Origin: Eudromia elegans | Taxonomy: Eukaryota; Chordata; Aves; Tinamiformes; Tinamidae | DNA length: 64,000 nt | Direction: 5' to 3' | Assembly: GCA_003342815.1 (NCBI GenBank) | Contig: PTEX01000205.1 | Coordinates: forward strand, 268,252-332,251 | In this document: positions 1 through 64,000 of the stretch, in pieces | Layout of the letters: every line of letters begins with the position of its first letter | How positions within the stretch are numbered: position 1 is the stretch's first letter | The notes under the pieces: generated by a model | What the model was told of the DNA's origin: nothing | Database searches by the model: none | Seen by the model: only the letters and a program-made list of their open reading frames with translations | Program-made: the position numbers and the translations under genes

Positions 1-1483
1 GGGCGCGACCGCCCGCCGTGCCGCGCGTCCCGGCCCCTCGTCCGGCCGCTCCCCGTGCCAGGGCACGGCGAGCGCCGGCCAGCCGCCTGCCGGCCTTGGG
101 CCGGCATCCAGGCTCTAAATCCCATGGGAACCTCGGGCTGATGCAAAGGCAGCCCGGCGGCCGCGGGGCCGGCCAAGCTCCGCCACGGGAGCAGGGAGCA
201 CGCCGCGGTGCGGGGGGGCCCGCGACCTTCAGCCCGGGACGTGCTGCTCCGGCCGTCGGGAGGCTCCCTGGGGACGGCGGCCGTCCCGACGTGGCAGACC
301 TTGTCCCGGCCGGCGCTGCTCGTGCCGCGGCAGCCGCCCAGGTCTCGCTGCGGGCCCCTGCCGTGACCCCAAGCCGGCTCCTCCGGCCTGCGCCAGCGCC
401 TCGAGGCCAGCGCTGTCCCCTGCCCCGGGGCAGGGTGGGGAAGGGGACCTGTGATTTACGGGGGTGACGTGTTTTACTTAAAACAAGTCAAACAAAAGCC
501 TGGTTTGTTTTGCGCGGCGCAGACTTCCTGGTGGGGTCAGCCCAGACAAACGACTCCGCTCCGTTTCATTAAACATTTGCGGCCGGCCGCGCCGTCGGCC
601 GCTGTTTGGGACCGCGTTCCCAGGCGAGGCGGGGTGCGCCGGGAAGTCGCACAGCTGGGAAGCGCTGGGTGCTGCTTCCCGCCCCGCTGCCATCGCAGGA
701 CGAGCAGCAGGACCGCGGTCGGGCTCCGCGCTGCCCTGCCAGCATGGGGGTCTCCTCGCTTTCTCTCTGCCCCAGGGCGCTGCATGCTCGGCCGGCTCTC
801 CACGCCTGTGGGGTCCCCGCAGTGCTTGCCTTGTGCGGGTGGTGGCAGCGGGCCCAGGCTGCTCTCCCCTGGGAATCACGGGAGCCGGCTGCTATCCCTG
901 CTGTGCACCAGAGCCCCCCACAGCAAAGCTGAGCAGGGATCTCCCCCGGGCCCAGGCTCTCACCTTTGCACCCCTGGTTTGATCGAGGGGTTGGGGATCG
1001 CTGCTTTGGGGCCAAGTGAGCCGGCCTGTCTTGGGTGAGAGGCAGAGGCTTTGTGTATGAGGGGCTATAGCTCCGTGCCAGCCCTGGGTGAGTCCTCAGA
1101 GCTCATCCTGGGACCCCAGGGTGCCTCCCGCATTGGGGAGGCCAGCGGGCACAGCACTTGGTGCAGGCACAGAGGTGCCAGGGGCAATTCTGGCCTTGGG
1201 GCCCAAGCCCCCTTGCAGGAGATACTCAGCAGGTCACCGGGGGTGGCTGCCCCTCCCAGGGCATTTCCCAGGGCACCAGCTCTGCCCACAGCAGCAGCAC
1301 GCACCACGTTCCTACTGCGGGTTTGGGGCTAGGGCTGGAGGAGGAGGCAGCTCAGGGCACCGTCCTGCTCCCAGGGGACAGCCGCCGAGGTGGGGCTACC
1401 TGTAATCTCCTGTGATCCGGAGGCTGTTTCCAGCCGGGATGCGTTGCCAGCAGAGCCAGCTCAGCACAACTGCTGGGACATCA

Positions 1484-1510
1484 GCTCTTATCTGCGGGGG
1501 AGATAAGAGC
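1484..1510. promoter_or_regulatory. Palindromic double GATA-factor site
   Basis: GCTCTTATCT at 1,484-1,493 is the exact reverse complement of AGATAAGAGC at 1,501-1,510, with a 7-base G-rich spacer (GCGGGGG). Each arm contains the WGATAR consensus (AGATAAG), on opposite strands. A CAACTG E-box lies about 12 bases to the left (1,467-1,472). GATA plus E-box is the usual composition of erythroid and megakaryocyte enhancers, and GP5, a platelet gene, lies in this window. The link to any gene is inference. Confidence 0.45.
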
Positions 1511-1702
1511 CCCGGCCAGCCGTGGGGCCCGAAGGAAGAGAGCAAACAGCCGCAGCGGGGCATGGCACAGGCAGCGCCTCTCCCCGTCCCACCCCTCTCG
1601 CCGACCCGTGACGGCAGCCAGGCCCGGGGCAGAGCAGGGACAGGCTGGTGCTTCAGGGGGACCTGGGGCACCCCAGTTCCCCCTGGGCTGCCTGCACCTG
1701 GT

Positions 1703-1750
1703 TCATTGAATCATTGCAGTTGGAAAAGACCATTGAGTTCAGGGGATTGG
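1703..1750 (-). repeat. CR1 LINE 3'-end remnant
   Basis: The stretch around 'gaatcattgcagttggaaa' followed by 'agaccattgagttc' resembles the complement of the 3' end of avian CR1 retroposons (consensus type: aatca..g.ttggaaaagacc). Only about 50 bases are recognisable and it is clearly degenerate. This is a family resemblance from memory, not a masked hit. Confidence 0.55.
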
Positions 1751-4700
1751 CCTCACCGCCACTTTGCTTTGGGCTTCCCATGGGCTGAGCGAGATTGAGG
1801 GGACTTGGAGCAGGCTCTGGGTGTGCAGAGGAGGGGCAGAAGGGGGTCTCTGCCTCGCTGTGACTCCCATCACAGGCCTGGCCTCGTCATGCGGCACGTG
1901 GCAGCTCCATCCCACCGCCGTGCGGGGCAAATCTGCGCCTCGGCGTCCTCCCAGCCCTCTTCCCGAGGAAACACAGCTCGGCTCCCCTTCAGCCTGTTGC
2001 TGCTTATCGTCCTGCCCACAGCCAACCCGAAATAGCCCCTGGAGAGGGGCCTCTGCTGGGCTGTGTCCCGCCCGACGCAGGGGCTCACGCCGTCCCCGGG
2101 TGTCAGCTGTGCTGGCCTGGGAGCGCTGTGGACGTGCAGCCCTGCGAGGGACCCGTCTGCTGAGGAGGAGGAGGGGGAGGAAGGCTCCCAGTGTGGGACG
2201 CAGGGCACTGTGCCAGAACGGAGACGAGTTGCAGAGAGCGCGCTCTGCCCAAACGCGTTTGCAGCGTTTGCAGACCCCATGCCGGAGGCCCCCTGCGTGT
2301 CTGCCCTGTTTGCTGTACACGGCTGTTACAGACTGGCCTGGGATGCTCCAAAGGCCAAGCATGAGGTCCGGGAGCTGGGACTAAAAACAGGGAAATGTGG
2401 GGCCATTTATCCAGGCCCAGCCCTCTGCCCCTCTCTGAGCTGGGACCTGCTGCAGGAGGCGAGCACCAGGCCTGGGTACCCGCCCCGCTCTGGCTCTGCC
2501 CTCACGCAGCCCCCACGCGCACGCAGCCACCACGCAGCGCTCAGCGTGTGGACACGCCAGGGTACTTTGCTCTCAATGGCCCCTCCAAGGATGCCCTGCT
2601 TTTCCTTGGCTTTTCCCCTCTCTGCCGTGCTGCAGTGAGCTGAGGCAGTCCGTGGTCCCTCCTGAAGCGTTTTGCTGCTACAAAAGACGGGCTGCAGTCC
2701 CGCTCTCTGGAAAACATTATGAGTTCTCGAAACTGCAGAGCGATCTGGCTGGTGTCTCTCTGTCTGACGCTGGAAATCTGGACAGTGTTTGCGCCGAGCG
2801 AGGCAGCAGGATGTGGAGCCGCACGCCGGGTCGTGCAGCTGCAGCTCGGTGCTGGCGCTCCCTCCCGCAGCCCCGCCACATCCAGCACGGACGGAGCACG
2901 CGGCTCCCCGCGGTGCCGACACGCGGGCTGCCCCTGCCTCGGAGGCTGCCTCGGCCTGAGCCCCCCGCGGGCTAGCAGCATCCTGACCAAGACTGTGGAC
3001 TGGCAAGGTCTGATCCCACCAGGCACTGCTCGTGGGGCTTTTCTTGCTGCTCTGGCATCATATTTAGGCACATCCCCATGTCCACCAGCAATATACTCAT
3101 CTTCAGGCCCTGGATGATAACATGAATTTGTCTCTGGCAGTGAAATTAGTCCATTTTATGGGCAGGAGGAGAGCACATGGCCCATTCCACACAGCAGTTC
3201 AGTTACAGCGTGTAAATGAAGAGCAATTGCTGAGTGGGTGGTGTGAATTGGAGTGTCTGGTGTGATATCCAGCCCTGCTATGCACTGGAGACCCACGTGT
3301 CCTTCAGAGCTCTCCTTCCGAAGGGGGAACCCCCTGGACCAGGTCTCCTGCTGGTGCAAACCAGGGTAGCTCTGCCCTGGTGGATGGGACCCAGCCCGCA
3401 GGCACTGCCACGGAGCTCGTCCCCAGGCAATTTAGGTTAACTGCATAGCTCAGGCATGGGGCATGTGCCCATCCCCACGGGGAGGAGAAATGGAGAGTGC
3501 ATCCCAGTGGGTGCTAGGGAGGAGCTGAGCCGAGAAGGGATGGGGAGCTTTGGGGGGACACATTGCACCAGGACGAAGCCTTCCCCATTCCCAGGCTCTC
3601 GCTGGTGCTGTGTTTGGCACCTGGACAGGTCATCTGGAGACCTTGCCCCATACCCTTGTCTCTGTAGGCACTGGGAGGGCCGGGTGCTCTCAGTCACACA
3701 AGGATTCATGGTGGGGAGCTGGTGGGCTCCTGGCACAGGCGATTCCCCTCTCCCTTATCCAAGCCTCGCTCCTTGCTGCAGGGCGAGCACGGCTCATCCC
3801 ACAGAGAGGAGCTCCTGCTTTCCTTCCCATGGGACAACTTTGTTTCAGCTCCTCTTTAGCATTTACTGCAGTGTGAAACGGAGGGGTTGGCAGCCGTGCA
3901 GCATGCGATGGTGTTTTTGAGCGGGCTCCAAGCAGCTGTTTGTGCTCGCAGACAGCCCTGGCGCTCGCCGCCTTCCCGCGGCGCTCAGCTGCGAGCGCGG
4001 GCGGGCTGGGGCTGCGTGGAGCCTCCCACCACGGCGGCCCCGGGACGCCTGGGACGCCCGGCAGCCACGTGCCTGTGGCGGCCTCCTCGCGCGCATCGCC
4101 GGCGGGAGCCCTTGCGTGCCTCGTTTGCCCATCCAGAGGGGCAGCCCGCAGGGGCCCCAGCCCCAGCCGGAGCCAGGGCTGGTTAACCATCCACCACGGT
4201 CACGGCGCACGGCGGCCCGGCCTCCCCGGCAGAGGCCCGGCAGCCTTCACGCTCCCTGTGCAATGCGGCCTCGCCAGTGCCCGGGACGTGTTTCGCAATT
4301 CCCGATTGACTGTCCTGAATGTCCCCCCCGAGACCCCCCCCCGTCCCAAAGTCCACAGGAGTCGGTTTATTGCTAGCTGGAGTCATTTCCAGAGGAGGTC
4401 AGCAGGGCTCTTGTTTGGGCCTGTTACAGTCCGCTAAGCTCCGCTAAGCCAAGGTATTACGAGAGCCTTGCTCTGAGCATTGTGCGCGGGGCGGCGGGGG
4501 AGCCTCTTTAGCCCTGGGGATGCCTGAGGCCTGGTCTAAATCTCAGGACAAAGTCTTGTTTGTCTTCCCGTTCTATTCAGGGTGCTCCTGCTCTTGGTTG
4601 GCTCCCCTGCCCCGCTGCTGCCTGTTTGTTTATGGCACTGGTGCAGAAAATTGCAATGTCCGTAATTGTCAGCGGCTTGCTGATTGTGTGGCCGCCCGGT

Positions 4701-7186
4701 CTGCGCGCTGCGGACAAAAGCCCTAAATCTCCTTCCAAGGTTTCAAACCATGTCATCCTGAAGGACAAGGGAGGGAGTCACTTGGGCCTTTGCTGAAAGA
4801 GTGTCTGAACTTAAAAAATACATATGTGAGGTGGGCAGACTCGCTGTCCTCCAAGGTGCTCGCGCCGGTGCCCAGGCCGACCTGGCCTTGGCCCTGCCTT
4901 CCCTCCCCACACTTGCCTCCCTGGTGGTTGCTGCTTCCCGGCACCTCACGAGCTGCAGGATCTGCGGAGGTCCCACCGCCCATGCGGACACCAGAGCTGC
5001 TCTGGACAGGGTCTTGCCTGGGGCTTCGTTTGTGGGAGGCTGCCAGGCGCAGCGGGACCCCCGTGCAGGCACTCAGCTCTCCTGACACTGCTTCCCACTG
5101 TGGCTTGGGCAAATTGGCAGAAAAATCACTGTGACCCCAGGCTGCAGGCACGTGAGCCAGCCCGGCTGCTGGCCTGGGTGTCCCGGCTCTGATGGATGCT
5201 GCGGAAGGGTGCGCAGGCCTAGCTGCTTCAGAGGGGAAAACTCTCCCCGGTGAGCGCAGCGCGGCACGGCGCGCTCTGCAGCAGCGGCCCGAGGGCTGCG
5301 CAGAGTGATGCAAGCGGCCGGGGAGCGCAGGCTGCCGGCGGGACGGCGTGGGAGAGCGCGGAGGAGCTGCCGGGCACGGGGCCCTGCTGCGCACAGCCCG
5401 GACCACACAGACGCGCAGGGAGCCCGCGCGTGGCTGGGAGCGGCGAGAGGAGGGTCACGGCGCAGCCCCCAGCCCTGGGGTGACACGCAGCACACACGTG
5501 GGCTGGGGCAGAGGAGGGGCCTGCCTGAGGAGCTCGGGAATGCCTGCGCTCCCAGGGCCTGGCCGGGATCCTGTGCCGGAGCCGGGTGCTGCAAACCCCT
5601 GGGGTAAACCCGTGCACAGCTCTGTTTGTCGGTGCCTTGACGTGGAAAGGGTGAAAATTCAGAGTCCTGGTGTTGTTTCAACCCCAGAGGACCCTCAATA
5701 GAAGGCTGCCCCCCGAGACCTCCCTCCGGCCGCAGAATGAAAGCGGCGGCCTCAGCACTTGGGCACTTAGCAGCAAGCTTTCTGCCTCTCGGCCCCGGCT
5801 GAATGGCTGGGGAATTCATTATACCCTCGCTGCACTTGTCCCTCCAATTATCCGCGGCGCACAATGGGCCGGGGCTGCGGCGGAAGGCTCCTTTCAGGAG
5901 GCACCGGTGGCAGGACGTGCCGCTCGCCACTCAGCCCAAAGCCTCTTTGCTGGAGTGCAGTGACCTGAGTCCATGAAATGCCACTTTCCTGCCCGGGCAG
6001 CGAGCACGCGCGGGGTAACGGGGCCAGCCGTGGGCAGGGAGTGCAGACCTGCGGACGCTCCCTGCAGTGCAGGAAGCACTTGTTAATAAGGGCTAGCAGC
6101 AATCGGCCAAACACCTGCAACACATTTTATTTGGGTCAAAAGAGAGACCATCAATGATTACTTTGATTAAGTACTGCGGTGTCATTTTATTTTTGTAAAC
6201 ACGGTGGTGATTCGGACCATCTGGCCCTTCTCTCTGTGCAGCCAGCAAACACCACGGATGCTCCTCAAACTTAGCGAAGGGTCGAGCTCCTGCGACTGGC
6301 ACCCTGGACCAAGCACCCTGGTGTCTTCCTCGCTGCATTGTGGCCACCCCAGTCACTCCTCTCCAGCCTGCCATGCGTAGGGTATGGTAGGGAGAGGGAG
6401 CGGGGTGCAAGGCACATAGCACTGGGTTCAAGAGCTGAGGAGGCTGCACTGGATAGGGGCAGGGCACTCCCCACAGTTACTTTATCAGGAAGAATATCAA
6501 GAGGCAGCTTGATTACAGTCACAAGGACCTCTGCGCTTAAGTGCCTTGGCAGAAATAACAGGCCAGGTACTTAAGAGCTCTTTAATCTAGCAGGGAAAAG
6601 CACACAGGGGCCAAATGCTACCCGTTTCCAGCATTCTGAGTGATTAACTCCAGAAGGGGAGGCAGAAAACAAGACCATGCTCCCCTGGGCTATCTGCACA
6701 TCTCTCTTATGGGCACTGCTATTTTTCCACTTGATCATCGACTGAAAAAGTGTATTTTAACTTAATGTAAGTCACAAGGAACTTTTGGTGACAGTCTGGA
6801 ATAACTCTGCTTTCTAGGGGTGTTTTTCTTCCAATTTCTATCAAACAGTGCCAAAGCACGGGACTATGTAAGTTTCCGTATACAGGTGTGCAGGTCTCAG
6901 GCCTTCTCTTTGAAGGGAAAGAACCACGTGTTTTCTGCAGAAACCCCCTCAGAGCAGCTCAGACCTGTCCCTCCTGCTTGGCACCACAAGGGAGAGCAGC
7001 TGGACCTGCTCCGAGATGCTCCAGCCTTGGAAGACGCATCTTGTGCTCCTCAATGACAAAGCAGCCACGGCAAACAAGGTCCCTCCTTAAACGGGCAGCC
7101 AAATCGCTCCTTAAACAGACTGCTTTTTTTTGTTATTAGCCGCCGTTTTGTATGTGAGACTCTCGAAATGTGAGTTACCACTTGCA

Positions 7187-7335
7187 TCGAGGCCGCAGCT
7201 CCCCGTTATCCCGCTGCGCAGGAGAGCGTCCGCTCCCGCTGCTAGAAATTTGTCTGCAAATTTGGCCTCTGTGAGAGGCGCGCGGGGCCCGCAAGGCGCG
7301 GGGTGACACGATAACTTGATTAAGGCCGGGGCGCA
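7187..7335. repeat. Duplicated non-coding element 1, left copy
   Basis: This roughly 145-base block matches 16,244-16,391 in the same orientation, about three quarters identical by eye. Shared landmarks come in the same order: a GAGGCC start, TTATCCCG, CCGCTCCCGCT, TCTGCAAATT, GAGAGG, GGGTGACAC, AACTTGAT and AAGGCCGGGG. TCTGCAAATT is close to the POU octamer. The block has no coding potential conserved between copies. It could be a duplicated enhancer or an ancient repeat family. Confidence 0.7.
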
Positions 7336-8145
7336 GGCACAGAGGCAGCTCAAAGGGAGCCGTGCTCCCGGCCCTTAACCTCTCCTCGGGAGACCACAAA
7401 TTATATCTTTTAATGCATCAGCCCCCTGGTATCGTACAAATGAGTTGTCTGCCCAAGTGCGTGTCAGGCACCCGCAGGAGGATTTGTTACGTTTTCATCA
7501 CGTTTAATTTATCTCGCTATAAACTTTAACCCTGTGCATCCCGGGGAAGGCGAGAGCAGAGATTCCAGCGCGAGCAGGAGGCCCCTGCTGCAAAGGGGTT
7601 TTGGTGAGCGGGGAGGAACGGTTTGCCCTTCATCCTTGTGGACACAGAAACCCTTGAAGTTTCCAGGAAAGGGAGTGTGTCCATGAGAAGAAGGCTAGGG
7701 CAGGACATGTGGGGTTTGGAAAAAACACTCCTATCTAGACCCCTCGGAGAGGAGCAGCTCAGGGTCCTACTCAGACTCGGGGCACAGGCCCCCTCCAACG
7801 CCATTTCAGCCCTACCTGGCCTCTGACAGGAGGGAGGCTGTATCCTGGGATGCCGAGCGCTTCCCACCGCATCCATCCCATCCTCTGGAGCTGGGGTCCC
7901 TGCCGCTGGACTCCCCGCGGCGCCTGCAATGATTTACGCAGTGCGCCGCGGAGCGGAGTCAATTAAGGTCACATTTCTGTGTTGCTAAACAACGGTGGCT
8001 CTGGGTCCGGCCGCTGAAAGGAAAACAAAGGGCACCCCTTGAAACAGGGTCTTTGCGGAGGTTCAAAGGAGCGGGGAACAAAAGGCGGGCTTTGTGGCTC
8101 CCGCTCGCCCCGCTGTCCCCGCGCAGCTTCCAGCACCGAGTGGCT

Positions 8146-8225
8146 CTTAATGTGGCAAGGGGGAGTTTTTAATTGTCCGGCGCAAACAATGCTGGCACAT
8201 TTAGGCAGCCTCATTACAGAGCCGT
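8146..8225. repeat. Duplicated non-coding element 2, left copy
   Basis: About 75 bases resemble 17,256-17,333 in the same orientation. Shared landmarks in order are a TTAA-containing start, an AAGGGGGA run, TTTTTAAT, AACA and CTTCATTACAGA or CTCATTACAGA. Similarity is weaker than for element 1 and includes small gaps. Its distance from element 1 here (about 0.96 kb) nearly equals the distance between the right copies (about 1.01 kb), which supports one duplication of a larger segment. Confidence 0.5.
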
Positions 8226-9708
8226 CCCAACGCTACAGAGGCATTGCCAGCGCCTCGCACGGGCCACAGGGAGGCTCTTGGACGGGAGCAGCGAGTTGAT
8301 CCCAAATCCTACCGCGGGGAGCTGCGTCCCCCAGCTCGGGTGGAGCAGGGAGCCCGGCACAGGGGCTGGCTCTGCGTCTCATGACTCGGTGGGTTTTGCC
8401 ACTCGCTCCAGGGTGGGGTTTGCTCTTTGCTCCCCGTGCCGCTGCTTGCTGCCGTTGGGACAGCCTGGAAGGGAGCGGCCCGCGAGAGAGCAGCCTGGCC
8501 CCGGTGCAGCCGCCGGGGCTCGGGAATTTTGTGGCTGGAGGAGCACCAGACGGTCCCCGCGGGCATCGCAGGGATTGCCCGGCCCTTCCCAAGGCCGCGG
8601 TGCTGGGAAGCTGCTGCCTGCCGGGCAGGACAGGGCTGCCCGGGCAGGCCGGAGAGCCAGGGCGGTGGGCGCAGGGATGGGCCGCCCGCCCCGGAGCCCA
8701 GCTCAGCCCCGCGCGCCCGCCCGGCCATGGGAAAGGTGCCGCTGCTCCCCAGGTCTGTTCCTGCGCTGGACTCACACTGGGATCTCTGGAGTAATGGCGG
8801 TGCCGCGACCTGCCTCCGTGCTTGGCTTTCCCGGGAATCTAAGGGGCTGGTGTTTCCTGCAGTTACCTGTGGAGGAGCTGGAGCAGGGCCGAGGGCTGCA
8901 CTGAGGTTCCTGCTACCTCCTTTCCTGGTGTTGCCTTCTGGGGACCGACAAGCTCCCCGGTTGCCACGGTTTGCTAAATTCCTGGGACACCTGAGGGGAG
9001 ACAACCTCACAGTGCGCTGTCCCACAGGCCTCGTGTTAGGGACCCCCCATTTGATTTTAGAGAGGACGGTCCGGCCGAAAGCCAGTATCAGAAAGCAAAA
9101 ATGGCTGTGAAACTCAGCGAACACGACCCGCTTTGATCAGAGAGGCTTGAAGAGGAGCCGCGGCGGTGCCGGGCAGCACTTCGAGAGGAGAGGCCACGCT
9201 TGGTTTCAGCGAGCGCGGAGGTCTCTAGCCGAGCAGGGCCACCGCGCCGGGCGCTCAAAGGCCCCCACAGCCAGCAGCAGGGCTGGAGGATTATTCACTT
9301 TCCATATTTTCACTCCTGCAGCACACGTGGGAATCCAATTGGCCAGGATGAGAAACACAGCCAGGCAGCTCTCAAGCGGGCTAGGGAAGACAGAGAAATA
9401 TTTGCAGCTGCAAGCCATTAAAGGCAAACCCAGCCTTGCTCTTACACTTCAGTTACCCTCCTGCACGCTTTCCTTTGCGCACCAGAGCTAACGTCAGCTC
9501 AGAAACCTTGCCGAGCTTTAAGGGCCAAGCGCGGTACCTCCCCGCGCTGCGGACCCAGAAGCACCCGCATTGGTGGGGAGCCCAATGCGAGGGGATCGAG
9601 ACACACCACAAGACCTTAGCCCTGGCCCGAGGAGATAATCAAACCTGCCGACGCACAAAGAGGGATTGTGTTTTCTAAAATAACTTGGCGATCCAGTTCT
9701 TTAAATGA

Positions 9709-9725
9709 AATAATAATAATAATAA
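9709..9725. repeat. (AAT)n simple repeat
   Basis: This is a short perfect AAT/TAA trinucleotide run of about five to six units in an AT-rich island. Confidence 0.8.
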
Positions 9726-10570
9726 AAAACAGGAATCAAGCAAAAACAACCCCTCTTTCTGCCAAGGCGGCGGGGAGGGACTCGCACCCTCTGGCTGAGC
9801 CCTCCCGACCACTTTGCTGCTCCCCGCGCCTTTATTACTCATTTCCCTTTCCGTTCCTGCAAGAGCTGCCATCAGCCCAGCGACCAGCAAGATGTTATTG
9901 CAGGTGCCGACTTGCCCCAGCCGCGCTCGCTCCCGGAGCGCGCTCAGCGCCGCTCTCCTGAAACCCGAGAGGGATTGTGTTCATTCCATGCCATTTTATT
10001 TCCATGCTATGAGAGCTAACGTTTGTTAGGCGTCACTAATCCAGCCGTTAACGGGGCAGCGGAGAGGGGCTGCAGCTTTGCCTAATGGGGCAGATTTTAT
10101 TGATTATTTCGAGCCATCGATGCAATCCCTTTCCAGATGCATGAGCAGGAGGAAAGGGGGATGTTTGAGACAGGGCTCATTTTGAATCAAGCTTCCAGCA
10201 CCTTGGCCACACTCTAGGGATGCTGGCAGACCAGAGTTGTCCCGCAGGGAGAAGAGCTTCCTAACCCTGCGGCTGCGGGCAGAGATGGAGGGGGAAGCAC
10301 CCGCAAGGCCCACAGCTTGGGGAAGGCCCCTGCACTGCTGCGTGCTGGTGCTGTGTCCCAGAGAAAGGGCGTTTGGAGGCGAGGAGGTGGCTCTGCTGCT
10401 CACGGTGACACGCAGCCCACTCTGCAGCCGTGCCCAGCTGCGCATGCCCTGGGATGCTTCTCTCGGAGCAGAGGAATCCTGCAGGGCCAGGTGGAGAGGT
10501 GGGAGGTCTGGGAGCATGGGGGACGTCCTGGCTGGCGCCGTGGCAGTGCGTGGGGACTGAGCGCCGCCTC

Positions 10571-10769
10571 CTGCTGTGCTGCACTGTGCTGTGCTCTGCT
10601 GCACTGTGCTGCACACTGTGCTGTGCTCTGCTGTGCTGCACTGCGCTGTGCTGCACTGTGCTCCGCTGTGCTGTGCGTTGTGCTGCACTGCGCTGTGCTG
10701 TGTGTTGTGCTGTGCTCTGCTGTGTTCTGCTGTGCCGTGCGTCGTGCTCTGCTGCGCTGTTTGTGCTCG
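10571..10769. repeat. Degenerate TGYRC pentanucleotide array
   Basis: About 200 bases are built of 5-base units, mainly TGTGC, TGCAC, TCTGC and TGCGC, with a few slips of register. There are roughly forty units. Because the unit length is not a multiple of three and contains no stop in most frames, the array creates long but meaningless open frames on both strands. It is a minisatellite-like sequence with no evidence of function. Confidence 0.85.
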
Positions 10770-12112
10770 CACGCAGCCAGGCGCACGCCGGAGGCAGCGC
10801 GTGGCGCCCCAGGCACGTGGCGCCTCTCCTGCCTACCCAAGCCTTGCAGACCCTGAGGCTGCTGCGGGCCCTGGCCGTGGCAAGGGGGGGATGGCAGCAG
10901 CGCAGCGGTGTCCCTGGCAGGGGCTGCTGCAGCCTCCTGAACCCACCTGCCCTGCAGACCGGGGGGAAGCGGTTCCGGCACTCTTTTCCAGATGGAGAGG
11001 CTGGAGCACAGGGATGAGGCTAAATAAGGATCTCAGCAGCTCCTGGCTCTCTTCCCAGCGCTTCCTCCCACAGCTCACCAAAAGGCAACTGCAAATCAAA
11101 CCCTGATGGGGAGAAGCAGCCCGAGGCCAGGCTGAGGCACGAGCAGCCGGCGCTCGCTGCCTGGTGCGGAGCAGCGGAGCACGGGGAGCGCCCCGGAAGG
11201 AACCCAGGGGAAGTCGTGTCCTGGGGGTCCCGAGGGAAGCAGTGCTGGCAGCTTCCTGGGCCACCCCAGTGGTACGTGAAGGTCTGGAGCATTCATAGCC
11301 GAAGCAGCCACCAGCAAGGCGCGTGACCAGCTTGCACAGCACAGCTGACACAAGCGCTCGTGTCAGGTACCCGTCCCACTGCAGAAGGCCCTATGAAAAG
11401 CTCGCAGCAGTTACCTACGGGTCGGGGTGCTTGCTGGCCGCGCTCCCCATCGCGTGCGTCTCTCTGGGAAGCGATGCCACAGCGACAGACGCCACTTCTA
11501 AAAATAAACCCTCCCTTGCACTGGTTTCCAAGGCTGCTGCTTCTACGAGCTTATTCCCCATGAAGCACTAATGACCATCAGCAGGGACTGCGGCAGAGCA
11601 GGAGCAGGGGCACATTCCCCTCGAGCCACCGTGGCGCTTCCTTGGCCTCTTGTTTTCCAGCCATGCCACCCTCAGCCTTGGTGCCTGCAGGACAAACCCC
11701 ATAACAAGCAGCGCAGCGGCCCTGCCGCAGCCGCAGGGACAGGGCTCCCAGGGCTCGAAGGGCAGACAGTCAAGGCCTTGTGCTGCTGGTGTGCCCGGGC
11801 TGGAGCCCTCGGAGCCGGGGGCGGCTGCCTGCCCGTGTGTGCAGCAATAGCGTGCGAAAAGAACCTCCCCGCGGGACTTCTATCACCCCTCCAGCCCCGG
11901 CGAGGGGAAGGAGGCCACTGCTGGGGAACATCTGGCTCCCATTGCTCATTGTCTGGCAATTAATGTCAGCGCCGCAGACAGCAGGGACGTCCCATATTAA
12001 ACAAACACGGCCGCGCGCCGCAGACCCGCACGGTGACGCGGGGGCGCCGCACGCAGGCACACGCACCCGCGGGTTCCCATGGCGCCCACGCAGGGACCGC
12101 ACTCCCCGCCGC

Positions 12113-12124
12113 GCGCACGTGCGC
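12113..12124. promoter_or_regulatory. Palindromic E-box GCGCACGTGCGC
   Basis: A perfect 12-base palindrome is centred on CACGTG within a CpG-rich patch. CACGTG binds bHLH factors such as MYC, USF and HES/HEY proteins. Occupancy cannot be inferred from sequence. Confidence 0.3.
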
Positions 12125-14095
12125 CGCCAGCCGCACGCAGCTGCAGCCTCCCACCGCGCCCAGGCTCCACTCGCGTTGAGGGAGGCAGGAGAAAAAAGCT
12201 CCTTATATTTTTTCCCTTTTTTTTTTTTTTGCTTTTTAGCAGCAGGCAAATTCCATCTGCAAGTGCAGGCGCCTCCTAAAGACCTCCCCTGTGAACCCAA
12301 GAGTGCTGCAAGGAACCCTCCAACGCAGCGCCAGTGGAGTGTGGCGTAGCTGGGTGCTACCGTGTTTCATGTGCGTCCCACCTCCTGCTCCCCTGTGCCG
12401 AGGGCTCCTGAGCTCTGCCCTGGAGTTGCCCATTTTATTCTCCAGTAGCTTTCATCCCCCTGCAGCAGGGCAGTCTCTCCCTCCCTCACCCTTAGCTGCT
12501 TTTAATATTAAGGTCAATAGGCTGATGATTAAGCAGGAAAAGGGCATGAAGAATCAACCAAATTAAATCCTGTGTACAAACAGGTGGGTGTGAAATTTCA
12601 ATCAATGGACGGAGTTAGCGGGGACCCCCAGGATCCCAATTTCCCAGGGGAAGGCTCAGTACTGTGAGGGGGATTTGGATAGAGAAACTGCAGACATGGG
12701 AGGGAAGAAAAAGGTCTTCTTAAAAACCAATATTGACAAGGGCCCTGTGTTTGCACCCCGGCTTCCCGGCGAGCACAAAGGGAGATGATTATCCCGCTCC
12801 GGCGGGGAGGGAGCAACGGGAGCTCAAAGGTGAGCGGGGCCCCTCCCGGCCCGGCCTCCGCTTAATCCCCCGCTCGCCAGGGCTTTGAAGCCGCCAGAGG
12901 TCGAATACGGGATGTAAATCACGTTAGACGCACTGTGTGATCACACGGGCGCTGCGGCGCGGAGCCGGGCGGCCCCCACCAGGGCGCAGCGGCCAGAACG
13001 GCCCCGAAACCACCGCGGCCCCACGAGCTGAGGGCGCCGCTCCCGCTTCGCCCGCCGCCGGCACGTGCAGCGCCAGCCAGCGCCCGCACGGCCCGCAAGC
13101 TCCAGCCTCATCGGGGCGGTGCCTGCAGGCAGGACGGGCGTTACGGGGCTGTGGAGGGCACCGGCCACGCGCTCCTGGGGCATACGCGGGGTTCCCACGC
13201 TGCTGCGCTGGCCACAGGGAGCACTGGGGAAAACATTTCCTGTCTAAGCTTTTTGTCTTCTCTTAATTGGATTGTTTTACAGAGCGAGCAAAAAAATGCT
13301 CTTGTTGTGCAAAGTGCCTGCTCCCTGCAGAAAAAGCCTTTCTTTCGCTGTATGGTAGAGTCCTACCAGGAAACATCTCACGTGCTTCCAAAATCACCAA
13401 GGCGTTTCCTTTCCAACCAGAGTAGACATTTTCCTCAGAAACCTTCCGTTTTGCCTGGTTTGCACTGACCTTTCGGAGCTCGCGGGGCCGGCAGCACCAC
13501 GTGAGCACCGGGGCAGCAGGAGGGCTCGGGGCGGACGCTCACCTTGCTGCAGGGAGCTTGCACCGCCGTGCCGTCCTATCCACCCGCGGCAGGCGAAACG
13601 CTGCTCATCGCCTTCCTGCTGTGGGTCGGTACCTGTTGGAGAAACACAGCACAAGACGTCATTTCGGTCCCATAAGGGTTCCCTGGTGCAAAAAAACAGC
13701 GGTGGTAAATGAAACGCATCTGCTGCTCTCTCAGCATTAGAGTCTGGATCTAGTGCATCCAAAGCCAGCGCTGGAAATGCCCTTTCCCACCCGTACAATG
13801 TTTGAACGTTGCTAGTTTTCCCAAATCAGAAGAAAGGTTAGAAAGGTACCTTTAATAGAGATTTTGCAGTACCAGATCTGGAAAACTGAGCTGATTTTAG
13901 CCACATATTTTATCCTCACAGTGGTGAATATTATATTCTCACTTATATGCTTATTTTCTTACATATGCATATATTCTCACATCTGCATATTTAATTCTCA
14001 CAGTTTCATAACATGATAAACTGAGAGTGCATTTGATAAATTGTGTAACATCATACAACATTAGCCCCTATAACTACATCATTTTGATTAATTTT

Positions 14096-14114
14096 AATTA
14101 TTATTATTATTATT
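14096..14114. repeat. (ATT)n simple repeat
   Basis: This is a short ATT trinucleotide run inside the longest AT-rich island of the left half (about 13.8-14.36 kb). That island also holds loosely repeated attctcac / atatgc segments at 13,926-13,990. Confidence 0.8.
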
Positions 14115-16243
14115 TAGATGTTGCTGGTGTGCAAAGCCCAACGGGGTAGCTGCAGCAGCACCAGATCAAAGTGCATTAGTACTTATTTCATTCAGCAGAC
14201 TTTGCATGAAGTTAAAATCGTTTGCTTTTATCCAAATCTGTGAAAGAGCTGCAAAATTTCACTCATAAACGTCTCTACTGCCTTTAAAATTATTCTATGA
14301 TAAATTGCAGCATAGTGATTCCAGCAGTAACTAATTGTCGGTTTTACCGGTCCGTCCGTAGCCGCAAGCAGGGGACAACCTGTGACACCACTACGGGCCC
14401 TCAGTTAAGCTTTGCAGCCCGGGAATTAAACCCTGAATCACTTGGGAGGAGATGAAACACCTCCAGGTTGGGAATAGCATTTCATACTGAATATTGCATC
14501 GTAGCAGAGCCTTGGGAGACAATGCAGGAAGCGGCCGGTGCCTCCCCACATGAAAGGCGGTTTGCTTATCTTACCACGGGTTCTCCGGAAGCGCCGCGGA
14601 GCCCAACTCCTCTGCGGCTCGCGGGGCACCCGCAGAGCCCGGGTGGCTGCAGGGCTGCCCGTGCACGAGGTCCCACGTGGCACAGCCGGTCGGCATGGCC
14701 GCATCCCAAGGAGCTTTTCTTCTTCCCAAGCAGCCCTCGGAGAAAACATCTGCTGTGCCCCAACCCCGCACCGGAGTTGAAGATCAAAATAAAGAACGTC
14801 TGTCTTTTTATTAAGCATTTTAGCAAACGTGACTATTACATTCATATTATATTTCCCTGTTTTGTACAAACACGTTTAAGTCAGCCCTAAGAGGATTACG
14901 GTTATGGCGCACCAATCTCTGCTCAAATGGGCTGACTAAAGAAACTCTTGTTAAACAGTATTTTCCCTAATGCCTGTTGCTTTTCTTCCTTGCCTTAGTG
15001 CTCAGACATCTATCCAGGCTCCCTACATCCACCCTCCTCATAAGCTTTCAGATCAAGACTCTCCCCCTTCGCCCCCTCCGGACCCTTTAATACAGCTGAA
15101 GATGAACATTAGCGCCTGGTTCAACTGCACTGGAAAGGGAAAGGGCAGATTCATCAAAATCTTTATACGGCCATAGAAAAATGTAGCCTTTTGCCTTTCC
15201 TCGAGTGAATGCCTTTTCTAGAGGGTATTCATCAGGGGTTCGGTCTGTTTTTGCAGACAGCTCCACAGATGTTGACATTTTTTTTCTTCGCTGGGTTAAG
15301 ACGCCTTCTATAGGGCTTTCAGTCCCCGTTTGTAACTTCCTTATTATCCGAGCGGGTATTTTCTTTCTCCCCTCTCTCTCTCACTTGCTTCCCCGGGAGC
15401 TGACTCAGCTCTCTGAAGGCAGCAGTGGTAGCCGGGCTTGTCTTCACCACGGACGCTTTTTCATCGCGGCAGCGGCCTCGGCCCGTGGGCCCTTGTGGCG
15501 AGCAGCAGGTAGTGGTGGTCACAGAACCTATGGAAACCATTCCCTAAGAAGCCAATACAGATGTGGCAGGAGGAAGGCAGAGAGATGAGGAGGGGAGCGG
15601 AGGGGAGCTGCCCGGCACTGCTGAGCATCTGCTCTTTTGCCCAGGTCTCGTGCCCATGGTGGGGTACACGGCTCAGGAAGGCATAGGAAGGCGTGGTGTG
15701 TGCCAGCCTAGGGATACTGACCTTTAAACATCAAGATAGCTTGTGAAGTTTGCAGTTTGGGTCAGTGTAGAGTCTTAAACAGCATGGTGCAAACAGCACC
15801 CTTCGTTGATGCTGCTGTTTGCAAGACCCAACGCCACCGTCCGCACCTGGAGCTGCCTCTCCTCCCCACATGTATCAGCCAAATGCTCCATCCCTGGGCC
15901 CAGTGTACAGCCATGTAAGCCAAGGTTCTCAAAGAAAATCTTTTCTGCATCTAGAGATTTTTCTCCCTCAAAGATGGCTTGGGCAGATGCAGGTATTGGC
16001 AAAGGCACCGTAACTCAAGTGATGGCCCTGGACCCGTCCAAGCAAAGCACGGAGGTAGCCGGTCCAGCCTATTCACAGATGGCCTCATTGTGCTGCCTTC
16101 GCTGTGCACGCCGTGCATTATCCCAGCGAGAAGAATAGTCGCCCGCTCAAAGAGCCCTCCCGCCTATTCCCACACTGCCCTGAGTGACCAGCTCCAGAGG
16201 CAGCATGGAGCTCCTCGCGCAGCACTCACAGCGGTGCCCACGC

Positions 16244-16391
16244 CGAGGCCACGCTTCCCCTTTATCCCGCCACGCCGGAGCGCGCCCGCTCCCGCTACTG
16301 GACTCTGTCTGCAAATTCGGCCTTACGGAGAGGTGCGGGGGACCGCGAGGCACAGGGTGACACAACAACTTGATCAAGGCCGGGGCTGGTG
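16244..16391. repeat. Duplicated non-coding element 1, right copy
   Basis: This is the counterpart of 7,187-7,335 in the same orientation, offset about 9.06 kb. The best-preserved parts are the central CCGCTCCCGCT...TCTGCAAATT segment and the right end with GGGTGACAC, AACTTGAT and AAGGCCGGGG. Differences are mostly transitions, as expected for an old duplication in CpG-rich DNA. Confidence 0.7.
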
Positions 16392-17255
16392 ACACCAACC
16401 TCTCTCCTGCAGGCTCAGGAGGAGGCAGCTCCCAGGTCCTGCGGCTCCAGCCCTCCAACCAGCCACAGTCTGAGCACCGCGTGGGAGACGGCAGTATTGA
16501 TGGGGCACTAAAACCCTCACCGTCACACCCAGCCTGGCCATCACGCTAAAAGCTTCTGCCGTTTTCCCTTTTTATCATCACTTTAGGAGGACAGCTTGCA
16601 TTATCTTCACACATCGCCCCTGGGGAAACGGTGCTGATAGACGTCTGACATCAGGCAGGGGACATCTCTGCTGGCGGCTGCCGCTGGAGGAGCAAGAGCC
16701 ACCTCCCGCTACCCGTCCAGAGGGCTGGAGGCTGCTGGATTTCGCACACGTGCCTGCAGCACCTTCATGCTGCACCCACACCGAGGGAGTGTGCGGCACA
16801 AGCAGGCAGAATGGGATGAGGCCCAGGCCAAGCGGTGGTGCAGGATGACTCTCCTGGCGGCCGGACGCCCTCTCCCCCTCCACACAGGTTTCAGGCCTCT
16901 CAACCGAGGCATTTCCCCTTGGCAAAGCTGCCGTAACGCCTGCCTGACCACAAGCACGCGTTGCAGACAGCAGCTTTTCTGAGGGGCTGAGTGACGCCGT
17001 CTCCCGCTGCATCCGTCCTTGCTCACCTGCACTCGCAGCGGCGACGTGGCCGGCTGGGCCCGCCGGCGCTCACGGGCGCAAAAAGGCCTTGGCGTTGCCC
17101 AAGAAGCCCCAGCAGCAGCGTTTGCAGGAGCACCGGGGTTTATAACCCAGAAAATCTCGGCTCTAAAGGGCTCTGTGTGGAGGGGGGAAGGAGGCGTTCC
17201 GGCCTGCCCAGAGCGACTTTTCTTCCATTGTGCCTTTTCAGCATTGCATTAAGGC

Positions 17256-17333
17256 AGCCAAAGAAGGGGGATTTTTAATGGTTCCCGGGGAACAAAGCGG
17301 GAACATTCTGCCCAACTTCATTACAGAATCATC
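17256..17333. repeat. Duplicated non-coding element 2, right copy
   Basis: This is the counterpart of 8,146-8,225 with the shared AAGGGGGA, TTTTTAAT and TTCATTACAGA landmarks. It is collinear with element 1, offset about 9.11 kb against 9.06 kb. It is followed by an AT-rich stretch ending near 17,400. Confidence 0.5.
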
Positions 17334-19691
17334 TGAAACGCTTGAGGAGCGTTTCCCACTAATTATCATAAATAGCCGAAAAAAATCTTTCACTCCAAAA
17401 GCAGGTTCCATCTGCCCCACTGTGTCTTCTCACCTCTGCTCCCAATAGCCTGACACTGCCCCCGCACAAAGGGGAGACTCCATCTCCGCTCCCGCGCGCA
17501 CGGACCCTCTAAAGAAATACAAACAGGCGGCAGATTAACATAACTCGCTTGCACCTTAAACAAACACGCAGCTTCCGTCCCGCCGGGCTCTCCAGCTCCC
17601 AGCGGGAGGATGAGCCCGCGGGGTTCTCTTGCTCTCGGGAAATCCCAGGGAGAAGTGGAGGGTGCTGCAGCCAGCAGCAGCACGCGGGGAGAAGCAGGAG
17701 TGCGGAGGGAGTGTCAGCACCGGTGCTCCCTGCTGCAAGCGGCCCGGTCGCTGCAAGCAGAGGAAGCCGAGGTCACATGCGGGGCTGGCGCGTTGCTCAC
17801 CACCCGGGGACCCGTTTTGCACATCCCCCATCCCCTGTAGGTGTCCGCGGCTGCCCTCCCCTGCCAGCCACAAGAAAGGCTGTCGCTGGAGAGCCTCTCG
17901 CTTGCCCTGGGGGCTGTGCTGGTGGCAGCACTGCGGCCACAGACAGCAAGCAGAGGCGGGTGGCTTGTGGCCAGGCTGTCACAGCTCCCTGCCGCGAGCG
18001 CGCCAGGAGGAGGCAGGAACCACACAGTGTGACTGCAGGGCCATGGGACCTTCCTGACTGCACCTGGACACATGGTCCAGTGCTGCGCTGAGGGGCACAG
18101 GGCCTCCAGCCTCTGCTCTGGTGCCCACCAGAGGCTGGACGCACGGATGATCACGGCAGCTGGAGGAGAACACAGAATTGCTGCAGAACCACAAGCAGCT
18201 TGTAGACACCACAGAGATCCAGCACTCACCTCTTTTCCAGCGCAGGGACTGAGGTATCCCATGCAAGGAGCATCCAGGGGCATGGGAGCACAAGGAGGTG
18301 CTGGCTCATGCAGTGGGGGAAGTTTGGGGCATCCCGTCCGCAGGGTGCTACTGATGCCCCAGCCTTACCTGTGCTCAGAAAACAAACCAGAGATGTGAAA
18401 AAAAATAAAAACACAGATGCAAAGTGAGCGCTCGGGGGGCCCAAGGCTCACAGCAGAGCAGGTCTGCACCACTCAGTGCTACCAGGCACCCGCACTGCGG
18501 GGCACGGTCCGTGCAGGGGACAGCCCCAGCACGGCTCCCGCTGTCGGCCGACGGTTCTGTGGCAGCCCATGGGCTCCCTGGAAGCGGGTGGGCTCTTTGT
18601 GCACGGAACACCTGAGACGTGGATGCTGGTGCCCTCCCCATGGGCTGCTGAGTTTCAGCCGCCCTGGCCCAGGCACTCCAGGCAGCTCGGGAAATGCAGC
18701 CACAGCCCCCCCTTCACAAACACCTCCTGGGCTAGCGGTCGAGCTCCTCTTGTGCTTCTCCGTGGCCACATTAACCTCCTGTTCCGCACAGGGCTCCCAG
18801 TGCAGCCAGAAGCGAGGACAGGACCAGCCGGGGGGAACCTCGTGGGCCTGCCTGGGAAAGCAGACCTGAGTTCAAAGTATCTTGTGCAAGACGAGAGCTG
18901 CCCCCATGCTCTCACTCAGCCTTCCAGCAGTCTGCAAGGCCCCTGTTTAGAAAGCAAAGGGCCACCCATAGCTCTGTGGAGCTCTGCCCTGACATGCATC
19001 ATTGCAGTCCGTGCACAGGCACCCCTTGCACTTCCTGGGGCTGAATCCTGTAGAGTGACTCCAAGCCGCCAACCCGGGTACCTTGTATGCTGGGATCGGG
19101 TCACCCCCGGAGGCAGCGGAGGTGCGAGCGGCCCTCAGACGCACACATGGCCGTGACACGCTCCTCTGCCTGGTCCCGTCTATCAGCAACCCCACATCCA
19201 CCTGCTCTGGGCACGGGTCCTTCGGTTCCACAAGGATCCCACGGTCACCGACGGGGCAGCCCACGCGCCAGCTCCCTCCCCGGCAGCTCCAGAGCAAGGG
19301 CTGCCCAAATGGGACCCACTACTAATTCCCACCACAGCAACACAGCCTTGGCCCTCCAGACTCTGCCTCGAGGTGGTGGAGGAAGCGAAATCCTGACCAC
19401 CAACCAGCTGCTCGAGCCCTTTCTCCAGGCACACAGAGGCTGTATTTTCATTGCAAATTGGAAATCAATCACAGCAGGAAATTCCCGTGCTGAGAACGCC
19501 TCGGCTATTATTATTTTATAGCACTCAGAGGTGCTCTGGGCCCTCAAAAAGGCAGGACCCTTTCGGGGTAGCATAAGGCAAATTAGTTTTAAAGCCTGCT
19601 GGAGGAATGTGGGCTGTGGGTTTCCGGCTCGGTGCGGCGCGCGGGGAGGTGATGGTTGCGGAGACGCAGATGGGGCGCCGCGCTCATGTCA

Positions 19692-19701
19692 GACACGTGT
19701 C
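19692..19701. promoter_or_regulatory. Palindromic E-box GACACGTGTC
   Basis: A perfect 10-base palindrome around CACGTG lies about 100 bases before an AT-rich island. It is a candidate bHLH-binding site only. Confidence 0.25.
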
Positions 19702-19916
19702 CGACGGGAGAGCGCGCTGCAGAGGCGGCATCGGCGCTCCGCAGCAAACACCCCCGACCCTGGCCCCAGCTTTATTAACAGCAAGTAATTAATACGAGAG
19801 CGGACATGTTTTGTGTCTCCGAAGACCTTTTAAGATGTGATTATGTTGTGCTAATCTCACCCCCAAAGTACTTCCCTACTTCGACTGTACCGGGCCATTA
19901 AATATCTGAAAAGTGA

Positions 19917-19926
19917 TATATAAAAG
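19917..19926 (+). promoter_or_regulatory. Isolated consensus TATA box
   Basis: TATATAAAAG is a textbook TATA box on the plus strand, inside an AT-rich island (19,780-19,960). No coding exon, recognisable splice donor or gene follows in that direction. It may belong to an unannotated non-coding transcript or be chance. Confidence 0.25.
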
Positions 19927-21681
19927 TGCTCAAGCTCCATTCCCCAGCAGCCAGGCCCCGCTTTCAAACCCTCTAAATCATGTATTAAGTTGAGGCCATG
20001 CAGACTGCCAGGAAAAACACTCCCTTCCCCTCATCTGCGCCTCATTACTCGCAGTGCCAGGCCCGCTTAGAGCCGCTCGCTGCCACCCTGCTCTCGCCCA
20101 CGGTGTTTCACAGATGTCACCAGGTCTTTGAGGAGCTGCTGGATGCCCTGCAACACTGTGCGGGCTCTTAGCAAAGACTAGAGCCAAGTCCCTAACAGGG
20201 TCACAGATGCAGAGCTGGCGCCGGGCACCCTCTGGTCCACAGCCCTGGCATGAGGTGAGTTCCCACACGCGCTCCCACAGGACAGGATCCTTCCTGGCTG
20301 CTCCGCCACAGCAGCAAGCCCAGGCTGGTGCCACTCCGGCCCTCGCTGCCCAGCCTGGAGGTGTAGCGGGAGATGGGATGGTGTCTCAGACAGTCCCGTG
20401 CTACCGCTGCCTCCTCTGCTCTTTGGCACCGCCACACTCCAACACGCAGGGTCTGGAACAGAGCAGGGAGGTGCAGGCACCTGTGTCCCTTTCCTGACAT
20501 GGCTTGAGCTCACGGGCACCAACCCTTGCTCATGTGGCCCTAGTGCTGGAGTTTTGATTCACCCTCTGTGCAAAGCACACAGCTACGGCAGGTCGTGGCA
20601 CAGGGGATAAATACGACCACCACACAGTGCGAGCCTCGCAGCGCTTGGGCTCGAGCCGTGCTCCGGCACAAAACGCAGAGGGATGTGCAGGCACACACGG
20701 ACGCCCTCAGTGGACCCTCCTTGTGCAGCACGTGGCCTGGCTATCGATTTACACGTGCTGTCCGCCCCGAGGCCCTGCCGGCACTCTGCACCCGCAGGAG
20801 TGCACGCAGGACACAGCAGGACGGAGCAGGCTCCAGAGGAAAAGGCAAGGGCCTACAGACAAATTCAGCCTTGTAATAACTGCAAAATCAGAGCCCTTTT
20901 ATGCCGAAGACGCGGGAGCAGGAAAGCACACACCTCAGTAACACAGGGGGCTCATCCCTGCCTTGCAGCAAAGCGCAGGCCCCTCGCTGCAAACCCCCCA
21001 GCTGCAGGGAGCAGGAGCTGCCAAACCAAAGGCTTCGCAGTGCTGCAGCAGTCTTTGCAAAGGTACCGAAACCAGACTCCACATCTCCTGGGATAAGGTT
21101 TTCTAGTGAAAGTTTCACCGTTTCCTGCCATGCCAGAAAAGCCACAGAAACAGGCACTTTTGTATAAGTTTGGCGCTTTCCTTCTCCGGCCCTGGCTGCA
21201 GCTGGGAAGTGCAGAGGTGAACACACACGCACATCAGAACTTCATTTAGGAGGAAAGTTACCCACCTCCACCTGAACTTCAAAGAAACGGGCACTTAGCC
21301 TGGGTTTTGGGTACAGCTCCAAGTTAAATTATTATATGCAAAGTGACTGGGCATATTCACATATTACTCTGCCAGAGAAACCAGGACATGCAGCATCTCA
21401 AAGAGCTTTTGGGAGCAGAAGACTTAAGAGAAAAAAATTAAAAAACAAAAATGAACATAAAAAGCACTGGTTTTGTGACACTGTCAATGCCTGTGTCCAT
21501 AGCCCAACAGGAGAGCAGCCTGGTCCAGGGTAGCTCCTCAGCAGCTTGCCCCACTTTGGGGACCCTACCTCCCAGCCAGCAGTGGGCAACCACCCCCAGA
21601 GACCATGTTGAGGAAGAGCCTGGCACAGAAACACTCCTCTGACCAGCCCTTCAGCGCAGGGCAGTGATGCTCACAGCAGGC

Positions 21682-21687
21682 TTTAAT
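21682..21687 (-). other. Candidate poly(A) signal ATTAAA
   Basis: On the minus strand this reads ATTAAA, about 710 bases past the stop codon of the mucin-stalk LRR gene. It is the first good hexamer I found; a CATAAA variant lies nearer, at about 22,225. Choice between them is not possible without transcripts. Confidence 0.25.
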
Positions 21688-22395
21688 ATCACCCAGGTGG
21701 AAACCAAGAGAGAGGAAGCGCGCAGAGCTGCTTGATGGACCTACCAGCATGGACCTGGCCATAGCACCACCGGGCAGGGTGGGCAACAGGGTCTCCACAC
21801 TTCAGGTTTTGCAGGGCCACCGTCACCCTGTGTGGCCGTGAGTGGCGGGGGACAGGCGGTGGCCGTCACTGCTGGTGCAGCGATGCCATCTAGTGTCGCC
21901 TGGCTGAAGGGTCCCTGGGGCAGGGCGCCAGGAACAGGACAGCCCTGCACAGCCTCGCCAATGAGCAGCTAGTGACTCCCCAAAGCCATCCCCAGCACAG
22001 AGAGGTCCTGGGACGTGCAGCCCCTGCATCTCCCTTCTTGCAGCACGTGAGGGGACCACGGGAGCGAGGCAAAGCAGAAAACACTGCGAGGACAGCCATA
22101 GGAGGCAGCCGGGCCCCTGCTCCTGCCCGTGCTGAAGGCCCCATGAGGCACGAGGGGCAGGACCATGGGAAGCAGCAGCCCTGCTGTGCCCCCAGCACAA
22201 GTCACAGACTCCATCTGAGGTTTATGGGGAAATTGCCCTCCCTTCCTCCTGCAGATGCAGGAACACTAGACCACAACACGGAAAGGCACCAGCTGTACTA
22301 AGCAGGCTGGTTGCACAAAAGCAGTAAAGCTCAAAGCGGTGCTGGAACCACCTCAGGAGACCTTGGAGCAGCCCCACAGCCCAGTAGACTCTCTA

Positions 22396-25146
22396 TCATG
22401 GGCATGTGGCTGCCAGTGGCTGGAGACTCACCAGCCTCACCGACACCCTGGGTCTATCTCTATGGCGAGTGGCTTTGTAGAGGAGAAGGGCCAGACTCAG
22501 CCCCAGAAATGTGCAACCAATTTCCAGCACAAGCATGGACAAGCACAAGGAAAGGGAGGCCAGGCAGTACCAGTGGCTAGAAAACAAGGTGCAGCCCCAA
22601 GCACGACGCCAGCAAGGGGACAAAGACAGAGAGACCGGCTGGGCATGTGCCTGGTCCCACATGGCAGCAATGGTGAGGGGAGAGGGTGCAGGAGATGTGG
22701 AGAGAGGGACGAGTGGGGGCTGACAGGTAGAACTCTTCTGGGAGGCTGTGCCTGAGGGCTGGCTGCTGCTGATGGGTAGTCTCTGCACGGTCACCTGGTC
22801 CAACTCTCTGCTTGCCTTAGAGGCTTGGGCAGATGGTGAGTATGATGTCAGTGTAGTCATGCCCACCCCATCAGCCCTGAGTGGTGGCTGGAGCACTGGC
22901 GTGGAGCCTGAGGCAAGGGAGGTGCTGGGAGTCCCTAAAATAGTGGCTGCTGTCCTCTCTGTGGGACCTGAAGAAACAGGTGGCATTTGTCCAGCAGTTG
23001 GTGCCACGGTGGTAGATGACACTGAGGTGGCAGCTGAAGCTAGTGTAGATGGTGTGGGCTCCATAGTAGTGACTCCAGGAGGCTGTAGACTTAAGATGGC
23101 TGGTGTTTGACTGAAGCTGAAGACCTTCGGTGGCAGGGTTACAGATGGAGTGGTTATGAAGGCATCTGTCTGCATGTCTGGAGTTGGGGTGGTGATGGAG
23201 GCCTCCGTCAGCATGGTCAGAGCTGGGCTGGTGAGGGAGGTCTTCTGAGTCATGGTCGGAGCTGGGCTGGCGATGGACGCCTCCGTCAGCATGGTCGGAG
23301 CTGGGGTGGTGATGGAGGCTTCTGTCGGCGTGGTCGGAGCTGGGGTGGTGATGGAGGCCTCCGTCAGCGTGGTTGGAGCTGGAGTGAAGATGGAGGCCTC
23401 CATCGGCATGGTCAGAGTTGCAGTGGAGATGGGGGTCTTCTGAGGCATGGTTGGAGCTGGGGTGGTGAAGGAGGCCTCCTGTGGCACAACTGAAGATGGG
23501 GCTACAATGGAGGCCTCTGGCAGCACAGCAGGTGATGATTTAGTGATGGGGACCTCCAAGGATGGAGCCTTGATGTATGCTTTTGGTGGCATGGTTGACA
23601 CTATGGTGGGAATGGCTGCAGGCAATGCTGTGTTTGGCACTGCCAAGACTTGGAAGGCCTCTGGTGATGATGTGGTCAGTACTGCAGTTGGGAAAGCCCT
23701 GGCTGATAGCAAAGATGACATCCCTTGTGATGATAAAGAGGTGAATGGCAGAGGTAGAGTAAAAGAAGTTGAAGCAGGCGGAGTATTTGGACAAATTAAC
23801 TGCTCGTCCCTCAGTGACATTACTGCTTGGCCTGCCAGGTGAGGTGGACTCTTGCATGCAACTTGGTCGGGCAATTTAACCTTCTCAGTGTTGCCCTGGA
23901 TCCAGCTATGCAGGTAGAAAAGGTTGCAGTCACATCTCCATGGGTTCCCACTGAGATACAGTGAGCTGAGTCTTTCCAGCGGGTCCAAGAGCCCATGAGG
24001 GATATTCTCCAGCTGGTTCTTTCTAAGGTTGAGAGTTTTCAGATTTGTGAGAGAAACAAAGACCTTGCTGTCCAGAGCAGCAAGCTGATTTGTATCCAGC
24101 TGGAGGTCTGAGAGCTTGCTGAGCCCAGTGAAGGCTCCTGTTGGTAGGGCTGTTAGCTGGTTCTGGGACAAGATGAGTTTGTGGAGAGATGTGAGGTTTC
24201 TAAAGATGCCATCCGGAAGTGAGATCAAACTGTTCCTGCCCAGGTCCAGCTCCCGGAGCTGTGGCATGACGTCAAAAAGGCAGCTGGGAAGCTCCACAAT
24301 GTGATTTGAACCCAGCGTCAGTAGCTTCAGTTTTTTTAAACCGAAAAAGCCTTTAAGTGGGAGAATCCTGAGGAGGTTGTTGTCCAAGAGGAGTTTCTCC
24401 AGGTGGGGCAGGTTATTCAGGAGGGTGGTTGGCAACACACTGAGTCTGTTCCTCTGGAGACTGAGCTCCAGCAGCCCCAGCTGACCATCCAGCAACCCCT
24501 CTGGGAGGTCCTGCAGCTCGTTCTCATACAGCCGTAGGACTTGCAGCTGGGCAAGGTTGCTAAAGGCGTGCTCAGGAAGAGTCCTGATCCTATTTCTAGA
24601 CAAGTCCAAAAAAGTTAGATTGGTAAGAGAATCAAATATGCCTTCTGGGAGAGAAGGGATTGCATTGATGTGCAGGGAGAGCTCTCCCAAATTCTTCAGA
24701 CCATCAAATAGTCCTTTGGGTATCTGTCTGATGTGGCTGTCTCTCAGCTCCAGTTTCTGCAAGCTCGGAAGGTTTTGGAAAGTACCCACAGCTAGTTCTT
24801 CTAATGAGGCACCAGAGATCTCCAAATCCCTCAGCTTCTCCAAGCCATCAAAGGCTCCTGGTTCAACTGTCTTGATTTTGTTGCCAATAAACAGAATTTT
24901 GATCAGGCTGGGCATGTATCTGAAGGCACCTTTCCTTATATCAGTGATGCTGGTCTGTACAAAGATCATCTCAGAAATGAATGGCTTTGCAATCTTTGGA
25001 ATCTCTTTGACATCATTTTTGTTTCCTCTGTAGACCTCTTGGTAATCCTTGGGGGTTTCATACTGATCTTCACTCAAGATTTGTTCTTGGCACTTATAGG
25101 GATGGAAGGAGAGAAAGAAAATGAAAAAGAAATGCTGGTACATCAT
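22396..25146 (-). CDS. CPN2-like LRR protein with mucin stalk and membrane anchor
   Basis: I do not recognise a named gene. The 916-residue frame starts 1 nt after a strong splice acceptor (long pyrimidine tract ending in AG at 25,148-25,149), so it is probably a single coding exon. Order: hydrophobic signal-like N-terminus (1-18); acidic Tyr-rich segment (20-50); a partial LRR then thirteen 24-residue LRRs (about 56-390); LRRCT with C405, C407, C431 and C452; a Thr/Pro/Ser-rich stalk (455-840) with ten 13-residue repeats (543-672); Cys-rich juxtamembrane (C845, C852, C861); hydrophobic segment (about 862-890); short basic tail. The IFVQTS and LEISGAS motifs and the LRRCT (NPWRCDC...LICP) match CPN2 best, but the CPN2 C-terminal domain is absent. 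The usual LRRNT cysteine cluster is missing. Likely a cell-surface sialomucin-type receptor. An alternative is a GP1BA-like platelet gene. Confidence 0.85.
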   Translation of the reverse strand: MMYQHFFFIFFLSFHPYKCQEQILSEDQYETPKDYQEVYRGNKNDVKEIPKIAKPFISEMIFVQTSITDIRKGAFRYMPSLIKILFIGNKIKTVEPGAFDGLEKLRDLEISGASLEELAVGTFQNLPSLQKLELRDSHIRQIPKGLFDGLKNLGELSLHINAIPSLPEGIFDSLTNLTFLDLSRNRIRTLPEHAFSNLAQLQVLRLYENELQDLPEGLLDGQLGLLELSLQRNRLSVLPTTLLNNLPHLEKLLLDNNLLRILPLKGFFGLKKLKLLTLGSNHIVELPSCLFDVMPQLRELDLGRNSLISLPDGIFRNLTSLHKLILSQNQLTALPTGAFTGLSKLSDLQLDTNQLAALDSKVFVSLTNLKTLNLRKNQLENIPHGLLDPLERLSSLYLSGNPWRCDCNLFYLHSWIQGNTEKVKLPDQVACKSPPHLAGQAVMSLRDEQLICPNTPPASTSFTLPLPFTSLSSQGMSSLLSARAFPTAVLTTSSPEAFQVLAVPNTALPAAIPTIVSTMPPKAYIKAPSLEVPITKSSPAVLPEASIVAPSSVVPQEASFTTPAPTMPQKTPISTATLTMPMEASIFTPAPTTLTEASITTPAPTTPTEASITTPAPTMLTEASIASPAPTMTQKTSLTSPALTMLTEASITTPTPDMQTDAFITTPSVTLPPKVFSFSQTPAILSLQPPGVTTMEPTPSTLASAATSVSSTTVAPTAGQMPPVSSGPTERTAATILGTPSTSLASGSTPVLQPPLRADGVGMTTLTSYSPSAQASKASRELDQVTVQRLPISSSQPSGTASQKSSTCQPPLVPLSTSPAPSPLTIAAMWDQAHAQPVSLSLSPCWRRAWGCTLFSSHWYCLASLSLCLSMLVLEIGCTFLGLSLALLLYKATRHRDRPRVSVRLVSLQPLAATCP
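23131..23520 (-). repeat. 39-nt coding tandem repeat (mucin-like)
   Basis: Ten units of 39 nt encode residues 543-672 of the CPN2-like membrane protein. The consensus is TEASITTPAPTxx; variants begin PEAS, QEAS, QKTP, MEAS, QKTS and TDAF. The array stays in frame throughout. It is rich in Thr, Ser and Pro, as expected for dense O-glycosylation, and could vary in copy number between individuals. Confidence 0.9.
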
Positions 25147-28100
25147 CCTAAAAAAAGAAGAAAAAAATCAGATATCAGGTATGAAGAAAAATAAAATCTG
25201 TGTCCACAGCTCCTGAATTATGACACTGGCATTCATCTCTCAGCACTCTTCTACCCGCATGCCATAACTCATTTCATGAAAGAGAGACTGTACAAGCCAA
25301 AGTACAGTGCATTTACAATAACTCACTTTTGTTGATACTGAGAGATGGAGAGAAGTGGAGAGAGAGCCAATTCACAACAGAAGTGTGGGAAGAGCCAAGG
25401 CCAAATGACCTTGCTTACTGAGAATTTGCCAATGAATTTACCACTTAGAACAGCAGACCACTTTATGCATTACAGTAACTTTGGTAACAACAGCTAGGAC
25501 ACTGAGGCACTCAGCACCAACAGCATCAATTGCCCTTGACTAGGAAGGACACATTTCCCATGTCAGTCATGGTCAATCGCAGTGGTGCCAGGCCAGCCTT
25601 TCGACAGAGCTCCTCGGGATTGTCCAGTGTCACCTGAGTCAAGAGAAGCAGATACACTGATGCACTGATGCCTGATGTGTCCCTTTTTCTTCCTCCTCTA
25701 GCTGTCCTGCTCTAGGTTTCTGTGCCCATCCTTGGGCCTGAACATACAGGCCAGACACCTCTGGAGAGCACACTGAGCTTTTCACTTAGGACTAGGCCCA
25801 TTAATATCCACAACTTAACCACCAGATGCCCAACATTCAGGGCCATGATATGGAAGCCACAAGGTGCACTCAGGATCTGTGTAAATGTCCCCCACTTCCA
25901 CCTCATCGTTTTACCACATCCAGCTACCACATTTGCTCTAGTTTAATGACAATGAGCGTCACGCTCAGTAGCAGTTTTCAGATTGTGATGCACATCCATG
26001 GGTGAGAGTAGGAGAATGGAATGTGGACTGTTTTTTGCCATGCAATGCTCACTACAGAGAAAGTTTACACTGGGAGCTGAGATTTCCTGTGAAAAGACCT
26101 AGAAACTCTCTGAAAAAAAAAACATTTAGAGATCAGCAAATCCAGCTTTCCAAAGACTAAAAAACTTTGGGTACGAACAGACACATCTGAGAGGTACGTG
26201 GCTTACTTCCCAAGGGTTTCCCAGGGCCAAAAACCATTTTTCCCTGACCATCCTCTTTCCAAGCCTATCTCAGGTAGAGAAGTTGGGGGCCAGGAGAATA
26301 GAAGTGCAGCTCAGGGGTAGATCAGAAGGCCTGGGTTTCATGCACAGAGAGCAAAAGCTGGCCTGGGTGCAAGGAGATGGATACAAACAGTTTTGAAATG
26401 CAAAGTGCCTTTAAAACTCCCCCATCCCAGCTGGCTGCATGGAGCTTCAGCCTGGCCTGCCCCACTCTCTCCTGCAGAGCAGGGATAAGAGGGGACAGGC
26501 TACAGGAACAGGCACGCGATCAGAGCCTCGCAGCCTTGCTGTGGAGGGACGATGCACCCCCCAAACTGCCTTTCCCAGCACGTTCCTGGTTTTAAAGAGC
26601 AAAAAGAAAGCATTTTGCAGCACTTACTTGGCCAGGCACTTCTGCCCCGGCGCGGGCACCCACTGCAGGCACTTCAGAGGCGAGCTGAGCCAAGCGAGGA
26701 GCGAGGCCTCCAAGCGCAGGGTCCCTCCACATGCCAGGGCCGAGGCAGGGAGCTCTTTATCCCTGCAGCAGGCGCAGGGCTTGGGTTCACACGATGTCAC
26801 TGTGCAGACAGATAAGAGGCAGCACGGCCAGGCTGCCGGCACAGGCAGCAGTTCCCGAAGCTCCCTCGAGATGAGGAGAGGCACGTAGCCCATAGGTGTT
26901 ATCTGCGGGAGCCACCTGACGAGTCGGATCCAGAAAGCTGGAGATCTGCAGTCCAGGCTGCCCAGAAGCCAATGGTCTCCACAGTCTGATATCTTAGTGT
27001 AACCCATTGACCCCACAGCCACCACCCGCTTTAACACAACAAAAAGGAGATTTTTTACTGAAACATTTCCTAGTAAACATACCCAAACGTCCCCTTCCTC
27101 CCGAATCGGCTAAAAGGCACCGCTGTGAAGGTGTTTTGTGGAGCTTCCACAGTGACAACAGATCCCACGATGTCTGGCCATGTCTCGGCACCCATGGCTG
27201 CTGCCCCACTCGAGGGTTGAGGCTGCCCAGCCACGGACCTGTAGTTGTGTCTTGCACCCACCTGCATCATCATACAAGTCAAAGGCCTCCTGAGGGCACC
27301 CAGCACTCCCAGCAGGCTCAGTGCTTTGAGGGACAAAAACACCATCTGATTCAGAGACTTAAAATGACAAGGAGCTTATCACATCCCATGGAGTAATTGC
27401 ACCTGATCATTTCACCTCCGTGTTCCACCTCTTAACAAAGGTTCAGCTCATGCTTACCAGGCTTACCCATGCCTTTCCTGTCAAATTAAAGAGCATATAA
27501 AACCTTGCACGTAAACCTCCAGCGTAAACACCACACGCACGGTGCCTTTCAAACAGAACATGCTGACTCTCCTGTGTCTTGTGCTTCTCTCGTGTCCAAA
27601 ACACCAGCTCCTCTGCGTCACAACAGGGCAGCAGTTCTGCACCGTGCGCTGACGCGGGACAGGCAGGAGGAAGGGGCCGCAGGGGCAAACACAGTCAGAG
27701 CTGAGTGGTACCTGCAGCGAGCTGGGACCGGGGAGAGGGCAGGCCAGGGGAGTCACCTCCTCTCTATGCATGGTGCTAATTAAACCTTCCGTGCAGCAGG
27801 AAACGTGTGTGCGAGCACGAGCGCCGGTGGGAGGGGACGGCTCCCAGCTGGGACGGCGCAGTGCTGCCAGTGCGGAGACTCAACAGGCTGGAAGGAGGCC
27901 GGTGCTGTCAGGCAGCAGCCCCTCCCCAGCGCTAGCAGGGCTGGTTTTCCAGCCAAGCCAGCTGCTTTGATGCAACTAACGGAGAGGAAGCACCATGTGG
28001 TTCGCGTGGTCCCAGAGCACCCGAGGCCCAGAACACCGGCCACCAGGGAGAGCAAATGCAGCAAACCCCCAAGAGAAGACCCCAAGTTCCAACGAGTTCA

Positions 28101-28411
28101 GGCAGAGCCAGGAGGCCTGTGGCAGCCCCAGGAGGGGGCCAGGCTTCTTGTAGGCCAAGCCCGTTCTCTCTGGCACGGGGAAAGGCCACAAGATGGTGCA
28201 GCGACACTGCACAGCAAACCCCTTGTCCTGGTGCCCGTGTGCTGGTGGCCAGCGGGGTCCCGCACACACCTGCATGCAGGATCCCCTCTCTAGAGGAGGA
28301 CACGACCTACCTGCCTCCATGGGTGGACAGCACGGCTGGGACTTTCCTCCCCTCACCCTAAGCCCAGCTCTTCTCCTTGGGAACCGGCCACACAAAAGTA
28401 GATATATACAA
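25147..28411. other. Upstream region of the mucin-stalk LRR gene
   Basis: No coding region is supported. A strong minus-strand donor (GTAAGT, 26,622-26,627) could end a non-coding first exon joined to the acceptor at 25,148. On the minus strand above it lie GATAAAG (about 26,757-26,763) and AGATAAG-like motifs near 26,808 and 26,483, which could act as TATA-like or GATA-factor sites. Exon 1 and the promoter are therefore candidates only. The remainder up to the CPN2 3' end shows no features I can name. Confidence 0.35.
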
Positions 28412-28417
28412 TTTAAT
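28412..28417 (-). other. CPN2: Candidate CPN2 poly(A) signal ATTAAA
   Basis: On the minus strand this reads ATTAAA, about 160 bases beyond the CPN2 stop codon. The position suits a short 3' UTR. No transcript evidence is available. Confidence 0.35.
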
Positions 28418-28575
28418 GATACTTGGAATCAACAGGAAACACCTGGCAGCGCGAATAAACACCCGCAGCCCAGCTCTTGCGTCTGGCGAGAGACGGCCGC
28501 CGCGGCAGGAAGGCTGCCGGGGACAGGGCAGCGTTTCTCCGCGTCTCTCCGGCCACAGCAGCGAGCGCAGAGCCC

Positions 28576-30132
28576 TCACGGGGCAGCGGGGCCTGGGGGC
28601 TGCCCCGCGATGCTCACGCTGACGTGCAGCGCGCCGCAGCTGGAGCGCAGCACCCAGGCGCCGCGAAAGGGCAGCCCCGCCGCCGCCGCGGGCAGGCGCA
28701 GGCTGAGCTGCCGGCAGCCCGCGCTGTCACAGGCCGCCTGCACGCTGCCCTCCGTGTCGCTATAGGTGCACGGCCCTTCCTCCTCCTCCTCCTCGGGCTC
28801 CCTCGGGCATGGCAGCTGCTGTCCCGCTGCCTGCAGGAGGGACCGTCCCTTCAGGGCCGGGGGCTCGGCGCAGGAGGCCGACGCGTGCGCCACAGGGTCG
28901 GCGAACGCCTGCAGCCAGTCCAGCAAGTAGGCAAGGCGGCAGTCGCACACCCAGGGGTTGCCGGCCAGCCCAACACGTGCCAGCGCCTCGTTGGCGTCGA
29001 AGAGCCCCGGCGGCAGCCATGGCAGGCGGTTGTGCTCCAGGGCCAGCACCACAAGGCTGGGCAGCCCCGCCAGCAGCCCGGGCGCCAGGCTGGAGAGGTT
29101 GTTGTGGGTGAGCCGCAGCGCCGTGAGGCTCCCGAGGCCCTGGAAGGCACCCGTGGGGAGGTGAGCCAGGCTGTTGTGTGAGAGCACCAGGGTCTGCACC
29201 TCCGAGAGGTTGGCGAAGACGCCCGCAGGCACCGTCTTGAGGCAGTTGCGGGCCAGCGAGAGGTCGAGGAGCCGCGGGGTGCCCCAGAAGAGGGTGTCCG
29301 GCAGGGCGGCGAGACGGTTGCCCTCCAGGCTGAGCGAGGTGAGGTTGGGGAGGTGGGAGAAGACGCCAGGGTGCAGGCTGCCCAGGGCGTTGTGCTGCAG
29401 CTGCAGGCGCCGCAGCCCCCGGAGGCTCGCGAAGACCCCACGCGGCAGCTCCCGCAGCCGGTTGCCGCCCAGGTGGAGCTCCACGAGGTGCCCCAGGCTG
29501 CTGAAGGCGGCGGGCGGCAGCCAGGCCAGCAGGTTGTCGCTCAGCTTCAGGATGCGCAGGGAGGTGAGAGGAGTGAAGAGTCCCGGGGGCAGCTCGGTCA
29601 TGAGGTTCTGGGAGAGGTCCAGTGCCTGGAGGTGCCGAAGCGGGCGGAAGATCTCGGTGGGCAACGCCTCAATCTTGTTCCTCCGCAAACGCAGGTCCTG
29701 CAAGGAGCCCACGGCACCAAAGGTCCCCGGCTTCAGGGAGCGGATAGCGTTGGAGCCCAGGGAGAGCTTGGTGAGTCTGGGGAGGCCAGCCAAGGAAGCG
29801 GGGCTGACAAATGACAGGGGGTTGCCTGAGACCTCCAGCTCGGTGAGGTTGGGCAGCCCCTGAAACGTGCCCGCCTCCAGCACCTGGATGTTGTTGTTGA
29901 GGAAAACCAGCTTGGTGAGGGTGGTGCTGGAGCCCAGGGCCCCTCTGCAGAGGCTGCTGAGGGCCGTCTCCACGAAGAAGAGCTGGGTGGCGTTTCCCGG
30001 CAGCCCCGCAGGGATGTCCCGCATCCTCTCCTCCGAGCAGAAGACTTTGGAGACATCGTAGCACTGGCAGGACGGCGGGCAGGGCTGGGGGAACCCTCCC
30101 ACCAGCAGGGACGCCAGCACCACGTAGACCAT
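28576..30132 (-). CDS. CPN2: Carboxypeptidase N regulatory subunit 2
   Basis: This encodes the non-catalytic glycoprotein subunit that binds and stabilises the carboxypeptidase N catalytic subunit in plasma; the enzyme trims C-terminal Lys/Arg from kinins and anaphylatoxins. The 518-residue product (human about 545) has a signal peptide (about 1-16), LRRNT cysteines C18, C22, C24 and C32, the FVETA motif near 53, thirteen LRRs (about 70-381) and LRRCT (C396, C398, C421, C442). The family-specific C-terminal domain contains CTYSDTEGS and LRSSCG (C455, C468, C473, C499). N-glycosylation sequons include N47, N95, N263, N308 and N345. I start at 30,132 because it follows a possible acceptor by 9 nt (exon from 30,141) and begins the signal peptide; the frame stays open upstream for 131 codons without homology. 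A run of Glu (447-452) replaces part of the linker. Codon use is strongly GC-rich. Confidence 0.95.
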   Translation of the reverse strand: MVYVVLASLLVGGFPQPCPPSCQCYDVSKVFCSEERMRDIPAGLPGNATQLFFVETALSSLCRGALGSSTTLTKLVFLNNNIQVLEAGTFQGLPNLTELEVSGNPLSFVSPASLAGLPRLTKLSLGSNAIRSLKPGTFGAVGSLQDLRLRRNKIEALPTEIFRPLRHLQALDLSQNLMTELPPGLFTPLTSLRILKLSDNLLAWLPPAAFSSLGHLVELHLGGNRLRELPRGVFASLRGLRRLQLQHNALGSLHPGVFSHLPNLTSLSLEGNRLAALPDTLFWGTPRLLDLSLARNCLKTVPAGVFANLSEVQTLVLSHNSLAHLPTGAFQGLGSLTALRLTHNNLSSLAPGLLAGLPSLVVLALEHNRLPWLPPGLFDANEALARVGLAGNPWVCDCRLAYLLDWLQAFADPVAHASASCAEPPALKGRSLLQAAGQQLPCPREPEEEEEEGPCTYSDTEGSVQAACDSAGCRQLSLRLPAAAAGLPFRGAWVLRSSCGALHVSVSIAGQPPGPAAP

Positions 30133-30141
30133 CGCCGTGCG

Positions 30142-33100
30142 CTGGAGAAGGTACCAGGGCTCACCCTTGTGCTGTGGCTGGGACAGCCCTGCCCCACACA
30201 CTGCTTCAGTGGGACAAAAATCATGGCCCACGAGCGGTGCCTTTTGTGTTTGGAAACACAGCGGGCGCAACCTCCAGGGCCATCCCGCACCCTGCGGGTC
30301 ACCCCAGCACAGCCCGTGCTCGGCTTTCACAGGAGCAGGGCACTTCACCCCCCGCCGCTCCCCTGCAGCGCAACCACATTTTTCCATCCGTGTCCCAGCC
30401 CTCCTCTTCAGCCAGGGCTGCGCTACCCCACCAGCAGACCCCCAGGTCCTGCCGTGGCCAAAGCCCTGCCTGCGTTGTCTCTGTGAGGCCTTGGAGGAGC
30501 CCAACCACGTCTCCACAGCCAGCACAGGCAGGGCCTGCTCAGAGCACAGGGCAGGGAGAGTTCTGCAGAGCAGACCGGGCCAAATAATCAGCTAGGCACA
30601 AAGCGAGCAGACCCCACCATCTGTATTTCTAGATGCCTGTTACATGCTTCTGTTTCTCATTAAAATTTAGGACCCAGAGTTTGCAATGAGTATGTGTGTG
30701 CACGTGGAAGGGGTGTGCAGGGGCTAAGGGACAAAATGCTGGGGCATGGAGAGGGGGCCTGGGGGTTGCATATGGCAGCACGCACTGCCCTAGGCCATGC
30801 CCAGTGAGCACAAGGACTGGTCAAAGCAGCCTTCAGAAGCAGCTTTGGAACAAGACGGGTGTCCTGCCCAGACCCAGGCAACCTTCTCCACCCAGCAGCA
30901 CCAGGCAGGGTAGCTTGGCAGAGCTCTAGGTGCCCCAGCAGCTCAGGCAGCCCCAGGTGAGCGCTGCAGCACCCAGGCCTGCAGGATGTGTGTTTGACCA
31001 CGTGCCTGTTGCCAGCCCACGTGGGATGGCCTGAGCAGAGCAGTGGCCTCCAGGCCACAGCCAGCATCCAGGTGCTCAGGACACGTGTCAGTGCTGCCGG
31101 TAAGCTGGACGTGAGCACACAACCCAGAGCTGAACTTCGCTTCGCAGTGACAGCAACCTGGAGAAATCCCATTCAAATGGGGGGTGCTCTAGATTTGTGC
31201 CAGTGTCGGAGAACCGAATTGGGCCTATCTTCCTTTTCCACCTTCTGGCATGTTTTCACACAAAACCAAAAGCAGTTCCTAGCACACCCAAGTCCATTAG
31301 CAAACCCTTGTCTCCAACTATCTGAGCCAAACGGCTGCCACTTACCAAGCACAGCATCACAGCTACCATGACCGGGTCCACTGCAGATTTGCAGAAGCAA
31401 AACTCCTCCAGAAAGGAAGATGTTTCCTGGGGCGGATGTTGAAGCCAGCTGACGAAACGTCCCTGCTGGGGCGGAGCTGCCCGTTTCTGCTTATCGGCAA
31501 CAGCAACCCGTGTCCTTGAGCGCTTCAGAAACAACCCGGCCCAGCCAGAATCGAGGTGAACGTGCTCAGAGAGCAGAAGAGAGCCAGCAGTGAGCTAGCA
31601 TCCCGACAGGGAGGCAGTGCCACATCTCAGAAGGAGCACCAGCTCAGGGCAGGGTGGTGCTGGCACCAGTGACACCCATCCTGCACCAAAGGTCAGCACA
31701 CTTGCTCACAGCAGCCCTCCAAAAGCCTTCCTGGATTTTCATAAATGTCACTGAAGAATGAGACCAGCAAGTGCTCTTGGGCAAGAGAGGTATCAGGGAA
31801 GACTTACCAAAGCAAACCCAGACCATGGTGAGGCAGGAGCATCACGCCCAGCAAGGCCATCAGTGCAGCCAGGAGGGCAGACCCAGCAATACCAACTGCA
31901 TTAACTGGTTTGCAGCCCAGGATGCTGATGTGAGGCCACACAAAGCCTGCAGACCATCCCAGAAGCTTGGCACCTACCTCGTGGAGCTGAAAGCTTCTCC
32001 CGGGGCACTTGAATGGTTTTTGGATGGACAAATGGAGGCAGGTTGCTCAGGAATGAAGAAATTCAGCTGTGTCAGCAGCACAGGCTGCCCCAACCATCAG
32101 CAGCTGGCTTGAAAGAGAGCCAAGCGAGGGCCAAACCTGATAAAGCCGCTGAACCTATGCCTCGAGGGAGGACTACAGGACACTGTATGTGATTTAGGAG
32201 AGAAAATAACGCAAAGTTCCCAACCCAGCTGGGTTATTCCAAGGGCAGAGGGTGGCATAACATGTTGGAGTAAACAAACAATTCTTGGAACTGGAGATGG
32301 ACAATTGCACTTTAATCGGAGAGGTCACAGAGCAGGTACTGAACAGCACAGATGCATTCTCACATGTCTCCAGGCTGTTCTGCAGGAGAAGCGCACCGGC
32401 GTGTGAGCGCGGGGCCTGCTACCACCAAAGAGGGGGTGAAGGGCAGGGCGATTGGTGGGTACCGGGGAGCTTCCATCGCCCAGCTCTTGGACACCCATGG
32501 CGACGTTCCCCAGACGGAGGAGCACCATTGCAGCACCGCGGGGTTGCACAGAGGTGAGCTGGAGGGGGCCTGCTGGCTGCAGCTGCAGGATGCTCCAGCA
32601 GCTGTGGGATGTCCCAGCAGCCACATTTGGCCGGGGCACAAGTGCAGGGAGCCCCTCTTGGCCCCAGGGAGAGGGGCCCACTCAGGGAAAGGGGCTTTGA
32701 AACGTACTTCCTTGGGCAAGGGCCAGCTGGCACAGCGGGGCGCTTGGAACAGCTCCATGTGTGCTCCGTTCCAATCGCATAGTCACTTTCCCTACAGCAG
32801 CAGTATTGCAGGCAGCCCCTCTCCAGCATGCGGCAAGAGCAGAGACTACGACGCAGCCTCGGGGAGCTTAGCCCACCACAAGGCTCAGGCCGTGGCTTGC
32901 AGCTTGGCTGCGGGCAGTTGCTGTGTCCAGGCCAGGCACCCCATTTAGCCCCCAGGGCTGGTAGCCTCCAGCCATCAGGAGCACAGTGGTGGTCAGGACA
33001 TTCTTGAGATGGGGCTGGGGAAAGATGCTGCTTTTCTCCACCCTGTGCTGCCTGTGGGCAGGCTGGGCACAGCCAGGTTACTCTCTGCAGGCTACAGCAG

Positions 33101-33794
33101 CACCAGGGAGCCCAGTGCAGGCACAGGGACAAGGCACAGAGAGTGCAGTCCACAGGGGACCACCCCCGAGATACCCACAGGCTGCACACCAGCACAGGAA
33201 CACTGAGCCCTGCTCAGGGCAAAGTTCTCTGTTGCTCTCCCCATTGCTGCAGGATCGTTTAGAATCCTGTGTGTCCAGGCACAAGGTGAGAGAAGACCAA
33301 AGGCGTGAGGCACCATGGGCTGGGGTAGGGCAAGAAGCAGCACCAGGGCAATCAGTGGGAATTGCTCAAAGGTCAACACCAAGTGATGGATGGGTGAGAC
33401 CATGTCTGCCCAGCTCCAGAAAGCACTGGCATGGCCAGGCTGCAGCAACCTGCTGAGCCCTGGGCAGCCTCTGCCCTGCTGGGCTGAGGCTCTGCCCTAT
33501 GCCTGATGGGGCCCAGGGGCACCCTGAGGTGCAGTGGAGCGAGCACAGAGGATGTGCTGGAGGCGAGGGGCTGGAGAGGGGCCACAGCGACTGTGGGGTT
33601 TCACCTCCCTGCAGGAGAGGGCCTGCACGAGGCAAAGCAGAGCAGCGCGGGGGATGCGGAGTAATGCTGGCCCATCCAGCCTGTCTGCTGCAGCTGACAC
33701 AAGGCCGCTGCCGGGTGTCCAGCCCCAGTCATTGGCAGCACCAAGGGGCTGTCTCACCAACATTGCTCCCCCGAGGGTTTGCCAGCCACTGTGC
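30142..33794. other. Intergenic region between CPN2 and LRRC15
   Basis: No coding region is supported. Consensus minus-strand donors (GTAAG) at 31,341-31,345 and 31,802-31,807 could end an upstream exon of CPN2; the first follows a short in-frame ATG segment. Neither can be chosen from sequence. An ATTAAA on the minus strand at 32,311-32,316 is a possible distal LRRC15 poly(A) signal, which would give a 3' UTR of about 1.5 kb. Confidence 0.35.
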
Positions 33795-35531
33795 TCAGGC
33801 TTCGTTGGGCGCCTTCATCCTCATGAGCACGATGTTGCTCTTCTTCCTACAGCTGTAGACCACCAGCGCCACGAGTGCGCAGAGTAGGGCTATGCACACC
33901 AGCACAATGACCGCCACCACCACCCCACTCTGCACCCGCGTTAGCCCCCACTGCCCCCTCTCCTCCTGCTCCTCCTCTGCAAGGCCCGGGGCAGTCGGCA
34001 GCCCCATGGGGTGCCCCGTCTCCGCGGAGGCTGTCCCGGACTCACGTGTGGAGGGCACAGTGCTGGGCTGCGAGGTGGCCGTGGAGCCCTCCGGCTCGGC
34101 TGTTGCGGGCAGCCCGCCGGAGAGCAGCTGGTCACGCCGCAGCCCCACGATGGGGGCGCCCCGCAGGAGCAGTGGCAAGGCGCACACTGGGGGCACCTCG
34201 CCCACCTTGTGCTCGTTGGCCTCCAGCCATGTCTTGAGGGAGAGGATCTTGTCGTCGCAGCGCCAGGAGTTGTTGTGCAGCCTCACCTCCCGCAGGGCGG
34301 TCAGCGGGGCGAAGACGCCCGCCGGCAGGTTCTCCAGAACGTTGCCCTGCAGTTGCACCTTCCTCAGCGCCGGCGTGGCCTCGAAGAGGCCCCGTGGCAG
34401 CACCCGCAGCTGGTTGCTCTGCAGCGAGATGTTCTGCAGCTTGGGCAGCCCCTGGAGAGCGTCGGCATCCAGGCGCTGCAGTGCATTGCTGTGCAGCGAC
34501 AGCTCCAGCAGCTCGCCCAGGCCCCGGAAAGCTCCTGCTGACACCGAGCGCAGCTGGTTCTTGCTCAGCACCAGGAGCTGCAGCTCCGTGAGGTTGCTGA
34601 AGACACCCTCTGGGAGGCCAGTGAGCTCGTTGTCATAGAGCCACAGCTCCTTGAGGTTGGGCATGGACCCGAAGGCACCAGGGGCGATCTCCCGCAGCCG
34701 GTTGACATGCAGAGTGATCTTGGAGAGGGCACGCAAGGGCAGGAAGACGCCGCTGGGCAGCGCGGTGAGGAGGTTGTTGGAGAGATAGAGCTTCTGCAGG
34801 CGCTTGTTGTGCACGAAGAGCTCTGGTGACAGCGTCTCCAGCTGGTTCTGGTGCAGCCCCAGCTCCTCCAGCTCCGGCAGCCCATCAAACATGCCCGTGG
34901 GGATCTGCCGGAGCCGGTTCTCGTAGAGCCGCAGCACCTGGAGCCGCGTCAGCCGCTCAAAGGCCTGGGGCGGCAGGCGGTCGATGTTGTTCCTGGCCAG
35001 GTTCAGCTTAGTGAGGCTGGTGAGCGGGTCGAAGACCCCCTCTGTCAGCTCGTGCAGGTTGTTGCCGTGCAGCTGCAGCTCTTTGAGGTTGCTCAGCTGG
35101 GCGAAGTGGGAGGGCTCAATGTGGACGATCTGGTTGCTGGATAGGAGCAGCGACTCCAGCTGGCTCAAGGGCTCAAACACTTCCACTGGCAGCTCCTGCA
35201 GCTTGTTGCTGGCCAGGCTGAGGTAGCGCAGTGAGGGCAGGTACTGGAAGGCTCTGGGGCTGATGCGCGACAGATCGTTCTTCTCGATGCGCAACCCGAT
35301 GAGCATGGAGGCGTTGCCGAAGGACGCGGCGCCCAGCTCCGTGATGCGCGTGTTGACGATCTGCAGGGTCATGGTGTTGGCAGGGATGGGCCTGGGTACG
35401 GCGGTGATGCCGGCGCCGGAGCACTCCACCTGCGCAGTGCGGACGCACTGGCACTGCTCTGGGCATTGGGCACGTGCGATGCAGACCACGTGCAAGCCCA
35501 CAAGCAGCAGGACCCAGGCACTCTGCTCCAT
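33795..35531 (-). CDS. LRRC15: Leucine-rich repeat-containing protein 15
   Basis: This is a type I membrane protein; in mammals it marks TGF-beta-responsive fibroblasts and mesenchymal cells and binds extracellular matrix. The 578-residue product (human 581) has a signal peptide (1-20), LRRNT (C23, C27, C29, C37), a partial plus fourteen full LRRs (about 54-410), LRRCT (C425, C450), a Ser/Thr/Pro and acidic stalk (471-530), a transmembrane helix (about 536-559) and a short tail ending MKAPNEA, almost identical to the human end. In the LRRCT the usual second Cys is Asp (WRCDD), as I recall for human. The start at 35,531 lies 5 nt after an excellent acceptor (AG at 35,537-35,538). A putative TATA promoter and non-coding exon lie near 37.2 kb. 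Confidence 0.97.
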   Translation of the reverse strand: MEQSAWVLLLVGLHVVCIARAQCPEQCQCVRTAQVECSGAGITAVPRPIPANTMTLQIVNTRITELGAASFGNASMLIGLRIEKNDLSRISPRAFQYLPSLRYLSLASNKLQELPVEVFEPLSQLESLLLSSNQIVHIEPSHFAQLSNLKELQLHGNNLHELTEGVFDPLTSLTKLNLARNNIDRLPPQAFERLTRLQVLRLYENRLRQIPTGMFDGLPELEELGLHQNQLETLSPELFVHNKRLQKLYLSNNLLTALPSGVFLPLRALSKITLHVNRLREIAPGAFGSMPNLKELWLYDNELTGLPEGVFSNLTELQLLVLSKNQLRSVSAGAFRGLGELLELSLHSNALQRLDADALQGLPKLQNISLQSNQLRVLPRGLFEATPALRKVQLQGNVLENLPAGVFAPLTALREVRLHNNSWRCDDKILSLKTWLEANEHKVGEVPPVCALPLLLRGAPIVGLRRDQLLSGGLPATAEPEGSTATSQPSTVPSTRESGTASAETGHPMGLPTAPGLAEEEQEERGQWGLTRVQSGVVVAVIVLVCIALLCALVALVVYSCRKKSNIVLMRMKAPNEA

Positions 35532-35536
35532 GTGTC

Positions 35537-37154
35537 CTGCAGGGAAAGTAAAGGGGAGCTTAGCACTGGGCTTTCCCCAGGTGCTGCAGCCGAGAGGAGC
35601 CTCCTGCCCCATCCGTCACCCTGCGACATCCCAAAGTGACAAGCTCAGCTGGCCGCTATGAGAGGACAGCTAAGGGAGGAAGGTGTGGGAGCAGGCTAAG
35701 CACCAAGGCTCTTCCCACAGCTCCTAGAGACAGGCTTTGGTTTTCTCTCTGAAAAGAGCCAGCGTGGCCATGGGAAGCGCTGGGGGGACTTTGCTCAGCC
35801 GGCGCAGAGCAGGAGCTCAGTGCAGACAGGGCTCGAGGTGCCTCGCTGCCCTACCACAGCTGCTTGCAGCATCCCTGGTGTTCTTGAGCAGGGCCCGGCT
35901 CCCTCTGCTCCTCCGGAGCCCACAGCGCCTGCAGTGTGGTTTCCTGTTTTGCAGCGCGGCTTCATTTGCTGTAATGATGGGGACTCGCCTCCCAGCATTG
36001 CCAAACACTGGGAAACGTCAGACTGGCAGCTTGCAGAGTCAGCCCGGGCCACAGAGAGCCCAGGATGGGGGCAGGACGCTGCATCCACAAAGTGCTTTGT
36101 GGGCATGATGCAGCCACGAGCCGCTCCACACTGCTGTCCTGGAGCCAAGAGCAGCGCGGGCAGCTGCTCCCTGCACGCGTTGGTGCTACAGGGGCCCTTC
36201 CAGTACCTACCCAGGGCAAGATGGAGCACACACGGCCACCAGCACCGCCCACAAGATGCAGCCAGGGGCTCCCGGGCCAGCAGCACTTGTAGGGCACCAG
36301 GGCCAGCCGGCATGTGGGTGTCCATGTGAGACATCCTGCTCTCGTGGCCAAAGCCAGCCGGGGTGACATATCCGCCCACCATGACTGCTCTAACTCGTCT
36401 GCCAGGGCAGGGTGGATGCGATGATGGTGCCTCTCCTGGCTGCCTGCAGACCGGCCACTGCTCTGCAGCCAAGGGCTTTGTACACCCCATGGGCATAATG
36501 CACTTCTGGCAGGACACGGTCCCTCCTGCAAGTCCCATGCTCCTGCTAGGGAAAACACTGGCTTTCCAGAGGAAGGGAACAACCCTCTAAGAACCAGCAG
36601 GGCTTGTTTTACATGTGGAAACAATCTGCATCCGAGTACAGTTCTGTTTATAGCAAGCAGTTTATAAATTTCACTGAGCGCCTTGCACATCAAAAGCCCT
36701 GCTCATGTCACTCCCTGTTAAGTGCGCTCAGAGAGCATCCAAGCTGGAGCGCGGTTCAGGGAAGACAGCTGAAAACAATTTGTCTTTTTTTTTTTTTTTA
36801 ATTCTTCTAGGGACAAAAACTTGCAGAGAAGCTGAATATTCTCTACCATTCAACTCATGCACTTCAGCATCCAAATGCTTCCAAGATTAACCCAGAAGGA
36901 ACGGGTAGGGAGGAAAAGCAAAATACAAGGGGAGAAGTGTTTTGTTTTTTTTTTTTTAATAGTACTTTGTCTAAGCAAATATTTCAGTTCCCACGATCCC
37001 CAAGAAGACTTTTTCTTTTTTTCTTTTTTGGAGACCCATTGCAAGCCAAGCACCTCATGTGCTAACAATGGCAGGGATGCTGAGCACACGCACCCCACGG
37101 CCCCACTCTGAGCCCTCCAAGCCCCGGCTGTCCCGTGGCGCAGCGCAGACTTAC
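35537..37154 (-). other. LRRC15: Probable LRRC15 first intron
   Basis: The region is bounded by a consensus donor (GTAAGT, 37,149-37,154) and a strong acceptor with pyrimidine tract (35,537-35,538) on the minus strand. It contains two long T runs (about 36,785 and 36,943) and no coding signal. Confidence 0.5.
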
Positions 37155-37210
37155 CCGCTGGTGCGAGCTCACAGCGAGCGGCGCTCCGTGCTCCGCGCTG
37201 GCGAGCGAGC
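37155..37210 (-). other. LRRC15: Probable LRRC15 non-coding exon 1
   Basis: A GC-rich stretch lies between an inferred transcription start about 30 bases downstream of a TATA box and a consensus donor at 37,154. It contains no ATG on the minus strand, so it would be 5' UTR. The 5' end is approximate. The next minus-strand coding exon is LRRC15, whose acceptor lies 1.6 kb away. Confidence 0.45.
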
Positions 37211-37238
37211 CGAGTGCGGTTCACGCTTCCCCTCCCAG

Positions 37239-37244
37239 TATATA
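37239..37244 (-). promoter_or_regulatory. LRRC15: TATA box, probable LRRC15 promoter
   Basis: On the minus strand this reads TTATATAC, a good TATA box, followed by a GC-rich leader and a consensus splice donor 85 bases downstream. A TATA-driven promoter would suit a tissue-restricted, inducible gene. The assignment rests on position only. Confidence 0.45.
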
Positions 37245-37249
37245 ACCCG

Positions 37250-40200
37250 TCCAAATCAATGAATCAGCACAGGGGCAGTGGCGGGGTTAGGGAAATCACG
37301 GCAGCAGAGCTCTTTCCAACTCATGCTTCCTCAACAAACAGAACGGTTGGCTCGAAGACGGTGATTTCACTTTCTTCCTTAAAAAGCGCAGGGCTTCAGT
37401 TTAGGAAAGAGCAGCCAGTGGGACGAGCCCTCAGGCTACAAGCAGCTCTGGGAGCCCCCAGTGGGCCATGCACCCCGATGTCCCAGCCAGGCCCCCAGGC
37501 TGCAGCCCTCTCCTTGGCTGTCGCACCGCGTGCCCGGGGCTCCTGGGCGTGCTCACTTTGCACACCCCAGCCCCGGCAGGAGCTCGCCACCACCAGCCTA
37601 ACGAGGCGCTGGGTCGTGCTGCAGCCCGAGCTGCCCACGCAGCTCTGCATCCAGTCCCCCCTCGCCTCCACCCGCAGGAAAGGGCTGGCTGAGGCTCTGG
37701 GCTCTCCGCAGCTCCCGAGGTGTCCTCATCTGCACATGCACATACACATACCTGGCTCTGCTTACCAGGAATAGCAGGAGAGGAAGCCCTGGCTGCGAGA
37801 GCGCTGCCCAGAGTGGATGACGGCTGGGAAATGGGGGGCTCAGACGTCCCGTTCCTAGGGGGAATTCCCAGGCCCGGCTGAGCATCCGTGGAAGCGGTGA
37901 CACTCAGCACAGTGCTCTTCCTGCTTCCTTCCCGCATGCCTAACCGGCACGGCTCTTCATACAATTGGAAAGCGAGAGACTGGGAATAGACCAGGCTGGG
38001 AAAACCCGGCAGTGCAGAAGGCTGCAGGGCTGCTTGGTGTGGCAGTGCCGTGCTGGAACCGCCTCGGCCCCGACAGCAGAGGTGCTGGGCGCGGTGCGGT
38101 GGGAGCCCTGCTCCTCGGTGCTCCCCGCGTCCCTGCGGCGGCTGGAGCGGTGAGCGGGTACCCTCTGCTCCTGCTGCCGTGGCTGAGCACTCTGCTCAAG
38201 CCCTGAGCTGGTCGGGGATGGGAAGTGGGTGCTCAGAGCTGGGCACAGGCAGGGCAGGGGTGCAGGTCTTTGGGGAGGTAACGCAGGGTGCCAGGGTCCC
38301 GCTGGGGCTCTCCCAAGGCTGCAGCACTGCGCTAGCCCCAGGCCTCTCTCCGCCCGACTTATCCTGGTTCAGGCCACCCACGTCTCCGACAGCTGCAGCA
38401 GCAGCAGGCTGGGTCCCATCAGTGATAATGAGCTGCGGAGGCAGGAGCGGCCGGCTGCGGCTCTGCATGGGCTCCTTGGCACGGCGTCCCGGGAGCTGGG
38501 GCAGCGAGCGCGAGCTGAGCCGCATGCAGAGACGCCATGTGGGTTTGGGGCTGCCTGCACAGCAGCACACTAGGAGACCCCAAGGCAGAGGGCTGGTGTA
38601 AACAGGGAGGAGGAAGCGACGGGGACTGAGGCGGGAGCTTTCGTCGAGACGCGGAGGAGGGCGGCAGGATCGTGGGAACAGGGTGACGGAGGCTGAGCAC
38701 TGACTTGGTTTCACATTCCATGGGTGGCAGCCGTCCTGCGCGTGCCCAGGGCCCTGGGGGACTGCGGGGAGCCCCAGGGTTGGCGCTACCCTGCTGTGCC
38801 ACCCCATTTGCCCTCCTGTTCCTGCAGCAGCGCCTGCGCTTTGGGCCCCGAGAAGGGGCATTTGGAAAACACCATCCAGCCATTCCTCAGCTCGCGGGAG
38901 ACACTTTCCCAAGCTGTTGTTCCCAAAACAAACTCTCCGCTGCCCTAGGGGTGGTGCCGCCAGGGTCAGGCGCGGGCTTGGGAGCCGCTGAGCTCCCCCG
39001 GCCCAGCGCAGGGCCCGTGCTCCCTTATCGCACCGTTATCTGCCGGCTCTGCCCGCCCACCCGCGCCGGGCTCCGGCCGGCGGTGACTCATCCCACAAGC
39101 GCACGGCTTTCCAGCAAGGACGCACCGCAGAAGTGAAAAGCCAGCGCTTCTCCCAAACCACCACCCGAGCAGAGCGGACGCAGGAATGTCAGACTCAGCT
39201 TCTTCCAAGCGGAGCAGCCCGGGACGGCTGGAGGAGAGCGGCGGGCGGGGAGCAGCCTGTGCCCCCGCAGGCAACCAGGCGCCACAGGGTCCCTGAGGCC
39301 CGGCCAGAGGAACGGCAAACCCAGTGCCTGGGGCTGAGCACGGCGAGCGTGGGTCAGTCGTTGCTCCTGCCCCTTGAAATACCTGCAGCGTTGGGGGAGC
39401 CGTGGGTAACGGCCCTGCCCCGCACCCGGCTGCCTTCACCTGCGCCTCCGGAGCCAGGCGCTCCGCTCCGAAAAGACCGGTCGCTCTGCACGACAGCCCT
39501 AGGGATGAACAGGGGAAAAGGAGCAGGGGGCAGCCCCACTTGCCCCAGCTGAGGTGAGAGCCACATCGGGGGCTGCTCCTGCTTGCGGTGCCGCGCGTGG
39601 CCGGTGCACCCAGGATGAGCCCCCACACCCCTGCCCGAGGGGAGCCACCGGGCCCTCCCTTACTTGGCGTCTCCATCCACGCTGATGGAGGGCCGCCAAG
39701 GAGCCCTGCCCAGGAGCTCGTGCCAGGTGAAACTGCCTCCCGGCACCCCCAAAAGCTGAGAAAACAGGAAACGAGGCCCTGTCTGGCTGCTCCTGCTGGC
39801 GGCTTCTCACCTACCGCTCGGCGGACTGCAGCTGGGCCCTGCAGACAGGAGCACACCAAGCCCTAGAGGCTCAGGAAGACATGGAACTTTCCATCTGCTC
39901 CCTGTGGCTCCTGCATCCCCTCTCAGCTTGCCCAGGGCCTGGGCAACAAGGGTTACAGTTGGAGATGAGCACAGGGTCAGCCCGGGAGGAGGAAGGGCCA
40001 CTCGCAGCAGCAGCACCCGAGTCCTGCTCAGCACAGCTGGAGGGGAAGGCAGCTGGGAGACCACGTGTGGATCTGGTTTGGGAATGATATAAGCCCTTCC
40101 CGAAAGAAGCTGCTCTGTGCAATGTCTAGCGTGCACGCTCCTGGACATGGCTACATGTGCCTCATACTACAGCCCAGCGTCAGGGGACAGCAATGACCAT

Positions 40201-43200
40201 GGGGAACCTCCCCCCGATCCAGCGGGGCTGGCTGGGGTGGAAATGGACCCTCCAGGCCGAGCTCGGGCTGCGAGGAGCCCCTACACTTAGAGGGGGAACA
40301 ACTAACCCTAAGGGCAGGAGCTGCTGGACTCCTGCGGTCCCAGCAGGACACAGCCCAGTGCCCTTGATGCAGAGCCAGCAGCAAAACCTCTGGTGGCAGC
40401 CGCGTGTCCCCACACGGCCTGCCCTGCCACGCTGGCCACGGAGCCAAACCGCCTCCCAGGGCGCAGGGAAGCCAAGGGGCAGAGCAGCAACAGCACCCAT
40501 GGAGACGGGTTCAGTGCAGATGCATCAAACCCGGGCTGGGACCACCGGGATAACCATCCCCCACCCAGGGGCCGCAGGGACATCCCGGCTTGCACTTCGA
40601 GCAGCGCCCCTGCCCACTGCAAAGCCACCCTGGAGCACCAGGGCCCACCAGCTGCTTCCCCAGGCTGAAGGAGGGAGCAGCAGGAGGTGACGCTTCCCCA
40701 GCGGCATCATGGCCGCTCCAGGCAGAGCAGGCACCTGAGCCCAGAGCCCCAGGGCCTCCTACAGCCGAGCCCACGTGAGGTGAGGGCAGCCATGGTCCGA
40801 GCAGTCTCCAGCCAACATTACCCCGGGCTCTGAACCTGCCCCACACCACCCCTGTGCTCGCCAGGGAGCAGCATTCGCTCCCCGCATGGCTTTAATGCCC
40901 CTCGGGCTCCCAGCCCCACCTGCGCCCGTCCTGTTGCACAAACGTGGCTGCTCGGTCGCAGTGCGCTCACGCTGAGACAGCGCCGCTCGGCGAGGTCCCA
41001 GGCCCACCTCCTCCACAGCCCTTGCTCACAGCAGCGAGATTTCAGCATGACTAGGGCCCATTCACCCAGATCACACAGGATTCACCCCAGACCTCACCTT
41101 GGGCATCATGACATGCCCTGACAGCACCCGATACCCTCCCTGTGAGCCCCTGTGCTGCAGCATCCCTCCCCGGGGAGGTCCGGCCCGGCCCAGGCGGGAG
41201 GGCAGGCCAACAGTCCCACGCCAGCCTGTGCTGGCAGGTTTCCAGAACATCCACACGGCCGGTGCTCAAGCGCAGCCAAGCAGGGCTGCTCTGAATCACA
41301 GAGACTCGCGACTATTTGGAAAAATCCGAGTAATCGCTAAAATTAGCAGCTCTTGGGCTTGGCCCATAGAGAGCATTACTCATGCGCCAAGCAGCCGAGC
41401 ACTCGCCCACCGAGCGCTGCTGCTGCTGCTGCACGGAGGCAGCAGCCGCGTCTGCCAAGCCCGGGGCCAGGCTGGCGAGTGGCGGCCCTGCTGCTGTGCC
41501 CCACAACAGCCCCCGGCCCCAGAGCAGAGCAGGAGCTTGGGCGAGCCCTGGCCCAGGCAGCCCCTCGAGAGCAGGGCAGCCTGCCTGGACTGAGGCGGGC
41601 CCCGCATGGAACCAGGCACCGTGAAGGTGGACATCAGCAGGAGACCCTCCTGCCCGGGCACCTCGTGCAGCAGCAGGGACAAACCCACCTCCCCTGGCTG
41701 CTTGTGCTCCTGGGGACAACGTGGGGCATGGCGGGTGGAAGGAAAGCACTGTGGCTGTTTTCCTCTCTCCCCAGCACCCTCCAGCTCCCAGGCTGGATTC
41801 ACCATGCTGGAGGAGCAGCGCGAGGACATTTCCATTGCAGTCCCGGGGCTCTGCAGGGCAGGGTTGGGACACCCCGGCTCTTTTGCACTCCTTCAAATTG
41901 CCTGTCACGAGAACATCCCTTACCTCCCACCAAGAGCCTGCAGCGAGCAGCTGGCCTGAGGCACGAGGCCAAACCGTGCTCTGTTCCAGAGGGAGGAGGG
42001 GGACTTGGTGCTGGGCTACAAGCCAGGGACAGAGGAGAGGGTCCCTTCGGTGCTCCAGCCCATTGCTGGGGCCCCACAGGACATCTCCTTGCCTGAGCTG
42101 TGCTGTGGCAGGGTGCAAGCAAAACTCACACTAGTGTTGATGGGTGAACAATGTGCAAGGGGTCTCCTGCAGGCACCTTCATTCCCCTCCATCCTCACGA
42201 TCTACCTCACTGTTAGAGAGGCACGAGCTGCCCCTTCCCAACGCACACTCACTCCTAACCTCAGGAATCCACACCAGAGCCAGGGAACCCTTCTCCACAG
42301 GTCAAGTAGCAAAAGATGGGAATTCACCAAAACTGTTATGGCAAAGAGCAGCCAGGAGCTTTGGGAACAAAGAGGCATCCTTGGTCCCAGGCAGACAGAG
42401 AGCAGTGTCAAAGCAGAGCCCTGCTGCAACCAGCACTCAAACTAACACTTCAGCAACCCGTTCCCCACCCAAACGTCAGGACGAGGGCCACGAGCAACCC
42501 CTGCCTAAGCAGCCTTTGGGAAGTCCAGCCCGGTGGAGCCTGGCGCTGAGCCCCACGCGATAGCGGCGGCCTGGCGAGCGCCCAGGGCAGCGCTCGCGTG
42601 GAAGGAATGCGGGACTTCCGGCCAAGTCCTTCTGCAGGGATCATCCAAAGCGGAAAGAACTCGTCCGATGGCGGCACTGCAGCAGTGAGGGGGGAGGAAC
42701 AGGAGGACGGGCTGGAGCAGGAAGCGACAGCCGTGGTGGGGGGCTCTGCTGCTCGTGCAGGGAAAATGGAGATGCCTGGTCTGTTCCAGATCAGCTTCCT
42801 CCTCCGCCCAGGCAGGGCTTGTAAGACGTTGCCACCAGAGCCGAGTCACCCCTGCCACGAGAACAAGGGGTCAGGGAGCGCCCCAAGGCCACAGCCCCCA
42901 TGTAGGACTGCACCCCGCTTCCCACCATCAGCCAGGAAAGAGGCGGGAGGCTACACAGCAAACCAGGGCCAAGTGCTCAGCTGCTGCCAGCTCTCCCCGG
43001 CTCCTTGCCCTGGACCGTTTCCATCTAGAGGGAAAGGGATGTGGGCCCAGCCTTCAGCTCGGGGAAGGGAGGCTTAGCTCGCCTCCCAGCTTGCCTTTCC
43101 CCTGGAGGAAGAAGCTTCAGGCATCTGCAGCATCAGGCTCAGCTTATTCACAGCAGGCCTGGCCCCTGGATAGGTGCCTTTGGCAGCACCTCAGCCCCAG

Positions 43201-46090
43201 CTATTCAGTAATCCTTAGGAAATACCATGTTCCGATATCACTGCTGCTGAATCAGCTTCCCGAGGCGAGATGTTCTGGTCCAAAAGCTGGAGGAGAGGCA
43301 CGGCCAACGCTCCTAACACCAGCCAGAGCGCCGCAGAGCTCCTGCCGCGCTGGCTGCTTTCGCGCACGCTCCTGAACCGTGGAGCTTGTGCTGGGTGTTG
43401 TCTCGCGGATGAGGCCGGCACAGCCCTGGGGCCAGAACCAGCCCCCTTCTCTTCACCCCGGGGCAGGGAGGAGCAGGAACCGAGCGCGACGCTCTGCTCT
43501 CCCACGATGTGCTGGAGGGCTGAGCGGGAGACAACGCAGGTTGGGCAGCAGGACAAACCTCCAGCACCCACCAAGGTATCAGCCTGCACCCCAAGCTGCC
43601 CGTGTCGCTACCTCCAAAGAGGGTGCACTGAGGAGAAGGACAAGCAAGCTCACTTACCTCTAAGCTGGGACCAAAGGCCAAGCTCGAACAGCTACTGACT
43701 GTGGTGAAGGATGGGAAGAGCAGATACCAGGAGACCGTGAGAGGACGTTAGTGCTGCAGGCTGGGGAGTGAGCACGGCCCTGTGCTCCAGCAGCCAGGAG
43801 AACTGCTGCCACAGCAGGTCAGCAAGGGCAGGAGATGCTCCCCTCACTGCTGCTGCGCCGGAAAGGACCCCAGCGTGCTCGGTGCTGACGAGCGAGGGAG
43901 AGCAGTGCCCGCAGTGACATCATGCTCTGGGCACGCGGTGCAGCCCTGCACCCCGGCACAGCGGGTCGGCGCTTCTGCAGCTCCAGGGGTTCTTGAAGCA
44001 GCCAAGGGTGCCGAGATGAGATCCAGACTGAGAGCACAGGAGTGCTTTGCATCCACCCCTTCCCAGCCTGGGAGAGACCCAGCCACATTGCTTCCTTCGA
44101 GGACTGGGCATCTCCAACCTTTCCCAGCTTGCAGGTACCCCCCAAGTGACTCAGTGGCCAAGGATAGGCAGAGCAGCCCATAGCGGCAAGGGCTGCAGGG
44201 CCCACGGAGAACCCCCAAGGGCATGGAGGCAGGAAAACCAGAGCTTGGAAAAGCCAGCAAGGCTCAGCCCCCAGGGCTGCACCGCTGGCCTTGCGCACAC
44301 TCGTCTGGGAAGAGCAAACCCAATGAGGTGACACCCTGATCCTCAGGGCGAGATCCAAGCTCTAACCAGGCTTCCCTGGAGCTGCCCTCGCTGCTGCCTC
44401 CAGCCCTGTCAGGAGCTGCCGGCCTGGCCCAGTGGACAGTCCCTGCTCCAGGCAAAGGGGTGACGGGATACACGAACATTCCTGGATTTCCCAAGCCGGA
44501 GCTTTCCAAAATGGGCTGAGCTATGCTGGGCAGCAAGCAGTGAGTCAGAGGCAACACAAAACATGACATTGCAGTCACGGGGGAGAACGGAAGCTTTACT
44601 AAAGCACCCCGAGCCCTCATTGCTCCAGCCCTTTTGTTCCCGGCTGACTTCACTTCCCAGTCTGGCCTGGGAGCAGGGAAAGCCCGATGACAGCCCGTGG
44701 AGACGAATCATCCTCCTGCCAGCACTTGCCTTCGCACAGCGTGTGCCAAAGCCCCCGGGGGGCCGGAGCTCGGCAAGGAGAGGAGCCCAGGAGCAGTGGG
44801 TGCCGGAAGGCCGCTGTGCTCGACCCTCTCCAGCAGCACCCAGCAGCTCCTGCCTGGGCCCGTCACAGACCCTGCTGTGCACGGATACAGAGGGAAACGC
44901 TGCTTTTCATTAAAAAAAACACAAATCTGACCATTTGCATTAACCCTTGGCTGCACACGCATTTCTTCAATACCAAATGAGGCAAAAGTAACCAGCACTG
45001 AGCATGCAGAACCATTTGCTGCACAAGTCCAGATTATACTTGTTTTCTGGCTGCTGTAGGCAGACATTTGTGTTGATATAACCAGAACTGGAGCTTGCAG
45101 AACACCATATGGTCATTGCATTTGTTCAAGTATGAACCTAAATTTATATTTGTCATCTACTTTTAAGTGCTTGCATGCAACAACTCAGAAAAGAACGCCA
45201 AGAAAGCTTCAGTTTTTTTCTCATTTAAACAGATTTGACAGTGCTTGCTTATTAACCTAGTCCCAGTCTACTTCTCACCAGCTTTAGTCACGGTTCTGCT
45301 TTAGAGATCATTTTGACCAGACTTGTTAAACTTTGGTAAAACTTGCAAGCAAGACGGAGATCATTTGACATAGCAGATGCACACTGCCTCTTCCTGCAGG
45401 CTAGGAAAAAAATTTGAGTCTGGCAACAGAGTTCCGTGGGACAAAGCTGGCAGAAATGTATTCTCGTTGCCTAGAGCAGCTAGCAGGAAACAATTTTTGG
45501 TACAAATTTGCAGTAAATGCAATTTACTTGACCTCAGGCTTGTAAAGTGCCATTTCAAAGCCAGGCAGGAAGGATCTCTGAAGATTGTACTTTCCATTTA
45601 AGCATCTTAACCAGCTTTCCCTGGGAAAGCTAGAGGAAGTTGCCGTTAACTCCAAACATTTTTATCTTTTTCTCCCCCTCTTTGAAAACCGTTAATACCA
45701 CCTTCCTCCTCCCATGCCCGGGAAGCATGTGGGGTACTATAGGCAACCTTTAAAGAGCAGTCGAAGTCCATCAGCATTCCCTGCATCTGCTGCCCTACTT
45801 GGCTGCTGTTTTAGTGCCAAACACGGCTCTCGGCCTGCGTGCAACAGCCCGCACGTTTCCTTCCAGCTCTCCCTCTCACTGCGTGCTGCAACAATATATA
45901 GTGATTACAATCACTTTTGGCAAACGCTGTAAGCAACATAAAAACCACATTTTCAACGCACTGTAGAGACGAGGCATTTATGGTTCTTGTTACGTAAAAT
46001 CTGTAAACCATATCGGATTCAAGCAGGAACCGCCTAAATGCAAGGACTGCATCCAAAACAATGTTTCTAATCCCCTCCTTGGCTGATATT
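37250..46090. other. Intergenic region between LRRC15 promoter and GP5
   Basis: No gene is supported. Up to about 44.9 kb the DNA is GC-rich, with many overlapping chance frames on both strands; none shows domains or spliced structure. From about 44.9 kb it becomes AT-rich. The part next to 46,090 may be GP5 3' UTR, though I found no convincing AATAAA on the minus strand close to the stop. Confidence 0.5.
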
Positions 46091-48217
46091 CTATAGCTTT
46101 TTAATAATTTTTATGAGAACAACAGGCTGAGCAGGAATCTCCTTAGAGCACAAGAACTGCCTAGTTTTGCACATCATATACAGAGTGATCACAACAGTGA
46201 CAACCTGGACTGCTAAAATCAAGCTATGAAGGCACAAAAAGAACTGACAATAGGGAACTATAGTATTGAAATGTGGCTCGGCACTCCTGCGGGCCGGCAA
46301 CTCCTCCCACCAGGCAGGAGTAGTTAGATCTACTCCACCATCTAAATCTGTTCTTCTTACACCGCTGCTCCGTGCTTTGGTGCTGGCAGACGTCTGCGCT
46401 GGAACCCCAGAGGAATGAGGCTGCCCAACTACGGTACTGAAGCGCGGCTCGGCACTCACGCGGGCCGGCAGCTCCTCCCACCAGGCAGACGCAGCCAAGT
46501 CCGTTTCGGGAGTCAAATCCGCTCCTGCCACACCGTTGGTTTCTGCAGCCGTTCTGGGCGAAGTTTGGGCTGGAACAGCTGGAGAATGAGGCCGCCCAGC
46601 ACCTCCAACACGTGAATAGGTAAAACCTAGCGTTGCAAGAGGCTTCGACGTGGGTGCGTTAGCATCCGTGCTGGGCACTGCTGTTATAGTGGCCGCCGAC
46701 GTTGATCTGGGCTGTCCTGTCCGCAGGGAAGTTGAAGTTGGGGAAGGAGCTGAGCTCCCGAGTGCCTCGTACAGAGCAGCTGTGGTTGGCAGGCAATTCA
46801 TGTGATGGCCTCTTAGAGCCATAAGAGAAATATTCTTCAGAGCTGGCGGGCTGTCACACATCAGAGACTGGGCTCTTCTTACTATATCAGCGCTCTTTCG
46901 AAGCCATTCCTGGAAGCCAAGAATTTGGCAATTGCATTTCCAAGGGTTGTTGTCAAGGAAGACTTCTTGCAGTTCAGGTAAAGCTGTAAAAAGATCTCCA
47001 GGAAGAGACTGCAGCTTCGTGCTATTGAGGTAAACTTTCTGAAGGTGCTTGAGATTATGAAAGAGGTTACTAGGAAGAAATTCAAGCCTCGAGTCATAAA
47101 TGGATATATTCTGCAGCTTATGAAGGTCCAGGAAGATGCCCTCTGGCAGGCTGGAAATATTAGTTGTATGCAGAGATAGGCCCTGCAGTTCGATCAGGCC
47201 ACTGAACACATTCTTAGGAAGAACACTAAGTTCTAGGTTGAAGCTCAACACAAGAAGCTCCAAATTTGTCAAGTTACTGAACACAAAATCTGGCAGCGTT
47301 GAGAGCTGCGTGTGATAGAGCCACAGGCTGCCAAGATTCCTCATTTCTCCAAACAATACTTCCGGAAGCGACTTCAGGGGGTTCCTGTACAAGGTCAACT
47401 TAGAGAGGTTGGGTAAGTGCAGGAAGAGCCCAGAAGGTAGACGCTCAAGCTTGTTTCTGGAGAGCGTTAGAACTCGCAGTTTACCAAGACAGTGAAATGC
47501 ATCGGGGGCAATGGCCTGGATGTTGTTTGAGTGCAGGAAGAGTTCCAGCAGCTCCTTCAAGCTGTCGAACAAGCCAGACTCTATGGAGGAGAGCTGGTTA
47601 AAGTAGAGCATCAGCTTCTGAAGTCTGGTCAACGCACTGAACGCGGTGCTGGGCAGCGCTGCCAAGTTGTTCCTCGACAAGTTCAGCACTTCGAGTCTGG
47701 CGAGCTTCCTTAGTGCACCTCTAGGAAGAGCTGTTAGCTGGTTCTTGTTCAAAAAAAGCTCCCGCAAACTGGCCAATTTGCCAAACAGATTCTCTCCTAT
47801 ACGTGTCAACCTGTTATTTTCCATGATCAGTTGCTGGAGGGATTCCATGTCATCAAACACTTCCTCAGGAAGCTCAACCAGCTTGTTATCCAGCAGCTTG
47901 AGGGCTTTTAGCCTATGCAGGCCTTTAAAAGCCAGTGGTGAAATCACGGATATATTATTGGAAGCTAAGATGAGAATCTGTAGTGGCAACATCCTGGAGA
48001 AAGTATCCTGCAGGGATGTTACCTGAGTGTTCGTTATGTGAATTTTTGTCATGTTGCAAGGTAGATTTAATGATTCCAGGTCTTTTATATGGGGACCAGA
48101 GCAACGAATTTCGTCTTTCAGAGAGCAGTCGCATTTCTCAGGACAAACGGATGCATCCAGCTGGAGGAAAAGCTTGATCATCACTGACAAAAGCAACACC
48201 AACATCCTTGTGGACAT
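46091..48217 (-). CDS. GP5: Platelet glycoprotein V
   Basis: This is a subunit of the GPIb-IX-V receptor on platelets or thrombocytes, which captures von Willebrand factor; mammalian GP5 is also a thrombin substrate and binds collagen. The 708-residue product (human 560) has a signal peptide (about 1-22), LRRNT (C25, C29, C31, C39), fourteen LRRs (about 77-413), LRRCT (C428, C430, C454, C475), a long stalk (476-655), a transmembrane helix (about 659-684, with the AVQ motif I recall from human) and a 24-residue Lys-containing tail. VLFGEM, LWL and the irregular 25-residue repeat (317-341) fit GP5 specifically. Extra length comes from a duplicated 57-residue stalk unit (542-655). The start at 48,217 lies 14 nt after an acceptor (exon from 48,231); Met5 is an alternative. 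Codon use is much less GC-rich than in CPN2 or LRRC15. Confidence 0.92.
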   Translation of the reverse strand: MSTRMLVLLLSVMIKLFLQLDASVCPEKCDCSLKDEIRCSGPHIKDLESLNLPCNMTKIHITNTQVTSLQDTFSRMLPLQILILASNNISVISPLAFKGLHRLKALKLLDNKLVELPEEVFDDMESLQQLIMENNRLTRIGENLFGKLASLRELFLNKNQLTALPRGALRKLARLEVLNLSRNNLAALPSTAFSALTRLQKLMLYFNQLSSIESGLFDSLKELLELFLHSNNIQAIAPDAFHCLGKLRVLTLSRNKLERLPSGLFLHLPNLSKLTLYRNPLKSLPEVLFGEMRNLGSLWLYHTQLSTLPDFVFSNLTNLELLVLSFNLELSVLPKNVFSGLIELQGLSLHTTNISSLPEGIFLDLHKLQNISIYDSRLEFLPSNLFHNLKHLQKVYLNSTKLQSLPGDLFTALPELQEVFLDNNPWKCNCQILGFQEWLRKSADIVRRAQSLMCDSPPALKNISLMALRGHHMNCLPTTAALYEALGSSAPSPTSTSLRTGQPRSTSAATITAVPSTDANAPTSKPLATLGFTYSRVGGAGRPHSPAVPAQTSPRTAAETNGVAGADLTPETDLAASAWWEELPARVSAEPRFSTVVGQPHSSGVPAQTSASTKARSSGVRRTDLDGGVDLTTPAWWEELPARRSAEPHFNTIVPYCQFFLCLHSLILAVQVVTVVITLYMMCKTRQFLCSKEIPAQPVVLIKIIKKL
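46253..46594 (-). repeat. GP5: 171-nt coding tandem duplication in GP5 stalk
   Basis: Two in-frame copies of 171 nt encode residues 542-598 and 599-655. Both keep PHS..VPAQTS, TDL/DL, AWWEELPAR and SAEP. The first half of each unit is Ser/Thr/Pro-rich and diverged; the AWWEELPAR core is nearly identical. I do not recall this in mammalian GP5. Confidence 0.92.
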
Positions 48218-48231
48218 ACCAGAAATATTAG

Positions 48232-51200
48232 CTGTTGCAAGAGATAAAAAGAGTCAGGGTTTGATTACAGGTATTTAATAAATTAGAAGCAGCAGACAAA
48301 ATTATGCATCAGTTTTTCAGCTTACACTGAAGTGTGAAGCTTACACAACGCTCTATTTTTCTAGTACTACATGCTGTGAATTTGTACAAGTCAACTAAAG
48401 CAAAAGCATATGCAAGTCACACGACCACTACTAAATAGTAATATAGCACATATTTGAAATTTAGAAACATTATGTCAGCTTTTTATCACAGCTTATCTAA
48501 AGCTGAGACATTTAAGCATGTAGAGCTTTAGAGTTTTGTCCTTATTGTTCTGATGGAACCTACAGCACAGATAGAGCTTAACTGGTATGGGATAAAAGTA
48601 GCAACACAGAAAGAAATGATAATGAGGTAGAAGAAAGTGCCCTACAACCCCTGTAATGTTTTAAGGGGCCACATACAAACCAGCAGTCCTGTTGGACCAT
48701 CGCTCAGCGTTTGCAAGCGATCGCTTCTTGGAACAGCTCAGGAACTCACGAGAAAAAATAGGCTATTTCTGATGTAGCCCGAAATAGCACAAGAGCTATT
48801 TCAGCAGGAGAGAATAGGGAGCCTCTGATAACAAATACTGCCTCATTGCAGCAGCTTAACAAAACAGTAAGTAGTCAGAGGTATTTAAAAATACTACGAA
48901 ATAAAATGAGCCGAATAAATTATTATGTTAGCTAGAAAACTGTACCAATAAGGACACTAAGTCCTTAGATCTACAAGAAGTATATACCACTCAATCCAAA
49001 AGGTGCCTATATTCCAAAACAAAAACAAAAAAAAAAATGAACAGGAAAGCAACCATTAAATTGTTGTAGCTAGAAGGCGAACACTTAAGACTATGTCAAA
49101 CAAATCTTTCCACAGTTTAGGAATTCATCCTTAGCGAAATCCCAAAGGACATTGGAAAGCGGGACGCTGAAAGCTAAGGAACTGGCTGATGAGTAGCAGA
49201 AGCAGCAGCCTGGACTGGGGCGCACCCGTGTAGTCAAAACCTCCCGTTGCAGCCTTCAGTCCTGAGAACACGGTCAGAAGCGGAACACTTCATCCCAGCA
49301 GCCTCTTTCCAGAAGCAAGGATGAAATTCTGCTAAACCAACATGAGAAACAGCTACGAAGCCAATCATTTAGAAAAAGGACCGGGTCAGGCACAGGTAGG
49401 GTAGCTGAATTTTTCCAATGCCAGAACGCCTGACAAGAGAACACCATCACAGAGAAAGAGCTGCATGTCAATGACAGCAGAAGCCAGAATCACATTAAAC
49501 AAAAAAAAACCCAAAACCTTCTCCCCTCCCCTGCCAATAATAAAAAATAATCTAAGTTAGGTTCAGAGAAATGAAAAACCAATAAAATCTGCATCCCTTC
49601 CTAGGCAATTGAAGGACTAGCACTAACACCGGGCGACACAGATGCTCCTGAGTAAGCTCTTGCCGGGCTGCTGAATTCCAAACTTGGGCTTACAATAATC
49701 TAAGCAAGACAATAAGTCAGCAACAACCACCACCACCTTGCAACTCACATTCCCCAAGGGCTTTTCAACATTACAGGAGAATCCACCAGAGAATCTAGAC
49801 AAAAGTATCCCAAACCAAGAAAACACGAGCTATTCCTGTGTAGCTCAGGAGATCCCAACCTTGGCTGGTTCAGGCATCCCAGCAGCAGCAGCAAGTCCAG
49901 TACCAGATGAAAGGGCTAGCCCACAAGCAGGCAGTGACAAGCATTTATCTGCCTTTCCACCCCTCTTCTTTCATACTCTGCAAACTGACACCTTAGAGGC
50001 TTATCTGCCTTTGAGAGGAACTCAATGGGAACACAGTGGGCAATCAGGCTTCACCACGATTCTGCACTTTAAATGGGAAGAAAAACAGCAAAACGCATCC
50101 TCTAGATAACACTTTACTCATTTGCATAACTATTTTCAAAGGCCAAAGAATGTGTTAAGATTTTGCCTACTTTTTAGTTGCAGAAGCAACTGGTTTCTTA
50201 CAGGCTCCACTAGTTTCCACTCTGGAATGTTATCAACAGTGCTACCAAATTTGAGATCACTCACAAAACAGAAGGAAAACAAGCCACACATGCGATGGCC
50301 CAAGAGACTCTTGTAGCCAGAATTCTGACAGGGAATGAACAGGAGCGGCAGCACCAACCAGTCCGATGTAAACCTGGTTGCTTAGAGCCAGAAACGTGGG
50401 TCTTTCAGCACAAATTCGGATTAGAAAGGAGAGTTTCAAATTTCTGGATAGATATTCAGGTAGTTATACAGCAGTCTCATGCACAGAGGCATTAGATTTT
50501 GCAGGAATGGACATATCCATGTTAAACACTCGAGTGGAATGCACCTTCTCAACGCTGCTCTGACTCTTCCGTTCATGCAGGAGCAGAGTCAAAGCAACTT
50601 GATTTACTGACCTGTTTTCTACTTTTTGGCTAAGGAATCCACCCTTGACATATTTGGCTTCCTGTTTTTCCTCTTAAATCTTCTGTAGCCACAGACGAAC
50701 AAAACCTAAAGTCCAGAAGATCCTGAAGAGAAAAAACCTTTGTCGAAACGTTAGCTTTGACTTGCAATACTCCATGTTTTTGGAATGAAGTTGTTTGTTT
50801 ACCAGGCATTTCAACCACCTTGCCTTCAAGTTCAAAACAATGTGCTCTACCAAAAACTAATAATAATAAAAAAAAAATGAAGTCTGAGCTGTGAGGGGGA
50901 AAGGCTGTCTTTATTCGTGTGTGATTTTTCTAAAAATGACTCTGACAATAACAACGCTCACAACCAGCTGCATTCCTACAGCAGAGTCACTTCAAGACTG
51001 CTTCCCACACATCAGAAAAAAAGGAATAATAGAAAGATAACAAAACTAGAAAAAAAAAAATCTCTATTCAAGACAAAAGGTGTTATTTTAAAAAGGCTTT
51101 CATGAAGCATCAGGTGAAAGTAAGGTCGCTATTGCTCTATTCCAGAACAGCACTGCCACGTCAGCATTGCAAACACATACTGCATAGGTCCTCCTCCACC

Positions 51201-51358
51201 TTCAAAGCCAGGAACTCAACAAGACGCCCGTGGTATCAGCCAGAGAAGGTTTATCTGCTTCAACAAGCTTTGGATCAGATCTAATTGTACGCAGAGCGAT
51301 TAAAAATAATTTCAGGAAACTAATAAAAAGAATTAAAATAGAATCTGTTCATTTTAAT
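48232..51358. other. GP5 upstream region and gap before ATP13A3
   Basis: No coding region is supported. A minus-strand donor (GTAAG, 48,321-48,325) would give a 94-nt intron before the GP5 coding exon. Further upstream lies AGATAAG on the minus strand (48,492-48,498), a GATA-factor motif, which would suit megakaryocyte or thrombocyte expression. A 12-base palindrome AAGCGATCGCTT lies at 48,715-48,726. A minus-strand AATAAA at 50,910-50,915 is an alternative distal poly(A) signal for ATP13A3. Confidence 0.35.
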
Positions 51359-54300
51359 TTTATTTCAAAGAGCTTCAGTCACAAAAATGATTTACAAGAC
51401 TATTTACAATTCTATTGTACAGTTATTTACGTATGCCTTTTGACAACAGGGTACCATTCTAGAGCAGCAATGCATGTTTTAAATACAAAGATGTATTGTC
51501 ATTTTGGGTTTAAAAATAAAAAGGAAACTGAGCTTCTAGAAAGCACTGTAATGCCTTTTTATCTGTTAGGAGTGAGGAATTCACAACAATGTGAGTAGTT
51601 CCCAGTTCACATAATTATCAAACAAGCTGCAGTTTTGTTGAAAATAGCTGTAAAAACCTGAAGCTTTACTGTATAAAATCAACATATTCAAGACTCTAAA
51701 AATTGTCAACCCCCCAACAGCTTTCCCTTAAACATACAAAAACCTAAGTTTACAATCCAGAATTTCATGGGAAAAACCCTACAGAACTTTAACTCTTGCA
51801 TTTTGTGATGACCAACATAGGCATTAAGAACTTGCAGCATAAAAAAAGGACTTCACATCTGCTTAGTTTTACACTGTATATACATATACAGTACAGAAAC
51901 ATTTACCCAATTTGGGATGACTGTTCAGCACAACCTTCATAAAGAAAAATAAATATAATTAAAAACCCCAAACTTTTTTTTTTCCTTTTTTTTTCCCCCC
52001 TTTAAAGTGCAACAGGAGATGTTTCCAAATTAAATATACAATGAATATGGACAGTTTTGTGAATGTTTCAGTCATTTCTGCTCAAGCATTATTCATACTT
52101 TTTTTTTTTTACAGTAGATTTAGTTTTATAGCACTTGAAACTAGAGTTACTGCTAATTAAATGTGAAGGGGAAAAACAACCCTGAGGGATATACAATTTA
52201 AGGATCTCGCACTTTGTTTTTAAAAAGTAACATTTATTATTTAGCAATTGCTTTTTCTGGGTAGACCAGTCCTTTAAGTATGTGCATAAATAATAATTAA
52301 AAAATCAGTAATATTTACAAATCCTAATACATCAAAGTAAAATACATACAGATTAAGTCTGCATACACAAATAATTTAATAATAAATCAAACTTCTCAAT
52401 GTAAGGCCAAAATATACAGCAGGAAGAAAGTGTCTACCAAGTATCTAGTGGAACTCAGTAAATTGGTCTGTTCACCTGAATTTAGACCTCCAAGATAAAC
52501 GCTAAACAGATTTTTCACTATAAACTGAATTTCGCCTTACTTCAAAGCACAAAATGAATAGGCTAAGTCAGGTCTAGTTTGCTGTATTTCTGAAAGCCTA
52601 AAAACCAAATTGCTCAAAGTTAGAAAAATTATAGGTGACCAAACCTGGCTCTTGGACAGAAAGGCATAATTCTAATAACTGCAGGAGATGAAAATGCTTA
52701 TTTTGTGGCTGAACAAAGGAAGAAATACTCTCAGAAAGATTGATTTATTTTTCTTAACTGTATGTTGAAAGCAAACAGGTCAGAGCTCTCGCATGCAATT
52801 TCAGAAGCACTTAATTCTGAATGCATATCCTGAGGAAACTAAATTCTACTTGAAAAATATGGTGGCAAAGTTTTCAAGCCTAATACACTCATGACCCTAG
52901 TTAATCATTAGCCCTACTAATCATCAATTTCGACAAACGGAGACACTGGGCTATTTCAATTTTAATACACAGAATTCTGTTAAATTGACTCTGAAGAAAA
53001 GCCCACCTTAATAAGCGTTTTCCTCCTCACTTTCGTGAAGAGTTTAATATGCTAATATGATTAAAAGACTAGCTTCAGAACCCAAACCAGCTGAGAGAAA
53101 TTAGCCACTTAGAGAAAGTACTAAGCAAAGCACTAAGAGAAAAACGTGATCATTTCACTTCTGATGGAACCAGCAAGCTAAAATGATCAATGAAAACCAA
53201 AACCAAGCTTATTTGTTTAAGGATACATCACAGCTCCTAGGTCCAAGATGCATAGCTTTGCAACATTTTTCAATATAATTTTTTCTTTAGATTTTGGAAT
53301 AGTACTTACTTAGATAAGAATTATTCTTCATCAGTTATTCCATGCTACAAAGATTGTATGAAATCAACACTGGCAGAAATCAGCCAATTGACTCAAGTTC
53401 ATGATTAGCAAGTTCATCTTAGTCCACAATTTCAGACCCTTTAAAAGTGACCAGAGTTATCTGATGTCCATGACCAAAAGAAGGCAGGTTATAGACTTTT
53501 ACACTGCTCTGCTGAATGACTGCTAATACAACAACTCTGTTCTTTCCCAGCTCCACTTCCTTCCCCATCAGCACTCAAAAAAAGAAAAATATACATATAT
53601 ACACACACACACGAATCAGGAAAAAAGCTGACAGCTGGAGGAAGCCAACTGGAGGATAGTATACCGTAGGCATACTATTTCTGACCAGCAAGCATTATTA
53701 TCTACTAACCCTCAAGTTCTAGAAAAACATCTTCCCAACCATTTAGCACCACTTTTATATTCACTATTGGCACAGTATGTTCAACCCTGCAAACAAAGCT
53801 AAAATGAGCAGTGGACTGCCTTACAAAAAAGCATAAGAGAATTAGGCCTGACCTGGAAAAGTTCCACTTACAAAAACAATTTTGGAACTGAATAGTCTTC
53901 ACAGGAATTTGAAAAGCAAACAAAGGACCCCATCATTTAAATTCTGTCATCAGAATACACAGATGCACATCAAAAGCCCCAGCCAGCTTGGGGCCCTCCC
54001 TCCACACTTTAAATGACTTCCCTCTAAAGGGCTGCTCTGGTCCTGGACACCCTCCTCCCAGTTCAGCAGCATCTGAATCAGTCAGTTTCACCTGGTTAAA
54101 AACAACAGATCAAAACCCAACACTTTTGCTGTCTTCCCAAAGACCCAGCAAAGCTGTTCTGAAGTGCAGCAAGTTGAAGATGGTCTGAAGACAAAAAGCT
54201 TGAGGTTCTCTCTCATGGACAAACCTTCCCTCCTTCCTACCCCTTTTTCTCCCTCTCTCCCCCAAAAAACCCAAAGCAGCCTTTTCTTTAAGCTCTGTTT

Positions 54301-55519
54301 AAGAAGCCCACAGCTGTTTACATGTGATCTATTTTTCTAGAGGTCTTAGGTTTCCTTTGACACCACCTAACGGCTACATCGTGCATTGCTGACTCAAGTA
54401 GTAAGTAGCACTATTGGTGATGCAAGTTAAGAAAAAAATCCAGAGAAGCCTAGTTCTACAGCAAGACAAGATTTTTAGCTTGTCTGTTTTCCTAGTTTTG
54501 CTTCATACAGCTACATCTAGTGCTTAAGAGATTGGCAGACACTGAAATGCATATGTTCTTAGCATGCACTGTTCCAAGGGTGGGCTTGTGAAAACATCTC
54601 CCCCATGCTTTCCTTGAAGCGGTTACTCTGGACTTACTACTTCAAGGTATATAGTAAAAATATCCTAAGATTTAAAAAATAAAACCTGACCCTTCTGTTG
54701 GAAAGGGCAAGGTCTGTGGAGATTTATATAGTTAAATCTAAGTGAAATGGAGAAGAAATGTTAGGTTCTTCACCCTCCTTCTCCAAAAATAAGGTGTAGA
54801 CTAATGCTACCTGGAGTCTCTCTTGAGTATCTCTTCCAGCTAACCCTGAAAAGATAAGAACAGACTTGAGAGAAATGTGCTTTGTGCTTGGGGATTGAGC
54901 ATTTTTTACAATATTCTCGATTCTTGCTATGTCAGACTAAGGAACTAAACTTAAAAAACCAAGCTTTTAAACCTGGAAACACTCCTTTTCAGTAGGGACA
55001 AACTTAGGGGTATACTCACCAAAAATTCAGAACCCTTTCGAGGCACAAAGCTTTTCAACAGTGAAAAAGAAAAAAAGAAAGAAAAACCCACAAGGAAACA
55101 ACCAAACAAATAAAAAGGTCATTATGTGCCCCTAGTACTACCATGAAGCACTACATCATAGAGCTTACACTAACATGTGCCCTGCTAAACAGGTCAGAAC
55201 AGTGATTAAGATATCCCAGGCAAATAAAGTGAATCTGTTTAACTGTCCTGCAGTTTAAATCTTCAAATACATCTCATTTAGGAGTAACGATTAAGTTAGA
55301 AGGTAGAAGATGACCAGTTTTGCTCTGCCTAAGGTAACCTACATTTTTAAAATGTACAGTCATAACGTGTCTGGCTCTGAATTCTGTATTCAGAGAGACA
55401 AGAATAGTTGGAAGTATCTGTATCAGAATTTGACATTTAGTATATCGTAATTTCAAATAAAAACTGAAAATTACATTCTTCTGAATTCTACTAACAACAC
55501 ATGCCACCAAGATCCACTG
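51359..55519 (-). other. ATP13A3: Probable ATP13A3 3' UTR
   Basis: AT-rich sequence follows the ATP13A3 stop codon without any acceptor-bounded coding exon. The left limit is set at a minus-strand AATAAA (51,359-51,364), one of several candidates (others near 50,910, 52,231 and 52,744). A 4-kb 3' UTR is plausible for this gene. It contains many T- and A-rich runs and a short (CA)n/(TA)n tract at about 53,590-53,613. Confidence 0.4.
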
Positions 55520-55717
55520 TTACGTTAAAGTGATGATTTGATATGAACCATTTTCTTGAGATGGTACTTTAGCTTCTGTTGTTGTTCTGGGTTTTGGTGG
55601 CCATTCTGGATCAACCAGCAGTTCCTGAGCTAGATGCATATACTTGGCTTTTGGTGTCTTCTCTCTACAACCAAACAGTGAAGAAAGGAAACAAACTCCC
55701 CAGTGATCCACAGCCTC
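55520..55717 (-). CDS. ATP13A3: ATP13A3, last coding exon (partial gene)
   Basis: ATP13A3 is a P5B-type transport ATPase of endosomal membranes, implicated in polyamine import. This 198-nt exon encodes the 65-residue cytosolic C-terminus and stop (TAA at 55,520-55,522). It contains [29 protein letters not shown] and a terminal QIITLT, which match the human end (QIITIT) as I recall it. The acceptor is excellent (T run then ACAG, AG at 55,718-55,719). It begins in phase 0 with Glu, so it can join directly to the exon at 60,012-60,092 or to the 90-nt exon at 57,247. Confidence 0.95.
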
Positions 55718-57246
55718 CTGTACAAGTTAAAAAAAAAAGAACTGGATTACCAAAAGCAGCATTTCTTAATATACACCAAGTCTAATATTTTAATTTCTAT
55801 TTTGCTGTGTCACTGTCATGTTGGATCTAGAAAAACACCTGTGTTTTCTGCAAGGTGATCTCTATACTACAGTGGCTATAACATTAAAAAATAGGAAACA
55901 TATCATTCTGCAATATAGTAATATAAAAATAATATATAATATATGGTAATATAAAAAGTAATATAATTTCAAGTACATTTCATCAGTTTTACTAAGTCAA
56001 CATTAACTATTGCTGCTATTAAAGTGCAACAGTTTGTTCTAAAAAAAGCAGTGAATCTTCCAAAATCTCAGAGATTTCAGTGACTGAAACTTTTTGTAAT
56101 AAATTGTTTAAGCTGAAAGCATCCAACCAACCACAAGTGTCAGTCTAATCACCATGCGAGACTGAACTGCATTCCCTGATAAGTCCGATATGCAGACAGA
56201 TGGACAGCTACTAGAACAGATACAAAGGACTGAACCAAAACCTGTGGTTTCTCTTCTCAGAGACCTAATTACAGGTAACCTAAATAGCTGGAGAAGAGAA
56301 ACACCAGCCCCTAGTCTCAAAGTATCGGATTCCTCTCATTTCTCAGAGAACATCTGTATTTTGTACAGATTACATTCTGACAGACACACATACATGTTTA
56401 CTCATGCTCTGAATTTCTGTATATAGGGGAATAGAACCCAAGGTGGGTCTTAACTGCAAGTTCCACTCCTCAGTGATTACAAAGTAATTTGTTCTTGAAC
56501 ATCCTCAAAAGGATTAATGTAACTGAAGGGAATATATATTTAATAAGATTTACTACCAAAAACCAAAGCACTGTAATTCTTAGAAAGATTATACAAACAC
56601 CTAAAAGTAATAAGGCAAGAGACTTAAAGCCTGCTTTCCATGGGATTCACATAGATTTCTTCCTTCATCTATTATTTACCTCTTAGAGAAACAGACCAGA
56701 CTAAGACTCATGGTCACCTGAAAAGCTGCTGCTAAAATTCACAGTCTCTTAAACTACTCAAATTAGTAACAATGTATATTGCCATTTCTTTCCCTTTGTA
56801 TGCTCTACAAAATACTGTGCTCTCAAAAAATGCTCTAAAACCCTAAATGGAGCTCATTTGATCAAGGCCTGGATTAGACTCAGTCTGCAATTCTGATTCA
56901 AAGCAAATCAAAGCATTCCTGGTCTTATTAAATCAATTTTCTGCTATAATGCTAATTAAATTTGCTAATATGCAAATTGTAGACAAAGTGAAAAAAGAGT
57001 CTCAAATGCAAGTCTGCTGGGTTTGCTTCTCTGGTCTTGTATATAGAGCTAAGTTCTTTAACACACAGGTGTCAACAAGGCAAGAAATACAAAACCAAAA
57101 GCCATTCCTTTTAATATTCAAATTACAGAAATCTAGTTTAAACAGTTTTAAGCTTAAGACAAAGACACTTTTAGACCGTAAAAAGACACAAAACTGAATT
57201 AATTTGCATGCACTCAAATGATGACAGCAAAATACTAGTCTCCAAC
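55718..57246 (-). other. ATP13A3: ATP13A3 intron
   Basis: AT-rich intronic sequence lies between the possible 90-nt exon and the last coding exon. I see no further coding segment, only short AT-rich low-complexity tracts such as about 55,915-55,970. Confidence 0.7.
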
Positions 57247-57336
57247 CTGGGGCGGCTGGGGTATGGTGAGGCGATATTCTCCTTGTTTGTCTCGATTGAA
57301 CACAACCTTCCAAAGGATCATATCAAGGAGGACATT
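57247..57336 (-). CDS. ATP13A3: ATP13A3, candidate alternative 90-nt exon
   Basis: Exactly 90 nt (30 codons) are bounded by a CACAG acceptor (AG at 57,337-57,338) and a GT donor with a weak context (GTTGGA). The exon is open in phase 0 and encodes a peptide with LLDMILWKVV and RDKQGEYR, inserted in the cytosolic tail just after the last transmembrane helix. Skipping it joins ...LVE to EAVDHWG, which matches the main human form. I recall a similar insert in some mammalian isoform models, but with low certainty. The weak donor and phase neutrality suggest a cassette exon. Confidence 0.75.
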
Positions 57337-60011
57337 CTGTGAGACATTGCAGTGAGTGGGAAGAATTAAAGAAACTAATGATCATTTGTTGTTAGTGCGC
57401 ACATTACAAACAAAAGTTGAAATAGTGGGTTAGGCATAACTAATTCAGTGCCAGGCAAAACAGAAAGCTTACACTATTTGTCAGTACTTAAGTGCTAAAC
57501 ATTTTTGTGCTCACATAAGGTTTAAGAATATGAACATGTACTTTAAAATCAACTGCAAAATGACTAAAACTGCATCCATCATTACATAAAAAATATACAT
57601 AATGTGCTTCGATACTTTAAAAAGCTAAGCACTGCATACATTTATGCTTAAAGCAGCATTTCTGAAACCACCTTTAACATAGCTGTGTACTTCATACTGT
57701 AATTATTTATTATTTTAAAACACTGACAGTCACACTAAAGCTTGTGTGGGTGGCAAACCAAGCCACCAAATGGAATTCTGAAAGCCTCAAGTGCTGTTCC
57801 TGATTTTGGAAAAAAAAGGGATAGATGTTGTGTACTATGTCTGTATATTTGGTTGTTCTTATCAGGCTGTGTGGAGGGACCACAGAGCCTTGAGCAGGTT
57901 GGGCAAAACAGACGTGAACCTGCCCTCCCAAAGCCTTAAGCCTATATAGGACTCTCATCTTAGAGCGGATCCAGAGGTTAACACTAATCCCCTCATCATT
58001 GAAAATGGGGGGCTGATCAACCAGGCTTTGTAGGCAGAGTATTCACCAAACAAGTACCAAGCTTCTTAGAAGCCCAATTTGAAGCTGGTCTGTTTCCTTC
58101 TAGTTTAAGTCTGCATCTATGTCAGGCATCTGATAAAAAGAGAAACAGCTACTAAGATCTCCCTTTACTGTGTTACATTCTTTACTCCCTAGAAGAAAGA
58201 CCACGCACAATTCGCAAGCCTGGCCCCTCCACAGCAGGAAGGCTTTATGAACACTGGGCAATGCTCCTCTTGGAAACTTGCTATATAGCAGGACAACTTA
58301 TCTGTCTAAACAAAGCCTATCAATCAGTGAAAGTGGAAGAATTAGTTTCAAGCCAAAAGCAGTATGACTCAACCAGTACACCTCAAGGAAACTGAATTAC
58401 TTCTAATTCACTACTAAGGGGCAGACAATAAGGCAAAGAACAAAGTCTGTCAAGGAGGAGTGCAATGAGCCACCCCACCAGTCCTGGTAATGATGAGCGA
58501 CTGGAGTCTTAAAAGGTACTAAGGTTAAAGGAATCTCTGTATAGGGAGAAGGGGTCTGGGACAAACTCCAGGCAAAGGCAAGGGCTTTGCAGTAAGTGTT
58601 AGTAAAGTTATGCTTACTGAAAGCTCAGAAGCTTTGAGAGCTACGTGGCAAGCAGGGCCACATGACTGAAAAGAAAAAGCAAGCAGGAAAAATATTTTAA
58701 TGTAGAAGCTTGGTTTAATTTTTTTTATTAAAGCAAATGATTCTGCAGCCTCAGAAACATCATTCTGGGACAGTGCTAAAAAAGCAATATATAAAAATAT
58801 GTAAATTTTAACAAATAAAAATATAGAAAATAAGAATTAAATTCTTTTCACATTTCTGAACTACTAAAAGCAAAAGCTCGCTGAAAAGCAGCATTAAAAT
58901 AAATATAGAACAACCTTAACAAGGCACAGGATCTTTATGAGGAGATAACATAAAAGAACAAGAAAAGGCCCAGGAAATTAATTCTTAACCTGTGTTTCTG
59001 GAAAAAAACCCACAGATTTTCTCATGTGAAAATGCTAAAAAGTATGGAGGAATATGATAGAATGTTATTTCAAATTAATCTGGAGCAATGTTTTGAATTC
59101 AAAGGCCAGAACAAGCAGAATACTGGTTATCTTGATACTAATGCCTTACATAGTAATGGAAATTCTACCTAAAAGCTGCAGAAAACATACAGTGAAGAGG
59201 ATCATACTGCATACGCACTAGATAGTGCTTAAAAGCTTTCTCCTCTCGCAAGAAAGAAAAATAGCAGTTAATCACTGCAGTCAAAACCCAGCATATTTAG
59301 GTTGCAAATAGTCATCGTTTTATCAGGGAAAAGAACTAACCACAGGAATAAGTGACTGCTTTGAATCCTCACTCTTCCTAGAAGATGCATTTCTGTTCTC
59401 TAAATTAGCAGGGAAATCTGGATGAAAGGTAGAAAGTGTTTTTGCCCCCACTAACCCTGCAATCACAGCAGAGGTTCTCATTAGCCAAACACGTGTCCAA
59501 GATAAGGGCTAGAAAAAGCACATCTGTGCAAACGTATCTACTTCTGGACTTGAGCAAATCGTTTGAATCAGATTAGATGAGCAAATTATATAGACTTGCA
59601 GTATTCTGAACAATACACTGTATATGTGATTCAACAGAATATGGGCCCCCCCTAAGGTTTAGATATAAATGTTCTGCAACATTTAACTCCTTGGCATGGT
59701 ATGTTATTCTGAACTATTACAGCAGATAAATTTCAACAATTTAAAATAATACTCTCTGCATTTAAACTTTTCAACTTTCCACTCCCTCTTTTGAATAAAA
59801 AAAAGTTTTTAAAAGTTGCATCTTTATCCCTGAAGGTCTGGACACCTTAGATCTAGCCTGGAAGTACATCTGTAGAAGTCAAGTCTTACAAATAACACAC
59901 TGTTTCATTTCCACAGAAGTGTTCTCAACCAAAGTCTTCTAAACACAAGACAAACCTGTGCCTTGAAAAAACACGAAACAGACAAGTGTTTTTGCCACTT
60001 GATTTTCTTAC
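57337..60011 (-). other. ATP13A3: ATP13A3 intron
   Basis: This is AT-rich intronic sequence of about 2.7 kb. I see no acceptor-donor-bounded coding segment in it. Confidence 0.7.
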
Positions 60012-60092
60012 CTCCACCAACACGGATACAATTGCATTGACAATAACAATGATGAGAATTCTTAGACGCCACTCGTATGGCACACACACCAG
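60012..60092 (-). CDS. ATP13A3: ATP13A3 exon encoding the last membrane helix
   Basis: This 81-nt, phase-0 exon has a pyrimidine-rich acceptor (CTCACAG) and a consensus donor (GTAAGA). It encodes 27 residues: VCVPYEWR, the loop before the final helix, followed by a strongly hydrophobic segment (ILIIVIVNAIVSVLV) that should be M10 of the P5B ATPase, ending in Glu. VCVPYxWR is characteristic of ATP13A3. Confidence 0.95.
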
Positions 60093-60447
60093 CTGTGAGA
60101 AAAAGGTACAAGAAGTTAACAACATACACTCACAAAGTGACACAAACACTCAAAAAAGACACACATTGTATTTCAGATTGCATTAGGTAATATTCTCATT
60201 CAAAGCATCTTCCTGATAATTGATTAAAGCCCTTACACTTTATCCAGTTGTAAATTTGGTGTGAAGATTCTGGCAACAAAAGGGGGACTCTGAATTAAAT
60301 ATTTCAATTGTCTCTACTAGTACATATCAATTTGTTCAAGTTGCCCTCTCTCTCCCCCCACAGATGAGAAGACCTAGCTCTAAAGGGTCAAGTATGCCCA
60401 GTTACCCAAGGAAGTATAGAAATCTATGCATATCTATTGAATCTTAC
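60093..60447 (-). other. ATP13A3: ATP13A3 intron
   Basis: This is a short AT-rich intron with clear donor and acceptor and nothing else recognisable. Confidence 0.85.
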
Positions 60448-60536
60448 CTCAAGAACTGTGTCAATAGATTCAACTGGGTGCAACATGATGAAAAATATGA
60501 AGACATAAAGAACTAGCACAGATATAACAAATAAAA
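60448..60536 (-). CDS. ATP13A3: ATP13A3 exon encoding M9 region
   Basis: This 89-nt exon has an acceptor preceded by a long T run (ACAG, AG at 60,537-60,538) and a GTAAGA donor. It begins with two bases that complete a Phe codon from the previous exon. It encodes a hydrophobic helix (LFVISVLVLYVFIFFIML), expected to be M9, then HPVESIDTVLE, leading into VCVPYEWR of the next exon. Confidence 0.93.
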
Positions 60537-60968
60537 CTGTAAAAAAAAAAAAAAAAGAAAAATAATTAGACCACCTCTCAAAGCATTTAGATTGATTTAG
60601 GTTTTGCATACATCAATTCATTATTCCATGGAAATATCTCAGCTTAAGATTATCATTAAAAGAAGTTTAACAGTATACAACAGTATAAGTTATAACACTG
60701 TTATATATACACATAATATGCATAACAGTATACTTCATATTTTACTTTTAAGAAACAGATATTCATGCCTTCTACAAAGACACTATTAGCACAAATTTCC
60801 CCAATCACATTATTTAATATTTCCTTATTTCTGTGGTTATTGGAGGATAATCACACCGTATTCCCATAGCAACGTTATTCCTACTGAAGGAGCATAACAG
60901 AATTGCAAGTAATGTATAGATAAGCATGTGGATAAGCAATTCAGAGATTTACTTAGAACCACACTTAC
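60537..60968 (-). other. ATP13A3: ATP13A3 intron
   Basis: This is an AT-rich intron ending in a 16-base T run (minus strand) next to the acceptor. No other feature is seen. Confidence 0.85.
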
Positions 60969-61156
60969 AATTTTTGTAGCATGGTTGTCTAAAAGGCTTC
61001 CCTTTAGAAAAGACAATTGCCACTATGAGGTACTGGAAGCTGGAGATAAAAAATAAAGTCGTGTTTTCATAATTTTTAATGTTATGTTCATCATGAAGAG
61101 TCTCGTTCTCATAGTGGCCAGAACTGGTGTTTATGGCATCCAATGTGTGACACGCA
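60969..61156 (-). CDS. ATP13A3: ATP13A3 exon encoding M7-M8 loop and M8
   Basis: This 188-nt exon has an acceptor TTGTAG and a strong donor (GTAAGTG). It encodes the rest of the luminal M7-M8 loop, with CHTLD and sequons such as NETL and NTSS, then [11 protein letters not shown] and a hydrophobic segment ([28 protein letters not shown]), of which [12 protein letters not shown] is M8. The [14 protein letters not shown] end is a hallmark of this ATPase family. It starts by completing an Asp codon and ends with one base of a Phe codon. Confidence 0.96.
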
Positions 61157-62242
61157 CTACAATTCAAAGAACAAAACAAAATTTAAAACTGAGTTAAGGA
61201 GAATGGCAAAAAAGGCTAAAATCTATTGTTAAAAAAGCAATAGTAGTTAAAATAAGCACATCTTGAAAATTTAATACAGGTAACAACTTAAAACAGGAGT
61301 AAGGAGAAAAAGTTTGTGAATTCTGAGCTTCAAGTTCCCATGTATTTCCAGACTGCAAGTTTTCTGACAGTTTAGGAGCTATCATTATAATATGCACTTT
61401 GGTGACAACATAAGAAAATACTGCAAACTAAGAAAGAATACAAACAGATCTACTCTTCAGGAATTCAGTTTATAAGAACTACAGTAGGACTACACGACTC
61501 TATTCTAAGAGTTAAAATAGGTCTGAATAATGAATTTCAGATTTTCAGCTCAGTTTTCTTAAAGGAGAAAAATAATCAGATTTTGTAGACCAGTTCAGAC
61601 TCAGTTTTTCATTTTGGTCATTAAACAACTCCTATGTATCAACATGTCTCTAACAAAATATTGTCCCATATTTAGTCATTAACGATTTCTTTTTATCTTT
61701 CCTCCTTCTGGGAGTCTAATCAGTGAAAGCTCTCCTGCTGTATTATGTCCATATTTATGGAAAATATCTCTTGTTCCTTCTGCTTAATCATAATTTCTAT
61801 TTATACTGTACATTTTCCCCAGATTCTTCTTTCCTCAAACCAAGCATTACACTGATTTCCACACAAACCACCAGTACTTCACATTCCTATCTGACTTAAC
61901 AGTGTTTAATAGTCTGCTTTCCCTTTGCAAATTTTCATGCATATTACAAAAGGAATAGCCCATTTATTTATTGATTCCTGCCCATGCACACACTGGGCAG
62001 TAGAAATAAAATCAGCAGGTTCTCTGAAAGAGCCTGGGAGCCAGAGTTCAGATTCATCAGACAACTTTCTCCCATGAATACTAGAAGTTTAACCCCTCTA
62101 ATGACCATTAGCCTAGTTCAACAATCTAATAAGTTACCATACAGAAGCTTCAGTCCCCAAAAGAAGTCGATAAAGAAACAAACAGTTATTGACTGTTTGT
62201 CAGTTATCAGCATATCCAATATGGAACCACTGAAATACTTAC
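61157..62242 (-). other. ATP13A3: ATP13A3 intron
   Basis: This is an AT-rich intron of about 1.1 kb with no coding signal seen. Confidence 0.8.
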
Positions 62243-62420
62243 TCAGATTCTGTTGTCCACTCTTCATACCAGGACTGTTGCTTGACCCAAAAAAACCCAA
62301 GGATTTGGAAAGCAAAGCAGATGATGATCTGAGACAAAACGGAACACAAAAGCGGACCTGAGATGAGACCTGACGGAGGCCTTCGCGCAACAAGCTCCTT
62401 CCAAGCAGGGTTCAAACTCA
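62243..62420 (-). CDS. ATP13A3: ATP13A3 exon encoding M6-M7 loop and M7
   Basis: This 178-nt exon has an acceptor TTGCAG and a very strong donor (GTAAGT). It encodes [21 protein letters not shown], the M7 helix (about [20 protein letters not shown]) and [11 protein letters not shown]. The short cytosolic loop between M6 and M7 with the RPPSGLISG motif is conserved in P5B ATPases. The exon starts with TG, which completes a Met codon with the previous exon's last A. Confidence 0.96.
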
Positions 62421-63361
<941 letters not shown>

Positions 63362-64000
63362 CTAGACAGAAAACACAGTTGCAACATTGGTAATTTCTTC
63401 ACACCAGGAAACATTCTACACTAACAACGCCACCACATTAATTCAAGTTTTACTCTATAAAGAAGAAGGACAGTTTCTGAGAGACTGTCTTAAATCTGAT
63501 AGAATCTCCACTCCTCTATAGTTCAGACACTAGATCTTGAAACAGAAAAGTAGAGAACAATTTGATTTAGATTCCTACACATGAACTGTTAATTGAAAGT
63601 TCCTCTTAATCAAAACTTTTATTAGGGAAGCTTATAAACCCATTAAATAAAAGCTTAGGTCCATATCTCTCCAAATATCACAGCCCAAATAAATAGTCAT
63701 ACTGTTGCCAGAGTTTCCATCTCAAAGTTCCTTGAGTAATTTGTATTTTGTATTTGTTTCACATGCAAACTGAAGTAGAGAATTTCCACCACATGTCACT
63801 ATAGCAAGTCTGATCATACTAACAGAAAATACTCCACTTGATTTTCACCCCACCTCCCCACCTATCTCAATCCTTGTGGATGCTCTATTTTAACCCTTGA
63901 ATAAGGGGAACATACTGCCTTTAGGATGCTTTAAATGCTCAGTCTTCAAATACCAGAAAATTGTACTTTCATTCTGCTTTGGTATATATTTGGGGTTACA
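63362..64000 (-). other. ATP13A3: ATP13A3 intron, runs off the window
   Basis: This is AT-rich sequence upstream of the M6 exon, with no further exon recognised before the window ends. Confidence 0.75.

Follow-up and report, generated by a model that had tools for sequence, protein, structure and literature searches.

Which protein is encoded at 22396..25146, beside CPN2 in the 64,000-nucleotide window from Eudromia elegans: a converted CPN2, the avian GPIb-alpha or something else? With moderate confidence we regard the gene, called the stalk gene below, as a fourth, unnamed member of the CPN2-LRRC15-GP5 tandem cluster, probably encoding a type I membrane glycoprotein with an LRR head on an O-glycosylated stalk, one helix, a short basic tail and a putative role in adhesion or tethering. 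The sequence itself shows the parts, their union in a single frame, the locus and a rattlesnake protein of like plan. The features are as follows.

22396..25146, minus strand: stalk gene (unnamed, CPN2 cluster), coding frame of 916 amino acids, apparently a single coding exon
25147..25170, minus strand: polypyrimidine tract and AG directly before the ATG (sequence pattern only)
25090..25146, minus strand: probable signal peptide, residues 1-19, with hydrophobic FFFIFFLSF (model pLDDT <50 at 1-33)
24979..25089, minus strand: LRR N-terminal cap in degenerate form (residues 20-56), lacking the cysteines seen in CPN2, LRRC15 and GP5
23971..24978, minus strand: 14 leucine-rich repeats (residues 57-392), each 24 residues long
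23788..23970, minus strand: half of the final LRR, then the LRRCT cap (residues 393-453), with the cysteine offsets of bird GP5 (4/6/30/51)
22576..23781, minus strand: Ser/Thr/Pro-rich, by composition mucin-like stalk, residues 456-857
23146..23479, minus strand: tandem array with 8.6 copies of a 39-bp unit (13 residues, about TPAPTxPTEASIT)
22564..22611, minus strand: membrane-proximal stretch WRRAWGCTLFSSHWYC, residues 846-861, partly common to the rattlesnake protein
22480..22563, minus strand: transmembrane helix by hydropathy, residues about 862-889
22399..22479, minus strand: basic cytoplasmic tail, 27 residues
28576..30132, minus strand: neighbour CPN2, no membrane helix
33795..35531, minus strand: neighbour LRRC15, 501.8 bits to LRRC15 of PDB 9oib
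46091..48217, minus strand: neighbour GP5, which has a membrane helix and a Ser/Thr-rich stretch of its own

A frame of this length has a chance of ~1.6e-17 (independent bases, this composition), and the remaining five frames of 22396-25146 contain 15 to 57 stops each. Pfam LRR_8 matched the protein with an E-value of 8.1e-64. Its 14 LRR cores run from residues 57 to 369 at a spacing of exactly 24 residues, and an additional truncated core at 393 runs into the LRRCT; the thirteen full LRRs plus LRRCT counted by the sequence-only reading are a fair description if the first core is taken as the cap. The cysteines typical of an LRRNT are gone from the N-terminal cap, which holds only C19, while the neighbouring CPN2 has C18, C22, C24 and C32. 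AlphaFold2 modelled residues 1-456 (pLDDT 89.5, pTM 0.86) as a regular LRR solenoid with a helical LRRCT, and the PDB matches found with Foldseek were LRR proteins, with an engineered LRRTM2 at the top. The roughly 385 Thr/Pro/Ser-rich residues reported earlier were recovered at 456-840 (17.1% T, 15.6% P, 15.1% S), and the whole stalk of 402 residues (456-857) contains 129 S/T and 61 P. Hydropathy reaches its maximum at residues 871-889 and the tail carries 7 K/R/H and 1 acidic residue, in agreement with the hydrophobic C-terminal segment and basic tail of the same reading. With LRRs, stalk and helix in a single frame of 916 codons, its membrane-anchored mucin-stalk architecture was likewise borne out.

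The gene was also correctly placed as a paralogue within the CPN2 cluster: it lies on the same strand, in tandem with CPN2, LRRC15 and GP5, and its coding part apparently occupies one exon. LRRC15 has a membrane helix as GP5 does, CPN2 being the cluster member without one. The stalk gene is the only one of the four to have LRRs together with a short tail and a long mucin stalk that contains 13-residue repeats. Beyond GP5 the cluster is flanked by ATP13A3-like exons, which we take to be those of ATP13A3; this position presumably agrees with the human gene order. A Hairy_orange search gave 7 matches, and since all lie on other contigs, HES1 provides no synteny on the left of the cluster. In the searched stretches of C119:238252-372251, an interval partly masked by 5,646 N, none of the four LRR genes had a further copy or a remnant. 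In a survey of extracellular LRR proteins of human and mouse, a passage describes Cpn2, Gp5 and Lrrc15 as a tandem subcluster (PMC2235866). The stalk gene would add a new predicted surface receptor to the subcluster as listed there so far. No paper describing it was found in the open-licence literature, searched by title or abstract start.

Outside the window, a Crotalus adamanteus protein (P0016) aligns along the length of the stalk protein, with 51% over 89% of residues 14-215. It has the same odd N-terminus, LRRs, LRRCT, stalk composition, membrane anchor and tail, but it is 709 amino acids long, has about two LRRs fewer and retains two cysteines in its N-terminal cap. The 13-residue repeat is not apparent to the eye, and the likeness of its stalk to the bird stalk is one of composition only. 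The two anchor and tail regions align with a score of 94, while block shuffles gave 28.8 +- 6.5 and 0/2000 scored as high. P0016 is an apparent orthologue. Its label "chondroadherin-like" was taken as an automatic misnomer, with chondroadherin chains near the foot among the 60 matches listed. Because the rattlesnake protein shares N-terminus, LRRs, stalk composition, anchor and tail, the plan of LRRs, stalk and anchor is, as judged from this alignment, older than the bird-snake split. P0016 is the 1 clear full-length orthologue among the matches listed, so that the sauropsid breadth is thin. In Buteo, P0005 joins C-terminal LRRs, LRRCT and a stalk with the 13-residue repeat. In this gene model the second half of the stalk gene is fused with a piece resembling LRRC15, a sign that annotation pipelines fail at the locus.

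How the gene is related to its neighbours was addressed by scores, trees and topology tests, the clades for the latter having been chosen after the tree was seen. The LRR tree placed the stalk protein and the rattlesnake protein in a lineage of their own (97/96*). Joining the stalk protein to LRRC15 was rejected (p 0.006); the clade with GP5 had a p of 0.029, and GP5 itself pairs with LRRC15 (94/95). On these trees the CPN2/LRRC15/GP5 cluster has an old fourth lineage, the stalk gene. The sequence-only reading had proposed the conversion of a CPN2-like LRR domain. As an event peculiar to this lineage such a conversion is not supported: the snake has the plan too, and a bird-only sister relation with CPN2, leaving out the snake, is rejected (AU p 0.007). 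An older duplicate of CPN2, arisen before the bird-snake split and gaining stalk and anchor anew, is unlikely in our judgement, although several observations speak for it. The two genes adjoin, have equal LRR number and an LRRCT, and begin their first repeats alike (FVQTS/FVETA); repeat by repeat they stay in register over 15 (mean z 0.92 versus 0.34 at the next offset); and the clade of stalk protein, snake and CPN2 is borderline (p 0.050). The highest BLAST score was likewise to CPN2 (248 bits). The claim that the LRRs are closest to CPN2 thus stands for score, repeat number and register, yet LRRC15 (238) and GP5 (209) come near. The repeat comparison supports a CPN2-like register rather than a CPN2 clade. 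In the alignment behind the tree, the additional repeat of LRRC15 and bird GP5 is absent from fish GP5 and a turbot relative too, so that an equal repeat number is not necessarily a novelty common to CPN2 and the stalk protein. Nor must the anchor be a fresh acquisition, given that LRRC15 and GP5 both have one. CPN2 further differs by its four-cysteine LRRNT and has neither stalk nor membrane helix, whereas the stalk protein is membrane-anchored and does not have the C-terminus of the neighbour, which is presumably CPN2-type.

With GP5 the stalk protein shares the cluster, a membrane helix with a short tail and the LRRCT cysteine offsets 4/6/30/51, but GP5 has one LRR more. An ungapped YC...P...V.L register runs across anchor and tail of bird GP5 and the stalk protein. 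Against a stalk-plus-snake profile, 6, 1 and 0 of 1000 block shuffles equalled the score of bird GP5; fish GP5 gave no match (353, 448 and 545 of 1000). Against single sequences, the bird GP5 score was reached in 162/2000 shuffles for the stalk protein alone (not significant) and in 9/2000 for the snake alone. The anchor may be homologous to that of the GP5 of this bird.

Does the gene correspond to GPIb-alpha? In the 944-Mb assembly no separate GP1BA orthologue was detected with the human GP1BA probe. The stalk gene was first of 119 matches (84.9 bits, E 1.8e-21), followed within the cluster by LRRC15 (75.6), GP5 (75.4) and CPN2 (71.3 bits). A match on C634 covers GP1BA nearly end to end (residues 11-227); we take it to be an OMG-like protein, with a Ser/Thr-rich part, and it was rejected. 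BLASTP with GP1BA residues 80-229 also put the stalk protein first (98.6 bits; CPN2 90.9, GP5 90.1, LRRC15 86.7), but the whole LRR region scored level (CPN2 104 bits, stalk protein 103, LRRC15 103, GP5 101). With composition correction the order was CPN2 94.4, stalk protein 90.9, GP5 90.9 and LRRC15 79.3; phmmer placed LRRC15 (175.4) before the stalk protein (165.7) and CPN2 (165.0), and local tblastn placed CPN2 first. Because the rank changes with the scoring, GP1BA is about equally distant from all four cluster proteins. Birds are said, in a passage of PMC4486697, to have a GPIb-alpha without cytoplasmic domain that contributes to prolonged bleeding, as inferred with sequence probes of human genes. 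Since the human GP1BA probe finds the CPN2 cluster and no separate orthologue was detected, the published claim might rest on a paralogue from there. We give a small chance to the broader proposal that a separate GP1BA is missing from birds and related reptiles and that the stalk gene is the reported tail-less GPIb-alpha (PMC4486697), a stalked adhesion receptor of thrombocytes. Its GPIb-alpha-like plan would then have arisen from the CPN2/GP5 cluster or been kept there, with another ligand-binding surface.

That the stalk gene is the sauropsid GP1BA orthologue itself, displaced in locus and the true avian GPIb-alpha, is very unlikely. The top ranks in the genome search and with residues 80-229, no clearly better separate locus in the genome and the shared plan of LRR head, 13-residue mucin repeats and membrane anchor speak for it. 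The tree expected of an orthologue was not obtained in the phylogenetic check against GP1BA that had been proposed with the sequence-only reading, yet the grouping of GP1BA, stalk protein and snake was not rejected (p 0.156) and appeared unsupported (44/77) in one tree; none of the trees rejects kinship with GP1BA. With IGFALS included GP1BA was unplaced, and in another tree it joined CPN2 and IGFALS (97/69). The protein fails most of the features that define GP1BA. GP1BA lies in the CHRNE/SLC25A11/PFN1 neighbourhood rather than the CPN2 cluster, has a long cytoplasmic tail and contacts VWF with a long LRRCT loop, the beta-switch. Its LRRCT cysteine offsets are 4/6/43/59 instead of 4/6/30/51, and its LRRCT is followed by an anionic segment with sulphated Tyr, whereas the stalk protein has no Tyr at 440-523 and two acidic residues at 440-480. 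Passages of PMC8976409 give GPIb-alpha eight LRRs, against 14 cores here, and a tail that binds filamin A and 14-3-3, against 27 residues here. The GP1BA repeat length of 13 residues is given in a reference title in PMC1273636.

It is hardly credible that the gene is decaying or non-expressed, or that LRR and stalk parts belong to separate transcripts: the fused P0005 model and the lost LRRNT cysteines would fit, but the frame is intact, anchor and tail are conserved to the snake and the LRR fold is predicted with high confidence.

In such a fourth cluster member, the LRR solenoid would form a ligand-binding head on a stalk that would be heavily O-glycosylated and is partly made of repeats. 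The stalk would keep the head off the cell, and a single helix, followed by a short basic tail, would hold the protein at the surface. In adhesion or tethering, the stalk would lift the head over the glycocalyx. Since no signalling motif was recognised in the tail, any signalling would proceed via a membrane partner. A member with a mucin stalk in both bird and snake alters the view of the history of the cluster. It also makes the published avian GPIb-alpha point, as given in the passage of PMC4486697, testable: if the sequence behind it is the stalk gene or a neighbour, the explanation for the bleeding needs revision. With GP5 next door and a plan that outwardly resembles GPIb-alpha, thrombocytes would be a first guess for the expressing cells. 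The main text of a chicken thrombocyte transcriptome paper (PMC5053482), searched by term, contains no GP1B, GP5, GP9 or LRRC. The tract at 25147..25170 probably serves as the 3' splice site of a 5' UTR intron. The sequence-only reading was silent on this splice-acceptor-like tract, the 39-bp array and the LRRNT cysteine loss. In the LRRC15-like and GP5-like genes, too, a similar polypyrimidine tract comes before the ATG.

The protein under study is encoded by a single minus-strand frame, which shares its strand with three other LRR genes:

22396-25146, minus strand, coding frame of the stalked protein, 916 residues, uninterrupted
28576-30132, minus strand, CPN2, same strand as the stalked protein
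33795-35531, minus strand, LRRC15, 501.8 bits versus the LRRC15 of PDB 9oib
46091-48217, minus strand, GP5, groups with fish GP5 in the LRR trees

The sequence-only reading of a paralogue within the CPN2 cluster is borne out. The chance of such a frame is about 1.6e-17 (independent bases, this composition), and 15 to 57 stops were found in each of the five other frames of the interval. A hydrophobic signal-like stretch is followed by a short N-terminal cap without the LRRNT cysteines (C19 only, versus C18, C22, C24 and C32 in neighbouring CPN2), 14 LRR cores at a spacing of exactly 24 residues (residues 57 to 369), a truncated repeat and an LRRCT. Using an alignment of n = 8 sequences, AlphaFold2 modelled residues 1-456 as a regular solenoid with a helical C-terminal cap (pLDDT 89.5, pTM 0.86). 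Residues 456-857 contain 129 Ser/Thr and 61 Pro in 402, and part of this stretch is built from 8.6 repeats of a 39-bp (13-residue) unit. A membrane helix and a basic tail of 27 residues form the C-terminus. The membrane mucin-stalk architecture proposed earlier was confirmed in that LRRs, Ser/Thr/Pro stalk, helix and tail lie in one frame. Because a polypyrimidine-AG tract directly abuts the ATG, as also seen at the LRRC15-like and GP5-like ATGs, this pattern, read from genomic DNA rather than a transcript, suggests a single coding exon downstream of a 5' UTR intron.

Homologues were searched in a set of 5.8 billion proteins in three runs (1497 of 7995, 226 of 2127 and 58 of 1473 scored candidates passed; 120 were listed in each of the first two). 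One clear full-length orthologue was found among the matches listed, a Crotalus adamanteus protein annotated as chondroadherin-like (P0016). It matches the unusual N-terminal stretch with 51% over 89% of residues 14-215 and has LRRs, LRRCT, Ser/Thr/Pro stalk, a membrane-proximal AWG..L.S...YC stretch, helix and tail in common with the bird protein. For anchor and tail the local score was 94, reached by 0 of 2000 block shuffles (28.8 +- 6.5). In a Buteo japonicus protein (P0005), an LRRC15-like piece runs on into the second half of the stalked protein, including a 13-residue-repeat stalk; it was read as a gene-model chimera, suggesting that a hawk, too, has the gene downstream of LRRC15 and on its strand. 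The cysteine-poor N-terminus and LRRs of turbot P0178 resemble those of the stalked protein, and the N-terminus suggests a teleost relative. In the Scophthalmus maximus record, this LRR protein of the cluster type is fused to a TPR-type one with no apparent relation to it, which probably reflects read-through in the gene model.

In a tree of nine LRR domains rooted with IGFALS, LRRC15 and GP5 formed one clade (94/95), and CPN2 was separate from the other seven (94/94). Bird and fish GP5 grouped at 92/92 in this tree, at 94/95 in a second with human GP1BA added and at 99/97 in the AU-test tree; addition of GP1BA left the bird-snake pair, turbot, CPN2 and GP1BA without resolved positions. AU tests, whose clades were chosen post hoc with the tree already seen, gave p-values of 0.006 for the stalked lineage with LRRC15, 0.029 with GP5, 0.050 with CPN2, 0.058 with turbot plus CPN2 and 0.345 for turbot with the bird-snake pair. 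By these trees and tests, the predicted gene is an old fourth lineage of the cluster and not a bird duplicate. The earlier claim of a CPN2 conversion peculiar to this lineage is contradicted by the clade with the snake protein (97/96) and by p 0.007 for a clade of the bird protein and CPN2 with the snake outside it. The lineage is perhaps deep kin of CPN2. Over 15 repeats the two are in register (mean z 0.92 versus 0.34 at the next offset).

Anchor and tail of the stalked protein, the snake protein and bird GP5 share eight identical positions in a single ungapped register. With 1000 block shuffles at each block length (10, 20 and 30), the bird GP5 score was reached 6, 1 and 0 times, and the same test yielded no match for LRRC15 (87, 31 and 99) or fish GP5 (353, 448 and 545). 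Pairwise against bird GP5, the anchor of the stalked protein was unremarkable (162 of 2000 shuffles) and that of the snake gave 9 of 2000. A common origin of anchor and tail with their counterparts in bird GP5 is possible; in that case anchoring would be an old trait of the cluster, and it may be CPN2 that changed.

The human GP1BA LRR region, verified against PDB 1ook, was employed as query for the genome (944 Mb, 723 contigs; window at C119:268252-332251). The stalked protein ranked top of 119 matches with 84.9 bits (144 of 184 candidates scored), LRRC15 reaching 75.6, GP5 75.4 and CPN2 71.3 bits. BLASTP with the whole region gave CPN2 104, the stalked protein 103, LRRC15 103 and GP5 101 bits uncorrected, and 94.4, 90.9, 79.3 and 90.9 bits, respectively, with composition correction; for GP1BA residues 80-229 the stalked protein was top (98.6 uncorrected, 88.6 corrected). 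Using phmmer, LRRC15 (175.4) preceded the stalked protein (165.7) and CPN2 (165.0). In a comparison with the window and 48 LRR loci, some overlapping and with one piece displayed per record, the stalked protein was the best match of the GP1BA LRRCT (53.5 bits, 43% over 58 residues), and CPN2 that of the whole region (94.7 bits). GP1BA had no settled place in the trees: it joined the bird-snake pair at 44/77 in one, while another put it beside CPN2 and IGFALS (97/69) and gave p 0.156 for GP1BA with the pair. Because rankings differ across scorings, GP1BA is, in sequence, about equally distant from all four cluster genes. The genome search, limited to the scored candidates of a gapped assembly, turned up no separate orthologue of GP1BA. 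The sole candidate spanning GP1BA nearly end to end, 476-1789 of locus L056, was rejected as OMG-like; with its LRRs, Ser/Thr-rich part and hydrophobic C-terminus it imitates a full-length GP1BA match genome-wide.

The outward GPIb-alpha likeness noted earlier holds for LRR head, stalk and membrane anchor. The 13-residue stalk repeat is also shared with GP1BA, and such repeats readily arise in mucins. The LRRCT cysteine spacing differs (4/6/30/51 versus 4/6/43/59 in GP1BA). The GP1BA repeat appears in the title of a reference cited in PMC1273636. None of three defining GPIb-alpha traits described in PMC8976409, LRR number, anionic Tyr segment and long tail, was found in the stalked protein. 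Working with human-gene probes and OrthoMCL, PMC4486697 states that all vertebrates other than placental mammals have less than half of the GPIb-alpha sequence, and that the archosaurs and turtles examined lack its cytoplasmic domain. In E. elegans a human GP1BA probe lands on the CPN2 cluster, where the stalked protein is stalked and short-tailed. We infer that the published avian GPIb-alpha sequence may be this protein. The gene has implications for avian haemostasis that can be tested.

The best reading is a stalked surface receptor for adhesion or tethering, in which the LRR solenoid would be the head and the stalk would provide reach and protection. No signalling motif was recognised in the 27-residue tail. 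VWF binding in the GPIb-alpha manner seems unlikely because the protein lacks both the LRRNT cysteines and the long loop of the LRRCT, which have a role in VWF contact. As judged by eye, the helix residue 15 positions past the tyrosine of YC is E in the stalked protein, S in the snake protein and Q in bird GP5. According to PMC8976409, GPV and GPIb-alpha associate via polar contacts within the membrane; by this analogy a membrane partner would be plausible.

A tblastn search of stretches in C119:238252-372251 revealed no LRR gene beyond these four. Immediately left of the window, C119:258252-268251 contains 5,646 N, a gap or withheld sequence which could conceal more cluster members. The 10 kb to the right contain minus-strand P-type ATPase exons, presumably of ATP13A3, judged from the protein and from the human gene order. 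PMC2235866 describes Cpn2, Gp5 and Lrrc15 as a tandem subcluster (human chromosome 3, mouse chromosome 16), and its passages on them name no fourth member. Within the Ser/Thr-rich stretch of bird GP5 (46289-46576, minus strand), VPAQTS...AWWEELPAR is directly duplicated, the two copies starting at 46576 and 46405 (period 57 residues), so this stalk was lengthened, too. The LRRCT of bird LRRC15 (NSWRCDDK; 34164-34271, minus strand) has two of the usual four cysteines, at offsets 4 and 29; the second of the four is missing as well in LRRC15 of PDB 9oib (NPWRCDSN). GC-rich codons most likely account for the long open plus-strand frames antisense to CPN2 (28477-29181, 234 aa) and LRRC15 (33892-34638, 248 aa). 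Finally, a 222-aa minus-strand frame at 10104-10772, whose first ~70 residues are AQHSTAQ-like repeats, is probably a short-period minisatellite and not a gene.
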